Assembly (NCBI RefSeq): GCF_013376105.1
Contig: NZ_JAAMFM010000016.1
Location: 1 to 64,000, forward strand
Length of the DNA stretch: 64,000 nt
DNA from: Arthrobacter wenxiniae
GTDB taxonomy: Bacteria > Actinomycetota > Actinomycetes > Actinomycetales > Micrococcaceae
Reading direction: 5' to 3'
This document shows positions 1 through 64,000 of the stretch, piece after piece (the stretch's first letter is position 1; each line of letters opens with the position of its first letter). A model generated the notes under the pieces. That model ran no database searches. It saw only the letters and a program-made list of their open reading frames with translations, and was not told the DNA's origin. The position numbers and the translations under genes are program-made.

Positions 1-350
1 GGCCACCGGCGGACGCCGTTCCACCGGGCCCTTGACGGACGTGACCCCGGTGCCGGCGCCACGGCGCTTAGTGCGTGAGCGTGCGCCCAATATTGTTGTG
101 TTCATGCCTCCACTCGGGGACGGGGATGACGAAACGGACTTTTGAGGCTGATATCGGTATCCAAAGTCCGTTTCGTCATCCCGCGTGCCATTGGCGGCGG
201 GCGGGCCGCCGTGCACTGTGCCGCAGGTAAAGAATCGACAAGGGAAATTCCGGGTCCGCACCGGCACGAACTAAGCTGTTGGGGACAGCCTTCAGGACGT
301 TCCGGCGGCACCCTTCCCGGCAACGGGAGCGCGGCGGAAATGATGCGTCC
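1..350. other. Intergenic/left edge, no supported gene
   Basis: No coding region is supported here. Short open frames run through it on both strands, but none has recognisable protein content. It may hold the last codons of a gene cut by the left edge: one plus-strand frame stops at 76-78. The visible structure is a 20-bp inverted repeat (123-182). The rest is the leader of etfB, with no clear -35/-10 pair. Confidence 0.6.
123..182. repeat. Perfect 20-bp inverted repeat (hairpin)
   Basis: Left arm 123-142 (GGGATGACGAAACGGACTTT) is the exact reverse complement of right arm 163-182, with a 20-nt loop. The loop itself holds GATA/TATC arms (150-153 and 158-161), so the structure can be longer. 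There is no T tract, so it is not a classic intrinsic terminator. It could end an upstream transcript, be a genome-wide palindromic element, or bind a protein. Confidence 0.85.
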
Positions 351-1175
351 ATGACACAAAGGACAGTAGTGGAAAATTCAGCACTGAACATTGTGGTCCT
401 GGTCAAATACGTGCCAGACACGCAATTTGACCGGCACCTCACAGGTGACAGCCACCGCATGGACCGCAACGAGAGCATCCTGAGCGAACTTGACGAATAC
501 GCACTGGAAGCGGCGCTCGCGCTCACCGATGCCCGCGGCGGGGCCAAGGCCGGCAACAAGGTCACGGCCCTGACGCTGGGTCCGGCCGCCGCCGCGGCAG
601 CCGTGAAGAAGTCGCTGCAGATCGGCGCCACCGACGGCGTCCACGTGAGCGACGAGGCCCTGGCCGGCTCCGACGCCTCGGCCACCTCGCTGGCACTGGC
701 CGCCGCCATCAAGACCCTGGGCCCCGTGGACCTGGTCATCACCGGCATGGCCTCCACCGACGGCGAAACGTCCATCATCCCCGCGCAGCTCTCCGCCCGG
801 CTGGGACTGCCGCAGCTCACCTTCGCCTCGTCGCTGGAGGTCGACGGAAGCACCGTGACCGCCCGCCGGGACGGCGACGACTTCACCGAGGAAATCCAGG
901 CCACCCTGCCCGTGCTGGTTTCCGTCACGGACCAGGCGAACGAACCCCGCTACCCGAACTTCAAGGGCATCATCGCCGCCAAAAAGAAGAAGGTCACCAC
1001 GCTGTCCCTCGCCGAGCTGGGGCTGCCGGCCGACGCCGTCGGGCCGGCGGGTTCCCTGACCCGGGTGGACGCCGCCGCCGAGCGCCCCGCCCGCACGGCC
1101 GGCACCATCATCACCGACTCGGGCGAAGCCGGCGTTGCGCTTGCCGACTTCCTGGCCGCGCAGAAACTGATCTAA
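351..1175 (+). CDS. etfB: Electron transfer flavoprotein beta subunit
   Basis: Small subunit of the ETF heterodimer, a cytoplasmic flavoprotein that takes electrons from acyl-CoA and other dehydrogenases. It shows the family opening (IVVLVKYVPDT), the LDEYALEAAL stretch, the ATDGVHVSDEALAGSD region and the MASTDGETSIIPAQLSARLG segment near the adenosine/AMP site. The product is 274 aa, close to the usual 260. I start it at ATG 351 rather than upstream at 279, because the N-terminal extension looks unlike the family. There is no good Shine-Dalgarno; AATGAT at 339-344, six bases before the ATG, could be a -10 of a leaderless mRNA. etfA follows after 10 bases. The pair corresponds to FixA/FixB of M. 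tuberculosis. Confidence 0.93.
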   Translation: MTQRTVVENSALNIVVLVKYVPDTQFDRHLTGDSHRMDRNESILSELDEYALEAALALTDARGGAKAGNKVTALTLGPAAAAAAVKKSLQIGATDGVHVSDEALAGSDASATSLALAAAIKTLGPVDLVITGMASTDGETSIIPAQLSARLGLPQLTFASSLEVDGSTVTARRDGDDFTEEIQATLPVLVSVTDQANEPRYPNFKGIIAAKKKKVTTLSLAELGLPADAVGPAGSLTRVDAAAERPARTAGTIITDSGEAGVALADFLAAQKLI

Positions 1176-1185
1176 GGATTCGCAC

Positions 1186-2154
1186 ATGAGAGCCATTGTT
1201 GTATTTATTGACCAGATTGACGTGCCAGGCACACTCCACCCCACCGCCCACCAGCTGCTGACCCTGGCCCGCGCCGCGGGCGAGCCCGTCGCCGTGGTGG
1301 CCGGCCCCGTCGATGCCGGGCTGGCCGCGGACCTGGGCGCGTACGGCGTCACCCGGATTCTCCATTCCGAGCAGGCGGACCTTGCCGACTACCTCGTGGC
1401 GCCCAAGGCGGACCTGGTGGCGCAGGCGGCGGCGGCCGTGTCAGCCTCCGCCGTGCTGCTGGACAACGGCCCCCAGGGCCGGGAAATCGCGGCCCGCGCG
1501 GGCGTAGCCCTGAATGCGGGCGTCATCACGGATGCCGTGTCCGTCGAATCCGTCGATGGGGCCCTCGTGGCGCACAAGTCGGTGCTGGCCGGCTCCTACA
1601 CGGTCGCGGCGCGGGCCACTTCCGCCGTCGCCGTCATCAGTGTGAAGTCGCACAGCGTGGAGGCCGCCCCGGCAGCCGAGGCAACCACTCCCGCCGTCGA
1701 AGCCATTTCGGTGAACTTTGCCCCGGCCAGCCTCGGGGCCCGCGTGGTGCAGCGCACCCCCCGTGCCGCGTCCGGGAGGCCCGAGCTTGAGGACGCCCGG
1801 ATCGTGGTGGCCGGCGGCCGCGGCGTGGACGGCGACTTTGGCCCGGTGGAGGAAATGGCGGACGTCCTCGGTGCGGCGGTGGGCGCCTCCCGTGCGGCCA
1901 CGGACGCCGGCTGGATTTCACACTCCGCGCAGGTGGGCCAGACCGGCAAGAAGGTTTCCCCCCAGCTGTACATTTCCGTGGGCATCTCCGGAGCCATCCA
2001 GCAAAAGGCCGGCATGCAGACCTCGAAGGTGATCGTGGCCGTGAACAAGGACCCGGAATCGCCGATCTTTGAGATCGCCGACTTCGGCATTGTGGGCGAC
2101 CTGTTCAAGGTGCTCCCGCAGGCCGTGGAGGAGATCAAGCGCCGCCGCGGCTGA
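1186..2154 (+). CDS. etfA: Electron transfer flavoprotein alpha subunit
   Basis: Large, FAD-carrying subunit of ETF; with EtfB it relays electrons from flavin dehydrogenases toward the quinone pool through an ETF:quinone oxidoreductase not seen here. 322 aa, normal length. The N-terminal half (to about residue 180) is the EtfB-like fold. The C-terminal half has the FAD domain signature: ARIVVAGGRG, VGASRAATDAGW, QVGQTGKKVSPQLYISVGIS, GAIQHxxG-type segment (here GAIQQKAGM) and VNKDPESPIFEIADFGIVGD. Start ATG follows AAGGA in the 10-base gap after etfB, so the two are cotranscribed. A strong hairpin 10 bases past the stop ends the operon. Confidence 0.95.
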   Translation: MRAIVVFIDQIDVPGTLHPTAHQLLTLARAAGEPVAVVAGPVDAGLAADLGAYGVTRILHSEQADLADYLVAPKADLVAQAAAAVSASAVLLDNGPQGREIAARAGVALNAGVITDAVSVESVDGALVAHKSVLAGSYTVAARATSAVAVISVKSHSVEAAPAAEATTPAVEAISVNFAPASLGARVVQRTPRAASGRPELEDARIVVAGGRGVDGDFGPVEEMADVLGAAVGASRAATDAGWISHSAQVGQTGKKVSPQLYISVGISGAIQQKAGMQTSKVIVAVNKDPESPIFEIADFGIVGDLFKVLPQAVEEIKRRRG

Positions 2155-2164
2155 CCGGCGCACC

Positions 2165-2210
2165 GGGCCTGAACAGGCTCGACCGCCGGTGGTCGAGCCT
2201 GTTCAGGCCC
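2165..2210. terminator. 20-bp stem hairpin between convergent genes
   Basis: Perfect inverted repeat: arms 2165-2184 and 2191-2210, loop GCCGGT. It sits between etfA (ends 2154) and the convergent methyltransferase (ends 2217), so it probably terminates both. The right half (GGTGGTCGAGCCTGTTCAGG, 2188-2207) is a variant of the GGTGGTCGAGCCTGTCGA repeat core seen at three other places in this window. Confidence 0.8.
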
Positions 2211-2216
2211 TGACGC

Positions 2217-3020
2217 TTAATCCGGGACTGAGCCGATCCCGATCAGGGCGTCGGAGTTCATTTCCACGTGCGGGCCCACGGACTTGATGAAGTCGCGCCG
2301 GACCCGCGCAATGGCCTCGGGGTCGCGGGGGAGCAGGGTGCGCCAGCCGCTGCCCATGACCAGGTTCCACGCCATGTCGTCGTCCACGGACAGGGTCAGG
2401 GGGTGGGCGGAGACGGAGACGTCTGCCAGCCCCCGGGCGGTCAGCCAGTCCGTCAGCGATTCCACCGAGGCAATCTTCGCCATGTTCTGGTTGGGCAGCG
2501 GCACCACGCCGGCCAGCCGCGGACGCTCCTTGACGGCCGCCTCCAGGATGCGGGCGGCAAACGGCTCCAGCGCGCCTTCCACCCAGGTGCTCGCGACGAA
2601 GCGGCCGCCGGGGCGGAGCATGGAAACCAGGTGTTCCACGCCGGCCTCCATGTCGGCGAAGAAGAACATGCTGTAGGAGCACAGCACGGCGTCAAAGGTG
2701 CGGTGGCCGCGCCACTCGGTGACGTCGGCCTCGGTCAGGGTCGTGTTCAGGATCCCCCGCCCGGCGAGGTTGGCGGCGGCGATGCGCAGGAGCCCGGTGG
2801 AAAGGTCGACGCCGTCGACCGTCCCCTGGGGCCCCACGGCCAGCGCGGCCGGGAGGGTGGCCGCGCCGGTGCCGCAGCAGGCGTCAAGCACCTTTTCGCC
2901 GGGCTGCAGCACGGCCGCCCCGGCCACATCGCGTCCCATGGGATCCCACAGCTTGTCCGCCCACAGTTCAAATTGCAGGGCGCCGTCGGTGAACGCCAGG
3001 CCGGGATCGCGAGCGGACAT
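2217..3020 (-). CDS. Class I SAM-dependent methyltransferase
   Basis: Cytoplasmic methyltransferase of the UbiE/Methyltransf_11 type; substrate unknown. Motif I reads VLDACCGTGAATLPAAL (about residues 44-60), followed by VDGVDLSTGLL (motif post-I) and a DAVLCSYSMFFFADMEAGVEHLVSMLRPGGRFV stretch typical of motifs II/III. I start it at ATG 3020, seven bases after a GGAGG; a longer open frame to 3113 adds 31 unlike-family residues. 267 aa. trmL lies upstream on the same strand, 56 bases away. Confident on the fold, not on the substrate. Confidence 0.85.
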   Translation of the reverse strand: MSARDPGLAFTDGALQFELWADKLWDPMGRDVAGAAVLQPGEKVLDACCGTGAATLPAALAVGPQGTVDGVDLSTGLLRIAAANLAGRGILNTTLTEADVTEWRGHRTFDAVLCSYSMFFFADMEAGVEHLVSMLRPGGRFVASTWVEGALEPFAARILEAAVKERPRLAGVVPLPNQNMAKIASVESLTDWLTARGLADVSVSAHPLTLSVDDDMAWNLVMGSGWRTLLPRDPEAIARVRRDFIKSVGPHVEMNSDALIGIGSVPD

Positions 3021-3076
3021 GAATGCCTCCAGAGGGTGGACCAGTTGGTTGTGTGAAGTGGACGGGCGCGCAGGGG

Positions 3077-3544
3077 CTACGTTTGCGCGCCGGAGAAGCC
3101 GTTTTGGCGCCAAGCCTCATAGACGGCGATGGACGCCGAGTTGGCCAGGTTCAGGGACCTCAGGGTCGGGAGCATTGGGAGCCGCACGCGGCTGGTCACG
3201 TGGGGGTCGTGCTTGACCTCTTCCGGCAGTCCCACGGATTCGCGGCCGAACATGAGGACGTCGCCGGGGCGGTAGGCGATGTCCGTGTAGCTGGCTTCCC
3301 CGTCCGAGGTGAAGGCAAAGACGCGTTGCGGCGCCAGGGCCTCCCATGCCGCCTCCAGGGTCTTGTGCACGGTGACCACGGCGAGGTCGTGGTAGTCCAG
3401 GCCGGCGCGGCGCAGCTTGGCGTCCCCAAAGTCAAAGCCCAGCGGCTCCACCAGGTGCAGCTCGGCGCCGGTGATGGCGGCCAGGCGGATGGCGTTTCCG
3501 GTATTGCCGGGGATCTCGGGGGTGACGAAGAGGATGCGAAACAC
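3077..3544 (-). CDS. trmL: tRNA (cytidine(34)-2'-O)-methyltransferase TrmL
   Basis: SPOUT-class methyltransferase, 155 aa, the usual size for TrmL/YibK, which 2'-O-methylates the wobble base of some leucine tRNAs using SAM. Diagnostic motifs: PEIPGNTGNAIRLAA at the N terminus, LMFGRESVGLPEE in the middle and LPMLPTLRSLNLANSASIAV near the C terminus, forming the trefoil-knot SAM site. It lies 17 bases downstream of the J-domain gene on the same strand, so the two may share a transcript. Confidence 0.93.
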   Translation of the reverse strand: MFRILFVTPEIPGNTGNAIRLAAITGAELHLVEPLGFDFGDAKLRRAGLDYHDLAVVTVHKTLEAAWEALAPQRVFAFTSDGEASYTDIAYRPGDVLMFGRESVGLPEEVKHDPHVTSRVRLPMLPTLRSLNLANSASIAVYEAWRQNGFSGAQT

Positions 3545-3561
3545 CGCTTCAGCTTACCGCG

Positions 3562-4587
3562 TCAGTACATGCCGCCGAGCAGGCGGCCCAGCACCTGCAG
3601 GTCCACCACATTGGGCCTGGGGCCGGCAGCCAGGAAGTGCTTGGCCTCGCGGACAAACCGGGCCGCGTTGGCCACGTTCAGCACATTCGAGCCATCAGGT
3701 TCGGTCCCCCGGGCGTAGTCGATGACCGGCTCAAAGAGATTGCCGGTGCCGCTGTGAACGCAGACCCACGCCGTCACGTTGCATTCGGGGAACAGTTCCT
3801 GCAGGCGGCGGGCGGCCGGAACAAGCTGCGGAGGGGCGGCCACCTTGCTGCCATGGACCAGCATGCTGCCGTCCCAGCGGAAGGCGCCGCCGGGCACCAG
3901 CATGGAACCGATGACGGCGATCCGGTAGCCGGCTACCAGGACGTGGTCCAGGTAGCCGCTTCCGCCCGGGGCCGTCAGCCCGTTGATCAGCCGGGCCGCG
4001 GGAATGCCGGGCAGCACCTGCTGCATGACCAGCTGGGCCGTGCGGGCCTCGCGTGCCAACCTGGACGAGGCGCCAAAGACGCCGCGCTTCCGCGGCGCCC
4101 CGTGCACGGGCAGGGCGGCCGTGCTCCGTGGCAGGATGGGCACGGCGCCCTCGGGCAGCGACTCGTAGGCGGGCACGTAGACGGCCGGTTCGCCGGCGGT
4201 GTTGCGGGCCCGTGGCGGCCGGCGGGTTGAAAAAGTGCCGTTGAACCCGCCGCCCGCCGCGGACCCGCCGCCAAAGGAGCCGTCCGTGAATCCGGTGCCG
4301 CCCTGGCCAGGACCTGCGGGCCCTGCGGGGGAACGCCCCGGCGTGCCATGCCCCCGGCTGCTGCCGCGCCCGGCCGGGGCCGCGTACGACCTGTCGTAGC
4401 GAAGCCGCTGCTCCGGGTTGCCGAGCACCTCGTAGGCTTCGGTGACCTTGCGGAACAACGCCGGATCGCCGCCGTGGTCCGGGTGTGAAATGCGGGCGGC
4501 CTTGCGGTAGGCAATCTTTATTTCGCGTTCCGTCGCGGTACTGGGGATGCCCAGGACTTGGTAGTGCGTGAGGAACTTCTCGCTCAC
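3562..4587 (-). CDS. J-domain protein with uncharacterised C-terminal domain
   Basis: 341 aa. Residues 1-65 are a clear J domain: HYQVLGI, the HPDHGG loop with the HPD triad that stimulates DnaK ATPase, and NPEQRLRYDRSY. A Gly/Pro/Ser-rich linker (about 70-150) follows. The C-terminal part (about 175-341; TAQLVMQQVLPGIPAARLIN, YLDHVLVAGYRIAVIGSMLV, CNVTAWVCVHSG) resembles the NERD-like nuclease-related fold in pattern only, and I do not name it. There is no Gly-rich/Cys-rich DnaJ client domain, so it is not DnaJ itself. It probably brings DnaK to a special client or nucleic acid. Confidence 0.8.
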   Translation of the reverse strand: MSEKFLTHYQVLGIPSTATEREIKIAYRKAARISHPDHGGDPALFRKVTEAYEVLGNPEQRLRYDRSYAAPAGRGSSRGHGTPGRSPAGPAGPGQGGTGFTDGSFGGGSAAGGGFNGTFSTRRPPRARNTAGEPAVYVPAYESLPEGAVPILPRSTAALPVHGAPRKRGVFGASSRLAREARTAQLVMQQVLPGIPAARLINGLTAPGGSGYLDHVLVAGYRIAVIGSMLVPGGAFRWDGSMLVHGSKVAAPPQLVPAARRLQELFPECNVTAWVCVHSGTGNLFEPVIDYARGTEPDGSNVLNVANAARFVREAKHFLAAGPRPNVVDLQVLGRLLGGMY

Positions 4588-4758
4588 CGGTGGCCTTTCG
4601 CCTGGTTGGTCGAATCAGGCCAGTCTACTGGCGAACCCTGAACGCCGGCACAATTCGGCCGTGTCGCCAGGCAGGCCCGACGTGCAGCCGGCGGCCCGGC
4701 CGCGACCACCGCGCGCGTCATGGCCAGGCGCTCCGTGTCCCCACCCGCCAACTGACGC

Positions 4759-5523
4759 TCAGTTGCCGGGGCGCAGGTAGCGCAGGAACAGCATGGAGCC
4801 GGACTTGAGGATGTGCGCCAGTTCCAGGGCCTGCGGCCCGGCGGACGCGGTGCCCGGCAGCACGTCCGCGATGCGCTTGGCCGTGCCGCCCACCAGCAGG
4901 GGCGACACCGTCACCGACAGCTCGTCGACCCGCCCGGCCGCTTGGAAGGTGCCCAGCAGGGTGGGCCCGCCCTCCGAGTGGATGCGGTGCATCCCCCGCG
5001 TCCCCAGTTCCGCCACCAGGGCGCCCACATCCAGGGCATCCTCCCCGGCCAGGACGACGTCGGCCACCCCGCCGAGCGCCTCCCTGCGGTCCGCGGGGGC
5101 GGACGCCGTGGTGATGACCAGCGGCCGGACGGGGGCGTCCGTGAATACCTCCAGGGCCGGGTCCAGGTTCAGGGTGCCCGAGACAACGGCCAGCGGCGGG
5201 CGTTCGGGCAGCCCGTGCTCCATGCGCCACCGGCGGGCGTCCGGGCTGAGCAGCTCGCCGCCGTAGCCTTCGGCCCGGACGGTCTGGGCGCCCACCAGGA
5301 TGACGTCCGCCGTGCGGCGCATCAGCTGGAACAGGTGCTGGTCGTCCGCACTGCCCAGCTTGCCGGAACGGCCCTCCACCGTGGCCGCACCGTCAACGCT
5401 GGAAACAAAATTAAAGCTGACCCAGCCGCGCCCGGGCGGGACGGCGGCGTTTTCGCGCAACAGCTCCTCGTCCAGGGCCGGCCCGGACAGCGCCGGCGCC
5501 GCCGGGAAGATCCGCTCAATCAT
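4759..5523 (-). CDS. RibD C-terminal-type reductase (Rv2671-like)
   Basis: 254 aa, NADPH-dependent reductase of the RibD C-terminal/DHFR-like fold. Key segments: WVSFNFVSSVDGAATV, ADVILVGAQTVRAEGYGG, PLAVVSG and HSEGGPTLLGTF near the C terminus (the nucleotide loop). The length and these motifs match M. tuberculosis Rv2671, which has been reported to work as an alternative dihydrofolate reductase. No deaminase domain is present, so it is not a full RibD. Its ATG overlaps the stop of the folP2-type gene (ATGA), and it is the last gene of the folE operon. Its role in riboflavin or folate is inference. Confidence 0.85.
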   Translation of the reverse strand: MIERIFPAAPALSGPALDEELLRENAAVPPGRGWVSFNFVSSVDGAATVEGRSGKLGSADDQHLFQLMRRTADVILVGAQTVRAEGYGGELLSPDARRWRMEHGLPERPPLAVVSGTLNLDPALEVFTDAPVRPLVITTASAPADRREALGGVADVVLAGEDALDVGALVAELGTRGMHRIHSEGGPTLLGTFQAAGRVDELSVTVSPLLVGGTAKRIADVLPGTASAGPQALELAHILKSGSMLFLRYLRPGN

Positions 5524-6521
5524 GGGGCGTCCTCGGGCGGGCGGCCCGGCTGGTTGGCGTCCCCCGTGTTGTGCAGGAGGTACGCGGGCTGGCGCCAGCC
5601 CAGCACGGCCTCGGTCATGCGGATGGCTGAGGCCGCCGACGCCACGTTGTGCATCCGCAGGATGCGGGCGCCGCCCAGAATGGAGATGACGGCCGCGGCC
5701 AGCGAGCCTTCCAGGCGGTCCGACTTGTCCTGGTTGAGCGTCTCTCCGATGAAGTCCTTGTTGGACACGGCCGCGAGCGCCGGGAAGCCCAGTGCCGCGA
5801 TCTCGTTGAAGCGGCGCGTCAGCTCCAGGGTGTGCAGCGTGTTCTTGTTGAGGTCGTGCCCCGGGTCGATGATGATGTTTTCCGGCGGGACGCCCAGCGA
5901 AAGGGCCAGCTCCACCTTCTCGCGCAGGAAGGCGGCCACCTCGGCCACCACGTCCGTGTAGACCGGGCGCGGGTGGACGGTGCGCGGCTTGGCCAGCGAA
6001 TGCGTGATGATCAGGTGGGCGCCGGTCTCCGCGACCACGGACGCCAGCTCCGGGTGGGACAGCCCAGTGGTGTCGTTGACCACGTGGGCCCCCGCCGCGA
6101 TGCTGCGGGCGGCCACCTCCGGCAGGAAGGTGTCCACGGAGATGATGACGTTGCTGGCCGCGGACACGGCCTCCACCACCGGGACCACCCGGTCGCCCTC
6201 TTCCCGGGCGCCCAGCGCCGGCCCCGGCGCAAAGGGGACACCGCCAATGTCAACCCAGTCGGCGCCGTCGTCCACGGCCGCCAGCGACGCCGCCACGGCC
6301 GCGTCCAGCGCGAAGGTGGCGCCGCCGTCGTAAAACGAATCCGGGGTCCGGTTCACAATGGCCATGAGGGCCACCTGGCGGCTGAAGTCCAGGGTCCGGG
6401 CGCCAATGCGGTGCACCGGGTGCAGCAGCGGCGGCGTGTAAAACGGCGCCGCGGTCCCCGAACCGGGGGCGGTGGCGTCGAAGGAAGGGGGCTGCCGCAG
6501 AGTTGTCATCCCCTCCATCAA
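5520..6521 (-). CDS. folP2: FolP2-type dihydropteroate synthase paralogue
   Basis: TIM-barrel protein of the dihydropteroate synthase family. MAIVNRTPDSFYDGGATF replaces the usual NVTPDSFSDGG opening. The pterin/sulfonamide loop STRPG is replaced by GGVPFAPGPALGA. DPGHDLNKNTLHTLEL and VSNKDFIGETL are FolP2 hallmarks. ISVDT and VVNDTTGL are kept. Mycobacterial FolP2 proteins of this kind have been reported to lack DHPS activity, so making dihydropteroate is doubtful. 333 aa from ATG 6521; ATG 6509 is an equally good start. ATGA overlaps join it to the flavoprotein upstream and the RibD-type gene downstream. Confidence 0.87.
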   Translation of the reverse strand: MMEGMTTLRQPPSFDATAPGSGTAAPFYTPPLLHPVHRIGARTLDFSRQVALMAIVNRTPDSFYDGGATFALDAAVAASLAAVDDGADWVDIGGVPFAPGPALGAREEGDRVVPVVEAVSAASNVIISVDTFLPEVAARSIAAGAHVVNDTTGLSHPELASVVAETGAHLIITHSLAKPRTVHPRPVYTDVVAEVAAFLREKVELALSLGVPPENIIIDPGHDLNKNTLHTLELTRRFNEIAALGFPALAAVSNKDFIGETLNQDKSDRLEGSLAAAVISILGGARILRMHNVASAASAIRMTEAVLGWRQPAYLLHNTGDANQPGRPPEDAP

Positions 6522-7771
6522 ATATCCCCGAGCGGCGTTTGTGGGTCAGCCAGCTTTGCCGTGTCGACGGTGCGCGCGGAGCTGATGAGGTCCTTGATGG
6601 CGTCCTGCACGTCCCAGATGTTGACGTTCATGCCTGCCACGACGCGGCCGTCGAGCACCCAGAAGGCGATGAATTCGCGCCTTTCCAGGCTGCCCCGGAC
6701 CACAAGTTCGGCCTCCTTGGTGAGCGCGCCGAAGCCGGAGTACTCCATGCCAAGATCGAACTGGTCGGTGTAGAAGTAGGGAATGTCGTCAAGCGCGGCG
6801 TCCCGGCCCAGCATTGACTTGGCGGCCACCTTGCCGCTGGCAATGGCGTTGGCCCAGTGCTCGGAGCGGGCGTAGGCGTTGGTCACGGGGTGCAGGGAGT
6901 TGGCGACGTCGCCGGCGGCAAAGATGTCCGGGTCGGAGGTCGCCAGGCTGCCCGAGACCTGGATGCCGTTGTTGATGGTGAGCCCGGCGTCCTGGGCCAG
7001 GGCGGTGTTGGGGACGACGCCGACGGCGACAATCACCAGATCCGCGGGCAGCACCTCCCCGGTGGTGGTCAGGACTGCGGTGACGTGGCCGCCGTCGCCC
7101 CTGATTTCCTTGGCGCTGGAGGGCAGCACGAACTTCACGCCGGCCTCCTCGTGGCGCGAGGCGAACACGCGGCCCAGCTCGCTGCCGATCGCCACGGACA
7201 GGGGCACGTCCTCCAGGCCCAGCAGGGTCACGTTGTTGCCAAGTTCGGTGGCGGTGGCGGCGATTTCCATGCCGATCCACCCGGAGCCGATCATGACCAG
7301 GTTGTGCCCGCCGGCGGAAAGGAGCTCCTTCATTGCCACGCTGTCCGCCTTGGTGCGGAAGTAGTGCACGCCGTCAAGGTCAACGCCGGGGAACGGGATG
7401 ACGCGCGGCGAGGCGCCGGTGGCGAGGAGCAGCTTGGCATAGGGCAGCACGGTTCCGTCGGAGAGTGTGGCGGTGTGCGCGGCGGGATCGATTGCCGTGG
7501 CTGCGGTGCCGCTCAGGACGGCCACGTTGTTCTCGGGGTACCAGGTGGCAGGGTAGGGCAGGAGGGCATCGTCGCCTTCCTTGCCGGCCAGGAATCCCTT
7601 CGACAGCGGCGGGCGCTGGTACGGCGTTTCCGGCTCGTCGGCGACAATGGTCACCGGACCCTCCCAGCCTTCCTTGCGCAGCGTCTCCGCGGCCGTGGCG
7701 CCGGCGAGGCCGCCGCCAATGATGACCATCCCGGCTGCTTGGGCCGCCGGCGTGCTGTTTGATTCACTCAT
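6518..7771 (-). CDS. FAD-dependent NAD(P)H reductase (ferredoxin reductase-like)
   Basis: 417 aa flavoprotein of the pyridine nucleotide-disulfide oxidoreductase class, closest in layout to rubredoxin/ferredoxin reductases. FAD-binding GGGLAGATAAETLR is near residue 18, then TPYQRPPLSKGFLAG, the second Rossmann motif GSGWIGMEIA for NAD(P)H, and the second FAD motif ending in DIFAAGDVAN. The C-terminal reductase domain contains YFYTDQFDLGMEYSGFG. There is no CxxC redox pair, so it passes electrons to a protein partner. It sits between folE (59-base gap) and folP2 (ATGA overlap). Its partner in this pterin-type operon is unknown; it may be a reductase step or a cofactor recycler. Confidence 0.88.
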   Translation of the reverse strand: MSESNSTPAAQAAGMVIIGGGLAGATAAETLRKEGWEGPVTIVADEPETPYQRPPLSKGFLAGKEGDDALLPYPATWYPENNVAVLSGTAATAIDPAAHTATLSDGTVLPYAKLLLATGASPRVIPFPGVDLDGVHYFRTKADSVAMKELLSAGGHNLVMIGSGWIGMEIAATATELGNNVTLLGLEDVPLSVAIGSELGRVFASRHEEAGVKFVLPSSAKEIRGDGGHVTAVLTTTGEVLPADLVIVAVGVVPNTALAQDAGLTINNGIQVSGSLATSDPDIFAAGDVANSLHPVTNAYARSEHWANAIASGKVAAKSMLGRDAALDDIPYFYTDQFDLGMEYSGFGALTKEAELVVRGSLERREFIAFWVLDGRVVAGMNVNIWDVQDAIKDLISSARTVDTAKLADPQTPLGDI

Positions 7772-7830
7772 GACAAGAAACTCTTTTCCGTGGACGTGGA
7801 TGCCTGGTGCGTAAAAGGTGGGGGACCGCC

Positions 7831-8466
7831 CTAGTGGGGGAACTGGTCACGCAGGGGACCGGCGTCGGCCAGGTCCCCGGTGAAAACGGACGTGCGGGTC
7901 AGGGTGCCGGCAGTGTGAACGCCGCGCAGGGACATGCACATGTGTTCGGCCTCCACGACGACTCCGACGCCCCGGGGTGACAGCGTCTCCTCCAGCCAGT
8001 CTGCCACCTGTTGGGTCAAGCGCTCCTGGACCTGGAGGTCCCGGGAGAAATGCTCCACGCCGCGGGCCAGCTTGGACAGGCCGAAAAGGCGCTCACCGGG
8101 CAGGTAGCCCACGTGGGCCACGCCGCGGAAGGGCAGCAGGTGGTGCTGGCAGAGCGAGTGGAAGGGGATGTCCTTGACCAGGACCAGGCCCGCGTAGCCC
8201 TCATCGTTGGGGAACGTGGTCCAGTTGGTCCCGCGCGGCGTGAGCATTTCGGCATAGGCGGCGGCCACCCGGCGCGGGGTGTCCAACAGGTGGGGGTCGT
8301 TGACGTCGCGGCCCAGGGCACGGAGGAAGTCGGCAATCGCCGCCTGCGCCGCCGGCAGGTCAAGGGGCGCCGGGGCGCCCAACGCGGAACCCTCCAGCGC
8401 GGGACGGTCCAGTCCGGGAACCTCGAAGGCGAGGAGGTCGGGGAGGGCCGCGCTTGAGATCGACAT
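7831..8466 (-). CDS. folE: GTP cyclohydrolase I
   Basis: Converts GTP to 7,8-dihydroneopterin triphosphate, the first step of tetrahydrofolate/pterin synthesis. 211 aa, normal for the family. Zinc ligands C106, H109 and C177 sit in PFHSLCQHHLLPF and EAEHMCMSLRG; the usual CEHH is CQHH here. LDTPRRVAAAYAEML and GLSKLARGVEHFSRDLQVQERLT are conserved. Start ATG 8466 follows GGAAG. The open frame extends to 8571 but runs through the promoter. It is the first gene of a four-gene minus-strand operon, behind a strong promoter with an overlapping palindrome. Confidence 0.95.
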   Translation of the reverse strand: MSISSAALPDLLAFEVPGLDRPALEGSALGAPAPLDLPAAQAAIADFLRALGRDVNDPHLLDTPRRVAAAYAEMLTPRGTNWTTFPNDEGYAGLVLVKDIPFHSLCQHHLLPFRGVAHVGYLPGERLFGLSKLARGVEHFSRDLQVQERLTQQVADWLEETLSPRGVGVVVEAEHMCMSLRGVHTAGTLTRTSVFTGDLADAGPLRDQFPH

Positions 8467-8477
8467 GTGCTCTTCCT

Positions 8478-8526
8478 TTCTAAAGCTTGTATTCTTGACT
8501 TTAGAAGTGCAGACTCGAAGCGTCAA
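8478..8526 (-). promoter_or_regulatory. folE promoter with overlapping palindrome
   Basis: Read on the minus strand: -35 TTGACG (8526-8521), 17-base spacer, -10 TAAAGT (8503-8498), start expected near 8491. A perfect 8-bp inverted repeat, TTCTAAAG (8478-8485) and CTTTAGAA (8499-8506), with half-sites 21 bases apart (two helical turns), overlaps the -10 and the start region. CTTGAC/GTCAAG arms (8494-8499, 8522-8527) also bracket it. This is a good operator candidate for the divergent regulator at 8592. Confidence 0.65.
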
Positions 8527-8591
8527 GTAAGCGTCATGTAAGAACGAAACAAAGCACCATCCGCACCGCACAACCTCGAAGGCAAGCAGTC

Positions 8592-9275
8592 ATGAATCCA
8601 ACCCAGCAGCAGGCATCCCTGAGCGAGGCCGAGCGGCTCAACGCCGTGGCGTCCCTGGGTGATCCCGTCCGCAAGAGGCTGTTCGAGTTGATCCGCCGCA
8701 GCCCGCACGCCCTCAGCCGGGACGACTGCGCGGAGGCGCTCGGGCTGCCGAAGAGCACCATCCGGGCCCACCTGGACCGGCTGGCGGCGGACGGACTGCT
8801 GCTGGTCGAGTTCCGGAAGGTGGGGGACCGCACGGGACCGGGATCGGGGCGCCCCACCAAGCTGTACACCGTGGCCGTGGGCGAGGTGGCGGCCTCCGTC
8901 CCCGCCCGGCACTACGACCTTGCGGCCGAACTGCTGGCGGCGGCCGTCCAGCGTTCCATCGACTCCTCCGAAGCCGTGGAGGACGCGCTCGCCGGGGTGG
9001 CGTTCGACGCCGGCAGGCGGCTGGGCGCCGAGGCCGGAACCATCCACAACCTGCTGGCCAACACCGGCTACGACCCCCGGCCCGACGGCCGGGGCGGGAC
9101 CATCATGGCCAACTGCCCGTTTCACAAGCTGTCCCAGGAACACACCGGCGTGGTGTGCCAGCTCAATGGCGCGCTGCTCAACGGGGCCCTGGTGGGCTGC
9201 GGGGATGGGGACCACAGCATTGAACCCGACGCCGAACTCTCCCACTGCTGCGCCAGGATCGTCCCCGTTCGGTGA
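8592..9275 (+). CDS. wHTH regulator with SufR-like C-terminal cysteine cluster
   Basis: 227 aa. The N-terminal winged helix (about 15-95; DPVRKRLFELIRRSP, LGLPKSTIRAHLDRLAADGL, GRPTKLY wing) is of the DeoR/ArsR-like type. The C-terminal half has C175-X13-C189-X13-C203-X15-C219-C220 (NCPFHKL, GVVCQLN, VGCGDGD, CCARI). This resembles the iron-sulfur binding pattern of SufR, so it may sense iron-sulfur or redox state. No suf operon is nearby, but iscS lies 2 kb downstream. It is divergent from folE and probably regulates that operon. The start ATG follows AAGGCAAG. Confident as a regulator; the cofactor is inferred. Confidence 0.82.
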   Translation: MNPTQQQASLSEAERLNAVASLGDPVRKRLFELIRRSPHALSRDDCAEALGLPKSTIRAHLDRLAADGLLLVEFRKVGDRTGPGSGRPTKLYTVAVGEVAASVPARHYDLAAELLAAAVQRSIDSSEAVEDALAGVAFDAGRRLGAEAGTIHNLLANTGYDPRPDGRGGTIMANCPFHKLSQEHTGVVCQLNGALLNGALVGCGDGDHSIEPDAELSHCCARIVPVR

Positions 9276-9354
9276 TTGAGCCCGTCGAAATCCGGTGGTC
9301 GAGCCGCCCCGGTGGTCGAGCCGCCCCGGTGGTCGAGCCGCCCCGGTGGTCGAG
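9271..9354. repeat. 17-bp tandem array of the GGTGGTCGAGCC repeat family
   Basis: GGTGGTCGAGCCGCCCC is repeated at 9294, 9311 and 9328, with a partial fourth copy at 9345. It is preceded by the variant GGTGATTGAGCCCGTCGAAA at 9271, which includes the regulator's TGA stop. The core is the same as at 12438 and 52755. Another GCGTCGAGACC end-like piece lies near 9370. Confidence 0.85.
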
Positions 9355-9481
9355 CAGCGAGCCCTGCGAGCGCGTCGAGACCTTGAACCCCCGGGGGTGC
9401 AGTCATTGCCATTTGCGCGCGGCAGGCCGGGGGCGAATGGCAACAGCCACCCCCTGAACGCAAACGCCAAACACGATTAAG

Positions 9482-9521
9482 CATTTCCGGCGGCCACCTG
9501 AAAAGGTGGCCGCCGGAAATG
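9482..9521. terminator. Bidirectional hairpin terminator
   Basis: Perfect 18-bp stem: arms 9482-9499 and 9504-9521, tetraloop GAAA. It lies between the regulator (plus strand) and the subtilase (minus strand), which converge here. The flanks carry AAA/TTT runs in the outer stem rather than a long T tract. Confidence 0.8.
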
Positions 9522-9567
9522 TTGAAGGCGTGCGCCTGGCGGGCCGCAACCCGCCCTGCCCGGGTGC

Positions 9568-11067
9568 CTAGAAGACGGCCTGGAGGGCGTCCGCGATCCC
9601 TTCGCCGTAGAAGCTGTTGTCGCGCAGGGGGCCTGCGCAGGTGGCGCCCTTGGGCGTCGCCGGCGGCATGCAGATGTGGTCCTCGGCCTGCTTCCGCAGT
9701 TGCGAGATCAGCTGCTTCGGCTTCCAGCCGGGATGCCCGGACTTCATCAGCGCGAGCACGCCCGCCACGTGGGGCGAAGCCATGGACGTGCCGCTCAGCA
9801 GTCCATAGCCGTTGTTGGGCAGCGTGGACAGGATCCGTGATCCGGGTGCCGCGCCGTCAATCACGTTCAAGCCGCGGTTGGAGAAGGACGACAGCTTGCC
9901 GGCCTGGTCGGTTGAGGAAACCGTCACCACCCCGTCCAGTTCGGTGGGCATGTCCTTGCACCCGTTGTTGATCTGGCGCTCAATCCCGGTGGCGTCGTTC
10001 GGGCTGACGTCGTCCGTGGTTTTGTTGGCCAGGTCGTAGGAGGCGTTGCCGGCAGCCGCCGCATGCACCACGCCCTTGTCCGTGGACCAGTTGACGGCGC
10101 GCTCGACGGCGGTGCGCACGGCCTTCTGGTCCGGCTGGTCATCGCACCAGAACTGCACTGGATCGATGTAGTAGCTGTTGTTCGTGACATCCATGCCCTT
10201 CATGCCCGCCCACATGAAGCCGCAGATGGCGTATTCGGGATAGATCGAGCCGGCGTCGTTGACCACCTTGACGGAGGCCATGCGCACGTTGGGTGCCACG
10301 CCGACGATGCCCACGCCGTTGCGGGCCGCGCCGATGATGCCCGCCACATGGGTGCCGTGGGAGGAGGTGGTGGGGTTCCAGCCGGTCGGTGAGGTGTCCG
10401 GGCGCCCGGCGTTGGTGCAGTTGACGGAGTTGGCCACGTCGATGTTGGCCTTGAGGTCCGGGTGGTTGGGGTCGATCCCGCTGTCCAGGACCCCGACCAG
10501 GACCTTCCGTGAACCGTCGGTCAGCTGGTGGGCCTGGTCCGCCTTGATCTGGGTCAGGTTCCACTGCTCGGTTTCACGCGGATCCAGGGCAACGCCGTCG
10601 AACGTGGCGTCGCCGTAGAGGAGATCCGAGTTGGCCAGCTGCTTGCTGCGCAGCTGGGGCGCCTTCTGCCACGGTGTGGAAATGCCGTCCGGGGTGCCCT
10701 CGGCCACCGGGATGGTGCGGGTGGCTCCCACGGATTCCACGGAGGAATTTCCGTACTTGAGGACGTCCGCGCGGAAGCTGGCGCGCTCGGACTGGACAAT
10801 GACGACGCCGATCTCCGGCCACTGCTGGACGGCGGCGCCGCCGGCGGCCTCAACGGCACGCACCACGTCCCGGGTCTTGTTGGCGTTGGCGGCCTTGGCA
10901 TTGACCACGTAGCTCATGAGCTCGCCGTCGGCCGCGGGAAAGTCGATGGGTGTGGACTGCTGGCCGGGCGGCGCCGCCATGGCGCTGCCACTGAGCAGGG
11001 TTGACGCCGCGACCGCGACCGCGCAGAAGGCAGCCGCCGTCGTTCGGCGGAAGAGTGCTGTTTTCAT
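9568..11067 (-). CDS. Secreted S8 (subtilisin-type) serine protease
   Basis: 499 aa. The Sec signal peptide (MKTALFRRTT, hydrophobic core, AMA cleavage near residue 31) shows export. An inhibitor-like propeptide region spans about 45-120. Catalytic triad: D195 (VLDSGID), H237 (HGTHVAG) and S428 (SGTSMASPHVAG); oxyanion N341 (AAAAGN). Extra cysteines (C217, C282, C308, C370 and two near the end) suggest disulfides. There is no sorting signal or C-terminal anchor, so it is probably released. GGGGGATT precedes the start. It stands alone, divergent from iscS. Confidence 0.95.
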   Translation of the reverse strand: MKTALFRRTTAAAFCAVAVAASTLLSGSAMAAPPGQQSTPIDFPAADGELMSYVVNAKAANANKTRDVVRAVEAAGGAAVQQWPEIGVVIVQSERASFRADVLKYGNSSVESVGATRTIPVAEGTPDGISTPWQKAPQLRSKQLANSDLLYGDATFDGVALDPRETEQWNLTQIKADQAHQLTDGSRKVLVGVLDSGIDPNHPDLKANIDVANSVNCTNAGRPDTSPTGWNPTTSSHGTHVAGIIGAARNGVGIVGVAPNVRMASVKVVNDAGSIYPEYAICGFMWAGMKGMDVTNNSYYIDPVQFWCDDQPDQKAVRTAVERAVNWSTDKGVVHAAAAGNASYDLANKTTDDVSPNDATGIERQINNGCKDMPTELDGVVTVSSTDQAGKLSSFSNRGLNVIDGAAPGSRILSTLPNNGYGLLSGTSMASPHVAGVLALMKSGHPGWKPKQLISQLRKQAEDHICMPPATPKGATCAGPLRDNSFYGEGIADALQAVF

Positions 11068-11164
11068 GGATTTAATCCCCCAAAGGATTGTTGAGTGATG
11101 TCAGACACCTGCGATCCTGCCATCAGCGGCAGACATTGACAACCTTGACAAAAGCCCTGTCATG

Positions 11165-11224
11165 TTGACGTCGAGCGCGTGCGCCGTAAAGTGGGCAGTC
11201 CGCCGGATGCCGTAGAATTGTGCG
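11165..11224 (+). promoter_or_regulatory. iscS promoter(s), probable leaderless start
   Basis: TAGAAT (11213-11218) lies six bases before the GTG start at 11225, placing transcription initiation on the start codon. No Shine-Dalgarno is visible. A second possible promoter upstream is TTGACG (11165-11170), 16 bases, TAAAGT (11187-11192), which would give a short leader. Confidence 0.55.
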
Positions 11225-12448
11225 GTGCCCGTGTATCTAGACCACGCGGCGACCACGCCCATTTCGGCCCCGGCCCTCGCCGCACTCACCAAAGTCATCA
11301 GCCGCAGCGGCAACCCCTCCTCGCTGCACGGCGCGGGACGGCGCGCCCGCGCAACGGTCGAACAGTCCCGTGAAACCATTGCCGCGGCCGCCGGCGCCCA
11401 TCCAACAGAAGTCATCTTCACCTCCGGCGGCACCGAGGCGGACAACCTGGCCGTCAAGGGCCTGTTCTGGTCCCGGCGCGACGCCGATCCCCGCCGCACC
11501 CGCATCCTGGTCTCCGCCGTCGAACACGCCGCCGTGCAGGACACCGTGGAATGGCTGGCAAAGAGCGAGGGCGCCCAGGCCGTCTGGCTGCCCGTCGATG
11601 AAGCCGGGACCCTTGACCTGGAAGCCCTCAAGAAGGAACTGGACGACGGCGGGGCCGACTCCGTGGCGCTCGTCACCTGCATGTGGGCCAACAACGAGGT
11701 GGGCACCATCCAGCCCATCGCCGACGTCGTTGCGCTCGCGGCACCGCACGGCATCCCCGTCCATTCCGACGCGGTGCAGGCCTTCGGCTCCGTGCCGGTC
11801 AACTTCAAGGAGTCCGGGCTGGCCGCCATGTCCATCAGCGGGCACAAGATCGGCGGGCCCGTGGGCGTCGGCGCGCTGCTGCTGGGCCGCGCCGTGGCGC
11901 TGACCCCCGTGCAGCATGGCGGCGGGCAGGAGCGCAGCGTCCGCTCCGGCACGCTGGACACCGCCGGCATCGCGGCCTTTGCCGCCGCCGCCCGGGACGT
12001 CACCGAAAACCTGGCGGCGGAAGGCGCGCGGATCGCGGGCCTGCGGGATGCGCTCATCGCCGCCGTCCGCCAACTGGTCCCCGAGGCTGTGCTGCGCGGC
12101 ACGGATCCGGCCCTCGACCCCGCCGGCAGGCTGCCTGGCAACGCCCACTTCACGTTCCCGGGCTGCGAGGGAGACTCCCTGCTGTTCCTGCTGGACATGG
12201 CGGGGATCGAGTCCTCCACCGGTTCCGCGTGCACGGCCGGCGTGCCGCGGCCCTCGCACGTCCTGCTGGCCATGGGCCTGGACGAGGACACGGCGCGCGG
12301 CGCGCAGCGCTTCAGCCTCGGGCATACTTCGACTCCCGCCGACGTTGACGCGTTTGTGGCCGCCCTGCCGCAGGCCCACGCACGCGCAAAAACGGCAGGC
12401 ATGGCCGGGCACCAATCGTCCATTCAAACCGCCAGCACCGGTGGTTGA
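11225..12448 (+). CDS. iscS: Cysteine desulfurase (IscS/NifS type)
   Basis: PLP enzyme that removes sulfur from cysteine as a persulfide, supplying tRNA thiolation and iron-sulfur assembly. 407 aa. The Schiff-base lysine K208 is in SISGHKIGGPVG; catalytic C336 is in STGSACTAG; also YLDHAATTP, FTSGGTEADNLA and HSDAVQAFG. The GTG start has no ribosome site and is probably leaderless. mnmA follows 89 bases later, fitting IscS as its sulfur donor, as with M. tuberculosis Rv3025c/Rv3024c. Its TGA stop lies inside the first unit of a 27-bp tandem repeat. Confidence 0.93.
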   Translation: MPVYLDHAATTPISAPALAALTKVISRSGNPSSLHGAGRRARATVEQSRETIAAAAGAHPTEVIFTSGGTEADNLAVKGLFWSRRDADPRRTRILVSAVEHAAVQDTVEWLAKSEGAQAVWLPVDEAGTLDLEALKKELDDGGADSVALVTCMWANNEVGTIQPIADVVALAAPHGIPVHSDAVQAFGSVPVNFKESGLAAMSISGHKIGGPVGVGALLLGRAVALTPVQHGGGQERSVRSGTLDTAGIAAFAAAARDVTENLAAEGARIAGLRDALIAAVRQLVPEAVLRGTDPALDPAGRLPGNAHFTFPGCEGDSLLFLLDMAGIESSTGSACTAGVPRPSHVLLAMGLDEDTARGAQRFSLGHTSTPADVDAFVAALPQAHARAKTAGMAGHQSSIQTASTGG

Positions 12449-12518
12449 GCCTGTCGAAACCAGGCCGGTGATCGAGCCTGTCGAAACCAGGCCGGTGATC
12501 GAGCCCGTCGAGATCCAA
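12438..12518. repeat. Three 27-bp tandem units, GGTGGTCGAGCC family
   Basis: Units start at 12438, 12465 and 12492 (CCGGTGGTTGAGCCTGTCG, CCGGTGATCGAGCCTGTCG and CCGGTGATCGAGCCCGTCG). They differ by a few substitutions. The first contains the iscS stop codon; the last ends 19 bases before the mnmA start, close to its ribosome site. Confidence 0.9.
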
Positions 12519-12537
12519 GAACTGTGAAAGGTATGTA

Positions 12538-13677
12538 ATGCGAGTATTGGCCGCCATGAGTGGCGGGGTTGACTCCGCCGTCGCCGCCGCCCGCGCTGTG
12601 GAGGCGGGGCACGACGTCGTCGGCGTCCACCTGGCGCTCTCCCGCATGCCCGGCACCCTCCGGACAGGCAGCCGCGGCTGCTGCACGGTGGAGGACTCCA
12701 ACGACGCCTGGCGCGCCTGCGACCTCCTCGGCATCCCGTACTACGTCTGGGATTTCTCCGAGCGGTTCAAGGAGGACGTGGTCCAGGACTTCATTGACGA
12801 ATATGCCGCCGGCCGCACCCCCAATCCGTGCATGCGCTGCAACGAGCGCATCAAGTTTGCCGCGCTGCTGGAGAAGGCCATCGCATTGGGCTTCGACGCC
12901 GTCTGCACCGGCCACTACGCCAAGGTCATCACCGATGCCGACGGCAACCCGGAACTGCACCGCGCCGCGGACTGGGCCAAGGACCAGAGCTATGTGCTCG
13001 GGGTGCTGACGCATGAGCAGCTCAAGCATTCCATGTTCCCGCTCGCGGACACCCCGTCCAAGGCGGAGGTGCGCGCGGAGGCGGAGCGCCGCGGGCTGTC
13101 CGTCGCCAAGAAGCCGGACAGCCACGACATCTGCTTCATTTCCGACGGCGACACCGCCGGCTGGCTGGCCGAGAAGATCCAGATGACCCCGGGCGACATC
13201 GTCGACGAGACCGGGACGAAGGTGGGCGGCCACGACGGCGCCAACCAGTTCACAGTGGGCCAGCGGCGCGGCCTGAAGCTGGGCACCCCAGCCGCGGACG
13301 GCAAGCCGCGCTTTGTGCTGGAGATCCGGCCCAAGGAGAACAAGGTGGTGGTTGGCCCGCACGCCCTGCTGGCCATTGACGAGCTCAAGGGGATCAAGGT
13401 CTCCTGGGCCGGGCTGCCCATCGCCGAGGTCGCCACGGGTGAGGAGTTTGACTGCCACGCCCAGGTCCGCGCCCACGGCGACCCCGTGCCCGCCCGCGCC
13501 CGCGTCACCATGGTGATGGACGACGGCGTTTCCCGCCAGGCGCTGACCGTCACCCTGGGCGAGCCGCTGCGCGGCGTGGCGCCCGGCCAGACCGTGGTTC
13601 TGTACCAGGGCACGCGCGTGCTGGGACAGGCGACGATTGATTCGGCCCGCTCCCTGGCGCGCCCGGAGTTGCCGTAG
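12538..13677 (+). CDS. mnmA: tRNA-specific 2-thiouridylase MnmA
   Basis: Adds sulfur to U34 of Lys, Glu and Gln tRNAs, using ATP and a persulfide from a cysteine desulfurase. 379 aa. PP-loop MSGGVDSAV at residues 7-15; first catalytic Cys in [14 protein letters not shown] (C98, with C101 nearby); second C199 in SHDICFI; TGHYAK and the GQRRGL segment are conserved, followed by the C-terminal beta-barrel. ATG 12538 follows GAAAGG. It is paired with iscS. Confidence 0.95.
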
Positions 13678-13706
13678 CGGCCCACGAAACGGCAAGCTGG
13701 CGTAAA

Positions 13707-13737
13707 CTTCCGTACAAGGTGACTTTGATCACGGAAG
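13707..13737 (+). promoter_or_regulatory. Hairpin covering the ribosome site of the next gene
   Basis: CTTCCGT (13707-13713) pairs with ACGGAAG (13731-13737); the right arm overlaps the GGAAGG Shine-Dalgarno (13733-13738) of the gene starting at 13747. It could limit translation, or simply be the weak end of the mnmA transcript. No T tract. Confidence 0.4.
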
Positions 13738-13746
13738 GTAGCCATC

Positions 13747-14364
13747 ATGCCCCCGCATTTAATACCGAATCCGCTGCAACTTCTCGAACGATCGCTGGAC
13801 CAGTGCGGCGAGGTGATCTCGGCCATCGCCGCCAACCAGGCCGACTGGCCCACCCCCTGCACCGAATGGACGGTCCAGGACCTCCTGCACCACCTGGTGG
13901 TCCAGGACCTGCACAACTACACCGTGATGGCCCGTGGCAGCAACGTGGACCCGATGGCCGCGACCGCCACCGTGGGCGCCGACTGGTCCACCCGCTTTTC
14001 CCACGGCGCCGCCATGCTCATGAGGGCCTGGTCCGTGGCCGAACTCAGCAGCCAGGTGGCGCTGCCCGGTGGCGGCGAGGCGCCGCTGCGCAGCAGGATC
14101 GGCCTGCAGATTGCCGAATTCACCGTTCATTCATGGGACCTGGCCACGGCCACCGGAGTGCACGTCATGCTGGACCCCGCCCTGGCCGACCAGTCGCTGG
14201 CCTGGTCGCAGCGCGTGATGAAGGCCGACTACCGGGGCCCCGACAAGTCCTTTGGCCATGAGGTCAGGGTGCCGCTGAATGCGGACAGCTATGCCCGGCT
14301 CGCCGGGTGGTTCGGGCGGGATCCGCAGTTCGTGCCCGGGCCCCGGGCCGCGTCCCTAAAGTAA
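13747..14364 (+). CDS. TIGR03086-type DinB-like metal-binding protein
   Basis: 205 aa, mycothiol maleylpyruvate isomerase-like/DinB four-helix fold. TPCTEWTVQDLLHHLV near residue 38 supplies the first His ligand, and AEFTVHSWDLATATG supplies a second; these are hallmarks of the TIGR03086 group. Members are widespread in mycothiol-producing actinobacteria and most have no known substrate; thiol-dependent chemistry is an inference. Ribosome site GGAAGG, nine bases before ATG, lies in a hairpin. Single gene between mnmA and the peptide importer. Confidence 0.75.
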   Translation: MPPHLIPNPLQLLERSLDQCGEVISAIAANQADWPTPCTEWTVQDLLHHLVVQDLHNYTVMARGSNVDPMAATATVGADWSTRFSHGAAMLMRAWSVAELSSQVALPGGGEAPLRSRIGLQIAEFTVHSWDLATATGVHVMLDPALADQSLAWSQRVMKADYRGPDKSFGHEVRVPLNADSYARLAGWFGRDPQFVPGPRAASLK

Positions 14365-14442
14365 CCGTCTGGTTGCAACTCCCCGTTCCATGCAAGGTCC
14401 ACGGCATAAGTCTGGTAGAAAGTAAACATAAGGCACGTGGGC

Positions 14443-14468
14443 CAGGTCACACAACGTAGTGTGGCCTG
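14443..14468 (+). promoter_or_regulatory. Leader hairpin of the peptide-importer operon
   Basis: Ten-base arms CAGGTCACAC (14443-14452) and GTGTGGCCTG (14459-14468) pair with one G-U, loop AACGTA. It lies 32 bases before the ATG of the binding-protein gene and could equally be an operator or an mRNA stabiliser. Confidence 0.45.
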
Positions 14469-14500
14469 TTTCATGAGCAGGCACTACAGAAAGTTTGCAG

Positions 14501-16144
14501 ATGGCTAAGAATAAATTTGGACTGCGGTCGGTGGTCGCCGTAGCCGGCGTCTCACTGCTTGCTTTGACAGCATGCACGGGCCCCGCCGGCGGGGGCGGCA
14601 GCTCCCAGGGCGGCGGTGCCGCGGGCGGTCCGATCGTGGTGGGAACCACGGACAAGGTCACCTTCCTTGATCCGGCCGGGTCCTATGACAACGGGTCGTT
14701 CATGGTCATGAACCAGATCTACCCGTTCCTTCTCAATTCGTCGCCGGGCAGTGCGGACCCGAAGCCGGACATGGCCGTCTCGGCGTCGTTCACGTCCCCC
14801 ACCGAATACACGGTCAAGCTCAAGCCCGGCCTGAAGTGGGCCAACGGCACCGCGCTGGACTCCAAGGATGTGAAGTTCTCCTTTGACCGCATGCTGAAGA
14901 TCAACGATGCCAACGGGCCTGCGACGCTGCTCGGGAACCTGGAGAGCGTCAGCGCCCCCGATGCCACCACCGTGGTGTTCAAGCTCAAGCTCGGCAACGA
15001 CCAGACGTTCCCCCAGGTGCTGACCAGCCCGGCGGCCCCCATCGTCGACGACACGGTCTTCAGCCCCACGAAGGTCACCGACGACGACACCATCATCAAG
15101 GGCAAGTCCTTCGCCGGCCAGTTCTCCATTGACACCTACAAGAAGAACGAGCTCATTGCGTTCAAGAAGAACCCCAGCTACCAGGGCCTGCTGGGGCCGG
15201 CCAAGTCGGACAGCGTGACCCTGAAGTATTACGCCGACTCCACCAACATGAAGCTGGACATCCAGAAGGGCAACATCGACGTCGCCTGGCGCAGCATGAC
15301 GGCGACCGACATTGACAGCCTGAAGTCGGACAAGAACGTTCGGGTGGACATTGGGCCCGGCGGTGAAATCCGCTACATCGTCTTCAACTTCGACACCATG
15401 CCGTTCGGCGCCAAGACAGCGACGCCGGACGCAGCCAAGGCGCTCGCGGTCCGCCAGGCCATGGCAGACACCATCGATCGCAAGGCCATTGCCGACCAGG
15501 TGTACAAGGGCACGTACCTGCCGCTGTACTCCTTTGTCCCGCAGGGCTTCACCGGCGCGATCGAGCCGCTGAAGAAGGACTATGGCGACGGCAACGGCGC
15601 CCCGGACCTTGACAAGGCAAAGAAGGTCCTGTCCGACGCCGGAGTGAGCGGCCCGGTCACCCTGGACCTGCAGTACAACCCGGACCACTACGGCTCCTCC
15701 TCGGGTGACGAATACGCGGCCATCAAGTCGCAGCTGGAAGCCAGCGGCCTGTTCAAGGTCAACCTGCAGTCCACCGAGTGGGTGTCCTACTCCAAGCAGC
15801 GCACCGCCAACGGCGGCGCCTATCCGCTGTACCAGCTGGGCTGGTTCCCGGACTACTCGGACGCGGACAACTACCTGACGCCGTTCTTCAGCAAGGACAA
15901 CTTCCTGAAGAACCACTACAGCAACGACGCCATCCAGAAGTTGATCAGCGAACAGCTGGTCACCAACGACAAGGCAAAGCGCACCTCGATCATCGAGCAG
16001 ATCCAGACGGACGAGGCGAAGGACCTCTCCACGCTGCCGCTGCTGCAGGGTGCCCAGGTGGCCGTGTCCAACGTCAAGGTGAACGGCACCAAGGACACCC
16101 TTGATGCATCGTTCAAGTTCCGTTTGGGCGTGCTGTCCAAGTAG
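14501..16144 (+). CDS. Peptide/oligopeptide ABC transporter substrate-binding lipoprotein
   Basis: 547 aa family-5 extracellular solute-binding protein. The lipoprotein signal ends in LLALTAC (Cys about residue 26 from ATG 14501), then a Gly/Ser linker. Family landmarks: TVKLKPGLKWANGTALDSKDVKFSFDR region, RQAMADTIDRKAIADQVYKG and PLYQLGWFPDYSDADNY. Start ATG 14501 is preferred over TTG 14495. It captures peptides outside the membrane for the permeases encoded just downstream. A terminator-like hairpin between this gene and the permeases would keep the binding protein in excess. Confidence 0.92.
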   Translation: MAKNKFGLRSVVAVAGVSLLALTACTGPAGGGGSSQGGGAAGGPIVVGTTDKVTFLDPAGSYDNGSFMVMNQIYPFLLNSSPGSADPKPDMAVSASFTSPTEYTVKLKPGLKWANGTALDSKDVKFSFDRMLKINDANGPATLLGNLESVSAPDATTVVFKLKLGNDQTFPQVLTSPAAPIVDDTVFSPTKVTDDDTIIKGKSFAGQFSIDTYKKNELIAFKKNPSYQGLLGPAKSDSVTLKYYADSTNMKLDIQKGNIDVAWRSMTATDIDSLKSDKNVRVDIGPGGEIRYIVFNFDTMPFGAKTATPDAAKALAVRQAMADTIDRKAIADQVYKGTYLPLYSFVPQGFTGAIEPLKKDYGDGNGAPDLDKAKKVLSDAGVSGPVTLDLQYNPDHYGSSSGDEYAAIKSQLEASGLFKVNLQSTEWVSYSKQRTANGGAYPLYQLGWFPDYSDADNYLTPFFSKDNFLKNHYSNDAIQKLISEQLVTNDKAKRTSIIEQIQTDEAKDLSTLPLLQGAQVAVSNVKVNGTKDTLDASFKFRLGVLSK

Positions 16145-16174
16145 GCCGAAGGGTCTCCGCAAAGCACAACCACA

Positions 16175-16211
16175 AAGAAGGCGGGGCCTCCCCTGGGCGC
16201 CCCGCCTTCTT
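16175..16211 (+). terminator. Intra-operon attenuating terminator
   Basis: A 13-bp perfect stem, AAGAAGGCGGGGC (16175-16187) and GCCCCGCCTTCTT (16199-16211), with an 11-nt loop, stands 30 bases after the binding-protein stop. The outer A/T pairs give a short T run. Partial read-through into the permease genes is the likely outcome. Confidence 0.75.
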
Positions 16212-16261
16212 GCACGGAACCATACCGCACGATATTTCTTGCACCATAGAAACAGGCATAC

Positions 16262-17353
16262 ATGACCGCAATGATTGACCTGCCGCAGGCGGAACCCGCC
16301 GCGCAGGCACCCGAACGGAAAAGCAAGGCCGGAGGCAGCCTGGGCAAATATCTGCTCGTCCGCTTCTTCTTGATTTTCCCCACCATCCTCATCCTCGTCA
16401 CCATGGTCTTCTTCCTGATGCGCGTGACCGGCGACCCCATTACGGCGGCCCTGGGCGGGCGGCTCGCACCGGACCAGCTGGCGCAGCGCATCCACGAGGC
16501 CGGCTACGACCGTCCCATCTTTATCCAATACTTTGAGTATCTGGGCCAGATTGCCACCGGCAACTTTGGCCGCACCATCTCGGACAACCTGGCCATCTCC
16601 GACATGCTGGCCACCTATGGCACGGCCACGCTGGAACTGGCCATCAACTCCCTGATCGTGGCGCTGGCCATCGGCATTCCCTTCGGCATGCTCGCCGCCT
16701 ACAAGCGTGACAAGTACCAGGACGCCATCCTGCGCGTGCTGGCCATCTCCTTCTACGCCACCCCGGTGTTCTTCGCCGGGCTGCTGCTGAAGCTGGTCTT
16801 TTCCATCTGGCTGGGCTGGTTCCCGGTTTCCGGCCGGGCAGGGACGTCAACCGAGATTGCCATGGCTTCCCTGGCGGCCCCCACCGGCATCTACTGGCTG
16901 GACGCGCTGCGCAGCGGCAACATGAACGCCTTCTGGGACATTGCCCAGCACTCCGTGCTCCCCGCCGTTGCCCTCGGCCTGCTCACCGCCGGCATCTTCC
17001 TGCGCCTGGTGCGCACCAACGTGATCGGCACGCTGAGCAAGGACTACGTTGAGGCGGGCCGGTCCCGAGGCGTCAGCGAGTACCGGCTGCTCACCAAGCA
17101 CGCCTACAAGCCCGCGCTGATCCCCATCATCACCGTCATGGGCCTGCAGATCGCCCTGCTCCTGGGGGGCGCGGTCCTGACGGAGACCACCTTCGAGTGG
17201 AAGGGCCTGGGCTTCCAGCTGGCCCACTACCTCACGGCCCGCGACTTCGTGGCCGTCCAGGGCATCGTCGCACTGCTCGCCGTGATCGTGGCCATCACCA
17301 ACTTCATCGTGGACGTCGTTGCCGCACTGATCGACCCGAGGGTGAGGTACTAG
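16262..17353 (+). CDS. Peptide ABC transporter permease, DppB type
   Basis: 363 aa inner-membrane permease. First helix at about 27-50 (FLIFPTILILVTMVFFLMRV), then the DppB-type periplasmic segment (GDPITAALGGRLAPDQLAQRI) and five further helices. The ATPase-contacting EAA loop is VEAGRSRGVSEYRLLTKHAYKPAL. It is longer than many DppB proteins at the N terminus (about 25 extra polar residues). Weak ribosome site. The second permease starts three bases after its stop. Confidence 0.92.
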   Translation: MTAMIDLPQAEPAAQAPERKSKAGGSLGKYLLVRFFLIFPTILILVTMVFFLMRVTGDPITAALGGRLAPDQLAQRIHEAGYDRPIFIQYFEYLGQIATGNFGRTISDNLAISDMLATYGTATLELAINSLIVALAIGIPFGMLAAYKRDKYQDAILRVLAISFYATPVFFAGLLLKLVFSIWLGWFPVSGRAGTSTEIAMASLAAPTGIYWLDALRSGNMNAFWDIAQHSVLPAVALGLLTAGIFLRLVRTNVIGTLSKDYVEAGRSRGVSEYRLLTKHAYKPALIPIITVMGLQIALLLGGAVLTETTFEWKGLGFQLAHYLTARDFVAVQGIVALLAVIVAITNFIVDVVAALIDPRVRY

Positions 17354-17356
17354 GCC

Positions 17357-18313
17357 ATGGAGACCAAGAAATCCCTGTTCAGCCGCCTTCCCGTCGTGTC
17401 CCAGCTGAAGAAGAGCATGGGGCTGCAGCGCGGCATGCTCATCGCCGGCATCGTCATGACCGCAGCCTTCCTGCTGACCGCGGCCCTGGCGCCGTTGATT
17501 TCCCCTTACGGTGCAACCCAGCGCTTCAACGAAACGCAGGCACCGCCGTCGTCCGTCCATATCTGGGGCACGACGGCGGGCGGTTACGACGTCTTTGCCC
17601 GCACCATCTGGGGCACCCAGACCGCCGTCCTTGTGATTGTGGTGGCCGTGGCGCTGTCCATCTTCATCGGCGTGATCCTGGGCCTGCTCTCCGGTTACAT
17701 TGGCGGCTGGCTGGACAGGATCCTGGTGGTGGTGGCCGACGCGATCTACGCGTTCCCCACGCTGCTGCTCGCCATGGTCATGTCCATCGCCATCAGCCAG
17801 GGCCGCTCCAACATGTGGTCGGGCATTTTCTCGGCCGCAATCTCCATCACCGTGGTGTTCATCCCGCAGTACTTCCGGGTGATCCGGGCCGAGACCATCC
17901 GGCTGAAGGCCGAGCCGTTCGTGGAATCCGCCATCGTGGTGGGAGCCTCCAGCGTGCGCATCATGGCCCGGCACATCTACAAAAACGCCACCCGGACGCT
18001 GCCGCTGATCTTCACGCTCAACGCCTCCGAGGCCATCCTGACGCTGGCCGGGCTGGGCTTCCTGGGTTTCGGCATCGAGCCTTCGTCCGCAGCGGAGTGG
18101 GGCTATGACCTCAACCATGCGCAGACGGACGCCGCGTCCGGCATTTGGTGGACCGGCGTGTTCCCCGGCGCCGCGATCGTGCTGACGGTGCTGGGACTGA
18201 CGCTGCTGGGGGAGTCCATGAATGACCTCAACGATCCGCGCCTGCGTGGGCGCAAGCGCGTTGGGAAGAAAAAGAACGGCCCTACCAAGGATGAGGAGTT
18301 GGTGGACGCATGA
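17357..18313 (+). CDS. Peptide ABC transporter permease, DppC type
   Basis: 318 aa. First helix about 28-50 (LIAGIVMTAAFLLTAALAPL), the DppC marker near HIWGTTAGGYDVFARTIWGT (a variant of GTDxxGRDVxSR), and a five-helix core with EAA loop VESAIVVGASSVRIMARHIY. It ends with a basic KKK tail. It forms the pore with the DppB-type protein. ATGA overlap with the ATPase gene shows translational coupling. Confidence 0.92.
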   Translation: METKKSLFSRLPVVSQLKKSMGLQRGMLIAGIVMTAAFLLTAALAPLISPYGATQRFNETQAPPSSVHIWGTTAGGYDVFARTIWGTQTAVLVIVVAVALSIFIGVILGLLSGYIGGWLDRILVVVADAIYAFPTLLLAMVMSIAISQGRSNMWSGIFSAAISITVVFIPQYFRVIRAETIRLKAEPFVESAIVVGASSVRIMARHIYKNATRTLPLIFTLNASEAILTLAGLGFLGFGIEPSSAAEWGYDLNHAQTDAASGIWWTGVFPGAAIVLTVLGLTLLGESMNDLNDPRLRGRKRVGKKKNGPTKDEELVDA

Positions 18314-20019
18314 GCCGCCCTGACAAGCAGGCACCCGTCGAAGGGCAGGGGCTCCGGCCGGTACTGGACATTGAGGACCTCAAGGTCACCTTTGCCACGG
18401 ACGCGGGGGACGTCCATGCCGTGAAGGACGTGTCCTTCACGGTGGCGCCCGGGGAGATTGTGGCGATTGTGGGCGAATCCGGCTCCGGCAAGACCGTCAC
18501 CGCCAAGGCCATCCTGGGCCTGCTGCCGGAGACGGCGCAAAGCAGCGGCGCCGTGGTCATCAGCGGCAACGACATCATCACCGTCAGCCCGCACCAGCTG
18601 CGGCAGATCCGCGGCCGGGACGTGGCCATGGTGTTCCAGGAGCCGTCGACGGCGCTGAACCCCGTGTACACGGTGGGCTGGCAGATCGCCGAGGGCCTGC
18701 GGGCCCACAGGCCCGAAGGCAAGCGGGTGGGCCGCAGGGAGGCCCGCAGGCTGGCCATTGACGCGCTGCGCAAGGTCGGCATCCCCGAGCCGGAGAAGCG
18801 CGTGGACTACTACCCCCACCAGTTCTCCGGCGGGCAGAAACAGCGCGTGGTCATTGCCGCGGCGTTGGCCCTGAACCCGGGGCTGATCGTGGCCGACGAG
18901 CCCACCACCGCCCTGGACGTGACGGTCCAGGCAGAGATCCTGGAACTGCTCCGGGACCTGCGCGACCAATTCGGCACCTCCATCGTGCTGATCACCCACA
19001 ACATGGGCGTGGTGGCGGACCTGGCCGACCGCGTGGTGGTCATGTTCCAAGGCGACGTGGTGGAGGAGGCGCCCTCCCAGGTGCTCTTTGACGCGCCGCG
19101 GGAGGAATACACGCAAAAGCTGCTCGCGGCCGTGCCCCACCTGGGCCGCAACTCCGCCTCGGAAGGCTTCACCGAGCGAGCCTTCCAGGACAAGGAAGTG
19201 CTGGTCCGCGCCACGGACCTTGAAATTGAGTACCCCGGGCGCCTCGGCAGCCCGGCCTTCCGTGCCGTGGACAAGGTTTCGTTCACCATCAGCGCCGGCG
19301 AGGTGTTTGGCCTGGTGGGGGAGTCCGGCTCCGGCAAGACGACCATTGGCCGGGCCATCGCCGGGCTGAACCGGACCACCGGCGGCTCGCTGGAGGTGCT
19401 CGGCTACGAGATGCGCAACTACAAGGAACGCACCTTCCGCCCGTACCGCAAGGACATCGGCTTCGTCTTCCAGGACCCGGCGGCTTCCTTCAACCCCCAT
19501 CTGACCATCGGCGAGTGCGTGGCCGAGCCGCTGCTCATCCACACGGACCTGTCCGGCGCGGCCGTCACCAAGAAGGTGGAGGAACTGCTCGAATCCGTGC
19601 AGCTGCCGCGGGCCTATGCCAAGCGCTTCCCGCACGAGCTCTCCGGCGGGCAGCGGCAGCGCGCGTCGCTGGCCCGCGGCCTGGCGCTGAAGCCGAAGCT
19701 GCTTGTCGCCGACGAGCCGACGTCGGCCCTGGATGTTTCCGTCCAGGCCAAGGTGCTGGAGCTGTTCCGCGAGATCCAGGTGGAGATGGGCTTTGCCGCC
19801 CTGTTCATCAGCCACGACCTCGCCGTTGTCGACATTCTGGCCGAGTGGGTCGGGGTGCTCTACAAGGGCAAGATGGTGGAACAGGGGATCGGGAACCAGA
19901 TCATGGGCAACCCGCAGGAGGACTACACCAAACGGCTGCTGGCGTCGCTGCCGGTGCCGAACCCGGCCGAACAGGCCGAGCGGCGCGCCGTCCACCAGGC
20001 CCTCCTGGCCCGGCGGTAG
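18310..20019 (+). CDS. Peptide ABC transporter, fused double ATPase (DppD-DppF)
   Basis: 569 aa with two complete ABC ATPase halves. First half: Walker A GESGSGKT near residue 55, signature FSGGQKQRV, Walker B LIVADEPTTALDV. Second half: GESGSGKT near 337, signature LSGGQRQRASLARGLAL, LLVADEPTSALDV. Each half ends with the oligopeptide-type tail (PHLGR.., DYTKRLLASLPVPNP). The two subunits that are separate in E. coli Dpp are joined here, as in some actinobacteria. Energises import through the permeases upstream. Confidence 0.94.
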   Translation: MSRPDKQAPVEGQGLRPVLDIEDLKVTFATDAGDVHAVKDVSFTVAPGEIVAIVGESGSGKTVTAKAILGLLPETAQSSGAVVISGNDIITVSPHQLRQIRGRDVAMVFQEPSTALNPVYTVGWQIAEGLRAHRPEGKRVGRREARRLAIDALRKVGIPEPEKRVDYYPHQFSGGQKQRVVIAAALALNPGLIVADEPTTALDVTVQAEILELLRDLRDQFGTSIVLITHNMGVVADLADRVVVMFQGDVVEEAPSQVLFDAPREEYTQKLLAAVPHLGRNSASEGFTERAFQDKEVLVRATDLEIEYPGRLGSPAFRAVDKVSFTISAGEVFGLVGESGSGKTTIGRAIAGLNRTTGGSLEVLGYEMRNYKERTFRPYRKDIGFVFQDPAASFNPHLTIGECVAEPLLIHTDLSGAAVTKKVEELLESVQLPRAYAKRFPHELSGGQRQRASLARGLALKPKLLVADEPTSALDVSVQAKVLELFREIQVEMGFAALFISHDLAVVDILAEWVGVLYKGKMVEQGIGNQIMGNPQEDYTKRLLASLPVPNPAEQAERRAVHQALLARR

Positions 20020-20064
20020 GTTCCTGCGCCCGACCCTTGGGTGGTGCGCCGGCGTGGACACAAG

Positions 20065-20099
20065 TTTTGTCCGCCCGGTGCACCACCTAAACTGTTTTC
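20065..20099 (+). promoter_or_regulatory. Leaderless promoter of chorismate mutase
   Basis: -10 TAAACT (20088-20093) lies six bases before ATG 20100; a possible -35 TTTTGT (20065-20070) is 17 bases upstream of it. No Shine-Dalgarno precedes the ATG, so the mRNA probably starts at the A of ATG. Confidence 0.6.
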
Positions 20100-20576
20100 A
20101 TGACCGAACCGAGCCACGCGCACCACCTCTCCGTCGAAGACTTTGACCCGGCAGCCAGTTCCCTCACCGGTTCCGTGGACCCCGCCGTCATGGCGGAGCT
20201 GCTCTCCATCCGCTCCAGCATTGACAACTTTGACGCGACCCTGGTGTATCTGCTGGCCGAACGGTTCAAGGCCACCCAGCGCGTGGGCATCCTCAAGGCC
20301 GCCCACCAGCTTCCCCCGGCCGACCCCACGCGCGAAAAGGCCCAGATCCAGCGTCTGCGCGCCCTCGCCGAGTCCGCCCACCTGGACCCGGCGTTTGCCG
20401 AAAAGTTCCTCAACTTCATCATCAGCGAGGTCATCCACCACCACCAGGCCATTTCCGAAAGCCACTCCGCCGTGGCCGCGACCGGCGTGATCCCCGTGGT
20501 CAGCGAGGACGGCCAGGGCTTTGTTGGCGGCCCGGATGCGCCCGCCCGGACGCACGACGGCGGCACGAACCTTTAG
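20100..20576 (+). CDS. Chorismate mutase (AroQ class)
   Basis: 158 aa. The AroQ helical domain spans about 32-125: LLSIRSSIDNFDATLVYLLAERF (catalytic Arg and Asp/Arg positions), KATQRVGILKA (Lys), then DPTREKAQIQRL and FLNFIISEVIHHHQAI. It rearranges chorismate to prephenate for Phe and Tyr synthesis. The 30-residue N-terminal and Ala/Gly-rich C-terminal extensions are unlike the short secreted forms, and no signal peptide is seen, so it is cytoplasmic. The stop TAG shares its G with the GTG start of the next gene. Confidence 0.88.
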   Translation: MTEPSHAHHLSVEDFDPAASSLTGSVDPAVMAELLSIRSSIDNFDATLVYLLAERFKATQRVGILKAAHQLPPADPTREKAQIQRLRALAESAHLDPAFAEKFLNFIISEVIHHHQAISESHSAVAATGVIPVVSEDGQGFVGGPDAPARTHDGGTNL

Positions 20577-21712
20577 TGGGCGCCCCTAGCAACCGGCCGG
20601 TGGTCGATCCCCAGGTCACCGCCACCATGCTCGGCCCCTGGCCAGGCACGGATCCTGCCGAGGCGGACAAGGTTTCCCTCGGCGTGTTCACGCCGGCGCA
20701 CCTGCCATCCCTGCCCGAACTTCCGGCGCGCGGCATCGGCTCCGACGCCGTGGGACGCACCGCGGGACTGCTGGTGGAGCTTCCCGTGGACGTCCAGCCG
20801 TACGGCTGGCGGTTCACGGACCGCCCCGGGAACGACCACCGCCGGGCCGTCTCGGCGCTGTCCACCGACATCAACGTCCTGGCCGACGTCGCGGGGGCAG
20901 CGGAGCTGGAACTTCCGGAGCTGAAGTTGCAAGTGGTGGGGCCCGTTTCGCTCGCGGCCGCCATCCACCTGCATTACGGCGAGCGCGCGCTGCGCGACCA
21001 TGGCGCACGACGCGACGTGGCCCAGTCACTGTCCGCGGGGCTGGCCCAGCATGCTGGAAGGGTGCGGGCCGCCGTGCCGGGTGCGGCGCTGACCCTCCAA
21101 ATTGACGAGCCGGAGGTGGCCAGGGCCCTGGCCGGGACCATTCCCACGGCTTCCGGGTACAGGACCCTGCGCTCCGTCCCCGCGTCCGAGCTGCGCCAAA
21201 CGTGGACCGCCCTCGTGGCCGAAGCGCGCGCCGCCGGCTTCGCGAGAATCGCCATCAACCTGGCGCGGCCGCACGCCGAGGCCGCTGAGGCCGGGCCAGC
21301 CGAAACCGGGCCAGCCGAAACCGGGCCGGGCGGGACCAAGTCGGCCGAAACGGCATTCTGGCGCAAGGCTTTGAAACTCGCGCTGGAATGCGGGATCGAC
21401 GCCGTCGCCGTTCCGCTGGACCAGCTCGACACCGGCCACTGGGAGCAGCTGGCCGGCGCCATTGAATCGGGCATGGGCGTGTGGGCCGGGACGGTGCCCG
21501 CACGCCCGGGCCAGGCGCCGCCGTCGTACCCGGCGCTGGTGGAACGGATCATGCGGCCGTGGCGCGGGCTGGGCCTGCCTGAATCATCGCTCGAGGCACT
21601 CCGCATCACCCCGGAGGCAGGCCTCGCTGGCGTCTCCCCGGCGGAGGCGCGGGCCATCGTGAACAGCACGCTGGACGTTGCCGCGGCCCTGAACGACCTC
21701 CGCAACGCGTAA
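20576..21712 (+). CDS. MetE-like (B12-independent methionine synthase-like) protein
   Basis: 378 aa from GTG 20576, coupled to chorismate mutase by a one-base overlap. The fold resembles the C-terminal barrel of MetE (LQVVGPVSLAAAIHL, LTLQIDEPEVARALAG, YPALVERIMRPWRGLGLPES, ITPEAGLAG). The His-x-Cys and Cys zinc ligands required for homocysteine activation are missing; the only Cys is in LECGID. Methionine synthesis is therefore unlikely. It corresponds to M. tuberculosis Rv3015c, whose role is unknown. A 15-bp repeat adds AEAGP/AETGP/AETGP near residue 240. Confidence 0.75.
   Translation: MGAPSNRPVVDPQVTATMLGPWPGTDPAEADKVSLGVFTPAHLPSLPELPARGIGSDAVGRTAGLLVELPVDVQPYGWRFTDRPGNDHRRAVSALSTDINVLADVAGAAELELPELKLQVVGPVSLAAAIHLHYGERALRDHGARRDVAQSLSAGLAQHAGRVRAAVPGAALTLQIDEPEVARALAGTIPTASGYRTLRSVPASELRQTWTALVAEARAAGFARIAINLARPHAEAAEAGPAETGPAETGPGGTKSAETAFWRKALKLALECGIDAVAVPLDQLDTGHWEQLAGAIESGMGVWAGTVPARPGQAPPSYPALVERIMRPWRGLGLPESSLEALRITPEAGLAGVSPAEARAIVNSTLDVAAALNDLRNA
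21284..21328 (+). repeat. Intragenic 15-bp tandem repeat (3 units)
   Basis: Units at 21284, 21299 and 21314 (GCTGAGGCCGGGCCA, GCCGAAACCGGGCCA, GCCGAAACCGGGCCG). They encode AEAGP, AETGP, AETGP inside the MetE-like protein. The length is a multiple of three, so copy changes keep the frame; strain variation is likely. Confidence 0.85.
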
Positions 21713-22028
21713 CGCCCGGACGTCCGGTGCCTTGTGAATGGGTGTCGTGGCGGCCGATTTTTCACGTGACGGGCAGGCCAGACGGTTTGGCACATTCCCT
21801 GAGGGGTGTGCCACATCGGGGTATCCTTCATCAGGACCAGTTGTCAGTACTCTTTTGGCCTGAACGAGCCCCCTCTTGGCACTTCGTCCCAGCAGGCAGG
21901 GGGGCTTGTCCAAGGACGCGCTTGGTCCCCCTGTCACCTGAAGTCAATTTCTGGCAGTGTAAGGAGCAGAGTCCATGGTCCGAAGCCATACGGCGGCGTG
22001 ACACGAAACACTAAAGGGAAGGGTTCCC
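21713..22028 (+). other. 316-base structured leader before the GH13 gene
   Basis: No gene. It contains the palindrome TCACGTGA (21762-21769). A hairpin TGGCACA..TGTGCCA (21788-21794, 21807-21813) has an inner CCC/GGG pairing. A second stem is AGCCCCC..GGGGGCT (21867-21873, 21900-21906). GGGAAGGG stands before ATG 22029. The region is more AT-rich than its flanks. It may be a regulated 5' leader of the sugar enzyme. Confidence 0.5.
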
Positions 22029-24311
22029 ATGCCCAATTCGGCACCTAATTTGGCCCACGGGGAAGACAGCGAAGGCGAAGCCTTGCTTCAAGGGGTGCAG
22101 GAGCCGGAAACGGACCAGGTCAACCTTCCCGAGATTACCTACGACGAACAGTTCTTTCCTGCACGGCCGCGCGCCCTGCGGCCCACAGCCAAGCGGCGCA
22201 AATACTTGACGGACTCGCGGCCTCCCTTTGAGCCCGATGCCCGCAACAAGGCGTATGTGGAATGGCTGCGGAACCAGTCAATGCTGGGAGACGCCGACGC
22301 GCTGGCGCGACAGCTGTCCGGGCAAGCCAGCATGTGGCAAAATCCGTTCGCCTACCCCAACCCCAGGGCAGCTGTCGAGCGGGCTTCCGTCTGGTTTACC
22401 GCCTACCCCCTGTCGTTCATCACCAAACCAGGTCAAACCTTCCTCTCCGCCCTGGGGTCTTCCGATCTATGGGAGGCATTCCAGCAAGTGGGCATCAAGG
22501 CCATCCATACGGGGCCTGTCAAGCGCGCCGGCGGCCTGTCCGGCTGGGACTACACCCCCAGCATTGACGGACACTTCGACCGCATAAGCATGGCGATCGA
22601 CCCGTTGTTCGGGACGGAAGACGAATTTCGGACCATGTGCGCGGTGGCCGCGGAACACTCCGGGACAATTATCGACGACATCGTTCCGGGACACACCGGA
22701 AAGGGTGCCGACTTCCGGCTCGCTGAAATGAACTATCTCGATTATCCGGGCATTTACCACATGGTGGACATACCCGAGTCCGATTGGGACCTGCTTCCGG
22801 ATGTTCCCGCCGGCGAGGACTCAGTGAACATCGACGCGGCGGCCGAACGCCGCCTGCAGCGGGCCGGCTACATCATCGGCCAACTGCAGCGGGTCATCTT
22901 TTACGAATCCGGTATCAAGGAAACCAACTGGAGCGCGACAGGCCCCGTCATGGACACCGCCGGCATAGTCCGCCGATGGGTGTACCTGCACTACTTCAAG
23001 GCCGGCCAGCCGTCCATAAACTGGTTGGACCCCACATTCTCCGGCATGCGATTGGTCATGGGAGATGCGCTTCACTCCCTCGTGGATCTGGGCACGGGAG
23101 CACTCCGCCTGGATGCGAACGGGTTTTTGGGTGTCGAGAAAAGCGCCGAAGAACGGCCCGGCTGGTCCGAAGGCCATCCCCTCTCCCAGGCTGCCAACCA
23201 ACTCATCGCCAGCATGGTGAGGAAGGTGGGCGGGTTCAGCTTCCAAGAGCTGAATCTGACGATCGATGACATTAAGGCAACATCTGAAACCGGGCCCGAC
23301 CTCTCCTACGACTTCGTGACCAGGCCGGCGTACCATCACGCCCTCGTGGCGGCCGACACGGAATTTCTTCGGCTCACACTGCGCCTGGCGATGGAATTTG
23401 GCGTCGACCAGGCCTCCCTGGTGCACGCGCTACAAAACCACGACGAACTGACCTACGAACTTGTTCACTTCAGCACCAAGCACAAGGAGGACATGTTTGA
23501 ATTCAACGGCCAGGACCTTACCGGGCTCGAGCTGGCCGAAACGGTGCGCGAAACACTCCGGGATGGACTGACCGGTGACCGCGCTCCGTACAACCTGGTT
23601 TTCACCACCAACGGCATCGCCTGCACAACCGTCACGGTGATCAGTGCGGTGCTGGGAATCAAGGACCTCGCAACCATCACGGCCGAACAGACGGAACAAA
23701 TCCGCGAAGTCCATCTGCTCCTGGCCATGTACAACGCCCTGCAGCCAGGAGTGTTCGCACTCTCGGGCTGGGACCTCTGCGGCATGGTCACCTTGGAAAA
23801 AACCCAGGTCGCGCGTCTCGTCTCGCGCGGGGACACGCGGTGGATCCATCGGGCCGCCCACGATCTAATGGGCGCCGACCCGGCCGCCGACCAGGCATTG
23901 TCCGGGATGCCCAAGGCCAGAAGCCTCTACGGAACCTTGCCCGAGCAGTTGGCCGATGAGGGCTCCTTTGCCCGACGGCTCTCGCGCATCCTCGCCGTCC
24001 GTGAGGACTGGTCCATAGCGACCAGTGTTCTGATCGACGTCCCGGAGGTCTCCCATCGTGCCCTGCTCGTGATGGTGCACCGGCTCGAGTCGGGAATGCT
24101 GCAGGCCACGGTTTTGAACTTTTCCGCTCAAGACCTGGCCGGAACCGTGAAATCAGTTCATTTGGACTGTGGTGCCCAGGTAACGGATGCGTTTACGGGC
24201 GAATCCGTCGGCAGCGTCGATGACCTGCACAGCTTCTACATCCAGCTAAAGGCATATCAAGGTACCGCGCTGCTTGTGAGCTTATCCCCGGCAGGCCTCG
24301 ACCTGGCTTGA
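22029..24311 (+). CDS. GH13 alpha-amylase-family enzyme, trehalose synthase-like
   Basis: 760 aa. Glycoside hydrolase family 13 barrel with catalytic residues D362 ([12 protein letters not shown]), E407 ([12 protein letters not shown]) and D472 ([11 protein letters not shown]). The NHDELT motif is that of TreS, maltose alpha-D-glucosyltransferase, which interconverts maltose and trehalose, but regions I ([11 protein letters not shown]) and III are divergent, so the exact reaction is uncertain. An N-terminal extension of about 115 residues and a C-terminal beta domain flank the barrel. No signal peptide; cytoplasmic. It stands alone with its own leader, and its codon use (several ATA codons) is unlike its neighbours. 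Confidence 0.75.
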
Positions 24312-24592
24312 TCCGCCGGGCACCCCGGAACCTCATCGGCGAACCAAGGTCCAATGCCGCGGTGGCCGCGTGTTCTGGGTCAGGCTGCAGACGCGGATGG
24401 ATCCCGGGCGCTGACGCGCACGGCGCCTCCACCAAGCCGGCACGGCTGCGTCACATTTCGCACAGGTCCGCACCGGATTCCGCGGTTTAAAAACACACCC
24501 CTGGGAGACCTCCGTCGCGGACACAGGAACTCACGGATAACCTCCCATGGTGACGCGGCGGTTGCGGAAATGCTGTCGGAAGCGGCGCGGCG
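24312..24592. other. Intergenic, nothing recognised
   Basis: 281 bases between the convergent GH13 gene and the DUF58 gene. I see no open frame with protein-like content, no strong hairpin and no promoter that I can support. Confidence 0.5.
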
Positions 24593-25885
24593 TCAGAGGC
24601 GGCCGGCGGCCTTGAGGCGGATGTACATGTCTGCCAGTTCCGGCGGGAGTTCGTGGGGCGGGGCGTCCACCACCTCGGCGCCCATCTGCCTGAGGACTGC
24701 CATGACGGCGGCACGCCGGTTGAGCGCGTGCTCGGCCGCGGCCGCACGGTAGGCGAGGGACGCCGTCGACCGTTCCCGCCGGGCCTCGTCCAGGGCCGGG
24801 TCGCGCACGGACGCCACCACCACCACATGCCTGCGGGCCAGCTGGGCCACCAGCGGGATCAGCCCCTCCCCGGCGGCGCCGGCGTCGAGCGAGGTCACCA
24901 GCACCACCAGCGCCCGGTGCGCCGTCACCGAACGGACCTGGCCGGGCACCCCGGCGGCGTCCAGCTCGATCAGCTCCGGCTGCAGCGGCGCCAGCCCCTG
25001 GACCATGGCGCCGAGCATGTTGCCCTTGCCGGAGGAGGAAACGCGGGCCCGGACGCGGCGGTCGTAGGCGACCAGGCTGACGCGGTCGCCGCCGCGCTCG
25101 GCCAGCACCGCCAGCAGCAGCGACGCCTCGATGCCGGTGTCCAGCCGGGGTTCATCGCCGATCCGGGCCGCCGAGGTGCGTGAGGTGTCCAGCACAATGA
25201 CCACGCGGCGGTCGCGCTCAGGCCGCCAGGTGCGCACCACCACGTCCCGGCGCCGCGCGGTGGCACGCCAGTCGATGGAGCGGACGTCGTCGCCGCGGAC
25301 GTAGTCGCGCAGCGAGTCAAACTCGGTGCCGGCGCCGCGGATCTGCACGGCCGCCCGGCCGTCCAGCTCGCGCAGCCTGCGCAGTTTCGACGGCAGGTGG
25401 CGCTTGGAGTGGAACGGCGGCAGCACCCGCAGCGTGCCCGGCGCCGCGATGGTCTTCTGCCAGGCGGCCATGCCCAGCGGCCCAAAGGACCGGAAGGTCA
25501 CGTGCTCCGTGCGCAGGTCCCCGCGGCGGACCGGGCGCAGGGATACCCGGACGACGGCGCGTTCCCCGGCCGGGATGCGCAGCGCCTGCAACGCGTTGGC
25601 AGCGCCCGCCGAGGGCTGCCAGCCGTCCCGCACCTGGCCCCGCAGCAGGCGGGGCGACTCGTTCGCCAGCCGAAGGACCGCCGTCGTGCTCTCGGTGAGG
25701 CGCACGCCGGCGGGCATTTCGCGGCGGACGGCGATGCGGCGCGGGGAGGCCGCCAGCAGCAGGTCGGCGGCGGACACCGCCAGCAGCACGGCAAGCGCAA
25801 CCACCCAGGTGATGGCATACGGCGCGGCGATGAGCGGCACCACCAGAAGCAGCGCCAGGAGGAAGAACCTGCCCGAAATGGCCAT
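24593..25885 (-). CDS. DUF58 domain protein
   Basis: 430 aa. Two membrane helices at about 6-45. Then a beta-rich segment and the DUF58 signature (AGTEFDSLRDYVRGDDVRSIDWRATAR, about 190-217), leading into a von Willebrand A-like region with VIVLDTSRTS as the metal-site-like loop. DUF58 and MoxR proteins form widespread pairs thought to assist assembly or activation of membrane or envelope complexes. It lies 15 bases downstream of moxR in a five-gene minus-strand operon. Confidence 0.88.
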   Translation of the reverse strand: MAISGRFFLLALLLVVPLIAAPYAITWVVALAVLLAVSAADLLLAASPRRIAVRREMPAGVRLTESTTAVLRLANESPRLLRGQVRDGWQPSAGAANALQALRIPAGERAVVRVSLRPVRRGDLRTEHVTFRSFGPLGMAAWQKTIAAPGTLRVLPPFHSKRHLPSKLRRLRELDGRAAVQIRGAGTEFDSLRDYVRGDDVRSIDWRATARRRDVVVRTWRPERDRRVVIVLDTSRTSAARIGDEPRLDTGIEASLLLAVLAERGGDRVSLVAYDRRVRARVSSSGKGNMLGAMVQGLAPLQPELIELDAAGVPGQVRSVTAHRALVVLVTSLDAGAAGEGLIPLVAQLARRHVVVVASVRDPALDEARRERSTASLAYRAAAAEHALNRRAAVMAVLRQMGAEVVDAPPHELPPELADMYIRLKAAGRL

Positions 25886-25900
25886 GTCCGAGACCCGGGC

Positions 25901-26932
25901 CTAGCGGGGGACGGGGACGGTGGCGAGGATGGAGTGCAGGATCCCGTCGGCCGTGACGCCGTCCATCTCGGCTTCGGGGCGCAGCGAGACGCGGTGGCGC
26001 AGGGCGGGCAGGGCCAGGGCCTTGACGTCGTCCGGGGTGACGAAGCCGCGCCCGCACAGCCACGCGTAGGCGCGGGCGCACTTGAGCAGGGCGGTGGCGC
26101 CGCGGGGCGAAACGCCCAGCTGGAACGACGGCGCCGTGCGGGTGGCGCGGGCCAGGTCCACCACGTAGGCGAGGACCTCGGCGGCGACGCCGACCCGGGC
26201 GACCGCTTCGCGGGCCTGGGCCAGGTCCGCGGCGCCGGCAACCGCGCGCACTCCGGCGGCCCGGAGGTCCTGCGGGTCAAAGCCCAGGCTGTGGCGGCGG
26301 ATCACCTCCATTTCCTCCTCACGCGCCGGCAGGTCCATGGAGAGCTTGAGCAGGAACCGGTCCAGCTGCGCCTCCGGCAGGGGGTACGTCCCCTCGTATT
26401 CGACGGGGTTTTGCGTGGCTGCCACCATGAACGGGGCGGGCAGCTTCCGGGACACGCCATCCACCGAGACCTGGTGCTCCTCCATGGCCTCAAGCAGCGA
26501 CGCCTGCGTCTTGGGCGGGGTGCGGTTGATTTCATCGGCCAGCAGGATGTTGGTGAAAACGGGCCCCTCGCGGAAGGTGAATTCGGAGGTGCGGGCGTCA
26601 TATACGAGAGATCCCGTGACATCGCCGGGCATCAGGTCCGGGGTGAACTGCACGCGCTTCGTGTCCAGGCTCAGGGCCGCGGACAGGGCCCGCACCAAGA
26701 GCGTCTTGGCCACGCCCGGCACGCCTTCCAGCAGCACGTGCCCGCCGGCCAGCAGCGCAATCAGGAGCCCGGTCACGGTGGATTCCTGGCCCACCACTGC
26801 CTTGGCCACCTCGGCGCGGACCTGCAGGAGTGCAGCGGCCGGGCCCCCAGGGGCCGCCTGCTGCTGCACGGCGGCATCCGGTGCCGCCGCGGGGGCCTGT
26901 GGCAGCTGTGTTTCGGGGTGTTGTGCCGTCAT
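25901..26932 (-). CDS. MoxR-family AAA ATPase
   Basis: 343 aa. Walker A GVPGVAKT (about 70-77), Walker B ILLADEINR followed by TPPKTQASLLEAMEEHQV, sensor ATQNPVEYEGTYPLPEAQLDRF, and the C-terminal lid; all are standard MoxR motifs. It works as a chaperone-like ring with partner proteins, here presumably the DUF58, DUF4350 and DUF4129 products. The N-terminal 35 residues are Ala/Gln/Pro-rich and variable. Its ATG overlaps the stop of the DUF4350 gene. Confidence 0.93.
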   Translation of the reverse strand: MTAQHPETQLPQAPAAAPDAAVQQQAAPGGPAAALLQVRAEVAKAVVGQESTVTGLLIALLAGGHVLLEGVPGVAKTLLVRALSAALSLDTKRVQFTPDLMPGDVTGSLVYDARTSEFTFREGPVFTNILLADEINRTPPKTQASLLEAMEEHQVSVDGVSRKLPAPFMVAATQNPVEYEGTYPLPEAQLDRFLLKLSMDLPAREEEMEVIRRHSLGFDPQDLRAAGVRAVAGAADLAQAREAVARVGVAAEVLAYVVDLARATRTAPSFQLGVSPRGATALLKCARAYAWLCGRGFVTPDDVKALALPALRHRVSLRPEAEMDGVTADGILHSILATVPVPR

Positions 26933-28128
26933 CGTGGGGCGACTTCTTCCTCTAGGGCGGCCAATTGTGCGGCCATGGATAACATTTGCTTGTCGTTCAG
27001 CGGGATGCCGGTGATCAGGAGCGCCTCCAGCTGGGCCCGCGGCCGGCCGGTGCGGGCGGCCGCCGCCTCCACGACGGCGGACGGCCGGGCGTGCATCCCC
27101 AGCCGCAGCCCCTGCGCCAGCCTGGTCAGCGTGGCATGCTGCAGTGCCTCGACGGCGGTGTCCTGCGCCTTTGCGTCCTGGTACAGGCGGGCCCTGCCGG
27201 TCACGGTTTCCGACGCCTTCACGATGACCGGCAGCGGCTCAGCCACGAGCGGCCCGTGCCGGCGTCCGCGCCACAGCATGCCGACCACGGCCACCAGCAG
27301 CAGCCAGGCCGACGCCGGAAAAATCCACCGCGGTGTCAGCTCGGCCAGCGTGGGCGGATGGCCGGCAACCGCCACGTCCTTCAGCGACGCCGTGTACCAG
27401 ACCAGGTGCGGACGGCTGCCGAGCAGGCGGAACGCGAGGGCCGCGTTGCCTTGGCCGGCAAGGCGTTCATTGCTGACGACGCCGGGACTCCCCAGCACCG
27501 TCACGTCGCCTGAGCTGTTGGCCGCCATGAATCCGGCCGTTCCCCCGGACGGGACGAAACAGGTCGCCGCGCCGCGGTAGACGAACAGCGACGGCCGGCC
27601 TGCCTGGCCGATCCCGTCCACGCCGCGGGCGTCGATGCTGCCGGCAGCCGTGGCGTCCGCATTGGCGCAGCCGGCACCGGCCGCCACGTCGGCCGTGGCC
27701 GCCGCACCGGCCGCCGTGCCGGCACTGGTGATTTCGGGGCTGAGGTTTTTGACGGTGAGCGGCCCGGGGGCCAGCGCAACGAGGGCTGCGCCGGAATCCC
27801 TGGCGGAACCGGCCAGCCGGGCGGCCTGGCCGGGCTGGAGCAGGGACAGCGGGTCGTAGAGCAGGACCGTGCTGCCGTTGCGGCCGTTGGCCGCCAGGGC
27901 CTGCGCCGTGGCCTCGAGCGAGTCGGTGGCGGTGACCTGGACGCCGTGGCGCCGCAGGACGGTTGACGCCGCCTGGCCGCCGTCGGGCGCGGGGTTGGTG
28001 ACGGACAGCGCATCGGCACTCCCGCCCCCGACGGTGGAGGCCACCAGCCCGCCCACAGTCACGGCCACAAGCGCGGCGCCGCCAACAAGCCAAAACCTGT
28101 GCTTCCGCCACCACGCTGCCGCGCTCAT
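26929..28128 (-). CDS. DUF4350 membrane protein
   Basis: 399 aa. One N-terminal helix (about 11-32) and a second near residue 264 (PASAWLLLVAVVGMLWRGRR). The extracytoplasmic part between them carries the DUF4350 pattern (STVLRRHGVQVTATDSLEAT, LLYDPLSLLQPGQAARL, AFRLLGSRPHLVWYT). The cytoplasmic C terminus is helical. Four-base overlaps on both sides tie it to DUF4129 and moxR. Role unknown beyond the MoxR-associated membrane cluster. Confidence 0.82.
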   Translation of the reverse strand: MSAAAWWRKHRFWLVGGAALVAVTVGGLVASTVGGGSADALSVTNPAPDGGQAASTVLRRHGVQVTATDSLEATAQALAANGRNGSTVLLYDPLSLLQPGQAARLAGSARDSGAALVALAPGPLTVKNLSPEITSAGTAAGAAATADVAAGAGCANADATAAGSIDARGVDGIGQAGRPSLFVYRGAATCFVPSGGTAGFMAANSSGDVTVLGSPGVVSNERLAGQGNAALAFRLLGSRPHLVWYTASLKDVAVAGHPPTLAELTPRWIFPASAWLLLVAVVGMLWRGRRHGPLVAEPLPVIVKASETVTGRARLYQDAKAQDTAVEALQHATLTRLAQGLRLGMHARPSAVVEAAAARTGRPRAQLEALLITGIPLNDKQMLSMAAQLAALEEEVAPR

Positions 28129-28826
28129 TGGCCCCCCGCGGTCCAGGCGAAGCTCCCGGCGGCACCGTCAAAACCGCCGTCGGGGTGGAGGGGCCGGGTG
28201 GCAGCCACGGCCGCGTCGGTGGCCGTGAGTTCGTCATACATGGCCCGGGACGGTTCCGCGTGCCCGTACCGCACGGCGTTGAACAGCTCCGCGGCCCGCG
28301 CCAGGGCGGGCCCGTGGTGGGGGAACGCCAGCTGCAGCCCGCCGGCCATCTCGACCGCGGTGAGACCCGGGGCGGCCGACGCGGCACCGCGTTCCTCCCC
28401 GGCCCGCACGATGGCCCTGAACTGTTCCAGCACCGCCGTGGCCAGGTCCCCGCGTTCGACGGCGGCCCGGGCCAGTTCCCGGTGCCGGCCGGCACTCAGG
28501 GCGGCGGGGCCGTCAAAGACAGCCGGGCCCTGCGCCGCCCTGCGGTTGAGCCGCGGCCGGACGAGCAGGACTGCCGCAATGATGGCGAGCACCAGCACGC
28601 ACACGGCCACAAGCAGCCCGGTGGTGCCACCGAGCGATCCGAGGCCGTTGAGGAAATCGGCAATGGCATGCTTCAGCCAGCTGAGAACTTGCGCACCGAG
28701 TCCGGGCTTGGCGTCCTGGTAGACCGTTCTGGCCAGCTCCTCCGCGGCCCAGCGGCGTGCCTCGTCGGCCCCCGGGATGACGGGGACGTCCCGCGGCGCT
28801 GCCGCGGCCAGGGTCAATGCGATCAT
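28125..28826 (-). CDS. DUF4129 membrane protein
   Basis: 233 aa. After a short extracytoplasmic N terminus there is one helix (about 68-90, GLLVAVCVLVLAIIAAVLLV). The C-terminal DUF4129 region (AALSAGRHRELARAAVERGDLATAVLEQFRAIV, YGHAEPSRAMYDEL) resembles the tail of transglutaminase-like proteins. It lies 15 bases after the upstream membrane-protein gene and overlaps DUF4350 by four bases. Function unknown. Confidence 0.82.
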   Translation of the reverse strand: MIALTLAAAAPRDVPVIPGADEARRWAAEELARTVYQDAKPGLGAQVLSWLKHAIADFLNGLGSLGGTTGLLVAVCVLVLAIIAAVLLVRPRLNRRAAQGPAVFDGPAALSAGRHRELARAAVERGDLATAVLEQFRAIVRAGEERGAASAAPGLTAVEMAGGLQLAFPHHGPALARAAELFNAVRYGHAEPSRAMYDELTATDAAVAATRPLHPDGGFDGAAGSFAWTAGGQ

Positions 28827-28841
28827 CGGGGCGCCGGGCGT

Positions 28842-30245
28842 CTACTGGCCGGGGTGCCGGGTGGGCGGCTGTTCGCCCGGATAGGGCGCCGGAGGGGTCG
28901 GGGCGGGAGGATTTTGGCCCGGGTGCTGTCCCGGAGGGTGCTGGCCTGCTTGATAGCGGCCCGCCGCGGCGGGTACGGGCGCCCCGCGGCCGGGGATCCC
29001 GCCGTCGTCCGTCCCCGACTCCGATTCCTTGAGCAGGGTGACGTCGAAGCCGTCCCGCCGCATCCGCAGGTCCACGTAAATCAAGGCCATGACGCCCGTC
29101 TGGAAGGCGACGGTCACGGCCCCCACCAAAGCGCCGATGAGGGCGGATATGACCGACGCAATGACCGAGGTTCCCATCACCTGGTCCGGGGTGGGGGACA
29201 TGACCGGCAGCAGCAGGCCCAGGAGCAGGCTCACCGGCGTGGTGATGATGGCGCCAATGGCACCGGCAATGATGGCCGCCAAGGCGGAAATGCCAAACGT
29301 GCGCCACCAGTTCTGCTGGGTCAGCTGCCAGGAGCGCTTGAGCCCGGCAAAGACGCCGATGCCTTCCACGACGATCGCGGCCGGGGCCAGCAGCACCTTG
29401 ACGCCGGCCCACACGCCCGCGGCAAGGAAGGGAAGGCTCAGGAGGAGCCCAAAGCCCAAGGCGGCGAAACCGCCGGAGCCGGAGTTGACGGTGTTGGTGG
29501 CGAAGAGCAGGCCAATGAGGACGCCGGCGTAAACGGCAACGGCAACAAGGGTGGCGCCGGCATAGACCAGGGCGAGCAGGAGCAGCGTTCCGATGCGCGG
29601 CCTGACCAGCCGCCACATCTGGCCGAAATCCGTCTTGCGGTTCAGGGTGGCCCGCAGCACCGGAACCACCAGGGCACCCTGCAGCACCATTTCCATCAGG
29701 GCGGAGATGAACGAGACGGCGCCGACCCCGATGAACAGTTGGAGCATGGACGTGGCCAGGCCGTTGAGCTGTGCCTCGGTGGGGGCCGCACCGGACAGGG
29801 AGTCGCTGAAAATATTGGACGTCAGGGGGCCCACGGACGAAAGCGTGATGGCGAGGGTAAGGACGGCCGTGATGACCTGAAAGATCAGGGCCGAGCCAAA
29901 GATGGCCTTGCCGTTGTGCCGGGCCGCCTGGAATGCGCCGTCAAGGACCTCGCCAAGACGCAGCGGACGGAGCGGGATGACGCCGGGCTTGGGCGGTGCC
30001 ATGTACTGGTTGTAACCGTACGGATTCTGTCCGGGTTGCTGGGGTTGGCCCCACTGGGGCTGCTGTGCGTACTGGCCCCACGGCGGCTGCGCGGGGGGTT
30101 GCTGGGGCTGCTGTGCGTACTGGCCCCACGGCGGCTGCGCGGGCCCCTGCCCGGCCGCGGGCTCCTGCCCGCGCACTGGCGGAACGGGCTGGCCTGCGGT
30201 TCCCCCGTTCGGGTCCAGCGGCGGCTGTTCTGGTTCCTGCGTCAT
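28842..30245 (-). CDS. Multi-pass membrane protein, GDPD-type membrane domain
   Basis: 467 aa from ATG 30245 (the adjacent ATG 30248 is too close to its GGGAG). Residues 1-80 are Pro/Gln-rich and hold two QPPWGQYAQQPQ repeats. The core (about 95-400) has six to eight hydrophobic helices and the PLRLGEVLDGAFQAAR opening and SWQLTQQNWWRTFGI stretch of the glycerophosphoryl diester phosphodiesterase membrane-domain group; no catalytic GDPD domain follows. The tail is again Pro/Gln-rich. First gene of the MoxR operon, divergent from mtrA. Confidence 0.8.
   Translation of the reverse strand: MTQEPEQPPLDPNGGTAGQPVPPVRGQEPAAGQGPAQPPWGQYAQQPQQPPAQPPWGQYAQQPQWGQPQQPGQNPYGYNQYMAPPKPGVIPLRPLRLGEVLDGAFQAARHNGKAIFGSALIFQVITAVLTLAITLSSVGPLTSNIFSDSLSGAAPTEAQLNGLATSMLQLFIGVGAVSFISALMEMVLQGALVVPVLRATLNRKTDFGQMWRLVRPRIGTLLLLALVYAGATLVAVAVYAGVLIGLLFATNTVNSGSGGFAALGFGLLLSLPFLAAGVWAGVKVLLAPAAIVVEGIGVFAGLKRSWQLTQQNWWRTFGISALAAIIAGAIGAIITTPVSLLLGLLLPVMSPTPDQVMGTSVIASVISALIGALVGAVTVAFQTGVMALIYVDLRMRRDGFDVTLLKESESGTDDGGIPGRGAPVPAAAGRYQAGQHPPGQHPGQNPPAPTPPAPYPGEQPPTRHPGQ
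30054..30143 (-). repeat. 48-bp tandem repeat coding QPPWGQYAQQPQ
   Basis: The stretch from 30054 recurs at 30102 with 42 identical bases. It encodes the duplicated Pro/Gln-rich segment of the membrane protein's cytoplasmic N terminus. A recent duplication is likely. Confidence 0.85.
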
Positions 30246-30546
30246 CATGCTCCCGTGTCTTGTTCCCCAGTCAAATTGGCCGCTGCGCCACTTGCGGAGG
30301 CTCCGTTCCGGGCCTTCAAATGCCCGGTCCGGGACCGGCGGGGTCCGTACGCTGCTTCCACGTTCAACCCTATCGGCAAGAGCTGCATTTGCCCCGTGAC
30401 CTGTCGGGATTATGCCGGGCCGGATGCCCGCATGGGCCTGCGGAATGCCGCCCAGGGGCTTCCGCTCGTAGCAAAACTCCGGTTTCCCCTCGCCGCTGTG
30501 GAGGGTCGAAAGCGACTTTCGGCCGTGAATAGGCAAATATAGAGCT
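30246..30546. other. Divergent intergenic region before mtrA
   Basis: 301 bases that must hold the promoters of the minus-strand membrane operon and of mtrA. I see no confident -35/-10 pair or strong palindrome. TATAGAGCT directly precedes ATG 30547, and no good ribosome site is present before mtrA. Confidence 0.45.
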
Positions 30547-31221
30547 ATGAAGGCACGCATTTTAGTGGTGGACGACGACGAGGCACTGGCAGAGATGATC
30601 GGCATCGTGCTGCGCAATGACGGTTTTGACCCCGTCTTTTGCGCCGACGGCGCAAGGGCCCTGGAGACTTTCCGCTCCAACAAGCCTGACCTGGTCCTGC
30701 TGGACCTCATGCTGCCGGGCATCGACGGGATTGAGGTCTGCCGGCTCATCCGCGGCGAATCGGACGTGCCCATCGTCATGCTGACGGCCAAGTCGGACAC
30801 CTCGGACGTGGTCCGCGGACTGGAATCGGGCGCCGACGACTACGTGGCGAAGCCGTTCAAGCCTGCCGAGCTGGTGGCCCGCGTGCGTGCCCGCCTGCGC
30901 CCCGGGGACGTCAAGGCCCCGGAAACTCTCACCATCGGCGAGATCACCATCGATGTGGCCGGGCACGCCGTCCGGCGCGCCGGCGCGCGCATCCTGCTCA
31001 CCCCCCTGGAATTCGACCTCCTGGTGGCGCTGGCACGCAAGCCGTGGCAGGTCTTCACCCGCGAACTCCTGCTCGAACAGGTCTGGGGCTACCGCCATGC
31101 CGCCGACACCCGCCTTGTCAACGTCCATGTCCAGCGGCTGCGCTCCAAGATCGAACGCGACCCCGAAGCGCCCGAGGTTGTCCTGACCGTGCGCGGCGTG
31201 GGTTACAAGGCCGGGCAGTAG
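30547..31221 (+). CDS. mtrA: DNA-binding response regulator MtrA
   Basis: 224 aa OmpR/PhoB-type regulator. Receiver: acidic pair D9-D10-D11, phosphoacceptor D53 (LLDLMLPG), T80 and K102 (AKPFKP). Winged helix at about 130-224 (LTPLEFDLLVALARKPWQVFTRELLLEQVWGY, HVQRLRSKIE). MtrA controls cell-wall and division genes in actinobacteria and is phosphorylated by MtrB, encoded 37 bases downstream; lpqB follows, the classic mtrA-mtrB-lpqB order. Confidence 0.96.
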   Translation: MKARILVVDDDEALAEMIGIVLRNDGFDPVFCADGARALETFRSNKPDLVLLDLMLPGIDGIEVCRLIRGESDVPIVMLTAKSDTSDVVRGLESGADDYVAKPFKPAELVARVRARLRPGDVKAPETLTIGEITIDVAGHAVRRAGARILLTPLEFDLLVALARKPWQVFTRELLLEQVWGYRHAADTRLVNVHVQRLRSKIERDPEAPEVVLTVRGVGYKAGQ

Positions 31222-31258
31222 AGGCTCCGACGGCACGGGAACCAGTGGCGAATCCACT

Positions 31259-33208
31259 ATGAGCACCAACCAAAGAGGGCCGGGAAGGCCCGTGAACAGT
31301 CGCCCCGGCGCCACCCGCGTTGGCAGGAACGACGCCGGTGCGCCTGTTGCGCCTGGCGTCCCGCATTCCGCGGGGGCGGCGGCGCACGGCGATGCGGCAG
31401 CCGGCGGCGCCATCTCCCGCGCCTGGCCGGCGCTGCGCCGCGCACTGGCCGTGGCTGGTCACTACATCGTGCGGGCGCTCCAGGGCAGCCAGCGGGTGAT
31501 CATGCGCAGGTGGCGCACCTCGCTGCAGTTGCGCACCGTCCTGACCACGCTGGTCATTGCCTCCATCGCCGTAATTGGCGTGGGCGGCTATCTGGCCGGC
31601 CAAATCTCCAATGGCCTGTTTAAGGAGCGCCTGTCCCAGGCGCAGCTGGAGTCCGCCCGCGGTGCCAGCCAGGTCCAGGAAGGCTTCTCCAGTGCGAGCC
31701 TCAGCGACCAGCCCATGGTGTCCAAATACGTCAAGGACGAGCTCAAGCTGCTCGACAGCGGCGCGGACGACAACCGCAAGTACCTGATGGTCAAGATCCC
31801 CAAGCAGGACAGCACACTGGCGGTCAGTTCGGTCGACTCCGGAGGCCTGACTTCCGCCATCATCCCGGACGCGCTCCGCCAGGCAGTGCAGGCGGACAAG
31901 GCCGGCCAGTACTGGCAGTCGATCGAACTCCCCACTGGGATCTCCGGCATGCACCCGGCGGTGGTGGTGGGCAGCCAGGTGGAACTGCTCAACACCCGCT
32001 ACGAGCTGTACATGATTTACGACCTCAACAGCGCCCAGCTGACGTTGAACTACATCCAGTCCGTGCTGTGGCTCGCCGGGGCCATCCTTCTGGTGCTGAT
32101 TGGCGCCATCGCCTGGTACGTCACGCGGATGGTGGTCAAGCCCGTCAGCCAGGCCGCGGCGGTGTCCGAGAAACTGGCCGCCGGCCGGCTCGAAGAGCGC
32201 ATGCCGGTGGTGGGAGAGGACGAGATGGCCCGCCTGGCCACCTCGTTCAACAGGATGGCGACGTCGCTGCAGGACCAGATCAACGCCCTTGCCGCGCTGT
32301 CGGAAATGCAGCAGCGCTTCGTTTCGGATGTTTCCCACGAGCTGCGCACGCCGTTGACGACGGTGCGCATGGCCGCGGAGGTCCTCTTTGACGCCCGTGA
32401 AGACTTCGACCCGGTCAACAAGCGCTCCTCGGAGCTGCTGTTCCACCAGGTGGAGCGCTTCGAGCTGCTCCTGGCCGACCTGCTGGAGATTTCCCGGTTC
32501 GACGCCGGCGTGGCCGATCTTGACGTTGAGTCGCTGGACATCTTCTCCGTGATCCATTCGGTGATCGACGCCGCCACGCCGGTGGCCGAGGCCAACCGCA
32601 GTGAGCTCTCGGTGGTCACGCGGTTGCGCAACCACAAGTGCATTGTGGAGATGGATTCCCGCCGGATCGACAGGATCCTGCGCAACCTCGTGCTCAACGC
32701 GCTTGAACACAGCGAAGGCCGGCCGGTGAAAATCTTCGTGTCCGCGGATGAAAGCGCGGTGGCCGTGGCCGTGCGCGACTACGGGATCGGCATGTCCCCG
32801 GCCGCCCTGGAACATGTATTTGACCGCTTTTGGCGGGCCGATCCGGCCCGTGCGCGGACCACAGGCGGCAGCGGCCTGGGCCTGTCCATTGCCACGGAGG
32901 ACGCCCGGCTGCACGGCGGCTGGCTGGAGGCGTGGGGCGTCCCCGGCGAAGGGGCCTGTTTCAGGCTTACCCTGCCGCGCAAGCGGGGCGGGGAGCTGGT
33001 GCATTCCCCGGTACCCCTCCCGCCCGACGGCGGTGCCGCCGCGGCCGCGTCCAACCTCAACACCGGCCCCATCATGACCAACACCGGCTCTTTCGGGGTG
33101 GTGGGCGCACTGGGTACGATTAATCCGGCCGCTGTCGGTGCCGCCGGGAGCGGTGCCGCCGCGACCGGGGCCTTCCCCGGCGGCGACTCGTCAAGGGCGG
33201 AATCGTGA
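31259..33208 (+). CDS. mtrB: Sensor histidine kinase MtrB
   Basis: 649 aa membrane kinase. First helix near 98-118 (TVLTTLVIASIAVIGVGGYL), an extracytoplasmic sensor to about 270, second helix (WLAGAILLVLIGAIAWYVTR), HAMP, HisKA with H360 (SDVSHELRTPLTTVRMA), and HATPase with NLVLNALEHSEG and RTTGGSGLGLSIA. The first 95 residues are a long basic, disordered cytoplasmic tail. No Shine-Dalgarno is visible; AGTGG/CCACT arms (31244-31248, 31254-31258) touch the ATG. It phosphorylates MtrA. Confidence 0.95.
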   Translation: MSTNQRGPGRPVNSRPGATRVGRNDAGAPVAPGVPHSAGAAAHGDAAAGGAISRAWPALRRALAVAGHYIVRALQGSQRVIMRRWRTSLQLRTVLTTLVIASIAVIGVGGYLAGQISNGLFKERLSQAQLESARGASQVQEGFSSASLSDQPMVSKYVKDELKLLDSGADDNRKYLMVKIPKQDSTLAVSSVDSGGLTSAIIPDALRQAVQADKAGQYWQSIELPTGISGMHPAVVVGSQVELLNTRYELYMIYDLNSAQLTLNYIQSVLWLAGAILLVLIGAIAWYVTRMVVKPVSQAAAVSEKLAAGRLEERMPVVGEDEMARLATSFNRMATSLQDQINALAALSEMQQRFVSDVSHELRTPLTTVRMAAEVLFDAREDFDPVNKRSSELLFHQVERFELLLADLLEISRFDAGVADLDVESLDIFSVIHSVIDAATPVAEANRSELSVVTRLRNHKCIVEMDSRRIDRILRNLVLNALEHSEGRPVKIFVSADESAVAVAVRDYGIGMSPAALEHVFDRFWRADPARARTTGGSGLGLSIATEDARLHGGWLEAWGVPGEGACFRLTLPRKRGGELVHSPVPLPPDGGAAAAASNLNTGPIMTNTGSFGVVGALGTINPAAVGAAGSGAAATGAFPGGDSSRAES

Positions 33209-33214
33209 ACGAAC

Positions 33215-34984
33215 GTGAATAAGACCCCGAGGGACATCCACGCGGTGCCGGCACACCCCGGGCGCGCCGGCCGGCCACGGCGGAAGGGGCTGCTGCCGCT
33301 GTTGGTGACTGCCGCCGTCGTACTTTTCGTTGCCGCGGGATGCGCAGCCATCCCCACCGACGGCCCCGTCGGCAAGAGCGACCCCGTGAGCCCGCGCACC
33401 CACTCCGTCGACGTCAACTACGCGCAAAACAAGCCCGTGGCCGGCGCCTCCCCGGAAAGCATCATCCGCGGCTTCATTGACTCGGGAACGGGCATTGACG
33501 ACGATTTCCAGACCGCCAGGCAGTACCTGACGGCCGGGCTCGCCCAGTCGTGGTCCGCGGACAAGCGGACGCTGGTGTACTCCAACGCGTTTTCCGTGAA
33601 GCCGGGCAAGACGAAGGACTCCTACCTGGCCACCTTTGACACCGTCTCCTCGGTGGACTCGACGGGCGTGCTCACCCAACTGCCGGCGGGTTCCACGGAA
33701 ACACTTGAAATGGACCTGGTTCAGGTGGACGGCGAGTGGCGCATTGCCAAGGCCCCCGACGGGCTGGTGCTGAGCCAGGACACCTTCGGCGTGCTGTTCA
33801 AGCCGGTCTCGCTGTATTTCTACGATTCGACGTACACCTACGGGGTCCCGGACGTCAGATGGCTGTCCGGGGGGTCCTCGCGGACGGCGACGTCCATTGT
33901 CCGGGCCATGCTGGCCGGGCCCGCCCCCTACCTGAAGGGCGCCGTGGTCAGCGCGTTCCCCACGGGCATGGCGCTGGCCCGCGAATCCGTGACGGTCAAC
34001 AACGGACTCGCCAAGGTGGGGCTGACCTCGGCGCCCCTGCTGCAGTCCAGTGTGCGCCAGCGCCAGCAAATGCATGCGCAGCTCCTCGTCACCCTGCAAA
34101 AGAGCCTGAACGACGTCACTGAAGTCCAATTTCTGGCCGACGACCGGGAGGTGGACATGGGCGGCAGCGGCGACCTGGTCCCTCCCATGGTCATTGACAA
34201 TGGCGTCCCGCCCGTCCAGGTGGGCCTTGCCAAGAATGAACTGGTCAGCTATGACGGCAGCACAGTCGCGGCGGTGCCGGGGATGGCCAACATCGCGGAG
34301 CTGGCGCCCACCGATCCGGCCATGTCCTACAACGGGAAGGACTTTGCCTTCCTCTCGGGCGACGGGAACCACGCCTTCAGCATCTCGGCGGGGCACGAGC
34401 CGTTGAACGTTGCCAACGGAGTGGCCCTGACCACGCCGTCGTTTGCCCCCAACGGATGGCTGTGGACCGCCGCCGGAGATGGAAGCGGCATGGTCCAGGC
34501 CGTGAACGTCAACGCGGGGGCCAAGGATCCGGCGCCAGTGGTGATCAACGTCCCCTGGCTGGTGGGCCAGCAGGTCACCACCCTGCGCATCTCGCGCGAC
34601 GGCACGCGCGCACTCGTCGTTTCCAACGCCAACGGGATCAGCCGGGTGTCCATCACAGGCATATCCAAGTCGGGCGACGTCCCCAAGGAGCTGACGGCAC
34701 CCATCAACCTGGCCCATGCAGGAACGCCCACCGTGGGCGTGTGGGCCGGGGACACAAGCGTGGCGGTCATTGCGCCGTCGGGCAAGTCCGAGGTGGCGGT
34801 CCAGGTCCTTGACCTGGCCCGGGCACCCATAACGCTGGCCCCGGTCAAGGGGATCACCTGGATCAGCGCCGCGTCCGGCGTGCGGAGCGTGCACATCCAG
34901 ACGCCCACCGAGCTTTACGCGCTGGTCGGCAACAACTGGCAGGTGGCCGCCAAGGGCCTGAGTCAGGCCTCCTTCGCCGGCTGA
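33215..34984 (+). CDS. lpqB: Lipoprotein LpqB, MtrB-associated
   Basis: 589 aa. A basic N terminus, hydrophobic stretch and lipobox VAAGC (Cys near 43) make it a membrane lipoprotein. It has a GerMN domain at about 210-330 and a beta-propeller-like C-terminal region. LpqB interacts with the MtrB sensor domain and tunes MtrA output in mycobacteria and Streptomyces. The GTG start at 33215 lies six bases after the mtrB stop; an alternative GTG at 33205 is out of frame. Confidence 0.94.
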   Translation: MNKTPRDIHAVPAHPGRAGRPRRKGLLPLLVTAAVVLFVAAGCAAIPTDGPVGKSDPVSPRTHSVDVNYAQNKPVAGASPESIIRGFIDSGTGIDDDFQTARQYLTAGLAQSWSADKRTLVYSNAFSVKPGKTKDSYLATFDTVSSVDSTGVLTQLPAGSTETLEMDLVQVDGEWRIAKAPDGLVLSQDTFGVLFKPVSLYFYDSTYTYGVPDVRWLSGGSSRTATSIVRAMLAGPAPYLKGAVVSAFPTGMALARESVTVNNGLAKVGLTSAPLLQSSVRQRQQMHAQLLVTLQKSLNDVTEVQFLADDREVDMGGSGDLVPPMVIDNGVPPVQVGLAKNELVSYDGSTVAAVPGMANIAELAPTDPAMSYNGKDFAFLSGDGNHAFSISAGHEPLNVANGVALTTPSFAPNGWLWTAAGDGSGMVQAVNVNAGAKDPAPVVINVPWLVGQQVTTLRISRDGTRALVVSNANGISRVSITGISKSGDVPKELTAPINLAHAGTPTVGVWAGDTSVAVIAPSGKSEVAVQVLDLARAPITLAPVKGITWISAASGVRSVHIQTPTELYALVGNNWQVAAKGLSQASFAG

Positions 34985-35084
34985 GACAACGCTGGCCCCT
35001 CCACAGGGGCGCCTGGCGGGCACGCCGTCCACACTTCGGCGGGTGCCGCTGGCGGCCCCGGCAGGCACCGGGGATGCTGGTCGC

Positions 35085-35945
35085 ATGGGGACATTGCCGG
35101 ACGCCGCGGACAGCACTTCCGCCGCGCACAGGGGGCGTCCGCGCCACCGGTGGGAACGCGCCGTGTTCTGGTGGTCCGGCGCGTGGCGGGACTTCCTCTA
35201 TCTGGTGATGCCGGCCGAATGCGTGGCCTGCGGGTGCGACGACGCGGCGCTGTGCACCGACTGCGCGGTGGTGCTGCGCCGGCAGACGCGCAGTCCCTTC
35301 CGCGCCGAGGCATCGGCCGACGCCCTGATGAGTGTCTTCGGGCACGCCACGCTACCCGTGGTGGCCGTGGGGGAGTACCGCGACATCCTGGCCGCGGCCA
35401 TCCTTGCCTTCAAGAACCATGGCCGCACCGAACTGGGTCCGCCGCTGGCCCGTGCCCTGGCCCGCGGCATTGGCTCGCTGCCGGGTCTGCTGCCCGGTCT
35501 CGGGGGCGGGGAGCTGCTGCTCGTTCCCGTGCCCAGCACCGGCGGCGGCTGGCGGCGGCGCGGCTACGATCCCGTGTCGCTTCTGCTGCGGGCCGTGGCC
35601 CGGGAACGCAGGCTGCCCCCGGGCGTCACCGTGGCACACGTCTTGGCAGTCCGGCCCCGGCTGCCCTGGCGCCGGCGCCACCAAAAGGGCCTGGGCCGCT
35701 CCGCCCGCCGCGCCAACGTCCGCAACACCCTGCGCGTCCGCCGCGTGCGGCCCGCGGCGGGCCTTGCGGGAGCGCCCGTCGTGGTGGTCGACGACGTCCT
35801 GACCACGGGTTCGACAGCCGGCGAGGCGGCACGGGCCCTGGCCGGAAGGGGCGCCGTGGTGTGCGGGGCGCTGGTCCTGGCAGCAGCCCGCGCACCGGAC
35901 GCGGCGGCGGCCGCAGTGACGAACGAAGGACTCGGACGAAAATAG
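35085..35945 (+). CDS. ComF-family phosphoribosyltransferase-like protein
   Basis: 286 aa from ATG 35085. Residues about 40-62 hold a four-Cys zinc finger (CVACGCDDAALCTDC). The C-terminal domain has the PRPP-binding loop VVVVDDVLTTGSTAGEAAR and QKGLGRSARRANVRN. ComF is linked to DNA uptake in naturally competent bacteria; in actinobacteria the role is unproven. A GTG at 35043 would add 14 residues, but ATG 35085 has GATGCT six bases upstream and looks leaderless. Same place as Rv3242c between lpqB and hpf. Confidence 0.88.
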   Translation: MGTLPDAADSTSAAHRGRPRHRWERAVFWWSGAWRDFLYLVMPAECVACGCDDAALCTDCAVVLRRQTRSPFRAEASADALMSVFGHATLPVVAVGEYRDILAAAILAFKNHGRTELGPPLARALARGIGSLPGLLPGLGGGELLLVPVPSTGGGWRRRGYDPVSLLLRAVARERRLPPGVTVAHVLAVRPRLPWRRRHQKGLGRSARRANVRNTLRVRRVRPAAGLAGAPVVVVDDVLTTGSTAGEAARALAGRGAVVCGALVLAAARAPDAAAAAVTNEGLGRK

Positions 35946-36001
35946 TTTTGGGCAAAAGATGAATAAAAGGATGCGGTGAACTAACGTGAGTAAACGGGTA
36001 C

Positions 36002-36067
36002 CTCTTAAGAGAGGAAGCCACCCGTCGGCGGCCAGAAAGCGGTACTTGGATTGCTAGCCGGCCGCCG
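36002..36067 (+). promoter_or_regulatory. Palindrome and hairpin in the hpf leader
   Basis: CTCTTAAGAG (36002-36011) is a perfect 10-bp palindrome. Downstream, CGGCGGCC (36026-36033) pairs with GGCCGCCG (36060-36067) around a 26-nt loop. Both lie in the 149-base gap before hpf and could carry its stationary-phase or stress control. Confidence 0.4.
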
Positions 36068-36094
36068 TGTCACCGAAGTCATTTGGAGGGCACC

Positions 36095-36793
36095 ATGGAG
36101 TTCATGATCAGCGGTCGCAACTTGAGTGTTTCCGACCGTTTCCGCGAATACGCCGGCGAAAAGCTCACGAAGATCGAGCAGCTGGCCAACAAGGTCCAGC
36201 GTGTCGATGTGAAGATTTCCAAGGAGACCAAGGCCCGGTCGGCGGAGACCCCGCTGACCGTGGAGCTGACGGTCTTGGGGCGCGGTCCGGTGATCCGCGC
36301 CGAGGCGGCCGCATCAGACAAGTTCGCGGCGTTTGACCTGGCCTACGGAAAGCTGTTGGAGAGGCTGCGCAGGGCCAAGGACAGGAAGAAGGTCCACCAC
36401 GGCCGCCACGCCCCCGTGGCCGTCAACGAAGCGACCGGGGCACTCACCCCCGTCAGCAGCTCGGAACCGATCTACGCGCAGGCTGAGCCCGAAGCCGCGC
36501 GCGAGCGTTCACCGTATGAGATTGAAAACGACATCCCGGCAGGGGACTCTCCGGTGCTGATCCGGCGGAAGGTCTTCCCGGCAACGTCGCTGAGCGTCGA
36601 TGACGCGGTGGACAACATGGAACTGGTGGGACACGACTTCTACCTCTTCATCGACGCGGCCACCGGCATCCCGTCGGTCGTGTACCGCCGCAGCGGTTGG
36701 ACGTACGGGGTAATCTCCCTTGACCCCAACGCGGATGTGGAGGCAGCGGAAATCTCCGCCTACCGCTCGCCGGACGAGCCGGCACACGTCTAG
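36095..36793 (+). CDS. hpf: Ribosome hibernation promoting factor, long form
   Basis: 232 aa. The N-terminal S30AE domain (about 1-105; MEFMISGRNLSVSDRFREYA, VDVKISKE) binds the 30S decoding site. A flexible linker follows, then the C-terminal dimerisation domain (about 165-225; VRRKVFPATSLSVDDAV-like segment, GHDFYLFIDAATGIPSVVYRR) that joins two 70S ribosomes into 100S dimers. Start ATG 36095 follows GGAGGG; TTG 36083 is rejected. Genome position between comF and secA matches M. tuberculosis Rv3241c. Confidence 0.95.
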   Translation: MEFMISGRNLSVSDRFREYAGEKLTKIEQLANKVQRVDVKISKETKARSAETPLTVELTVLGRGPVIRAEAAASDKFAAFDLAYGKLLERLRRAKDRKKVHHGRHAPVAVNEATGALTPVSSSEPIYAQAEPEAARERSPYEIENDIPAGDSPVLIRRKVFPATSLSVDDAVDNMELVGHDFYLFIDAATGIPSVVYRRSGWTYGVISLDPNADVEAAEISAYRSPDEPAHV

Positions 36794-36884
36794 GGCGTGC
36801 GGCGGACGGGCAAAACCCGGCCGCCGCGGCCCGTGAACGCACAGGCAGGCAACAACCAGAAACAGAACGAGGAGCCGGGGAAGC

Positions 36885-38138
36885 ATGCGTGCACGCCTGA
36901 GCCTGCCACAGGCGCGGCGCATCGCACTCAACGCCCAGGCCCTGGCCGGGGTCCGGCCCGCCGAACCCGTCAACGCACGGGCGGTGGGCCGGACTTTCGC
37001 GCAGCTCCAGCTGGTCCAAATAGACTCCGTCAACATCATCTCCCGCAGCCATTTCCTGCCGTTCTTCTCCCGCCTGGGCAGCTACGACCGCACCATTCTT
37101 GGCACGCTCTCGGGCGCCGCCCCGCGAAAAATGATGGAGTATTGGGCCCACGAGGCCAGTTACATCAGGCCGGAGCACTTCCGCGACCTCACACTCTGGC
37201 AAAACAGGAAATGGGTCGGTTCCGCCGGCATTGATCCGTTGCTTCGGGCCACCCTGGAAACGGAGATCATGGCCCTGCTGGCGTGCAGCAGGCCGCTCAC
37301 CGCCCGCGAGGTCAAGGACAGGATCGGCCACGAGGAGGAGAAGCGCCGCGACGAATGGGGCTGGAACTGGAGTTCCGTCAAGAGGACCTTGGAAGGACTC
37401 TTTGAGCGCGGGGTCATCGGGGCGGCGTCGCGCAACGAGCAGTTTGAACGGCGCTACGCGCTGGTGGACAAGGTTCTGCCGCCGGCCCTGCGAAACGGGG
37501 CAGGCACTGCTCCCGCGGCCGGAAGCACGCCTGCGGGCCCGGCCGAAGCGGACCGGGATGCGGCCATGGACCGTCTCATCGAGGCCTCTGCACGGGCCCA
37601 CGGGATAGGCACCCTGCGCTGCTTTGCCGACTACTTTCGCCTGCCGGCCCGGGATGCGGCCCGCTCCGTGGAACACCTCGTGGCAAGGGGCACCCTGGAA
37701 AGGGTCGACGTGGCGGGATGGGACGTCCCAACCTATCTCCACAGCGCCGCGAAAATTCCGCGCAGGGCGCAGGGGCGTGCGCTGCTCAGCCCCTTTGATT
37801 CCCTGGTCTTTGAACGGCGCAGGCTGCTGGACCTGTTCAACTTCCACTACAGGCTGGAAATTTACACGCCCGCGCCAAAGCGGAAATACGGCTACTACGT
37901 CCTCCCGTTTCTGCTGGGGGAGACCCTGGCGGCCCGGGTGGACCTCAAGGCCGACCGGCAGGGAGGCCGGCTGCTGGTGCGGGGAGCGTTCGCGGAACCG
38001 GATGCGCCCGCGCGAACACCGGCGGAGCTGGCGGCCGAGCTGGCGCTCATGGCCCGGTGGCTGGAGCTGGACGACGTCGTGGTGGTTCCCCACGGGGACC
38101 TGGCCCACAGGCTTGCCCAGGAAGTGAAACGCCGCTGA
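36885..38138 (+). CDS. YcaQ/AlkX-type winged-helix DNA glycosylase
   Basis: 417 aa HTH_42 family. YcaQ-type proteins repair interstrand crosslinks and bulky alkylated bases. LVQIDSVNIISRSHFLPFFSRLG near residue 43 holds the catalytic QxD triplet (QID), the form found in E. coli YcaQ rather than the QxQ form of Streptomyces AlkZ. Also YDRTILGTL, MEYWAHEASY (conserved H), and the C-terminal LLSPFDSLVFERRRLLDLFNF and GYYVLPFLLGETLAARVDLKADR segments. AGGAGCCGGGGAAGC precedes ATG 36885. It is cytoplasmic and monocistronic, ended by a hairpin. Confidence 0.88.
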   Translation: MRARLSLPQARRIALNAQALAGVRPAEPVNARAVGRTFAQLQLVQIDSVNIISRSHFLPFFSRLGSYDRTILGTLSGAAPRKMMEYWAHEASYIRPEHFRDLTLWQNRKWVGSAGIDPLLRATLETEIMALLACSRPLTAREVKDRIGHEEEKRRDEWGWNWSSVKRTLEGLFERGVIGAASRNEQFERRYALVDKVLPPALRNGAGTAPAAGSTPAGPAEADRDAAMDRLIEASARAHGIGTLRCFADYFRLPARDAARSVEHLVARGTLERVDVAGWDVPTYLHSAAKIPRRAQGRALLSPFDSLVFERRRLLDLFNFHYRLEIYTPAPKRKYGYYVLPFLLGETLAARVDLKADRQGGRLLVRGAFAEPDAPARTPAELAAELALMARWLELDDVVVVPHGDLAHRLAQEVKRR

Positions 38139-38157
38139 CCGGCTGCCCCGGCAAAGG

Positions 38158-38190
38158 GCGGCATGGCGCGTTCAGGCATTTCCATGCCGC
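38158..38190 (+). terminator. Hairpin after the YcaQ-type gene
   Basis: Nine-base arms GCGGCATGG (38158-38166) and CCATGCCGC (38182-38190), 15-nt loop, 20 bases past the stop and 87 before secA. There is no T tract, as is usual at this GC content. Confidence 0.5.
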
Positions 38191-38276
38191 GCATGGCAGA
38201 CTGGCCCGAGGCTGTGCCCGTTCTCACGTAGACTGGTTACGCCACTTTTAGGCAGCCATAGATTGGGAGCAATTTC

Positions 38277-41105
38277 GTGCCATCACTACTTGAGCGGGTC
38301 CTCCGAACAGGCGATCGCAAGACGCTCAAACGCCTCAACGTGCTTGCTGACGCCATCGATTTGCTGGAGGAGCCCTTCCAGACATTCACCGATGCCGAGC
38401 TGCGTGAGGAAACCGACAAGCTCAAACTCCGCCACCAGGACGGGGAATCGCTGGATGACCTGCTGCCCGAGGCGTTCGCAGCCGTCCGCGAGGCATCGTC
38501 ACGCACCCTGGGGCTGCGTCACTTCCGCGTGCAGCTTATGGGCGGCGCCGCATTGCACCTGGGCAACATTGCCGAAATGAAGACCGGTGAGGGCAAGACC
38601 CTGGTGGCCACGGCGCCGGCCTTCCTGAACTCGCTGACCGGCAAGGGCGTCCATGTGGTCACGGTGAACGACTACCTGGCCGAATATCAGTCCGACCTCA
38701 TGGGCCGGGTTTTCCGCTTCCTGGGCCAGACCAGCGGCTGCATCATCTCCAACCAGGACCCGGCCGTGCGCCGCGCCCAGTACGCCGCCGACATCACCTA
38801 CGGCACCAACAACGAATTCGGCTTTGACTACCTGCGCGACAACATGGCGTGGAGCAAGGACGAGCTGGTCCAGCGCGGCCACAACTATGCCATTGTTGAC
38901 GAGGTTGACTCCATTCTCATTGACGAGGCCCGCACGCCGCTGATCATCTCCGGACCGGCGTCCGGTGACGCCAACCGCTGGTACAGCGAATTTGCCAAGG
39001 TGGTGCTGCGCCTGGACATCGACGATGACTACGAAGTCGACGAGAAGAAGAAGACAGTGGGCGTCCTGGAGGGCGGCATTGAAAAGGTCGAGGACTACCT
39101 GGGCATTTCCAACCTGTACGAATCCGCCAATACGCCGCTGATCGGCTTCCTCAACAACGCCATCAAGGCCAAGGAACTTTTCAAGCGCGACAAGGACTAC
39201 GTCATCATGGACGGCGAAGTCCTCATCGTTGACGAACACACCGGCCGCATCCTGGCCGGACGCCGCTACAACGAAGGCATGCACCAGGCCATCGAGGCCA
39301 AGGAAGGGGTGGAGATCAAGGCCGAGAACCAGACCCTGGCCACCGTGACCTTGCAGAACTACTTCCGCCTTTATGACAAGCTTTCCGGCATGACCGGCAC
39401 CGCCGAGACCGAGGCGGCCGAGTTCATGGGGACCTACTCGCTGGGCGTTGTCCCGATCCCCACGAACATGCCCATGCAGCGCGTGGACCAGCCGGACCTG
39501 GTGTACAAGAACGAGATCGTCAAGTTCGACGCCGTGGTGGAGGACATTGCCAAGCGCCACGAAACCGGGCAGCCGGTCCTGGTGGGCACCACCAGCGTGG
39601 AGAAGAGCGAATACCTCTCCAAGAAGCTGGCCGAAAAGGGCATCAAGCACGAGGTCCTCAACGCCAAAAACCACGCCCGTGAGGCGGCGATCGTGGCCCA
39701 GGCAGGGCGGCGCGGGGCCGTCACCGTCGCCACCAACATGGCCGGCCGAGGCACCGACATCATGCTCGGCGGCAACGCCGAGTTCAACGCGGTCGCCGCA
39801 CTGGCCGCGCAGGGGCTGGACCCGGAGGAAACTCCGGAGGAGTACGAGGCCGCCTGGCACGACGCCTTTGAGGCCGCCAAACTGGCGGTCAAGGACGAAC
39901 ACGAGGCGGTGCTGGACGCCGGCGGCCTCTACGTGCTCGGCACCGAGCGCCACGAGTCCCGCCGCATCGACAACCAGCTGCGCGGCCGTTCCGGACGCCA
40001 GGGGGACCCCGGCGAATCGCGCTTCTACCTTTCACTGACCGACGACCTCATGCGCCTGTTCAACTCCGGCGCCGCGGAGCGGCTCATGTCCCGTTCCTCC
40101 ATGCCGGACGACGTCGCCCTGGAGTCCAAGCTGGTGTCCAAGGCCATCGCCTCCGCGCAGGGCCAGGTTGAGGGCCGCAACGCCGAGCAGCGCAAGAACG
40201 TGCTGAAATACGACGACGTCCTGAACCGCCAGCGCGAAGCGATCTATGGCGACCGCCGCCGGATTCTGGAAGGCGACGACCTGCACGAAAAGGTCCAGTT
40301 CTTCCTCGAGGACACCGTCAACGAAATCATTGACGCGACCATCAACGACGGGCACCCGGGGGACTGGGACTTCCACTCCTTGTGGACCAACCTGCGCACC
40401 ATCTACCCTGTGACGGTAACGGTGGAGGAGATTGCCGAGGAGGCAGGCGGCGAGGGCCGCATCACGGCCGAGATGCTCAAGACCGAGCTGCTCTCCGACG
40501 CCCGGATTGCCTACCGCGAACGCGAGGCCGCCCTGGGCTCGGACACCATGCGCGAACTTGAGCGCCGTGTGGTGCTGTCCGTGGTGGGCCGCAAGTGGCA
40601 GGAACACCTGTACGAGATGGACTACCTCAAGGAAGGCATCGGGCTGCGGGCCATGGCCCAACGCGACCCCCTCGTGGAGTACCAGCGCGAAGGCTTCGAG
40701 ATGTTCCAGGCCATGATGGCCGCCATCCGTGAGGAGAGCGTCGGGTTCCTGTTCAACCTCGAAGTCCAGGTCGAACACGCGCCCGAAACCGCGGTGGGCG
40801 TTGTGGCGGGCGCGCCGGCCGGGCTGATGGACCGGGTCTCCGGTGCCGGCGGCGGAGGAGCAGACACCGGGGAGGCGCACGCAGCCGGTGGCCACGAGGC
40901 CGCCGAGCACGGTGCCGTGCGGATCATGGCTCCGGGCCTGGAAGCCCCGGAACGGCCCGCGCAGCTGCAGTTCACGTCCCCGGACGCACAGGGCGACGCC
41001 GAAACCCACGTGGAGCGCCGCTCCAGTGGCAACGGCCTGCCGCCGTCGGCCAAGCGGGCCGGGAACAAGAACGCCAAGCCGGCCAAGAAGAAGAAAAAGC
41101 GCTAG
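38277..41105 (+). CDS. secA: Preprotein translocase ATPase SecA
   Basis: 942 aa motor of the Sec export pathway. Walker [11 protein letters not shown] (101-110), [14 protein letters not shown], Walker [29 protein letters not shown], and [21 protein letters not shown] are invariant SecA motifs. The C-terminal 120 residues are Gly/Ala-rich and end in KKKKKR; the CxCxSG zinc/SecB-binding tail of proteobacteria is absent, as usual in actinobacteria. GTG start 38277 after GGGAGC. Its stop overlaps that of the convergent next gene by four bases. Confidence 0.97.
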
Positions 41106-41698
41106 CCGATCTGCAGGGCTGTCACCTTCCACGCGCCATGCGTTTCCTCGAAGCGCATGGCGATGGCCCGGAACCGTGACTTGTCCGCGACCACCACTGA
41201 CGTTTCATACACCCCCGGGGCGATGGCGCTGCAGTGCGTCGAATGAACAATTGGCTGGTGGTGGAGCAGGCTGACGTTGCCCGCAAGGCCCGGCTGGCTG
41301 GCGTGGCGGCTTTCCGCCTGGCAGGCAGCGGCATGCAGCCTGGCCCGGGTCGTCAGGGCGCTGAAGCACCGGGTGTCCAGCCAGCGTGAGAGCTGCTGGA
41401 CCGAGCGCACCCCGCTCAGCACTTCCAGCGCCCCTTGGGCGATGCGCCGTGACATCTCCGCGACGAGGGCCCGCTCCGGAGCCGCCGGGTCCAATACGGT
41501 CGCGCCCCCTTGTGCCGGCAGGGCGCCCTGCGGCCCGGTTTGTCCATCCGGGGGCGTGCCTTGGCGCGGCGTCATCTTCACCACGGATCCCTGCGTCCCG
41601 TCCGCGCCGTCGCCGGCGGGGCCCCGCAGGGACGGGGCGGGCCGGACCACCAGCCTGGGGGCTGTCGGGGCCGTTTCCTCAATGGCCATGGTGTCCAT
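41102..41698 (-). CDS. Rv3235-like (DUF6459) protein
   Basis: 198 aa from ATG 41698, after AAAGGAG. The first 90 residues are Pro/Gly/Ala-rich. The C-terminal 105 residues hold the conserved domain: [54 protein letters not shown] and [10 protein letters not shown]. This matches the Rv3235 family, encoded near secA in many actinobacteria; the function is unknown. The fold pattern looks like a small helix-sheet domain of the SnoaL/NTF2 sort, but this is a guess. Confidence 0.75.
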
Positions 41699-41799
41699 CG
41701 TGTTCTCCTTTGAACTGTGCAGTTGGGGTACCGGCAGGGTGCCGAACCAGGTTGCTGCCACGGGCAGCCCATCCGGCGGGCAGGCGGTGCGTTGCGCGG

Positions 41800-42600
41800 C
41801 TAGGCGGCCGGCGCGTGCAGCACCTGCCCGGGCAGGATGACGTTGGGGTCGCCGCCGATGACGCTGCGGTTGGCCCGGTACCACTCGGGCCAGGCCTGCG
41901 CCACCTCCACGTCCGTGGCGTACGGGCCCAGGGCGGAGGCCACTATGCCCCACAGGCTGTCGCCGCCGCGCACCACCACCGCGCCGGCGTCAGCGTCCAG
42001 GCTGGCCGGGGCAGCTTGCTGCACCGGGGTTCGGGTCTGGGGGCGTGCCAGGGGACCCGGGTCCGCGGCAGGGGCCTGCGGCGTCCACGCAGGGTTCACC
42101 GGCGGGGTGCCGGAGACCAATGCGGCCGCGCGGCCGGCTGCCTGCACCGGGCCCGCCGCACCTGCCGCCGTCGGCGGCACGTGGAGCGGTGCCTCGGCAA
42201 CCGGGACGGGATGCCATTGCGGATCGATGGGGGCGCCGGTCGCGGACGCCGCCGTGGCCATGGGGGCCGCCACCAGGTTCAGCCCCAGCACCACGGCGGC
42301 CAAGCGCCGCATGAAGGCGGGCGAGCACGCGCCGGCCCTTGAGGCGAGGCGGGGCCTGCCGCAATGGCAGGCCAGCGCGGAAATAAGGGCGCAGGCCAGG
42401 GCCGCCAGCCACCAGAATGTGACGGCAAGGCCGATCCCGGCGGCCGCGGCACCCACCATCTCGGCGAGTTCCAGCGGAGCGGCGCCATGAGGGCCGCCGG
42501 TCCGGTGGCGCAGCAGGACACTCCCGGCGAAGACGAGGGAAGCGCCAAGGAACAGGACTGCCACCGTCATGGCGGTGTCCGCTACGGCCTGCCTTTTCAT
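41800..42600 (-). CDS. LysM-domain membrane protein
   Basis: 266 aa. Three hydrophobic helices (about 8-30, 48-75, 94-113) anchor it. A Pro/Ala-rich stretch follows, then a C-terminal LysM domain (about 207-264; VVVRGGDSLWGIVASAL, VILPGQVLHAP) that should bind peptidoglycan outside the membrane. It lies 101 bases upstream of the Rv3235-like gene on the same strand; the pair recurs in Micrococcales as I recall. A 10-bp-period TTTGA array lies 21-80 bases upstream of its start. Confidence 0.85.
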   Translation of the reverse strand: MKRQAVADTAMTVAVLFLGASLVFAGSVLLRHRTGGPHGAAPLELAEMVGAAAAGIGLAVTFWWLAALACALISALACHCGRPRLASRAGACSPAFMRRLAAVVLGLNLVAAPMATAASATGAPIDPQWHPVPVAEAPLHVPPTAAGAAGPVQAAGRAAALVSGTPPVNPAWTPQAPAADPGPLARPQTRTPVQQAAPASLDADAGAVVVRGGDSLWGIVASALGPYATDVEVAQAWPEWYRANRSVIGGDPNVILPGQVLHAPAA

Positions 42601-42620
42601 GGCGTCATTCCCGCCTTCCT

Positions 42621-42680
42621 GATCTTTGACATCGTTTGAACTCGTTTAACATCATTGAATCAATTTTGAACCTCTGTGAG
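42621..42680. promoter_or_regulatory. Six-unit 10-bp-period TTTGA array
   Basis: Six consecutive decamers, starting at 42621, 42631, 42641, 42651, 42661 and 42671, carry TTTGA-like cores at the same phase: TTTGAC, TTTGAA, TTTAAC, TTGAAT, TTTTGAA-type and TGTGAG. Position 5 is T and position 9 is A in all six. The stretch is AT-rich in a GC-rich window. One-turn spacing suggests cooperative head-to-tail protein binding or a DNA unwinding element. Confidence 0.65.
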
Positions 42681-42707
42681 TGGAAATGTCCAGACCCGGC
42701 CGCAGCT

Positions 42708-42716
42708 TGTGGACAA
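42708..42716 (-). promoter_or_regulatory. Perfect DnaA box
   Basis: TGTGGACAA, reverse complement TTGTCCACA, is the actinobacterial DnaA-box consensus. A 7/9 variant (ATGTCCAGA) lies at 42686-42694 in the other orientation, next to the AT-rich decamer array. Confidence 0.55.
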
Positions 42717-42806
42717 CGTTCCTGCGACGTTTCTGCCACCGTTCCGCGACGGGACGGTCGGCCAGGCGTGGGGGGGTCCAAGCGGCAGGTCCGGGCCGCG
42801 CCCTGG

Positions 42807-42835
42807 TTGACGGTGCCCGGCCCAGCGCCTAGCGT
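42807..42835 (+). promoter_or_regulatory. Leaderless promoter of the 42842 gene
   Basis: -35 TTGACG (42807-42812), 17-base spacer, -10 TAGCGT (42830-42835), then six bases to ATG 42842. Spacing puts the transcript start on the A of the ATG. No Shine-Dalgarno is present. This is the clearest leaderless promoter in the window. Confidence 0.75.
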
Positions 42836-42841
42836 GGCGGC

Positions 42842-43402
42842 ATGCGATGGGATGCGCTGTTTGGGGACCTGGATGCCCAGTGGCATGCCGCCACGCAGCA
42901 GGAACTGGAGGGCCAGGTCAACGAACTTGCCCGCGTGGAGGCGTCCCAGGTCACGATGGCCGATGCGCTTCGCGGGTCGCTGGGACGCGAGGTGGCCGCA
43001 GTGCTGCGAAACGGCGTCGTCCATCACGGGACACTCCAGCGGGTGGAGGCGCAGTGGATGCTCATGGGCTCGGGTGGGCTGTCAGTGGTGCTGCCGCTGG
43101 CAAAGCTCCAACAGGTGCGCGGGATCGACCATGCGCGCGGTGTCCTGCAGGGCCGCGTGCGCTACACGCTGGCGTCCGCCTTGCGCATCCTGGCGCGGAA
43201 CCGGGCGGCGGTGGCCCTTGGCCTGGAGTCCGCACAGCCCGCCGGGGTGCGCGGGGTGTTGGACCAGGTGGGTGCCGACTTTGTGGTGGTGGCACGAATG
43301 GCCGACGGCGTGGCGAGGGTCCGCGGCAACCAGCAGGGCACCGTGGTGGTGGCGCTGGATGCGGTGATGTCCGTGACGTCCTCGGGTGAAAACGAGTTTT
43401 AG
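42842..43402 (+). CDS. Conserved hypothetical protein
   Basis: 186 aa, family not recognised. The N-terminal helix (WDALFGDLDAQWHAATQQELEGQVNELARVEASQ) could form a coiled coil. The rest alternates short strands (AAVLRNGVVHHGTLQRVEAQWMLM, SVVLPLAKLQQVRGI, ADFVVVARMADGVARV, GTVVVALDAVMSV), giving an impression of a small all-beta, Sm/PRC-barrel-like fold. No signal peptide or membrane helix. Leaderless ATG with strong promoter. The stop overlaps the stop of the convergent HTH gene by four bases. Confidence 0.8.
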   Translation: MRWDALFGDLDAQWHAATQQELEGQVNELARVEASQVTMADALRGSLGREVAAVLRNGVVHHGTLQRVEAQWMLMGSGGLSVVLPLAKLQQVRGIDHARGVLQGRVRYTLASALRILARNRAAVALGLESAQPAGVRGVLDQVGADFVVVARMADGVARVRGNQQGTVVVALDAVMSVTSSGENEF

Positions 43403-43635
43403 CCGGCGGTCCCCGCATGGTCCGTCTGTTGGGTGTGGCCGGCCGCGAGCATGGCACGGGCCGCGGCGTGGCGGTCCTCGATGAACTGGTCGAACTTGGC
43501 GGCATCGACGCGCCACTGCCCGCGGCCGCCAATTTGGAATGCCGGAAGTTCGCCGCTGCGCACCAGCGAATAGCACGCGGCGGCGGAAATTTGGAGTTCT
43601 TCGGCCACATCGGCCAGCGTCAAGAATCTAGGCAT
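43399..43635 (-). CDS. Small excisionase-type (MerR-like) HTH protein
   Basis: 78 aa from ATG 43635. LTLADVAEELQISAAACYSLVRSGELPAFQIGGRGQWRVDAAKFDQFIED is a complete winged HTH of the HTH_17/excisionase family, related in fold to the developmental regulator BldC and MerR heads. No effector domain. In actinobacterial chromosomes such proteins are common regulators, not only phage excisionases, and no integrase is near. The targets are unknown; the 10-bp-period array 1 kb away is a candidate. Confidence 0.85.
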   Translation of the reverse strand: MPRFLTLADVAEELQISAAACYSLVRSGELPAFQIGGRGQWRVDAAKFDQFIEDRHAAARAMLAAGHTQQTDHAGTAG

Positions 43636-43673
43636 GCATCCATTGTCGCCCCTTTTGCCTGTATTTGTTCCCG

Positions 43674-43734
43674 TTATCCACCGTTTGGCCGCCTTGACCC
43701 TTCGGTGCGGGCCGAACTTATCCACATTATCCCG
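43674..43734 (+). promoter_or_regulatory. DnaA-box cluster
   Basis: TTATCCACA (43718-43726) is a perfect consensus box. TTATCCACC (43674-43682) matches 8/9. TTATCCCG (43727-43734) abuts the perfect box as a weaker copy. All are in the same orientation in the 231-base gap between the HTH gene and the SAF-domain gene. Confidence 0.55.
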
Positions 43735-43866
43735 CCGGGCCTTTCACCATGGACGTTTCAACGGTAGAAATGAAGGCAATGCGGTCCACGCTTGCCGCGC
43801 TGTAGCAGTCCGTCCGCCCACTCCCCCCGGGGCCCGGGCGTGGCGGGTCGGGGGAGGAGCCAGGGG

Positions 43867-44502
43867 ATGGACGCACAGGGCAGGGCGCCAAGACTGGCCA
43901 AACCGTCGTGGCGGGACCCGCGGCTCTTCGTCGGCATGCTGCTGGTCCTGGCCTCCGTTGCCGGCGTGGTGGCACTTTTGGACAGCGCCGATAAAACAGT
44001 CCCCGCCTATGTGGCCAGGGACGCGCTGGTGGTGGGCCAGACCGTCACGGAGGATTCCTTTGACGTTGTCCGGGTGCGCCTCGGCGAGCTGGACGGGAAA
44101 TACCTGGACCCCGGGGGAGCCCTTCCCACCCATGCCGTGGCCGTGCGGATGGTCCCAAAGGGAGAGCTGGTGCCTGCCAGCAGCATCGGAGGCACTGACG
44201 CGCTGGACCGCAAGACCGCATCCGTGACCGTGTCCGAGCCGCTGCCCAAGGAGGTGGTGGCCGGATCGCACGTCGACGTGTGGGTTGCGTTGCCCGACGA
44301 ACGCAACGGCTATCGGGAACCGGTGCTCATGCTGCCGGGCGCAGAAGTGGCCGCCTTGAATGACTCCTCCACCAGCCTCGGGGCGGGTCGGACCACGCAA
44401 CTCATGGTGCTCGTGACGGACGTCCAAATGCCACAGTTCCTGGGGGCCGTGGCCAACAAGGCCAAGGTGTCCGTGGTGTGGAACCCGGCAGGCGCCCGGT
44501 GA
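43867..44502 (+). CDS. SAF-domain membrane protein (CpaB/FlgA-like)
   Basis: 211 aa from ATG 43867, after GGAGGAG. A basic N terminus precedes one helix (about 19-38, LFVGMLLVLASVAGVVALL); a SAF domain follows (about 45-105; VPAYVARDALVVGQTVTEDSF, VPKGELVPASSI) and a beta-rich tail. CpaB of Tad pili and FlgA share this layout. The next gene, overlapping by four bases, is a CpaE-like ATPase, but no pilin, CpaF ATPase or TadB/C membrane genes are present, so a Tad pilus cannot be claimed here. Confidence 0.8.
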   Translation: MDAQGRAPRLAKPSWRDPRLFVGMLLVLASVAGVVALLDSADKTVPAYVARDALVVGQTVTEDSFDVVRVRLGELDGKYLDPGGALPTHAVAVRMVPKGELVPASSIGGTDALDRKTASVTVSEPLPKEVVAGSHVDVWVALPDERNGYREPVLMLPGAEVAALNDSSTSLGAGRTTQLMVLVTDVQMPQFLGAVANKAKVSVVWNPAGAR

Positions 44503-46262
44503 TCCCCGTTGATCCTGCGGGCCCTGTCCGAGCGGTGACCGTCGTTGCGGTTGGGGACACCCCGGAGCACGCCATTGAGGCGCTGGAACGCAGCCGCGGG
44601 CCCGTCGCCGTGGTCCGGCGCTGTCCCGAGCTGGCGGGGCTGCTGGCCGCCTGCCAAAGCGGGCTGGCGCAGGTGGCCGTGGTGGCCGCGGACACGGACG
44701 CCCTGACGGCCACGCTGGTCGACCGCCTCACGGCCGTCGGAGTCAGCGTCGTGGCGGTGGCAGCAACTCCCGCCGAGGCGGCACGGCTGCGCAGCATTGG
44801 CGCCTGGCCCCTCACCGGAACGGCCGGGGTGGAACTGCTCACCGAATCCGTGCTGGCCGTGGTCAGCGCCCGCAGGCACCGCCCGTCGGCCTCCTTTGGC
44901 TTCCCCCTTGCTGAACGGCCTGCCGACGTGCCCCGCCGCGGACTGCCGCATTCCACCGGGCTGCCGGACGATGCCCGATTGCCGGGCGACGCCGGAGGCC
45001 GGCCTTTCGCCGGAGGCTGGCCTTTCGCCGGACCGACTGCGGGCGCCCGGGGTCGGGAACCGGACAGTGCCGCCGCCGCTGGACCCTTCCCCGGCCGTGC
45101 GTCCACCGCCGGCGAACCGGCGGACAATGCCGCCGGGGAGCCACCCGGGCAGGCCGGGGGCGGTCATGTCGCGCACATTCAGACCAGGCCCGGCGGGCGC
45201 TCCGGAAGCCATGCCCCGGCCCCGGGCGTCCTAGCCAAGGTTGCTGGGCGGGTGAAGTCCGCGGTGGCCGGCGGCGGCTCGCTGCTGCGGCCACGAGGCG
45301 GCGGGACGCCCGCAGGGCACGCGCGCGTTGTGGCGGCCGGCGCCGCGGATTTGGGCGCCGCGGAGGCCGGCGCGCAGGAGTCCGCCCTGGCCGGGGATCC
45401 CGTAACGCGGCGCACCCTGGCCGTGTGGGGGCCCATAGGTTCACCGGGGCGAACGCTTCTCGCCGTCAACATGGCCGGCGAACTCGCAGCCCGGGGGCAA
45501 CGGGTCATGCTGGTCGACGCCGACAGCTACGGGGCCAGCGTTGCCGCCAGCCTGGGCCTCCTGGATGAGTCCGCGTCCTTTGCCCAGGCCTGCAGGGTGG
45601 CCGACCAGGGCCTGCTGACGGTGGCTGAACTGGCCCGGATCTGCTCCGAGGTGGTGTGCGCCGGCGGCACGTTTTCGCTCCTGACCGGCCTGACCCGTTC
45701 GGACCGGTGGCCCGAACTCCGCGCGGCCGCCGTTGAGCGGGTGCTCCAGACGGCCCGGACCATGGTGGACACGGTTGTCATTGACTGTGGCTTCTGCCTG
45801 GAAACCGACGAGGAACTCAGCTATGACACTGTGGCGCCGCGGCGCAACGCGGCAACCCTTGCCGCGCTGGCCCAGGCGGACACCATCTACGCGGTGGGCA
45901 GCGCGGATGCCGTCGGCATCCCGCGGCTCATCCGGGCACTCGCGGACCTGACGGAGGCTTGCGCAGGGTCCGAGGTGCGGGTGGTGTTGAACAAGGTCCG
46001 GAAAAAGTCCGCGGGGGGTTCCCCGGTGAAAGCCCTCGAGGATGCCTGGCAGCGGTTCGGGCCGGCACTGCCCATTGGCCATGTCCTCCCCTGGGACCCC
46101 GACGTCCCCGCCCGGGCATTGCTGGAAGGGCAGCTGCTGCAGGAACTGGCCCCGGACTCCGCCCTGCGCCGGGCCATCCGCGACATCTGTTGTGCACCTG
46201 TCCAGGGAAACCACAGAACTGCTGTATTAAGCGCCACAGCAAGGCCCGGGAATCCGGGCTAG
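44499..46262 (+). CDS. CpaE-like P-loop ATPase with deviant Walker A
   Basis: 587 aa from GTG 44499 (GTGA overlap). N-terminal domain 1-125 is a receiver-like alpha/beta fold. Then a long Ala/Gly/Pro-rich linker (about 125-290). Then a MinD/ParA-type domain (about 303-560) with P-loop GPIGSPGRTLLAVN, MLVDADSYGAS, VVIDCGFCLE and LNKVRKKSAGGS. The catalytic Lys of GKT is Arg (GRT), a variant seen in actinobacterial CpaE-like proteins. It probably positions or regulates the envelope function of the SAF-domain partner. ATP hydrolysis is not certain. Confidence 0.82.
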   Translation: MIPVDPAGPVRAVTVVAVGDTPEHAIEALERSRGPVAVVRRCPELAGLLAACQSGLAQVAVVAADTDALTATLVDRLTAVGVSVVAVAATPAEAARLRSIGAWPLTGTAGVELLTESVLAVVSARRHRPSASFGFPLAERPADVPRRGLPHSTGLPDDARLPGDAGGRPFAGGWPFAGPTAGARGREPDSAAAAGPFPGRASTAGEPADNAAGEPPGQAGGGHVAHIQTRPGGRSGSHAPAPGVLAKVAGRVKSAVAGGGSLLRPRGGGTPAGHARVVAAGAADLGAAEAGAQESALAGDPVTRRTLAVWGPIGSPGRTLLAVNMAGELAARGQRVMLVDADSYGASVAASLGLLDESASFAQACRVADQGLLTVAELARICSEVVCAGGTFSLLTGLTRSDRWPELRAAAVERVLQTARTMVDTVVIDCGFCLETDEELSYDTVAPRRNAATLAALAQADTIYAVGSADAVGIPRLIRALADLTEACAGSEVRVVLNKVRKKSAGGSPVKALEDAWQRFGPALPIGHVLPWDPDVPARALLEGQLLQELAPDSALRRAIRDICCAPVQGNHRTAVLSATARPGNPG

Positions 46263-46270
46263 GCTCAAGA

Positions 46271-46295
46271 AGAGGCCGCAAAGTAGCGGTCTTTT
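46271..46295 (+). terminator. Terminator before NAD-GDH gene
   Basis: A nine-base stem (46271-46279 with 46286-46294, two G-U pairs) with loop AAAGTA is followed by a T run. It lies nine bases after the CpaE-like stop and would separate it from gdh. Confidence 0.55.
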
Positions 46296-46320
46296 ACTCT
46301 TTGACGGAGGCGTTAATTTT

Positions 46321-49300
46321 ATGTCGTCCAAATCCCCCACGACCGGGTCCCTGAAGGATTCCACCGAGCTCGGCGCCGGTGACCAACAGTTCATCACCGA
46401 CTACTACGTGCAGCTGTCCGACGAGGACAGGGCGGCGTACCAGGCCTCGACCCTCAATTCCAGGGCGCTGACCCACCGGGCCCTGGCCTCGGACAGGGCT
46501 CCCGGCACGGTCAAGGTGGAGGTCTTGGACGAGCGTGACGCCAGCGTGGTGTACATCGTGACCGACGACATGCCGTTTCTGGTCGACTCCGTCAGCGCCG
46601 AACTCGTGCACCAAAACCGGGCCATCCGGCTGGTGACCCACCCCATGTTCGTGGTGTCCAGGGCCCGGGGGACCAACATCCTGGCCGGCATCCACAAGGT
46701 TCCCTCCCACGCCGGCGTGGCCAGCGGCGACACCGCCACCCTGCCCAGCTTCGCGCACCTGATCGCGGACGGCGACAACTCCCCCCACCTGGAATCCTGG
46801 ATCGCCGTCGAGATCGACAAGGCCGACGACGAGGCAAAGTCGCGCCTGGTGGACGGCCTCATCAAGGTCCTTGGCAATGTCCGTGCCGCAGTGGAGGACT
46901 GGCCGGCCATGCGCGAGAAGGCCCTCAGCCGGGCCGAGGTCCTGGCCACGGAACTCGCCGGGGAACACATCTCCGACATCCGGGAGGCCGAGGACCTGCT
47001 GCACTGGATGGACGCGGGCAACTTCACCTTTCTGGGCTACCGCGAGTACGACCTCATCAAGCAGGACGGCGAGGATGTGCTGGTCAACCGCGAAGGCAGC
47101 GGCCTGGGCTTGTTGCGGGACGGCTCCAACCACCCCACCGTCCAGCACCTGACCATCACCGGACGGCGCAAGGCGCGGGAAAAGCGCGTCCTGGTCATCA
47201 CCAAGGCGAACTCCCGATCCACGGTGCACCGGGCCGCGTACCTGGACTACATCGGCATCAAGTCCTTTGACTCGCAGGGGAACGTCAACGGCGAACAGCG
47301 CTTCATCGGCCTCTTCTCCTCCGCCGTCTACACCGGTTCCGTGCGGAACATCCCCGTGGTACGGGAAAAAGTCGACGCCGTGCTGCGCCACTTTGGCTTT
47401 CCGCCGGACTCGCACTCGGGCAAGGACCTGTTCGCCGTGCTGGAAACCTATCCGCGCGATGAACTGTTCCAGATTGAAACCGATCAGCTGATCGAAACCG
47501 CCGAGGGCATCCTTCGGCTGCAGGAGCGACGGCGCACCCGGCTGTTCCTGCGGCCCGACATTTACGGCCGCTTCATGTCGGCGCTGATCTTCATCCCGCG
47601 GGACCGCTACACCACGGCCGTGCGCCGGCGCATCGAGGACGAGCTCACCCGGACCTTTGACGCCGTCTCCATCGACTTTGAGGCCAGGATGAGCGAGTCG
47701 GCACTGGCCCGCCTGTTCTTCCGCATCCGCCTGTCCAAGGATTTCATCATCCCGGCCGATCTCCGCTCCGCCGAACTGGAGCAGCGGCTCGTCATGGCCG
47801 CCCGCTCCTGGCCTGAAGGCATCGCCCAGGTGCTCCGTGAGACCCAGCCGCTGGAAGCCGCCGAACACCTGGCCGCCAAGTGGTCCGAGGCGTTTCCCGC
47901 CAGCTACCGGGTGGACTTTGAGGTTGAGGACGCGCTGGAGGACATCAAGCGCTTTGAGGACTTCGACACCCACTACAAGCAGGTGGGGGAGGCCGGCGGC
48001 CCGGCGGAGGAGTGCGCGCCCGGGATGAATGTGTACCTGCCGGACGGCGCCCTGGACGGCCAGCAGGGGGACGCCCGCGTCAAGCTCTACATGGCCCACC
48101 CGCAGAGCCTGAGCCAAATCCTGCCGTTCTTCCACAACCTCGGCATCGAGGTCATCGACGAGCGTCCCTTCGAGATTGAAACCGCGGACAAGCGCGACTT
48201 CTTCCTCTACGACCTCGGCCTCAAGTACCCGGCCGGCGTCGACCCCCTGAAAACGGCGGACCTGCTCACCAACGCTTTCGGGGCCGCCACCACGGGGGCC
48301 AGCGAATCCGACCTCTTCGACAGGCTGGTGCTTACCGAGGGCATGGAGTGGCGCCAAATCGTCATCCTGCGCGCCTACGCGAAGTACCTGCGCCAGATGG
48401 GCAACACCAACTCCTTCGGCTTCATCGCGGATACGCTGCTCCACAACGTGGCCGTGACCCGGGCCCTGGTGGAACTCTTTGAGGCCCGCTTCGACCCGAG
48501 CGCCATCGACGCCACGCGCCCGGAACGGATTGCCGAGGTCCACGGACGCCTTGACGCGGCCCTGGAAGGCGTCCCGACCCTGGATGCCGACCGCGTGCTG
48601 CGCACCATCGCCAACCTGGTTGACGCCACGCTGCGCACCAACTACTACCGGGGCCGCGATTTCCTGAGCCTGAAACTGGACCCGGCGCGGATCACGGGAC
48701 TGCCGTTCCCGCGACCCATGTTTGAAATCTGGGTCTACTCGCCCCGTGTCGAAGGCGTCCACCTGCGCTTTGGCAAGGTGGCCCGCGGCGGCCTGCGCTG
48801 GTCGGACCGCCGGGAGGATTTCCGAACCGAGGTCCTGGGCCTGGTGAAGGCGCAAACCGTCAAGAATGCCGTCATTGTCCCCACGGGCGCCAAGGGCGGG
48901 TTCTTCCCCAAGGCCCTTCCCAACCCCGCCGCTGACCGCGGGGCGTGGATCGCGGAGGGCCGGGAGAGCTACAAGACCTTCATCAGGGGGCTGCTGGACG
49001 TCACCGACAACCTGGTGGCCACCGCGGACGGGGAAGTGGTGGTGCCGCCGGAAAACGTGGTTCGCCACGACGCCGACGACACCTACCTGGTGGTGGCCGC
49101 GGACAAGGGCACGGCCTCCTTCTCCGACACCGCCAACGCGATCTCCGCCGAATACGGCTTTTGGCTGGGCGACGCCTTCGCCTCCGGCGGCTCGGTGGGC
49201 TACGACCATAAGGCCATGGGCATCACCGCCCGCGGCGCCTGGGAGTCCGTCAAGCGGCACTTCAGCGAGTTCGACGTCGACACCCAGGCCGAGGAATTCA

Positions 49301-51201
49301 CGGCCGTTGGCATTGGGGACATGTCGGGCGACGTGTTCGGCAACGGCCTGCTGCGGACCCGCCACGTCAAGCTCGTTGCGGCGTTCGACCACCGCGACAT
49401 CTTCCTGGATCCGAACCCCGAACCGGGTGCGGCCTTTGACGAGCGCCAGCGGCTCTACGACCTGCCCCGCTCGTCCTGGCAGGACTACAACAAGGAACTG
49501 ATCAGCGAAGGCGGCGGCGTCTACTCCCGCATGCTGAAGTCGATCCCCATCACCGAACAGGTGCGCACGGCCTTGGGACTGCCGGACGGCACGGTCAAGC
49601 TCAGCCCGCCTGAACTGCTCCGGGCAGTGCTCCTTGCCCCGGCCGACCTGCTTTACAACGGCGGCATCGGCACCTACATCAAGGCCAGCAGCGAAAGCAA
49701 CGCTGACGTGGGGGACAAGACCAACGACGCCATCCGAGTCGACGGCAGGGACCTCCGCGTGAAGGTCATCGGCGAAGGCGGAAACCTGGGCATGACCCAG
49801 CACGGCCGGGTTGAGGCGGCCCTGCACGGGGTCATCCTGAACACGGACGCCATCGACAACTCCGCCGGCGTGGACTGCTCCGACCATGAGGTCAACATCA
49901 AGATCTTCGTTGACCGCATGGTCGCAGCAGGGAAGATCGACCCGGACGAACGCGCCAACTTCCTGATGTCCATGACGGATGAGATCGGCCACCTGGTCCT
50001 CGAGGACAACATCGACCAGAACGTGCTGCTGCTCAACGACCGGCAGAAAGTGGTGGAATGGAGCCCCAGCTATGAACGGTTCATGGACTGGCTCGAGCAA
50101 CATGGCGACCTCGACCGCGCCATCGAGGCGCTGCCCACCAACGATGAACTCCACGAGCGGCTGCAGGGCGGACAGGGGCTGACGTCCCCCGAGCTTGCGG
50201 TGCTGGCCGCCTATGCCAAGATGGAACTGGCCACGGCGCTGTCCGGGAGCGACCTCGCCGACGACCCGTGGTTCAAGCGGACCCTGCGTCGTTACTTCCC
50301 GCAGGAAGTGGCGGCTCGCTTCGACGCGGAACTCGACACGCACCCCTTGCGCCGCGAGATCATTGCCACCGTGGTTGCCAATGACATGGTGAACCTGGGC
50401 GGGATCACCTTCGCCTTCCGGGCCATGGAGGAGTCCTCCGCGGACGAGGTCGCGATTGCCAAGGCCTTTGTGGCGCTGCATGAGATCTTCGACTTCGAGT
50501 CCATGACCAAGGCACTTCGCGAGTTGCCGCCGTCGTTTCCCACCGAACAGTGGTGCACCGTGCAGCTGGACATGCGCCGGCTGCTGGACCGCGCCCTGCG
50601 GTGGCTTGTCAACGAGAGCAGCGGCCAGCGCAGCATCGAAGAGGTCATCAGCCAGTTCAAACCCGTGGTTGCCTCCGTGGGCGGGCGTCTGGGCAGCTAC
50701 GTGCAGGGGGTCGACGCCGCCCGCGTCCAGTCCTGGTACGACCATGCCAAATCCTTTGACATGCCGGACACCCTGGGCCGGCAATGGGCGGAACTCTTTG
50801 AGTCCTTCCCGCTGCTGGACATCGCCAAGGTCAGCGGCGACATTGATGAGCCCGTGGACGACGTCGCCAGCGTCTACTACGCGCTCTACGACCGGTACGG
50901 CGTGGACGCCCTGCTGGAACGGATCACGGCGCTGCCCCGCAATGACCGCTGGCAGGCGCTGGCCCGTGCCGCCTTGCGCGACGACCTCTACGCCACCACG
51001 GCGGACATGACACGCAATGTCATGCACAGCACGGAGGGCGGCATGTCCACCGAGGACCGCATTGCGGCCTGGGAAGCGCAGAACAAGGAACAACTGGGCC
51101 GGGCCACCAAGATGTTTGCCGAAGTCAACGAACTTGAACAAGACGACATGGCGTCGTTGTCGGTAGCATTGAGGCTCTTGCGCTCAATTGTCCGGCGCTA
51201 G
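46321..51201 (+). CDS. gdh: NAD-specific glutamate dehydrogenase, 180-kDa class
   Basis: 1626 aa, the size of the large NAD-GDHs of Streptomyces and mycobacteria, which oxidise glutamate to 2-oxoglutarate and ammonium for catabolism. The N-terminal regulatory part has ACT-like segments (VYIVTDDMPFLVDSVSAEL). The catalytic core holds VHLRFGKVARGGLRWSDR and VKNAVIVPTGAKGGFFPK (substrate Lys), and the NAD domain holds GIGDMSGDVFGNGLL and KVIGEGGNLGMTQ. The helical C terminus is typical. GGAGG lies ten bases before ATG. Regulation of related enzymes by GarA/OdhI-type FHA proteins is known; none is here. Confidence 0.96.
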   Translation: MSSKSPTTGSLKDSTELGAGDQQFITDYYVQLSDEDRAAYQASTLNSRALTHRALASDRAPGTVKVEVLDERDASVVYIVTDDMPFLVDSVSAELVHQNRAIRLVTHPMFVVSRARGTNILAGIHKVPSHAGVASGDTATLPSFAHLIADGDNSPHLESWIAVEIDKADDEAKSRLVDGLIKVLGNVRAAVEDWPAMREKALSRAEVLATELAGEHISDIREAEDLLHWMDAGNFTFLGYREYDLIKQDGEDVLVNREGSGLGLLRDGSNHPTVQHLTITGRRKAREKRVLVITKANSRSTVHRAAYLDYIGIKSFDSQGNVNGEQRFIGLFSSAVYTGSVRNIPVVREKVDAVLRHFGFPPDSHSGKDLFAVLETYPRDELFQIETDQLIETAEGILRLQERRRTRLFLRPDIYGRFMSALIFIPRDRYTTAVRRRIEDELTRTFDAVSIDFEARMSESALARLFFRIRLSKDFIIPADLRSAELEQRLVMAARSWPEGIAQVLRETQPLEAAEHLAAKWSEAFPASYRVDFEVEDALEDIKRFEDFDTHYKQVGEAGGPAEECAPGMNVYLPDGALDGQQGDARVKLYMAHPQSLSQILPFFHNLGIEVIDERPFEIETADKRDFFLYDLGLKYPAGVDPLKTADLLTNAFGAATTGASESDLFDRLVLTEGMEWRQIVILRAYAKYLRQMGNTNSFGFIADTLLHNVAVTRALVELFEARFDPSAIDATRPERIAEVHGRLDAALEGVPTLDADRVLRTIANLVDATLRTNYYRGRDFLSLKLDPARITGLPFPRPMFEIWVYSPRVEGVHLRFGKVARGGLRWSDRREDFRTEVLGLVKAQTVKNAVIVPTGAKGGFFPKALPNPAADRGAWIAEGRESYKTFIRGLLDVTDNLVATADGEVVVPPENVVRHDADDTYLVVAADKGTASFSDTANAISAEYGFWLGDAFASGGSVGYDHKAMGITARGAWESVKRHFSEFDVDTQAEEFTAVGIGDMSGDVFGNGLLRTRHVKLVAAFDHRDIFLDPNPEPGAAFDERQRLYDLPRSSWQDYNKELISEGGGVYSRMLKSIPITEQVRTALGLPDGTVKLSPPELLRAVLLAPADLLYNGGIGTYIKASSESNADVGDKTNDAIRVDGRDLRVKVIGEGGNLGMTQHGRVEAALHGVILNTDAIDNSAGVDCSDHEVNIKIFVDRMVAAGKIDPDERANFLMSMTDEIGHLVLEDNIDQNVLLLNDRQKVVEWSPSYERFMDWLEQHGDLDRAIEALPTNDELHERLQGGQGLTSPELAVLAAYAKMELATALSGSDLADDPWFKRTLRRYFPQEVAARFDAELDTHPLRREIIATVVANDMVNLGGITFAFRAMEESSADEVAIAKAFVALHEIFDFESMTKALRELPPSFPTEQWCTVQLDMRRLLDRALRWLVNESSGQRSIEEVISQFKPVVASVGGRLGSYVQGVDAARVQSWYDHAKSFDMPDTLGRQWAELFESFPLLDIAKVSGDIDEPVDDVASVYYALYDRYGVDALLERITALPRNDRWQALARAALRDDLYATTADMTRNVMHSTEGGMSTEDRIAAWEAQNKEQLGRATKMFAEVNELEQDDMASLSVALRLLRSIVRR

Positions 51202-51208
51202 CTGAAGC

Positions 51209-51249
51209 GGCGGGGCGGCCGGTTGCCTGCGGGAACCGGCCGCCCCGCC
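51209..51249 (+). terminator. Hairpin terminator of gdh
   Basis: A perfect 16-bp GC-rich stem: arms 51209-51224 and 51234-51249, loop of nine bases, starting eight bases past the gdh stop and ending 24 bases before the pdtaS start. No T tract. It would also form in any read-through leader of pdtaS. Confidence 0.7.
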
Positions 51250-51273
51250 CACCCAATTCCGAAGGAGCCGCGC

Positions 51274-52749
51274 ATGGCCATCTTTGCCGACATGATCAGG
51301 GAGGGCGCTGATTTTGGGCCGGGGGATGCCGAATGGCTGCACCTGCTGGTGGGGGACTGGCAGCTGATTGCCGACCTTTCCTTCGCCGACCTCGCCCTGT
51401 GGTTTCCGCACCCGGACAAGGGCTACGTCGCCCTGGCGCATGTCCGCCCGTCCACCAGCCACACGATGTTCCACTCCGACTTTGTCGGCGAGGGGATCCG
51501 CCCGGAGCTGGACCCCCTGGTCCGTGCCGCCTGGCGCAGCCAGAACATCGAGCGCTCCAGTGAAACCGGCATCTGGAACGCCGACCTGGCCATGCGCGTG
51601 GAAGCGATCCCCATGGTGCGCAACGGCCGCACCCTGGCCGTCATCACCACCCACATGGACCTTTCCAGCTCGCGGATGCCCTCCCGGCTGGAACTGACCT
51701 ACCGCCAGTGCGCCTACGACCTGCTGAAGATGGGCACCCTGGGGCTGTGGCCCGACTTTGCCTCGCCCACCGGTTCACGGCGCGGTGCGCCCCGCGTGGG
51801 TGACGGCGTCCTGCGCCTGGACGTGGACGGAATTGTCCAGTATGCGAGCCCCAACGGGGTCTCCGCGTTCCGCCGCCTCGGCGACGGCGAGTCGCTGGAG
51901 GGCCGCTCCCTGGCGGAAGTGACCACCGGGCTGCTGAAGGACCGCCGCATGGTGGATGAGACGCTGCCGCTGGTGGTCACGGGGCGCATGCCGTGGCGCA
52001 CTGAAATTGAATCACGGGGCGTGAGCCTGTCCCTCCGGGCCATTCCGCTGCGCGACGCCACGGAACGCTTCGGCGCACTGGTGCTGTGCCGCGACGTTTC
52101 CGAACTGCGTCGCCGTGAGCAGGAACTTGTCACCAAGGATGCCACCATCCGGGAGATTCACCACCGGGTGAAAAACAACCTGCAAACTGTTGCAGCGCTG
52201 TTGCGGATGCAGTCCCGGCGGATGCACAGCGAAGAAGGGCGGCAGGGGCTGGAACAGGCCATGCGCCGCGTGTCCACGATCGCCCTGGTGCATGAAACGC
52301 TCTCCCAGGGCTTGGCGCAAAGCGTGGACTTTGACGAACTGATCGACCGGCAGTTCCGCCTCTCGGCCGAGGTGGCCTCCCCGTCGCAGCGCGTTCGCAC
52401 CGAACGTGCGGGGGCATTCGGCGAACTCCCCAGCGACTTTGCCACGCCCCTGGCACTGGTCATCAACGAACTTGTCACCAACGCGGTGGAGCACGGCCTG
52501 CAGGACCGCGAGGGCACTGTCTCCCTGACCGCCCGCCGCTATAAGAACGACGCCGGCGACGACGCCATTGCCGTCACCATCGCCGACGACGGCGTGGGCC
52601 TCCCGGAAGGGCACATCAGCGAAGGGCTGGGGCTGCAGATTGTGCGCACGCTGGTCACCAGCGAGTTGGGCGGCACCATTGAGTGGACCCCGCGCGAGGG
52701 CGGCGGCACCGCCGTGCTGCTGGACATGTCGCTGATCCGCCGCCACTGA
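51274..52749 (+). CDS. pdtaS: Sensor histidine kinase PdtaS
   Basis: 491 aa soluble kinase. GAF-like domain about 1-150 (YVALAHVRPSTSHTMF), PAS about 185-285 (DVDGIVQYASPNGVSAFRRLG), HisKA_2 with HH296-297 (IREIHHRVKNNLQTVAALLRMQ) and HATPase (ALVINELVTNAVEHG, GLGLQIVRTL). PdtaS phosphorylates the ANTAR RNA-binding regulator PdtaR, which acts by antitermination; pdtaR is not in the window. In mycobacteria the pathway responds to nitric oxide and copper. ATG 51274 follows AAGGAG. whiB1 lies next, as in M. tuberculosis, but here convergent. Confidence 0.93.
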   Translation: MAIFADMIREGADFGPGDAEWLHLLVGDWQLIADLSFADLALWFPHPDKGYVALAHVRPSTSHTMFHSDFVGEGIRPELDPLVRAAWRSQNIERSSETGIWNADLAMRVEAIPMVRNGRTLAVITTHMDLSSSRMPSRLELTYRQCAYDLLKMGTLGLWPDFASPTGSRRGAPRVGDGVLRLDVDGIVQYASPNGVSAFRRLGDGESLEGRSLAEVTTGLLKDRRMVDETLPLVVTGRMPWRTEIESRGVSLSLRAIPLRDATERFGALVLCRDVSELRRREQELVTKDATIREIHHRVKNNLQTVAALLRMQSRRMHSEEGRQGLEQAMRRVSTIALVHETLSQGLAQSVDFDELIDRQFRLSAEVASPSQRVRTERAGAFGELPSDFATPLALVINELVTNAVEHGLQDREGTVSLTARRYKNDAGDDAIAVTIADDGVGLPEGHISEGLGLQIVRTLVTSELGGTIEWTPREGGGTAVLLDMSLIRRH

Positions 52750-52754
52750 GCCGC

Positions 52755-52846
52755 CGCCGGTCGAGCTTGTCGCCGGTGGTCGAGCCTGTCGAGACCCAGG
52801 CGCCGGTCGAGCCTGTCGCCGGTGGTCGAGCCTGTCGAGACCCGGG
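52755..52846. repeat. Two 46-bp tandem units, GGTGGTCGAGCC family
   Basis: Units 52755-52800 and 52801-52846 differ at two positions. Each holds two copies of the core (CCGGTCGAGCTTGTCG/CCGGTCGAGCCTGTCG and GGTGGTCGAGCCTGTCGAGA). The array starts five bases after the pdtaS stop. Confidence 0.9.
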
Positions 52847-52979
52847 CAGCCGGCGGCGGCACCGTCCTGACGTGCAGCGGCGACCGGTTAAACAGCTGAC
52901 CCGCAGCGGCGGGCGAAGTCCCAGTGATTTTGTTGGACTTCGAACCCTGCTGCGGGTCGGCTGGCTGGTTTTCCGAGTC

Positions 52980-53228
52980 CTAGCTGGCGCGCCTGGCCCG
53001 TGCGGCCCGGCGCTTCATGGCGCGGCGCTCGTCTTCGCTCAGCCCGCCCCACACGCCGGCGTCCTGGCCGGACTCGATTGCCCACTTTAGACAGGTGTCA
53101 ATGACCGGACAACGACGGCACACGCTCTTTGCTTCCTCGATCTGCAACAAAGCCGGCCCGGTGTTTCCCACGGGGAAAAACAATTCCGGGTCCTTGTCAA
53201 GGCAGGCTGCGCGACTACGCCAGTCCAT
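52980..53228 (-). CDS. whiB1: WhiB1-type iron-sulfur transcription factor
   Basis: 82 aa from ATG 53228. The four [4Fe-4S] ligands are C9, C37, C40 and C46 (AAC, SVCRRCPVIDTC), followed by the GVWGG turn and the basic DNA-binding tail EDERRAMKRRAARARRAS. DPELFFPVGNTGPALLQIEEAK is WhiB1-specific; M. tuberculosis WhiB1 is 84 aa, essential, and nitric oxide-sensitive. A GTG at 53237 would sit only three bases from the GGAG, the ATG twelve; ATG is chosen by similarity. The leader carries a CRP-like palindrome and a terminator-like hairpin. Confidence 0.93.
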   Translation of the reverse strand: MDWRSRAACLDKDPELFFPVGNTGPALLQIEEAKSVCRRCPVIDTCLKWAIESGQDAGVWGGLSEDERRAMKRRAARARRAS

Positions 53229-53263
53229 GCTGATCACTCACTCCTTTGGAACGGAAGGCCGTT

Positions 53264-53279
53264 TGTGAAAAATTTCACG
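53264..53279. promoter_or_regulatory. CRP-like site upstream of whiB1
   Basis: TGTGA-N6-TCACG, nine of ten matches to the TGTGA-N6-TCACA consensus, 36-51 bases upstream of the whiB1 ATG. M. tuberculosis whiB1 is known to be controlled by the cAMP receptor protein Rv3676. Function here is inferred. Confidence 0.55.
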
Positions 53280-53293
53280 TTAGGCCACATAAG

Positions 53294-53317
53294 AAAGGGG
53301 CCGTTATCGGCCCCTTT
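53294..53317 (-). terminator. Terminator-like hairpin in the whiB1 leader
   Basis: Perfect ten-base arms AAAGGGGCCG (53294-53303) and CGGCCCCTTT (53308-53317), loop TTAT. On the minus strand it ends in CCCCTTTCTTATG, like an intrinsic terminator. It stands upstream of whiB1, so it may attenuate a long leader or end a small RNA. Confidence 0.6.
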
Positions 53318-53325
53318 AGGTCATC

Positions 53326-53349
53326 GAGTTAAGCGTGTCATGTTAACTC
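53326..53349. promoter_or_regulatory. GAGTTAA-N10-TTAACTC palindrome
   Basis: Seven-base perfect arms, 53326-53332 and 53343-53349, spacer ten. It lies in the divergent region between whiB1 and the 53472 gene; a dimeric regulator site is likely, factor unknown. Confidence 0.45.
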
Positions 53350-53438
53350 CATGTAAACAAGGGGTTGTGATGCTTTTGTTGGCCCGCGGCCATGAGCGAT
53401 GCGTCACACGAATGCCGCCCGCAGGCTCTCCAGCATGG

Positions 53439-53465
53439 TTGTTCCCCGACTATCTCCGGTAAGGT
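53439..53465 (+). promoter_or_regulatory. Probable leaderless promoter of the 53472 gene
   Basis: -10 TAAGGT (53460-53465) lies six bases before GTG 53472. A possible -35 TTGTTC (53439-53444) is 15 bases upstream, a short spacer. No Shine-Dalgarno. Confidence 0.5.
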
Positions 53466-53471
53466 GCAGTT

Positions 53472-53951
53472 GTGTCAAGACCTCCAGTGAACCCCGCAGA
53501 ACAGCCGGATCCAGGGCCGCGGGACAACACCGCGCCCGGCCCGCAGGGCAGTCCGGCGCGCCGGCCTCCCGGCGTCTATGTCATCTCCGGTGTGGTCGGG
53601 CTTCAGGCCGTGGCCCTGGCGGTGGCCGGTGTGGTCTTTACGGTTGCCGCGTTCACACAACCTTCCCTTTCCATTGCCGGCACTGTCTTCCTGATCGTGC
53701 TCGTTTTTGCCCTTGCCGCAGGGCTGGCCGCAGTTTCCGTCAACGCCTTCAAGGGGTTCCGCTGGACGCGGTCGGCGGCCTTTGTGTGGCAATTGCTCAC
53801 GGTGGCAATCGCGGTTCCCTCTTTGCTCAACGGCTCCACCGCTACGGGCCTGGTGCTGCTCCTGCCCGCCCTTGCCGTCATCTTTTACCTGTTCACGCCG
53901 AGGGTGGTCGAGTTTTCCTTGCGCGCCGGCGGCGGCCAGCCCCTTCTGTAG
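53472..53951 (+). CDS. Small four-helix membrane protein, unknown
   Basis: 159 aa from GTG 53472. A Pro-rich cytoplasmic N terminus (1-33) is followed by four hydrophobic helices at about 36-60, 66-88, 100-118 and 123-143, and a short tail (FTPRVVEFSLRAGGGQPLL). No family recognised; small actinobacterial membrane proteins of this kind are often only conserved hypotheticals. It ends 20 bases from the convergent FtsK-type gene. Confidence 0.75.
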   Translation: MSRPPVNPAEQPDPGPRDNTAPGPQGSPARRPPGVYVISGVVGLQAVALAVAGVVFTVAAFTQPSLSIAGTVFLIVLVFALAAGLAAVSVNAFKGFRWTRSAAFVWQLLTVAIAVPSLLNGSTATGLVLLLPALAVIFYLFTPRVVEFSLRAGGGQPLL

Positions 53952-53971
53952 CCGGGCTGTAGCCGCCTCGC

Positions 53972-56900
53972 TCAGGCCGCCCCGCGTTCAACGAACGGGA
54001 ACTGGAACCATTTGGTCCGGCCGCGGTCCACAAGGACGGCCCTCCCCGGTGGCTCCGACCCGGCAGTGTCAAGGCGCAGGCCGAACAACTCGCCATCCTG
54101 CGCCCTTGCCGGCCTGAGGACGATTCCCCGCTCCGCAGTGCGCAGGCCCCACTCAAGCGGAAGCCGGGCCAGCGTGGGCAGGTGGTTGGGCACAGCCACC
54201 AGGGCCGAGCGGCCGGCAGCCAGCGCCCGGGAGATGGCCTGGAGCGCCTCCGGCTGCAGCATGGTGGCATCGTCGGCCCACAGCATGCACTCCGGCGTCC
54301 GGTTCAGTTCCCGCACCGCCGCCATGAAGGTTGATTTTCCCGATCCGGGCCCGCCGAGGACCGGAAGGACGGCCCCAGGGGCGAGCAGGATGCTGATGGG
54401 CGCGCCGCAATCGCCGCCCAGGCCCAGGGCCAAGGCACAAGCGGCTCCTGTGCCTTCCGCCGCGGAAGTCCCGGACGCCGCGGAAGTCCCGGCGCCGGCG
54501 GCGGCACCCGTCCGCAGCCCGGACATGGCGCGTCTGACATCGTCCAAGGTGAGCGACTCGGGCAGGTCCCTGACGAGGACGGGTGGGGTCGCGGCCCGCC
54601 CGTCCCGCAGGGACAAGGGCCCCCGGTGCTCTTGACCGGCCCGGCCAAGCTGGGCCAGATGGGGCTCGTCGGGCGCTCCCCGGGCGGCGGCGGCGTTCAT
54701 TGGGCCGTAGAGGACAGCCCTGCCAGGCAGGGGCACGGACCGTGGACTGGGCGGCCACATGAGCCTGGATTCGGCACTGGCACCGAACGGCAGGAACATG
54801 CGGTTGGGGACGGCCGCCATGAACGGTGCGGTGAGCAATTCGCGGTCCCCGCCCAGAACCACGGCCACATTGGGGCGGCAGTGGCGCACCAGGGCGGCGG
54901 CGGAATCCTCGGCCCAGGGCCAGGGGCTGGACCGGAAGGCGGCCACCCACCGTCCCCAATCGCTGACAAACACTGCCACGGGTGCCTCCGTGGAGGTGGC
55001 CACCTCGGACAGGCGCAAGAGCAGGCGCGCCGCGGTGCGCAGAACCGCTGGCGTTGCACAGCCGCCCACACCAGGCCGGTGCGAGAGGTTCTCCATCGAC
55101 CCGTCACCGTCCAGGATGTAGACATGCTGCCTGGACGCAGCGGCCCGGCCCGCATTTGAGTCCAGCAGCCGCGCCGCGAGGAGGCCAACCGCTGATGAGG
55201 AGGCAGCACGGGTGCCGACGCATGCCACATGCGAGTGGAGCGAAGGCGACCACGTCAGGGGCTCCAGCGATTGGCGTTCGGGCACGTCCACCATCCCCAC
55301 CAGCACTGCGTCCTCCCCGCGTCCCCCGACTGCCGCATGCTGTCCGCGTCGCCGGATCCGGGCCCAGGTCCCATCCTCGGCGTCGCCGGTCCCGGCGTCG
55401 CCGCCTGGCAGCCCCGGCAGGGCGGGCAGGTCAAGTTCGCGGGGCAGCTCGGGCGCCACGACGGCCGGTGCCGCCGTCCATGCAGCCAGCGCGTTGCTGT
55501 TGCCCCTGGGCCGCGCCTCGGTGTCTTGGTCCGGCCAAGGAGGGCCGTCTGGCTTGGTCCGTACCGCCGCTGCGGCGTCCGCCGGGCCCGGGCGTGGCGG
55601 GCCGGACAGCATCTGCCATGCGGCCGCGAGGACACCGGCCACGGCGTCAATGTCACTTTCCGGCAGGCTTGGAGCCGCCACGCCGCCGTCTGTCCTGGCG
55701 GCCCGCGCTGCAGCGGGACCGGGCGGTCCCGCAGGCTCCGGTTGTCCTCCGGCATGACCTGGCGCCGCGTCGGCAGCCTGCGCCCGCAGCAAGTCGGCAG
55801 CGGGAACTGCGCGGGGGGCCAGGCTGCTGGGGGGTGCCGGCAGCCGGAGTGTGGCGCTCTGGAACGGGGTGGGCCGGCCCCCGGCGCGGCTGATATAGGC
55901 ACGCCCCGGGGTGTCAACGGCAATAAAGGCCGCCGCCGCAGACCCTATGACGTCCTGGGAGTCATAGGTGGTTTGGACGCGCAGGCAGACGGAGGAGGTG
56001 ACGTTGGCACGGATGTCCGGGCTGATGGCGCCCTGCGGCCGCTGAGTTGCCATGACGAGGTGGATTCCCAGCGACCGGCCCACGGCAGCGAGGCGCATGA
56101 GTTGGTTCATGGCGTCGGGGTACTGGTCCACCAGCACCCGGAACTCGTCTATGACGATGACCAGGTGTGCCATGCCTGCGCCTCCCGGGAGGACCGTGCC
56201 GGCCCGGAAGGTGTTGGCATCGGCTGACTCGACCCGGCCCAGGACTGCCTCGCGCCGATGGACCTCGGCACGCAGGGATGCAAGCAGCCGGTCCAGGCCA
56301 CCGCCGTCGAGGTCGGTGACGAGGGCTGACGTGTGGGGGAATTTCCGCAACGGGCCCAGCCCCGCTCCGCCCTTGAAGTCAACGAGAATGAACTGCAGGT
56401 CTGTGGGGGAGTGGGCTGCGGCGAGGCCACCGACCAGCGTCCGAAGAAACTCCGACTTCCCCGAGCCCGTCGTGCCGCCCACCAGCAGGTGCGGGCCGTC
56501 GTCAACAAAACTGAACATTTCATGGCCTGCGGGCGACCGGCCGACCGGCACCGGCCTGAGGGGGCCGCCCAGGTTTGTCCTCCACTGTTGGGCCACACCC
56601 TCCGGACTGCGGCCTTGCGGCGGCGGGACGCAACAGGCACCCAAGGGAAGGGCCTCCGGTTCCGGTTTTTTTCCTGAAGCGCCCCGGGACCGGGCGTACC
56701 GGTCAAAAATCGCGGCAGGCACCCCGTCCGGGACAAATGCGAGGCCGCCAACGTGCCCCACAGCGCCGTTGCCCGCAGGGTGCAGCTGCACCTCGCGGGG
56801 TCCGGGGCCTCCAGGGCTGGTTTGCGGGGAGAAGTTAATGGACGGCAGGTGCGGAAATTGTGCGAGGAGCACGCCGGGCTGTGCGAGGAATGACACGAGC

Positions 56901-58435
56901 ACGCAGGCAGGGACCCCCGGGCCCGCCGCTGCCGTCCATCCAGGCCCGCCGCCGGCGGAACCTTCCCTGTCCGGACCGGTCCCAGCGGCTTTTGCTGCAG
57001 CGTTCAGGCTGTGGACAGCGCCAGCCGCCGCTGTCTGGCTGCCCGCCAGCACTGTGCGCGGCAGAAACCTGGCCGGCAGGGGAAGTTCGGACGCGGGCCC
57101 CCACAGCACAACCGGCACCCCTGCAGAGTCCAGCTGCATGAGCACAAAATGCAGCAACAGCCGCAGTGGTCCCAGAGGCCCGGAAATCTGGATCGATGCC
57201 GGTCCAAGTTCGACGGCGACGGGCATGTCGCTGCCTTCGGGCGGGCTGGGTGGGGGACTGCCGGATACGGGCTCCGACGTGGCACGCTGGGCGGCGGTGC
57301 CCACGCGGACGGCGAGCTGCCCGCCCGGTGGACCCGAACCGCGCGGGCCGGGGTCCCACTGGCCGGCCCCGGGCCGGCCCGAAGCTGCCGGGCCCAGGGC
57401 AGCCGCCATCAGGGCATCGGCGCCCGGGAAGGCAGCGAGGCGGCGGGAGGCGTTGCGCGCAGCGTCGGCGGCGGTCGAAGCGCGGAACGCGCGGCGCTGC
57501 CTGGCACCGCCGAGCAGCGGCGGGAGGATGGCGACGGCTCCCATGGCGGCAAAGCCCAGAAACATCCACGACCCGGTCAGCCAGGCCAGCAGCACACCCG
57601 ACGCCAGCGGCACCAGGCCGGCGGCCAAGGCGCCCCACCGGCTGCGCGGCGGCCAGGTGCTGAAGGACAATTGCATGGGTGCCAGCACCGATGCATCCAG
57701 CAGCCCGGAACTGTCCGGGGTGCCCCACGGCGTGGCGGGGTCCCTGTCTGAGATGTCCCCGCTCCCGGCATGGGGCCCGTCCACGCCCGGCGCAGCCCCT
57801 GTGTTGCGAAGTCCCCGTCCGCCGGACCCGCCGGTGCCCGCCGGCATGGCCAGCCGAACGGCCAGGCCGGACATGCCGCAGCGGATGAGGTCGCCCACTT
57901 CGATGGTGGCGGTTCCTCTCAGTGGCGTGGCAGCGACAAACGGGCTGTCCTGCCAGCCGCGCAGGATGCTGAATCCGGCGGAGCCCGGTTCCGCGGACAG
58001 GGTCATGCCGCGCTCGCCGACCGTCAGGGTTCCGTGGTGCCTGGACAGGGTGGGGTCGGCCACCACAATCCGGCAGTGGCCGCGCCCCACACTGTAGCTG
58101 CCGCGGTGCAACGGAAACATGGCCCCCGCTCCCGGCCCGGAGCAGACGGCCAGCACGGCCGGGGCGCCTGGTCCGTGCGTGGTGCGCGCCGAGCCTTGCG
58201 GGACACCGCTGCCCGGCGCCACAACCACCACGGCTCCGTCCGTCAGCGGCTGGCGCCCGGCAACGAGGCCGTCCAGGGCAGCGCCCTCCACCGTGAAGAG
58301 CGCCTCCGGCCAGAGTTCGTGCAATGCCGCGGCCACGGCCTGCCCGCCGCCCCCGTCCGGCAGCGAAATGCTCAGTTCGGCGGGCTCGAAGGGAACGGTT
58401 CCGGGACCTGCCACGGCCGTGATTTCCAAACGCAC
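53972..58435 (-). CDS. FHA- and FtsK-domain ATPase, EssC/EccC-like
   Basis: 1487 aa from GTG 58435, after AAAGGGG. Order: N-terminal beta domain (1-75), FHA domain (about 105-180; GSYSVGRGHCRIVVADPTLSRHHG, with the G-R, S, H marks), two helices (about 275-315), first FtsK/SpoIIIE ATPase with intact P-loop GGTTGSGKSEFLRTL (about 655), a second, degenerate ATPase (about 1050-1220; no GK[ST]), and a third with LGGPGSGKSTFMAA (about 1363). This FHA-helices-three-ATPase layout is that of type VII secretion EssC, not of DNA translocase FtsK. No WXG100 or EccB/D/E genes lie in the window. An open frame to 58684 is not used. Confidence 0.85.
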   Translation of the reverse strand: MRLEITAVAGPGTVPFEPAELSISLPDGGGGQAVAAALHELWPEALFTVEGAALDGLVAGRQPLTDGAVVVVAPGSGVPQGSARTTHGPGAPAVLAVCSGPGAGAMFPLHRGSYSVGRGHCRIVVADPTLSRHHGTLTVGERGMTLSAEPGSAGFSILRGWQDSPFVAATPLRGTATIEVGDLIRCGMSGLAVRLAMPAGTGGSGGRGLRNTGAAPGVDGPHAGSGDISDRDPATPWGTPDSSGLLDASVLAPMQLSFSTWPPRSRWGALAAGLVPLASGVLLAWLTGSWMFLGFAAMGAVAILPPLLGGARQRRAFRASTAADAARNASRRLAAFPGADALMAAALGPAASGRPGAGQWDPGPRGSGPPGGQLAVRVGTAAQRATSEPVSGSPPPSPPEGSDMPVAVELGPASIQISGPLGPLRLLLHFVLMQLDSAGVPVVLWGPASELPLPARFLPRTVLAGSQTAAAGAVHSLNAAAKAAGTGPDREGSAGGGPGWTAAAGPGVPACVLVSFLAQPGVLLAQFPHLPSINFSPQTSPGGPGPREVQLHPAGNGAVGHVGGLAFVPDGVPAAIFDRYARSRGASGKKPEPEALPLGACCVPPPQGRSPEGVAQQWRTNLGGPLRPVPVGRSPAGHEMFSFVDDGPHLLVGGTTGSGKSEFLRTLVGGLAAAHSPTDLQFILVDFKGGAGLGPLRKFPHTSALVTDLDGGGLDRLLASLRAEVHRREAVLGRVESADANTFRAGTVLPGGAGMAHLVIVIDEFRVLVDQYPDAMNQLMRLAAVGRSLGIHLVMATQRPQGAISPDIRANVTSSVCLRVQTTYDSQDVIGSAAAAFIAVDTPGRAYISRAGGRPTPFQSATLRLPAPPSSLAPRAVPAADLLRAQAADAAPGHAGGQPEPAGPPGPAAARAARTDGGVAAPSLPESDIDAVAGVLAAAWQMLSGPPRPGPADAAAAVRTKPDGPPWPDQDTEARPRGNSNALAAWTAAPAVVAPELPRELDLPALPGLPGGDAGTGDAEDGTWARIRRRGQHAAVGGRGEDAVLVGMVDVPERQSLEPLTWSPSLHSHVACVGTRAASSSAVGLLAARLLDSNAGRAAASRQHVYILDGDGSMENLSHRPGVGGCATPAVLRTAARLLLRLSEVATSTEAPVAVFVSDWGRWVAAFRSSPWPWAEDSAAALVRHCRPNVAVVLGGDRELLTAPFMAAVPNRMFLPFGASAESRLMWPPSPRSVPLPGRAVLYGPMNAAAARGAPDEPHLAQLGRAGQEHRGPLSLRDGRAATPPVLVRDLPESLTLDDVRRAMSGLRTGAAAGAGTSAASGTSAAEGTGAACALALGLGGDCGAPISILLAPGAVLPVLGGPGSGKSTFMAAVRELNRTPECMLWADDATMLQPEALQAISRALAAGRSALVAVPNHLPTLARLPLEWGLRTAERGIVLRPARAQDGELFGLRLDTAGSEPPGRAVLVDRGRTKWFQFPFVERGAA

Positions 58436-58641
58436 CAGGGCCCCTTTCCCAGCATTGCGGCGGCCCCTGCGCCCGCCGTGTCCTGACGAGCCTAGGCGGG
58501 CGGGAAACGTCCGGAAGGTCCGGCGTCGGCCATTGTCAACAAGCCGGCCGGCCGGGCGCCATGTGGAGGGATGAACGGCCCCGACGTGCCATGTGTCATA
58601 GCTCGGACGGAGAGTGTTTGGATAACGTTCGGGTAACCTAG

Positions 58642-61918
<3,277 letters not shown>

Positions 61919-61922
<4 letters not shown>

Positions 61923-62824
61923 CAACAGGGATTGGGGGGGACAGTGCCCCGAGCACTGTTCCCCCGCTGACCGCCCCGGGCCATGGCAATGGGCTGCTGG
62001 ACGTTTTCCGCTCCAGGTACCTCTTGAACCTTTTGGTGCAGAAGGAGCTCAAGGTCCGCTACCGCGGTTCCGTGCTGGGCATCCTGTGGTCCTACGTGAA
62101 GCCTGGCATGCAGTTCGTGGTGTTTTACATTGCCCTCGGCGTCTTTTTGGGCCTGGAGCAAAGCCCCACAAACAGGAGCGGCATGCCAAACTATGCCATC
62201 TACCTGTTCTCCGGCATTGCGCTGATCAACTTCTTCACCGAGGCGCTCGGCAACGCCGCGCGCTCGGTCGTGGGCAATTCGGGGCTGATCCAGAAGATCT
62301 ACCTTCCCCGGCAATTGTTCCCTGTGGCGTCCGTCTGGGTTTCGGCCGTGCACTTCCTGCCGCAGGTGGTCATCCTGGCGTTTGTGTGCCTGCTCAACGG
62401 CTGGCACCCCACCATCAGCCAGGTGGCCGTGGCCGTGGCCGCCTTCATCATGGTGGCCCTGCTCGCCACCGGGCTGGGCCTGTTCTTTGGCGCCGTCAAT
62501 GTCTATTTCCGCGACGCGGAGAATTTTGTGGACATGCTGCTGTTGGTCGCCACCTGGGCCTCCCCGGTGCTGTATTCGTGGGAAATGGTGCACAACAAGC
62601 TTGGGCCCGCCTGGTTTGCGGTGTACCAGGTGAACCCGCTGTCCGTGGCCGTGGAGGCCTTCCACCTGGCGTTCTGGTACCCGACCACCGCGGAAACCGT
62701 GGCCATGGTGCCGAACCTGTTGTCCGTGTGGGCGCCCGTGGGCATGGCCATATCATTGCTTGTCCTGTTCCTGGGGCAGATGGTCTTCAGGCGGCTTGAA
62801 GGCCGTTTTGCGCAGGAGCTCTAA
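61919..62824 (+). CDS. wzm: Polysaccharide ABC exporter permease (Wzm)
   Basis: 301 aa from GTG 61919. ABC-2 type with six helices; VQKELKVRYRGSVLGILWSYVKPGMQ is the usual N-terminal amphipathic coupling segment and IQKIYLPRQLFPVASVW the internal one. YQVNPLSVAVEAFH precedes the last helices. It exports lipid-linked glycan; the context is a galactofuranose polymer, as for Rv3783/Rv3781 in M. tuberculosis. One-base overlap with the ATPase gene. Confidence 0.92.
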
Positions 62825-63552
62825 TGACCACAAATTCAATTGAAATCTGCGGCATCAGCAAGAAGTTTGTGCTGCGCCACACGCGCTCCCTCAAGGAAGC
62901 GTTTGTGTGGATCATGAAGGGCCGCAAGGGCGATCTCTCCAAGAAGTTCTACGCCCTCAACGACATCACCCTGGACGTGGCGATGGGGGAGTCCGTCGCC
63001 TTGCTTGGATTGAACGGATCGGGAAAGTCAACGCTGCTCAAACACATCTCCGGCGTCATGCTTCCGGACACCGGCACAGTGTCAACGCGGGGCCGGGTGG
63101 CTGGCTTGATCGAGGTTGGCGCAGGGTTCCACCCTGACTTGAGCGGCCGGGACAATGTGTACCTCAACGGCGCCATCCTGGGCATGAGCAAGGAGCAGAT
63201 CGACGCAGCCTTCGATTCGATTGTCGCCTTCTCCGAAATCGAGGAGTTCATCGACACGGAGGTGAAGTTTTATTCCTCCGGCATGTACCTGCGCCTGGCG
63301 TTTTCGGTGGCGGTCCACACGGACCCGGACGTCTTTTTGATCGATGAGATTCTGGCCGTGGGGGACGAGCCCTTCCAGAAGAAGTGCCTGGCCAAGATCA
63401 AGGAACTTCATGCGGCGGGGAAAACGCTCATTGTGGTCAGCCATGACCTTGACGTTGTCGCCAAGGTTTGCGACAGGGGCATCTTGATGGAATCCGGGCA
63501 TGCCGTCATGGATGCGCCGGTGGACGAGGTCATCGCCCGGCTTCGCAGCTAG
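62824..63552 (+). CDS. wzt: Polysaccharide ABC exporter ATPase (Wzt)
   Basis: 242 aa. Walker A GLNGSGKSTLLKHIS (about 60-74), VAGLIEVGAGFHPDLSGRDNVYLNGAILGM (Wzt-type region with the signature-preceding helix), Walker B DVFLIDEILAVGDEPF, then switch His in VVSHDLDVVAK. The C-terminal carbohydrate-binding domain of O-antigen Wzt proteins is absent, so export does not depend on chain-end recognition by this subunit. Pairs with Wzm. Confidence 0.93.
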   Translation: MTTNSIEICGISKKFVLRHTRSLKEAFVWIMKGRKGDLSKKFYALNDITLDVAMGESVALLGLNGSGKSTLLKHISGVMLPDTGTVSTRGRVAGLIEVGAGFHPDLSGRDNVYLNGAILGMSKEQIDAAFDSIVAFSEIEEFIDTEVKFYSSGMYLRLAFSVAVHTDPDVFLIDEILAVGDEPFQKKCLAKIKELHAAGKTLIVVSHDLDVVAKVCDRGILMESGHAVMDAPVDEVIARLRS

Positions 63553-63664
63553 CTGCCAGACTTAACGCAAAACATCGGAAATGGATTTCTGCTGCTCCGG
63601 TGCCAGTGGGCCGCGCACAGCAGTGCCGGCCCGGCCCTGAACCTGTAAACAATTTGGAGGAATA

Positions 63665-64000
63665 GTGTCCTGGTGGACTGCCGTGCCGGTGGTGCTGGCT
63701 TGCATGGTGCTGGTGTTGGCACCTGGCGCCGCGCTGGCGTTTTCGCTTGGGTTTCGGAGGCTGGCCGTGCTTGGCCTGGCTCCCGTTCTCTCCCTGTCCA
63801 TCATCGGCGTGGGAGCTGTGGCCGCACCGTTGGTCGGGTTGCGCTGGAACATATGGATCGTCGTCGGACTGAGCGTGCTCGCCTGCGCCGGGGCATGGCT
63901 GGTGACGGATTTCCGGCAGTCCGCCCGCAACCGTGCCACGATCCACCGGGACCCGTGGATGGTGCTGGGCGCGGCCGTGCTGGGCATGGGGGCCGGCGCG
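63665..64000 (+). CDS. Multi-pass membrane protein, partial (cut by window end)
   Basis: 112 codons are visible from GTG 63665, four bases after GGAGG, and the frame is open to the edge. It begins VSWWTAVPVVLACMVLVLAP and already has three to four hydrophobic helices (LAVLGLAPVLSLSIIGVGAV, WNIWIVVGLSVLACAGAWLV, then one cut by the edge). Position after wzm-wzt and this pattern suggest the large actinobacterial DUF6541-type membrane protein found near galactan/cell-wall genes, but the family is a guess. It could be a glycosyltransferase-C-like or polymer-modifying membrane enzyme. Confidence 0.7.
   Translation, partial: MSWWTAVPVVLACMVLVLAPGAALAFSLGFRRLAVLGLAPVLSLSIIGVGAVAAPLVGLRWNIWIVVGLSVLACAGAWLVTDFRQSARNRATIHRDPWMVLGAAVLGMGAGA

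Follow-up and report, generated by a model that had tools for sequence, protein, structure and literature searches.

A phased direct-repeat array, strongly supported as the operator of a LysM gene, and its candidate winged-HTH reader in Arthrobacter wenxiniae

What do six direct repeats, one helical turn apart, do over the start of a LysM gene in Arthrobacter wenxiniae? They lie in a stretch of 64,000 nucleotides (assembly GCF_013376105.1, contig NZ_JAAMFM010000016.1), which we analysed as a whole and refer to as the window. On one side of them the LysM gene starts at 42600 on the minus strand, and on the other a divergent gene encodes a 186-aa protein, beyond which follows the gene of a 78-aa HTH protein (Table 1). 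The initial annotation had described six in-phase TTTGA decamers at 42621-42680, and these are present as first described, with T5 and A9 in 6/6 units. The TTTGA core itself is literal in three of the six (units 1, 2 and 5); the others read TTTAA, TTGAA and TGTGA. The natural strand of the array is the minus strand, that of the LysM gene, where the unit becomes TCAAA-N5 and the six copies read TCACAGAGGT TCAAAATTGA TTCAATGATG TTAAACGAGT TCAAACGATG TCAAAGATCA. The AT-rich island in which they had been placed is also real, the GC content of the array being 35% against 62% in the 241-bp intergenic stretch.

Table 1. Coordinates of the features discussed, with the basis or status of each
Feature	Position	Strand	Basis or status
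LysM gene, 266 aa	41800..42600	-	weak NCBIfam LysM-type matches
Operator array, six 10-bp units (strongly supported as operator)	42620..42679	-	conserved in phase before LysM orthologues
Predicted LysM promoter	42663..42692	-	promoter scan
DnaA-box-like TTGTCCACA, upstream of LysM promoter	42708..42716	-	putative
Divergent conserved 186-aa protein, between LysM and HTH	42842..43402	+	no Pfam/NCBIfam match
Candidate reader, 78-aa HTH_17 / excisionase-type winged HTH protein	43399..43635	-	Pfam HTH_17 E 1.3e-11
Degenerate second array	43649..43688	-	p 0.086 alone; clearer in relatives
DnaA-box-like TTATCCACC, HTH promoter, overlaps array	43674..43682	+	putative
DnaA-box-like TTATCCACA, HTH promoter	43718..43726	+	putative

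At period 10 the best six-unit score was 26/30, compared with 13-18 at periods 6-9 and 11-15. The four-, five- and six-unit scores at this period were never equalled in 5000 dinucleotide shuffles of the intergenic stretch, nor in 5000 of the AT-rich island. With the period left free between 8 and 12, seven of 5000 island shuffles equalled the four-unit score, but the five- and six-unit scores were still out of their reach. Outside the array, six-unit scores in the window peaked at 17 on the minus strand and at 18/30 on the plus strand; the plus-strand peak (43634-43654) falls in the promoter of the HTH gene. The array is real and not a chance pattern. A scan of the whole genome for further arrays returned one other, weaker place: the three-unit pattern TCAAA-N5-TCAAA-N5-TCAAA occurs, with at most two mismatches, in the array (one mismatch) and at this second position (two mismatches). 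With a relaxed pattern (at most one mismatch) we obtained 49 matches in 58 genomes, overlapping registers being counted separately, of which 39 were assigned by eye to LysM or HTH promoters and 10 lay elsewhere; a backward control pattern gave two matches in the same scan. This distribution rules out that such arrays are scattered genome-wide.

The LysM protein consists of N-terminal hydrophobic segments (by eye), a proline-rich middle and a C-terminal LysM-like domain; the Pfam LysM model matches 16 of 25 aligned orthologues and does not match the window copy. A promoter scan predicted TGGACA (42692-42687), an 18-bp spacer and CAAAAT (42668-42663), so the placement of the array over the LysM leader and promoter holds: the predicted -10 element overlaps the second unit, and the array extends from there into the leader. 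Most units follow the predicted start, and the final one overlaps the ribosome-binding region, the overlap being TCAAAGGAGA in 5/23 same-genus genomes. In all 23 of these, TGGACA or TAGACA is found upstream of the best array register. On the plus strand, a promoter-like TTGACA-18-CATCAT (10/12) lies inside the array at 42626-42655, and could possibly serve the divergent 186-aa gene. Beyond the HTH_17 gene there are SAF-like and ParA-like genes; 19 of 20 fetched relatives likewise have the SAF-like and CpaE/ParA-like genes (43867-46262) next to HTH, and the CpaE/ParA-like ATPase has a weak match to the Ssd septum-site model. The SecA and GDH labels of other window genes were read from translations, SecA having been typed with Pfam in a relative only.

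LysM matches were found in 51/58 genomes, the window's own among them, and 50 upstream regions were compared, G046 being omitted at a contig end; in G044 the match adjoining the HTH gene was taken and not a slightly better one, and longer upstream stretches were used for matches starting inside the protein. Period 10 was strictly best in 45 of the 50 and tied in two (G033, G037), while three scored better at another period. The mean four-unit score was 16.1 at period 10 versus 11.0-11.7 at the other periods from 7 to 14, and a shuffle p of 0.01 or less was reached in 44 regions, with six exceptions. Over 114 same-genus units T1 was kept in 91%, C2 in 93% and A3-A5 in 89-97%, percentages that are inflated because the units had been chosen for at least 4/5 matches; in relatives the unit often reads TCAAAC-NN-CA. 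We then have a wider set of 110 loci, which includes the window (L207), L213 and L127-L134 (apparently same-genus genomes already used). A LysM match was present in 89 of them, and in 60 there was an array that outscored the 95th percentile for reversed controls, a result that is not independent of the 50-genome one since the unit model was trained on same-genus genomes. In 55 of these 60 loci the array was on the LysM strand and at most 500 bp upstream of a LysM match.

In other orders, the array is reduced to two or three (G/T)(C/T)AAAC units after a promoter. At 28 class-level loci, of which L216 and L227 belong to the window's own order, 19 YAAAC pairs on the LysM strand had spacing 10, while spacings of 16, 26 and 34 were each represented by a single pair. 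The opposite strand of the 28 loci had no such pairs; it served as control because reversed sequence is a poor one for YAAAC (17 pairs at spacing 10, CAAAC reversed matching as well). For 15 of the 19 pairs a LysM match follows downstream, sharing contig and strand with the pair, and in 13 of these cases the distance is at most 450 bp; for the other four, LysM was not placed in such a position. Nine of the 28 loci lack an exact pair at spacing 10. At least 10 class loci show, by eye, a TTGACA-like element, 17 bp, a TA-rich -10 and then the units. Thirteen further genomes had LysM without HTH, the two genes apart, or the two a few kb apart on one contig (G158, G102), and in 11 of them a unit pair at spacing 10 was located upstream of LysM; no unit pair was found upstream of the LysM match in G200, nor in G102, where HTH lies about 3 kb from LysM. 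The initial annotation had staked its idea on conservation of the array before LysM orthologues and on binding by the HTH protein, and the first of these, the half that can be computed, did not refute it: the decamer phase is conserved before the orthologues. By these sequence comparisons, the array is conserved in helical phase across the bacterial class.

Which protein could read it? The nearby HTH protein, a lone MerR-like wHTH of 78 aa with no coiled coil or effector domain, also matches the excisionase-family model TIGR01764. Matches to it were found in 55/58 genomes, including all 51 with LysM (the weakest of these at E 4.9e-13), and the three genomes without it are also without LysM. 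Its gene lies within 3 kb of LysM in 44/51 genomes (by eye). Among 148 genomes of the class, with thresholds of E<=1e-20 for HTH and E<=1e-18 for LysM, 54 had both genes, five LysM only, 21 HTH only and 68 neither (Fisher p 3e-17, phylogeny ignored). Because 21 of the 75 class genomes with a strong HTH match have no strong LysM match, the HTH protein may have other targets. As for the five LysM-only genomes, the HTH match of G061 is cut at a contig end, and G124 and G161 are fragmentary assemblies. G067 (98% complete; locus L239) has a two-unit array and no HTH match at E<=1e-10, and in G200 no array was seen and HTH is not among the matches listed. At L241 of G124 a unit pair stands upstream of LysM although the genome has no strong HTH match.

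The HTH gene appears to have a shorter array at its promoter, whose units in the window are CCAAACGGTG GATAACGGGA ACAAATACAG GCAAAAGGGG. In the window's genome it is not significant alone, yet the plus-strand peak of the six-unit scores outside the LysM array (18/30) falls on it. A p of 0.05 or less was reached in 17/23 same-genus genomes and in 23 of 54 HTH upstream stretches overall, 17 of the 23 being same-genus, with G026 entered twice and the weak matches of G052 and G056 omitted; outside the genus, the own-promoter array is thus only partly found. TCAAA pairs at spacing 10 were seen at 25/80 named loci, against at most nine at any other spacing from 6 to 20. On the opposite strand, there was none at spacing 10 in 79 named loci, a count that omitted L205 and misplaced L200, whereas the same-strand count covers all 80. 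A GATAAT -10-like element lies at most 25 bases before the HTH start codon in 13/23 same-genus genomes (in the window GACAAT, 43641-43648), which suggests a leaderless HTH mRNA.

An AlphaFold2 model of the HTH protein (pLDDT 82, pTM 0.59) has a long last helix at 45-66. According to Foldseek, its nearest solved folds are those of Pukovnik Xis and BldC, with RdfS further down, at a probability of 1.00 and with no E-value below 0.001 (the BldC matches 6amk and 6ama have E 0.016 and up). Pukovnik Xis (4j2n) is the best PDB match both by sequence (profile, E 0.0009) and by fold. The proposal that the nearby HTH protein is the partner of the array is carried part of the way by synteny, co-occurrence, the own-promoter array in most same-genus genomes and the BldC/Xis-like predicted fold, and we consider this protein the best candidate reader, with moderate support.

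BldC of Streptomyces is a small protein with only a MerR-like wHTH, which binds two to four direct repeats, 9 bp or one helical turn apart, at promoters; without it, five key targets are expressed earlier (PMC5859096, PMC6428758). It strongly distorts its DNA (PMC5859096). Its consensus AATT-N3-4-C/G is loose and not critical, and its sites are said to be unpredictable bioinformatically (PMC6428758); the unit TCAAA-N5, AT-rich and then C, fits it loosely. Like BldC, the HTH protein is a lone wHTH, the predicted fold being nearly identical (6amk, TM 0.87 by target length), and on the DNA side alone there are direct repeats about one turn apart at a target promoter. However, the BldC contact residues K26, R30 and H46 (PMC5859096) align to A19, S23 and R38, and BldC binds many promoters, whereas the present array has sharp units and is a rarity in its genome. 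A profile comparison of the two proteins gave a probability of 66% (39 columns, 26% identity). The genome yielded no BldC orthologue (best match E 0.065, neither of two hits being the HTH protein), and BldC itself was rejected as the reader here. As to the BldC-type reading first put forward, the protein is not BldC, the contact residues are absent and the repeats are more defined in sequence than BldC sites are said to be.

Apl of phage 186 has direct repeats 10-11 bp apart, in seven copies between and over two promoters, and binds them cooperatively with repression of both (PMC7498355), a behaviour proposed here for the HTH protein. Apl is by analogy the closest precedent for repression from a 10-11-bp direct-repeat array, but it is a phage recombination directionality factor and switch regulator, whereas the present locus is chromosomal and kept class-wide. 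Pukovnik Xis and RdfS share the HTH_17 wHTH fold, and RdfS forms filaments (PMC11963761); these are excision factors of mobile elements, whereas at the HTH locus none of the seven window proteins typed with Pfam is an integrase. Gene order around the HTH gene is kept in 19/20 fetched relatives, and with the same lack of an integrase this speaks against a role as excisionase or recombination directionality factor. No tRNA was found in the window, so a tRNA-linked insertion was rejected. BldC, Apl and Xis are plausible models for how the HTH protein works, although it is not BldC itself.

A signal of specificity was sought between protein and unit. Out of 127 loci with a strict HTH motif, 120 had an array, and 80 distinct pairs were left after nine ties and repeats had been dropped. 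Residue 34, just before the wing, is the column most associated with base 1 of the unit (of 58 columns), the pairs being Q-T 50, K-G 24, K-T 6 and Q-G 0. On a tree built from 57 columns, there were six K/Q changes and seven G/T changes, with one phylogenetically independent pair on supported branches. For this reason the link is only suggestive as a specificity signal, and phylogeny may explain it.

The assignment of the array as operator of the LysM gene is strongly supported. To the whole reading, an autoregulated wHTH repressor assembled head to tail over the LysM start, we give a probability of roughly 0.7. HTH monomers would each occupy one unit, lined up along a single face of the helix, and would join head to tail over the stretch between the -10 element and the leader, so that the transcription start is covered and the LysM cell-wall gene repressed. 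The protein would, in the window's genus, regulate itself negatively as well by binding the shorter array at the HTH promoter, and the LysM and HTH promoters would be its main targets. Binding by the HTH protein, its cooperative head-to-tail assembly and repression, the last read from the position of the operator, are what we infer.

It is conceivable, if unlikely, that the reader is some other DNA-binding protein of wider distribution, such as a response regulator or a further small wHTH, and that HTH is a syntenic neighbour. The presence of HTH in 51/51 LysM-bearing genomes, the array in front of most same-genus HTH genes and the way residue 34 tracks base 1 of the unit all argue against this, as does the failure to find a BldC orthologue in this genome. 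In its favour, some response regulators bind direct repeats too (PMC5859096), and this genome has nine HTH_17 matches (seven over the cut-off, the 78-aa protein included). The array also accompanies LysM where HTH is on another contig or more than 100 kb away, as in eight genomes (G132, G117, G179, G199, G146, G189, G155 and G075), and it stays in G067, where no HTH was detected. LysM in G132 still adjoins SecA and AlkZ, and therefore the HTH gene is the one placed elsewhere in that genome.

We think it somewhat less probable again that the HTH protein activates LysM, or that it bends the DNA and alters promoter geometry. MerR-type proteins can activate, and the strong distortion of DNA by BldC (PMC5859096) would be in keeping with bending. 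Nevertheless, the array overlaps the predicted -10 and the DNA downstream, not just the -35/-10 spacer, and at the class loci it begins just after the TA-rich -10 (by eye), a position that suits occlusion. The repeats might instead act in the RNA leader, as repeated UCAAAC for an RNA-binding protein or as an unstructured leader, given that most units are 3' of the predicted start and the last reaches the ribosome-binding region. This seems very improbable: a one-turn period suits DNA, the copies at the HTH promoter precede the GATAAT near the start codon and are thus probably not transcribed, and Rfam yielded no family at the gathering threshold. Chance, plain AT-richness or phased A-tracts with intrinsic curvature and no specific reader have next to nothing left in their favour: the island does have 35% GC, A-runs every turn and the seven shuffles with free period, but dinucleotide shuffles at period 10 rule out the first two, conservation across the class contradicts all three, and in the 114 selected units the A-run is no better kept than T1 and C2.

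Both promoters also carry DnaA-box-like elements, for which we take TTRTCCACA as the consensus. Across the HTH and LysM promoters they appear as TTATCCAC followed by A or C, or as TTGTCCACA. The form TGTGGAYAA occurs in 20/23 same-genus HTH promoters and in 6/23 LysM promoters, and the density in HTH promoters is 5.4/kb compared with 0.11/kb in the whole 10.5-kb loci (about 47-fold, against a background that is mostly coding). A TCCACA element lies 21-22 bp upstream of the LysM -35 in 19/23 same-genus genomes. In many named HTH promoters TGTGGATAAC overlaps the last TCAAAC unit, and because its GATAAC is in the array register, part of the DnaA-box-like signal may be array units and not DnaA boxes. 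A class-wide, undescribed circuit of Actinomycetes, in which a filament-forming wHTH repressor and DnaA act on the same two promoters, is a speculation to which we give little credence; if true, it would tie release of the wall-associated LysM protein to the replication cycle.

In the open-licence literature, we did not find a published description of the operator or of the HTH protein. Only a few cases are known in which lone winged-HTH domains read direct-repeat operators, and most of these are phage factors and BldC. With its sharp unit, its candidate reader, the small number of apparent targets and the many natural variants found in the class, the array makes one-turn head-to-tail recognition directly testable. 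For the bacteria themselves, it suggests that a cell-wall LysM protein is under conserved control.
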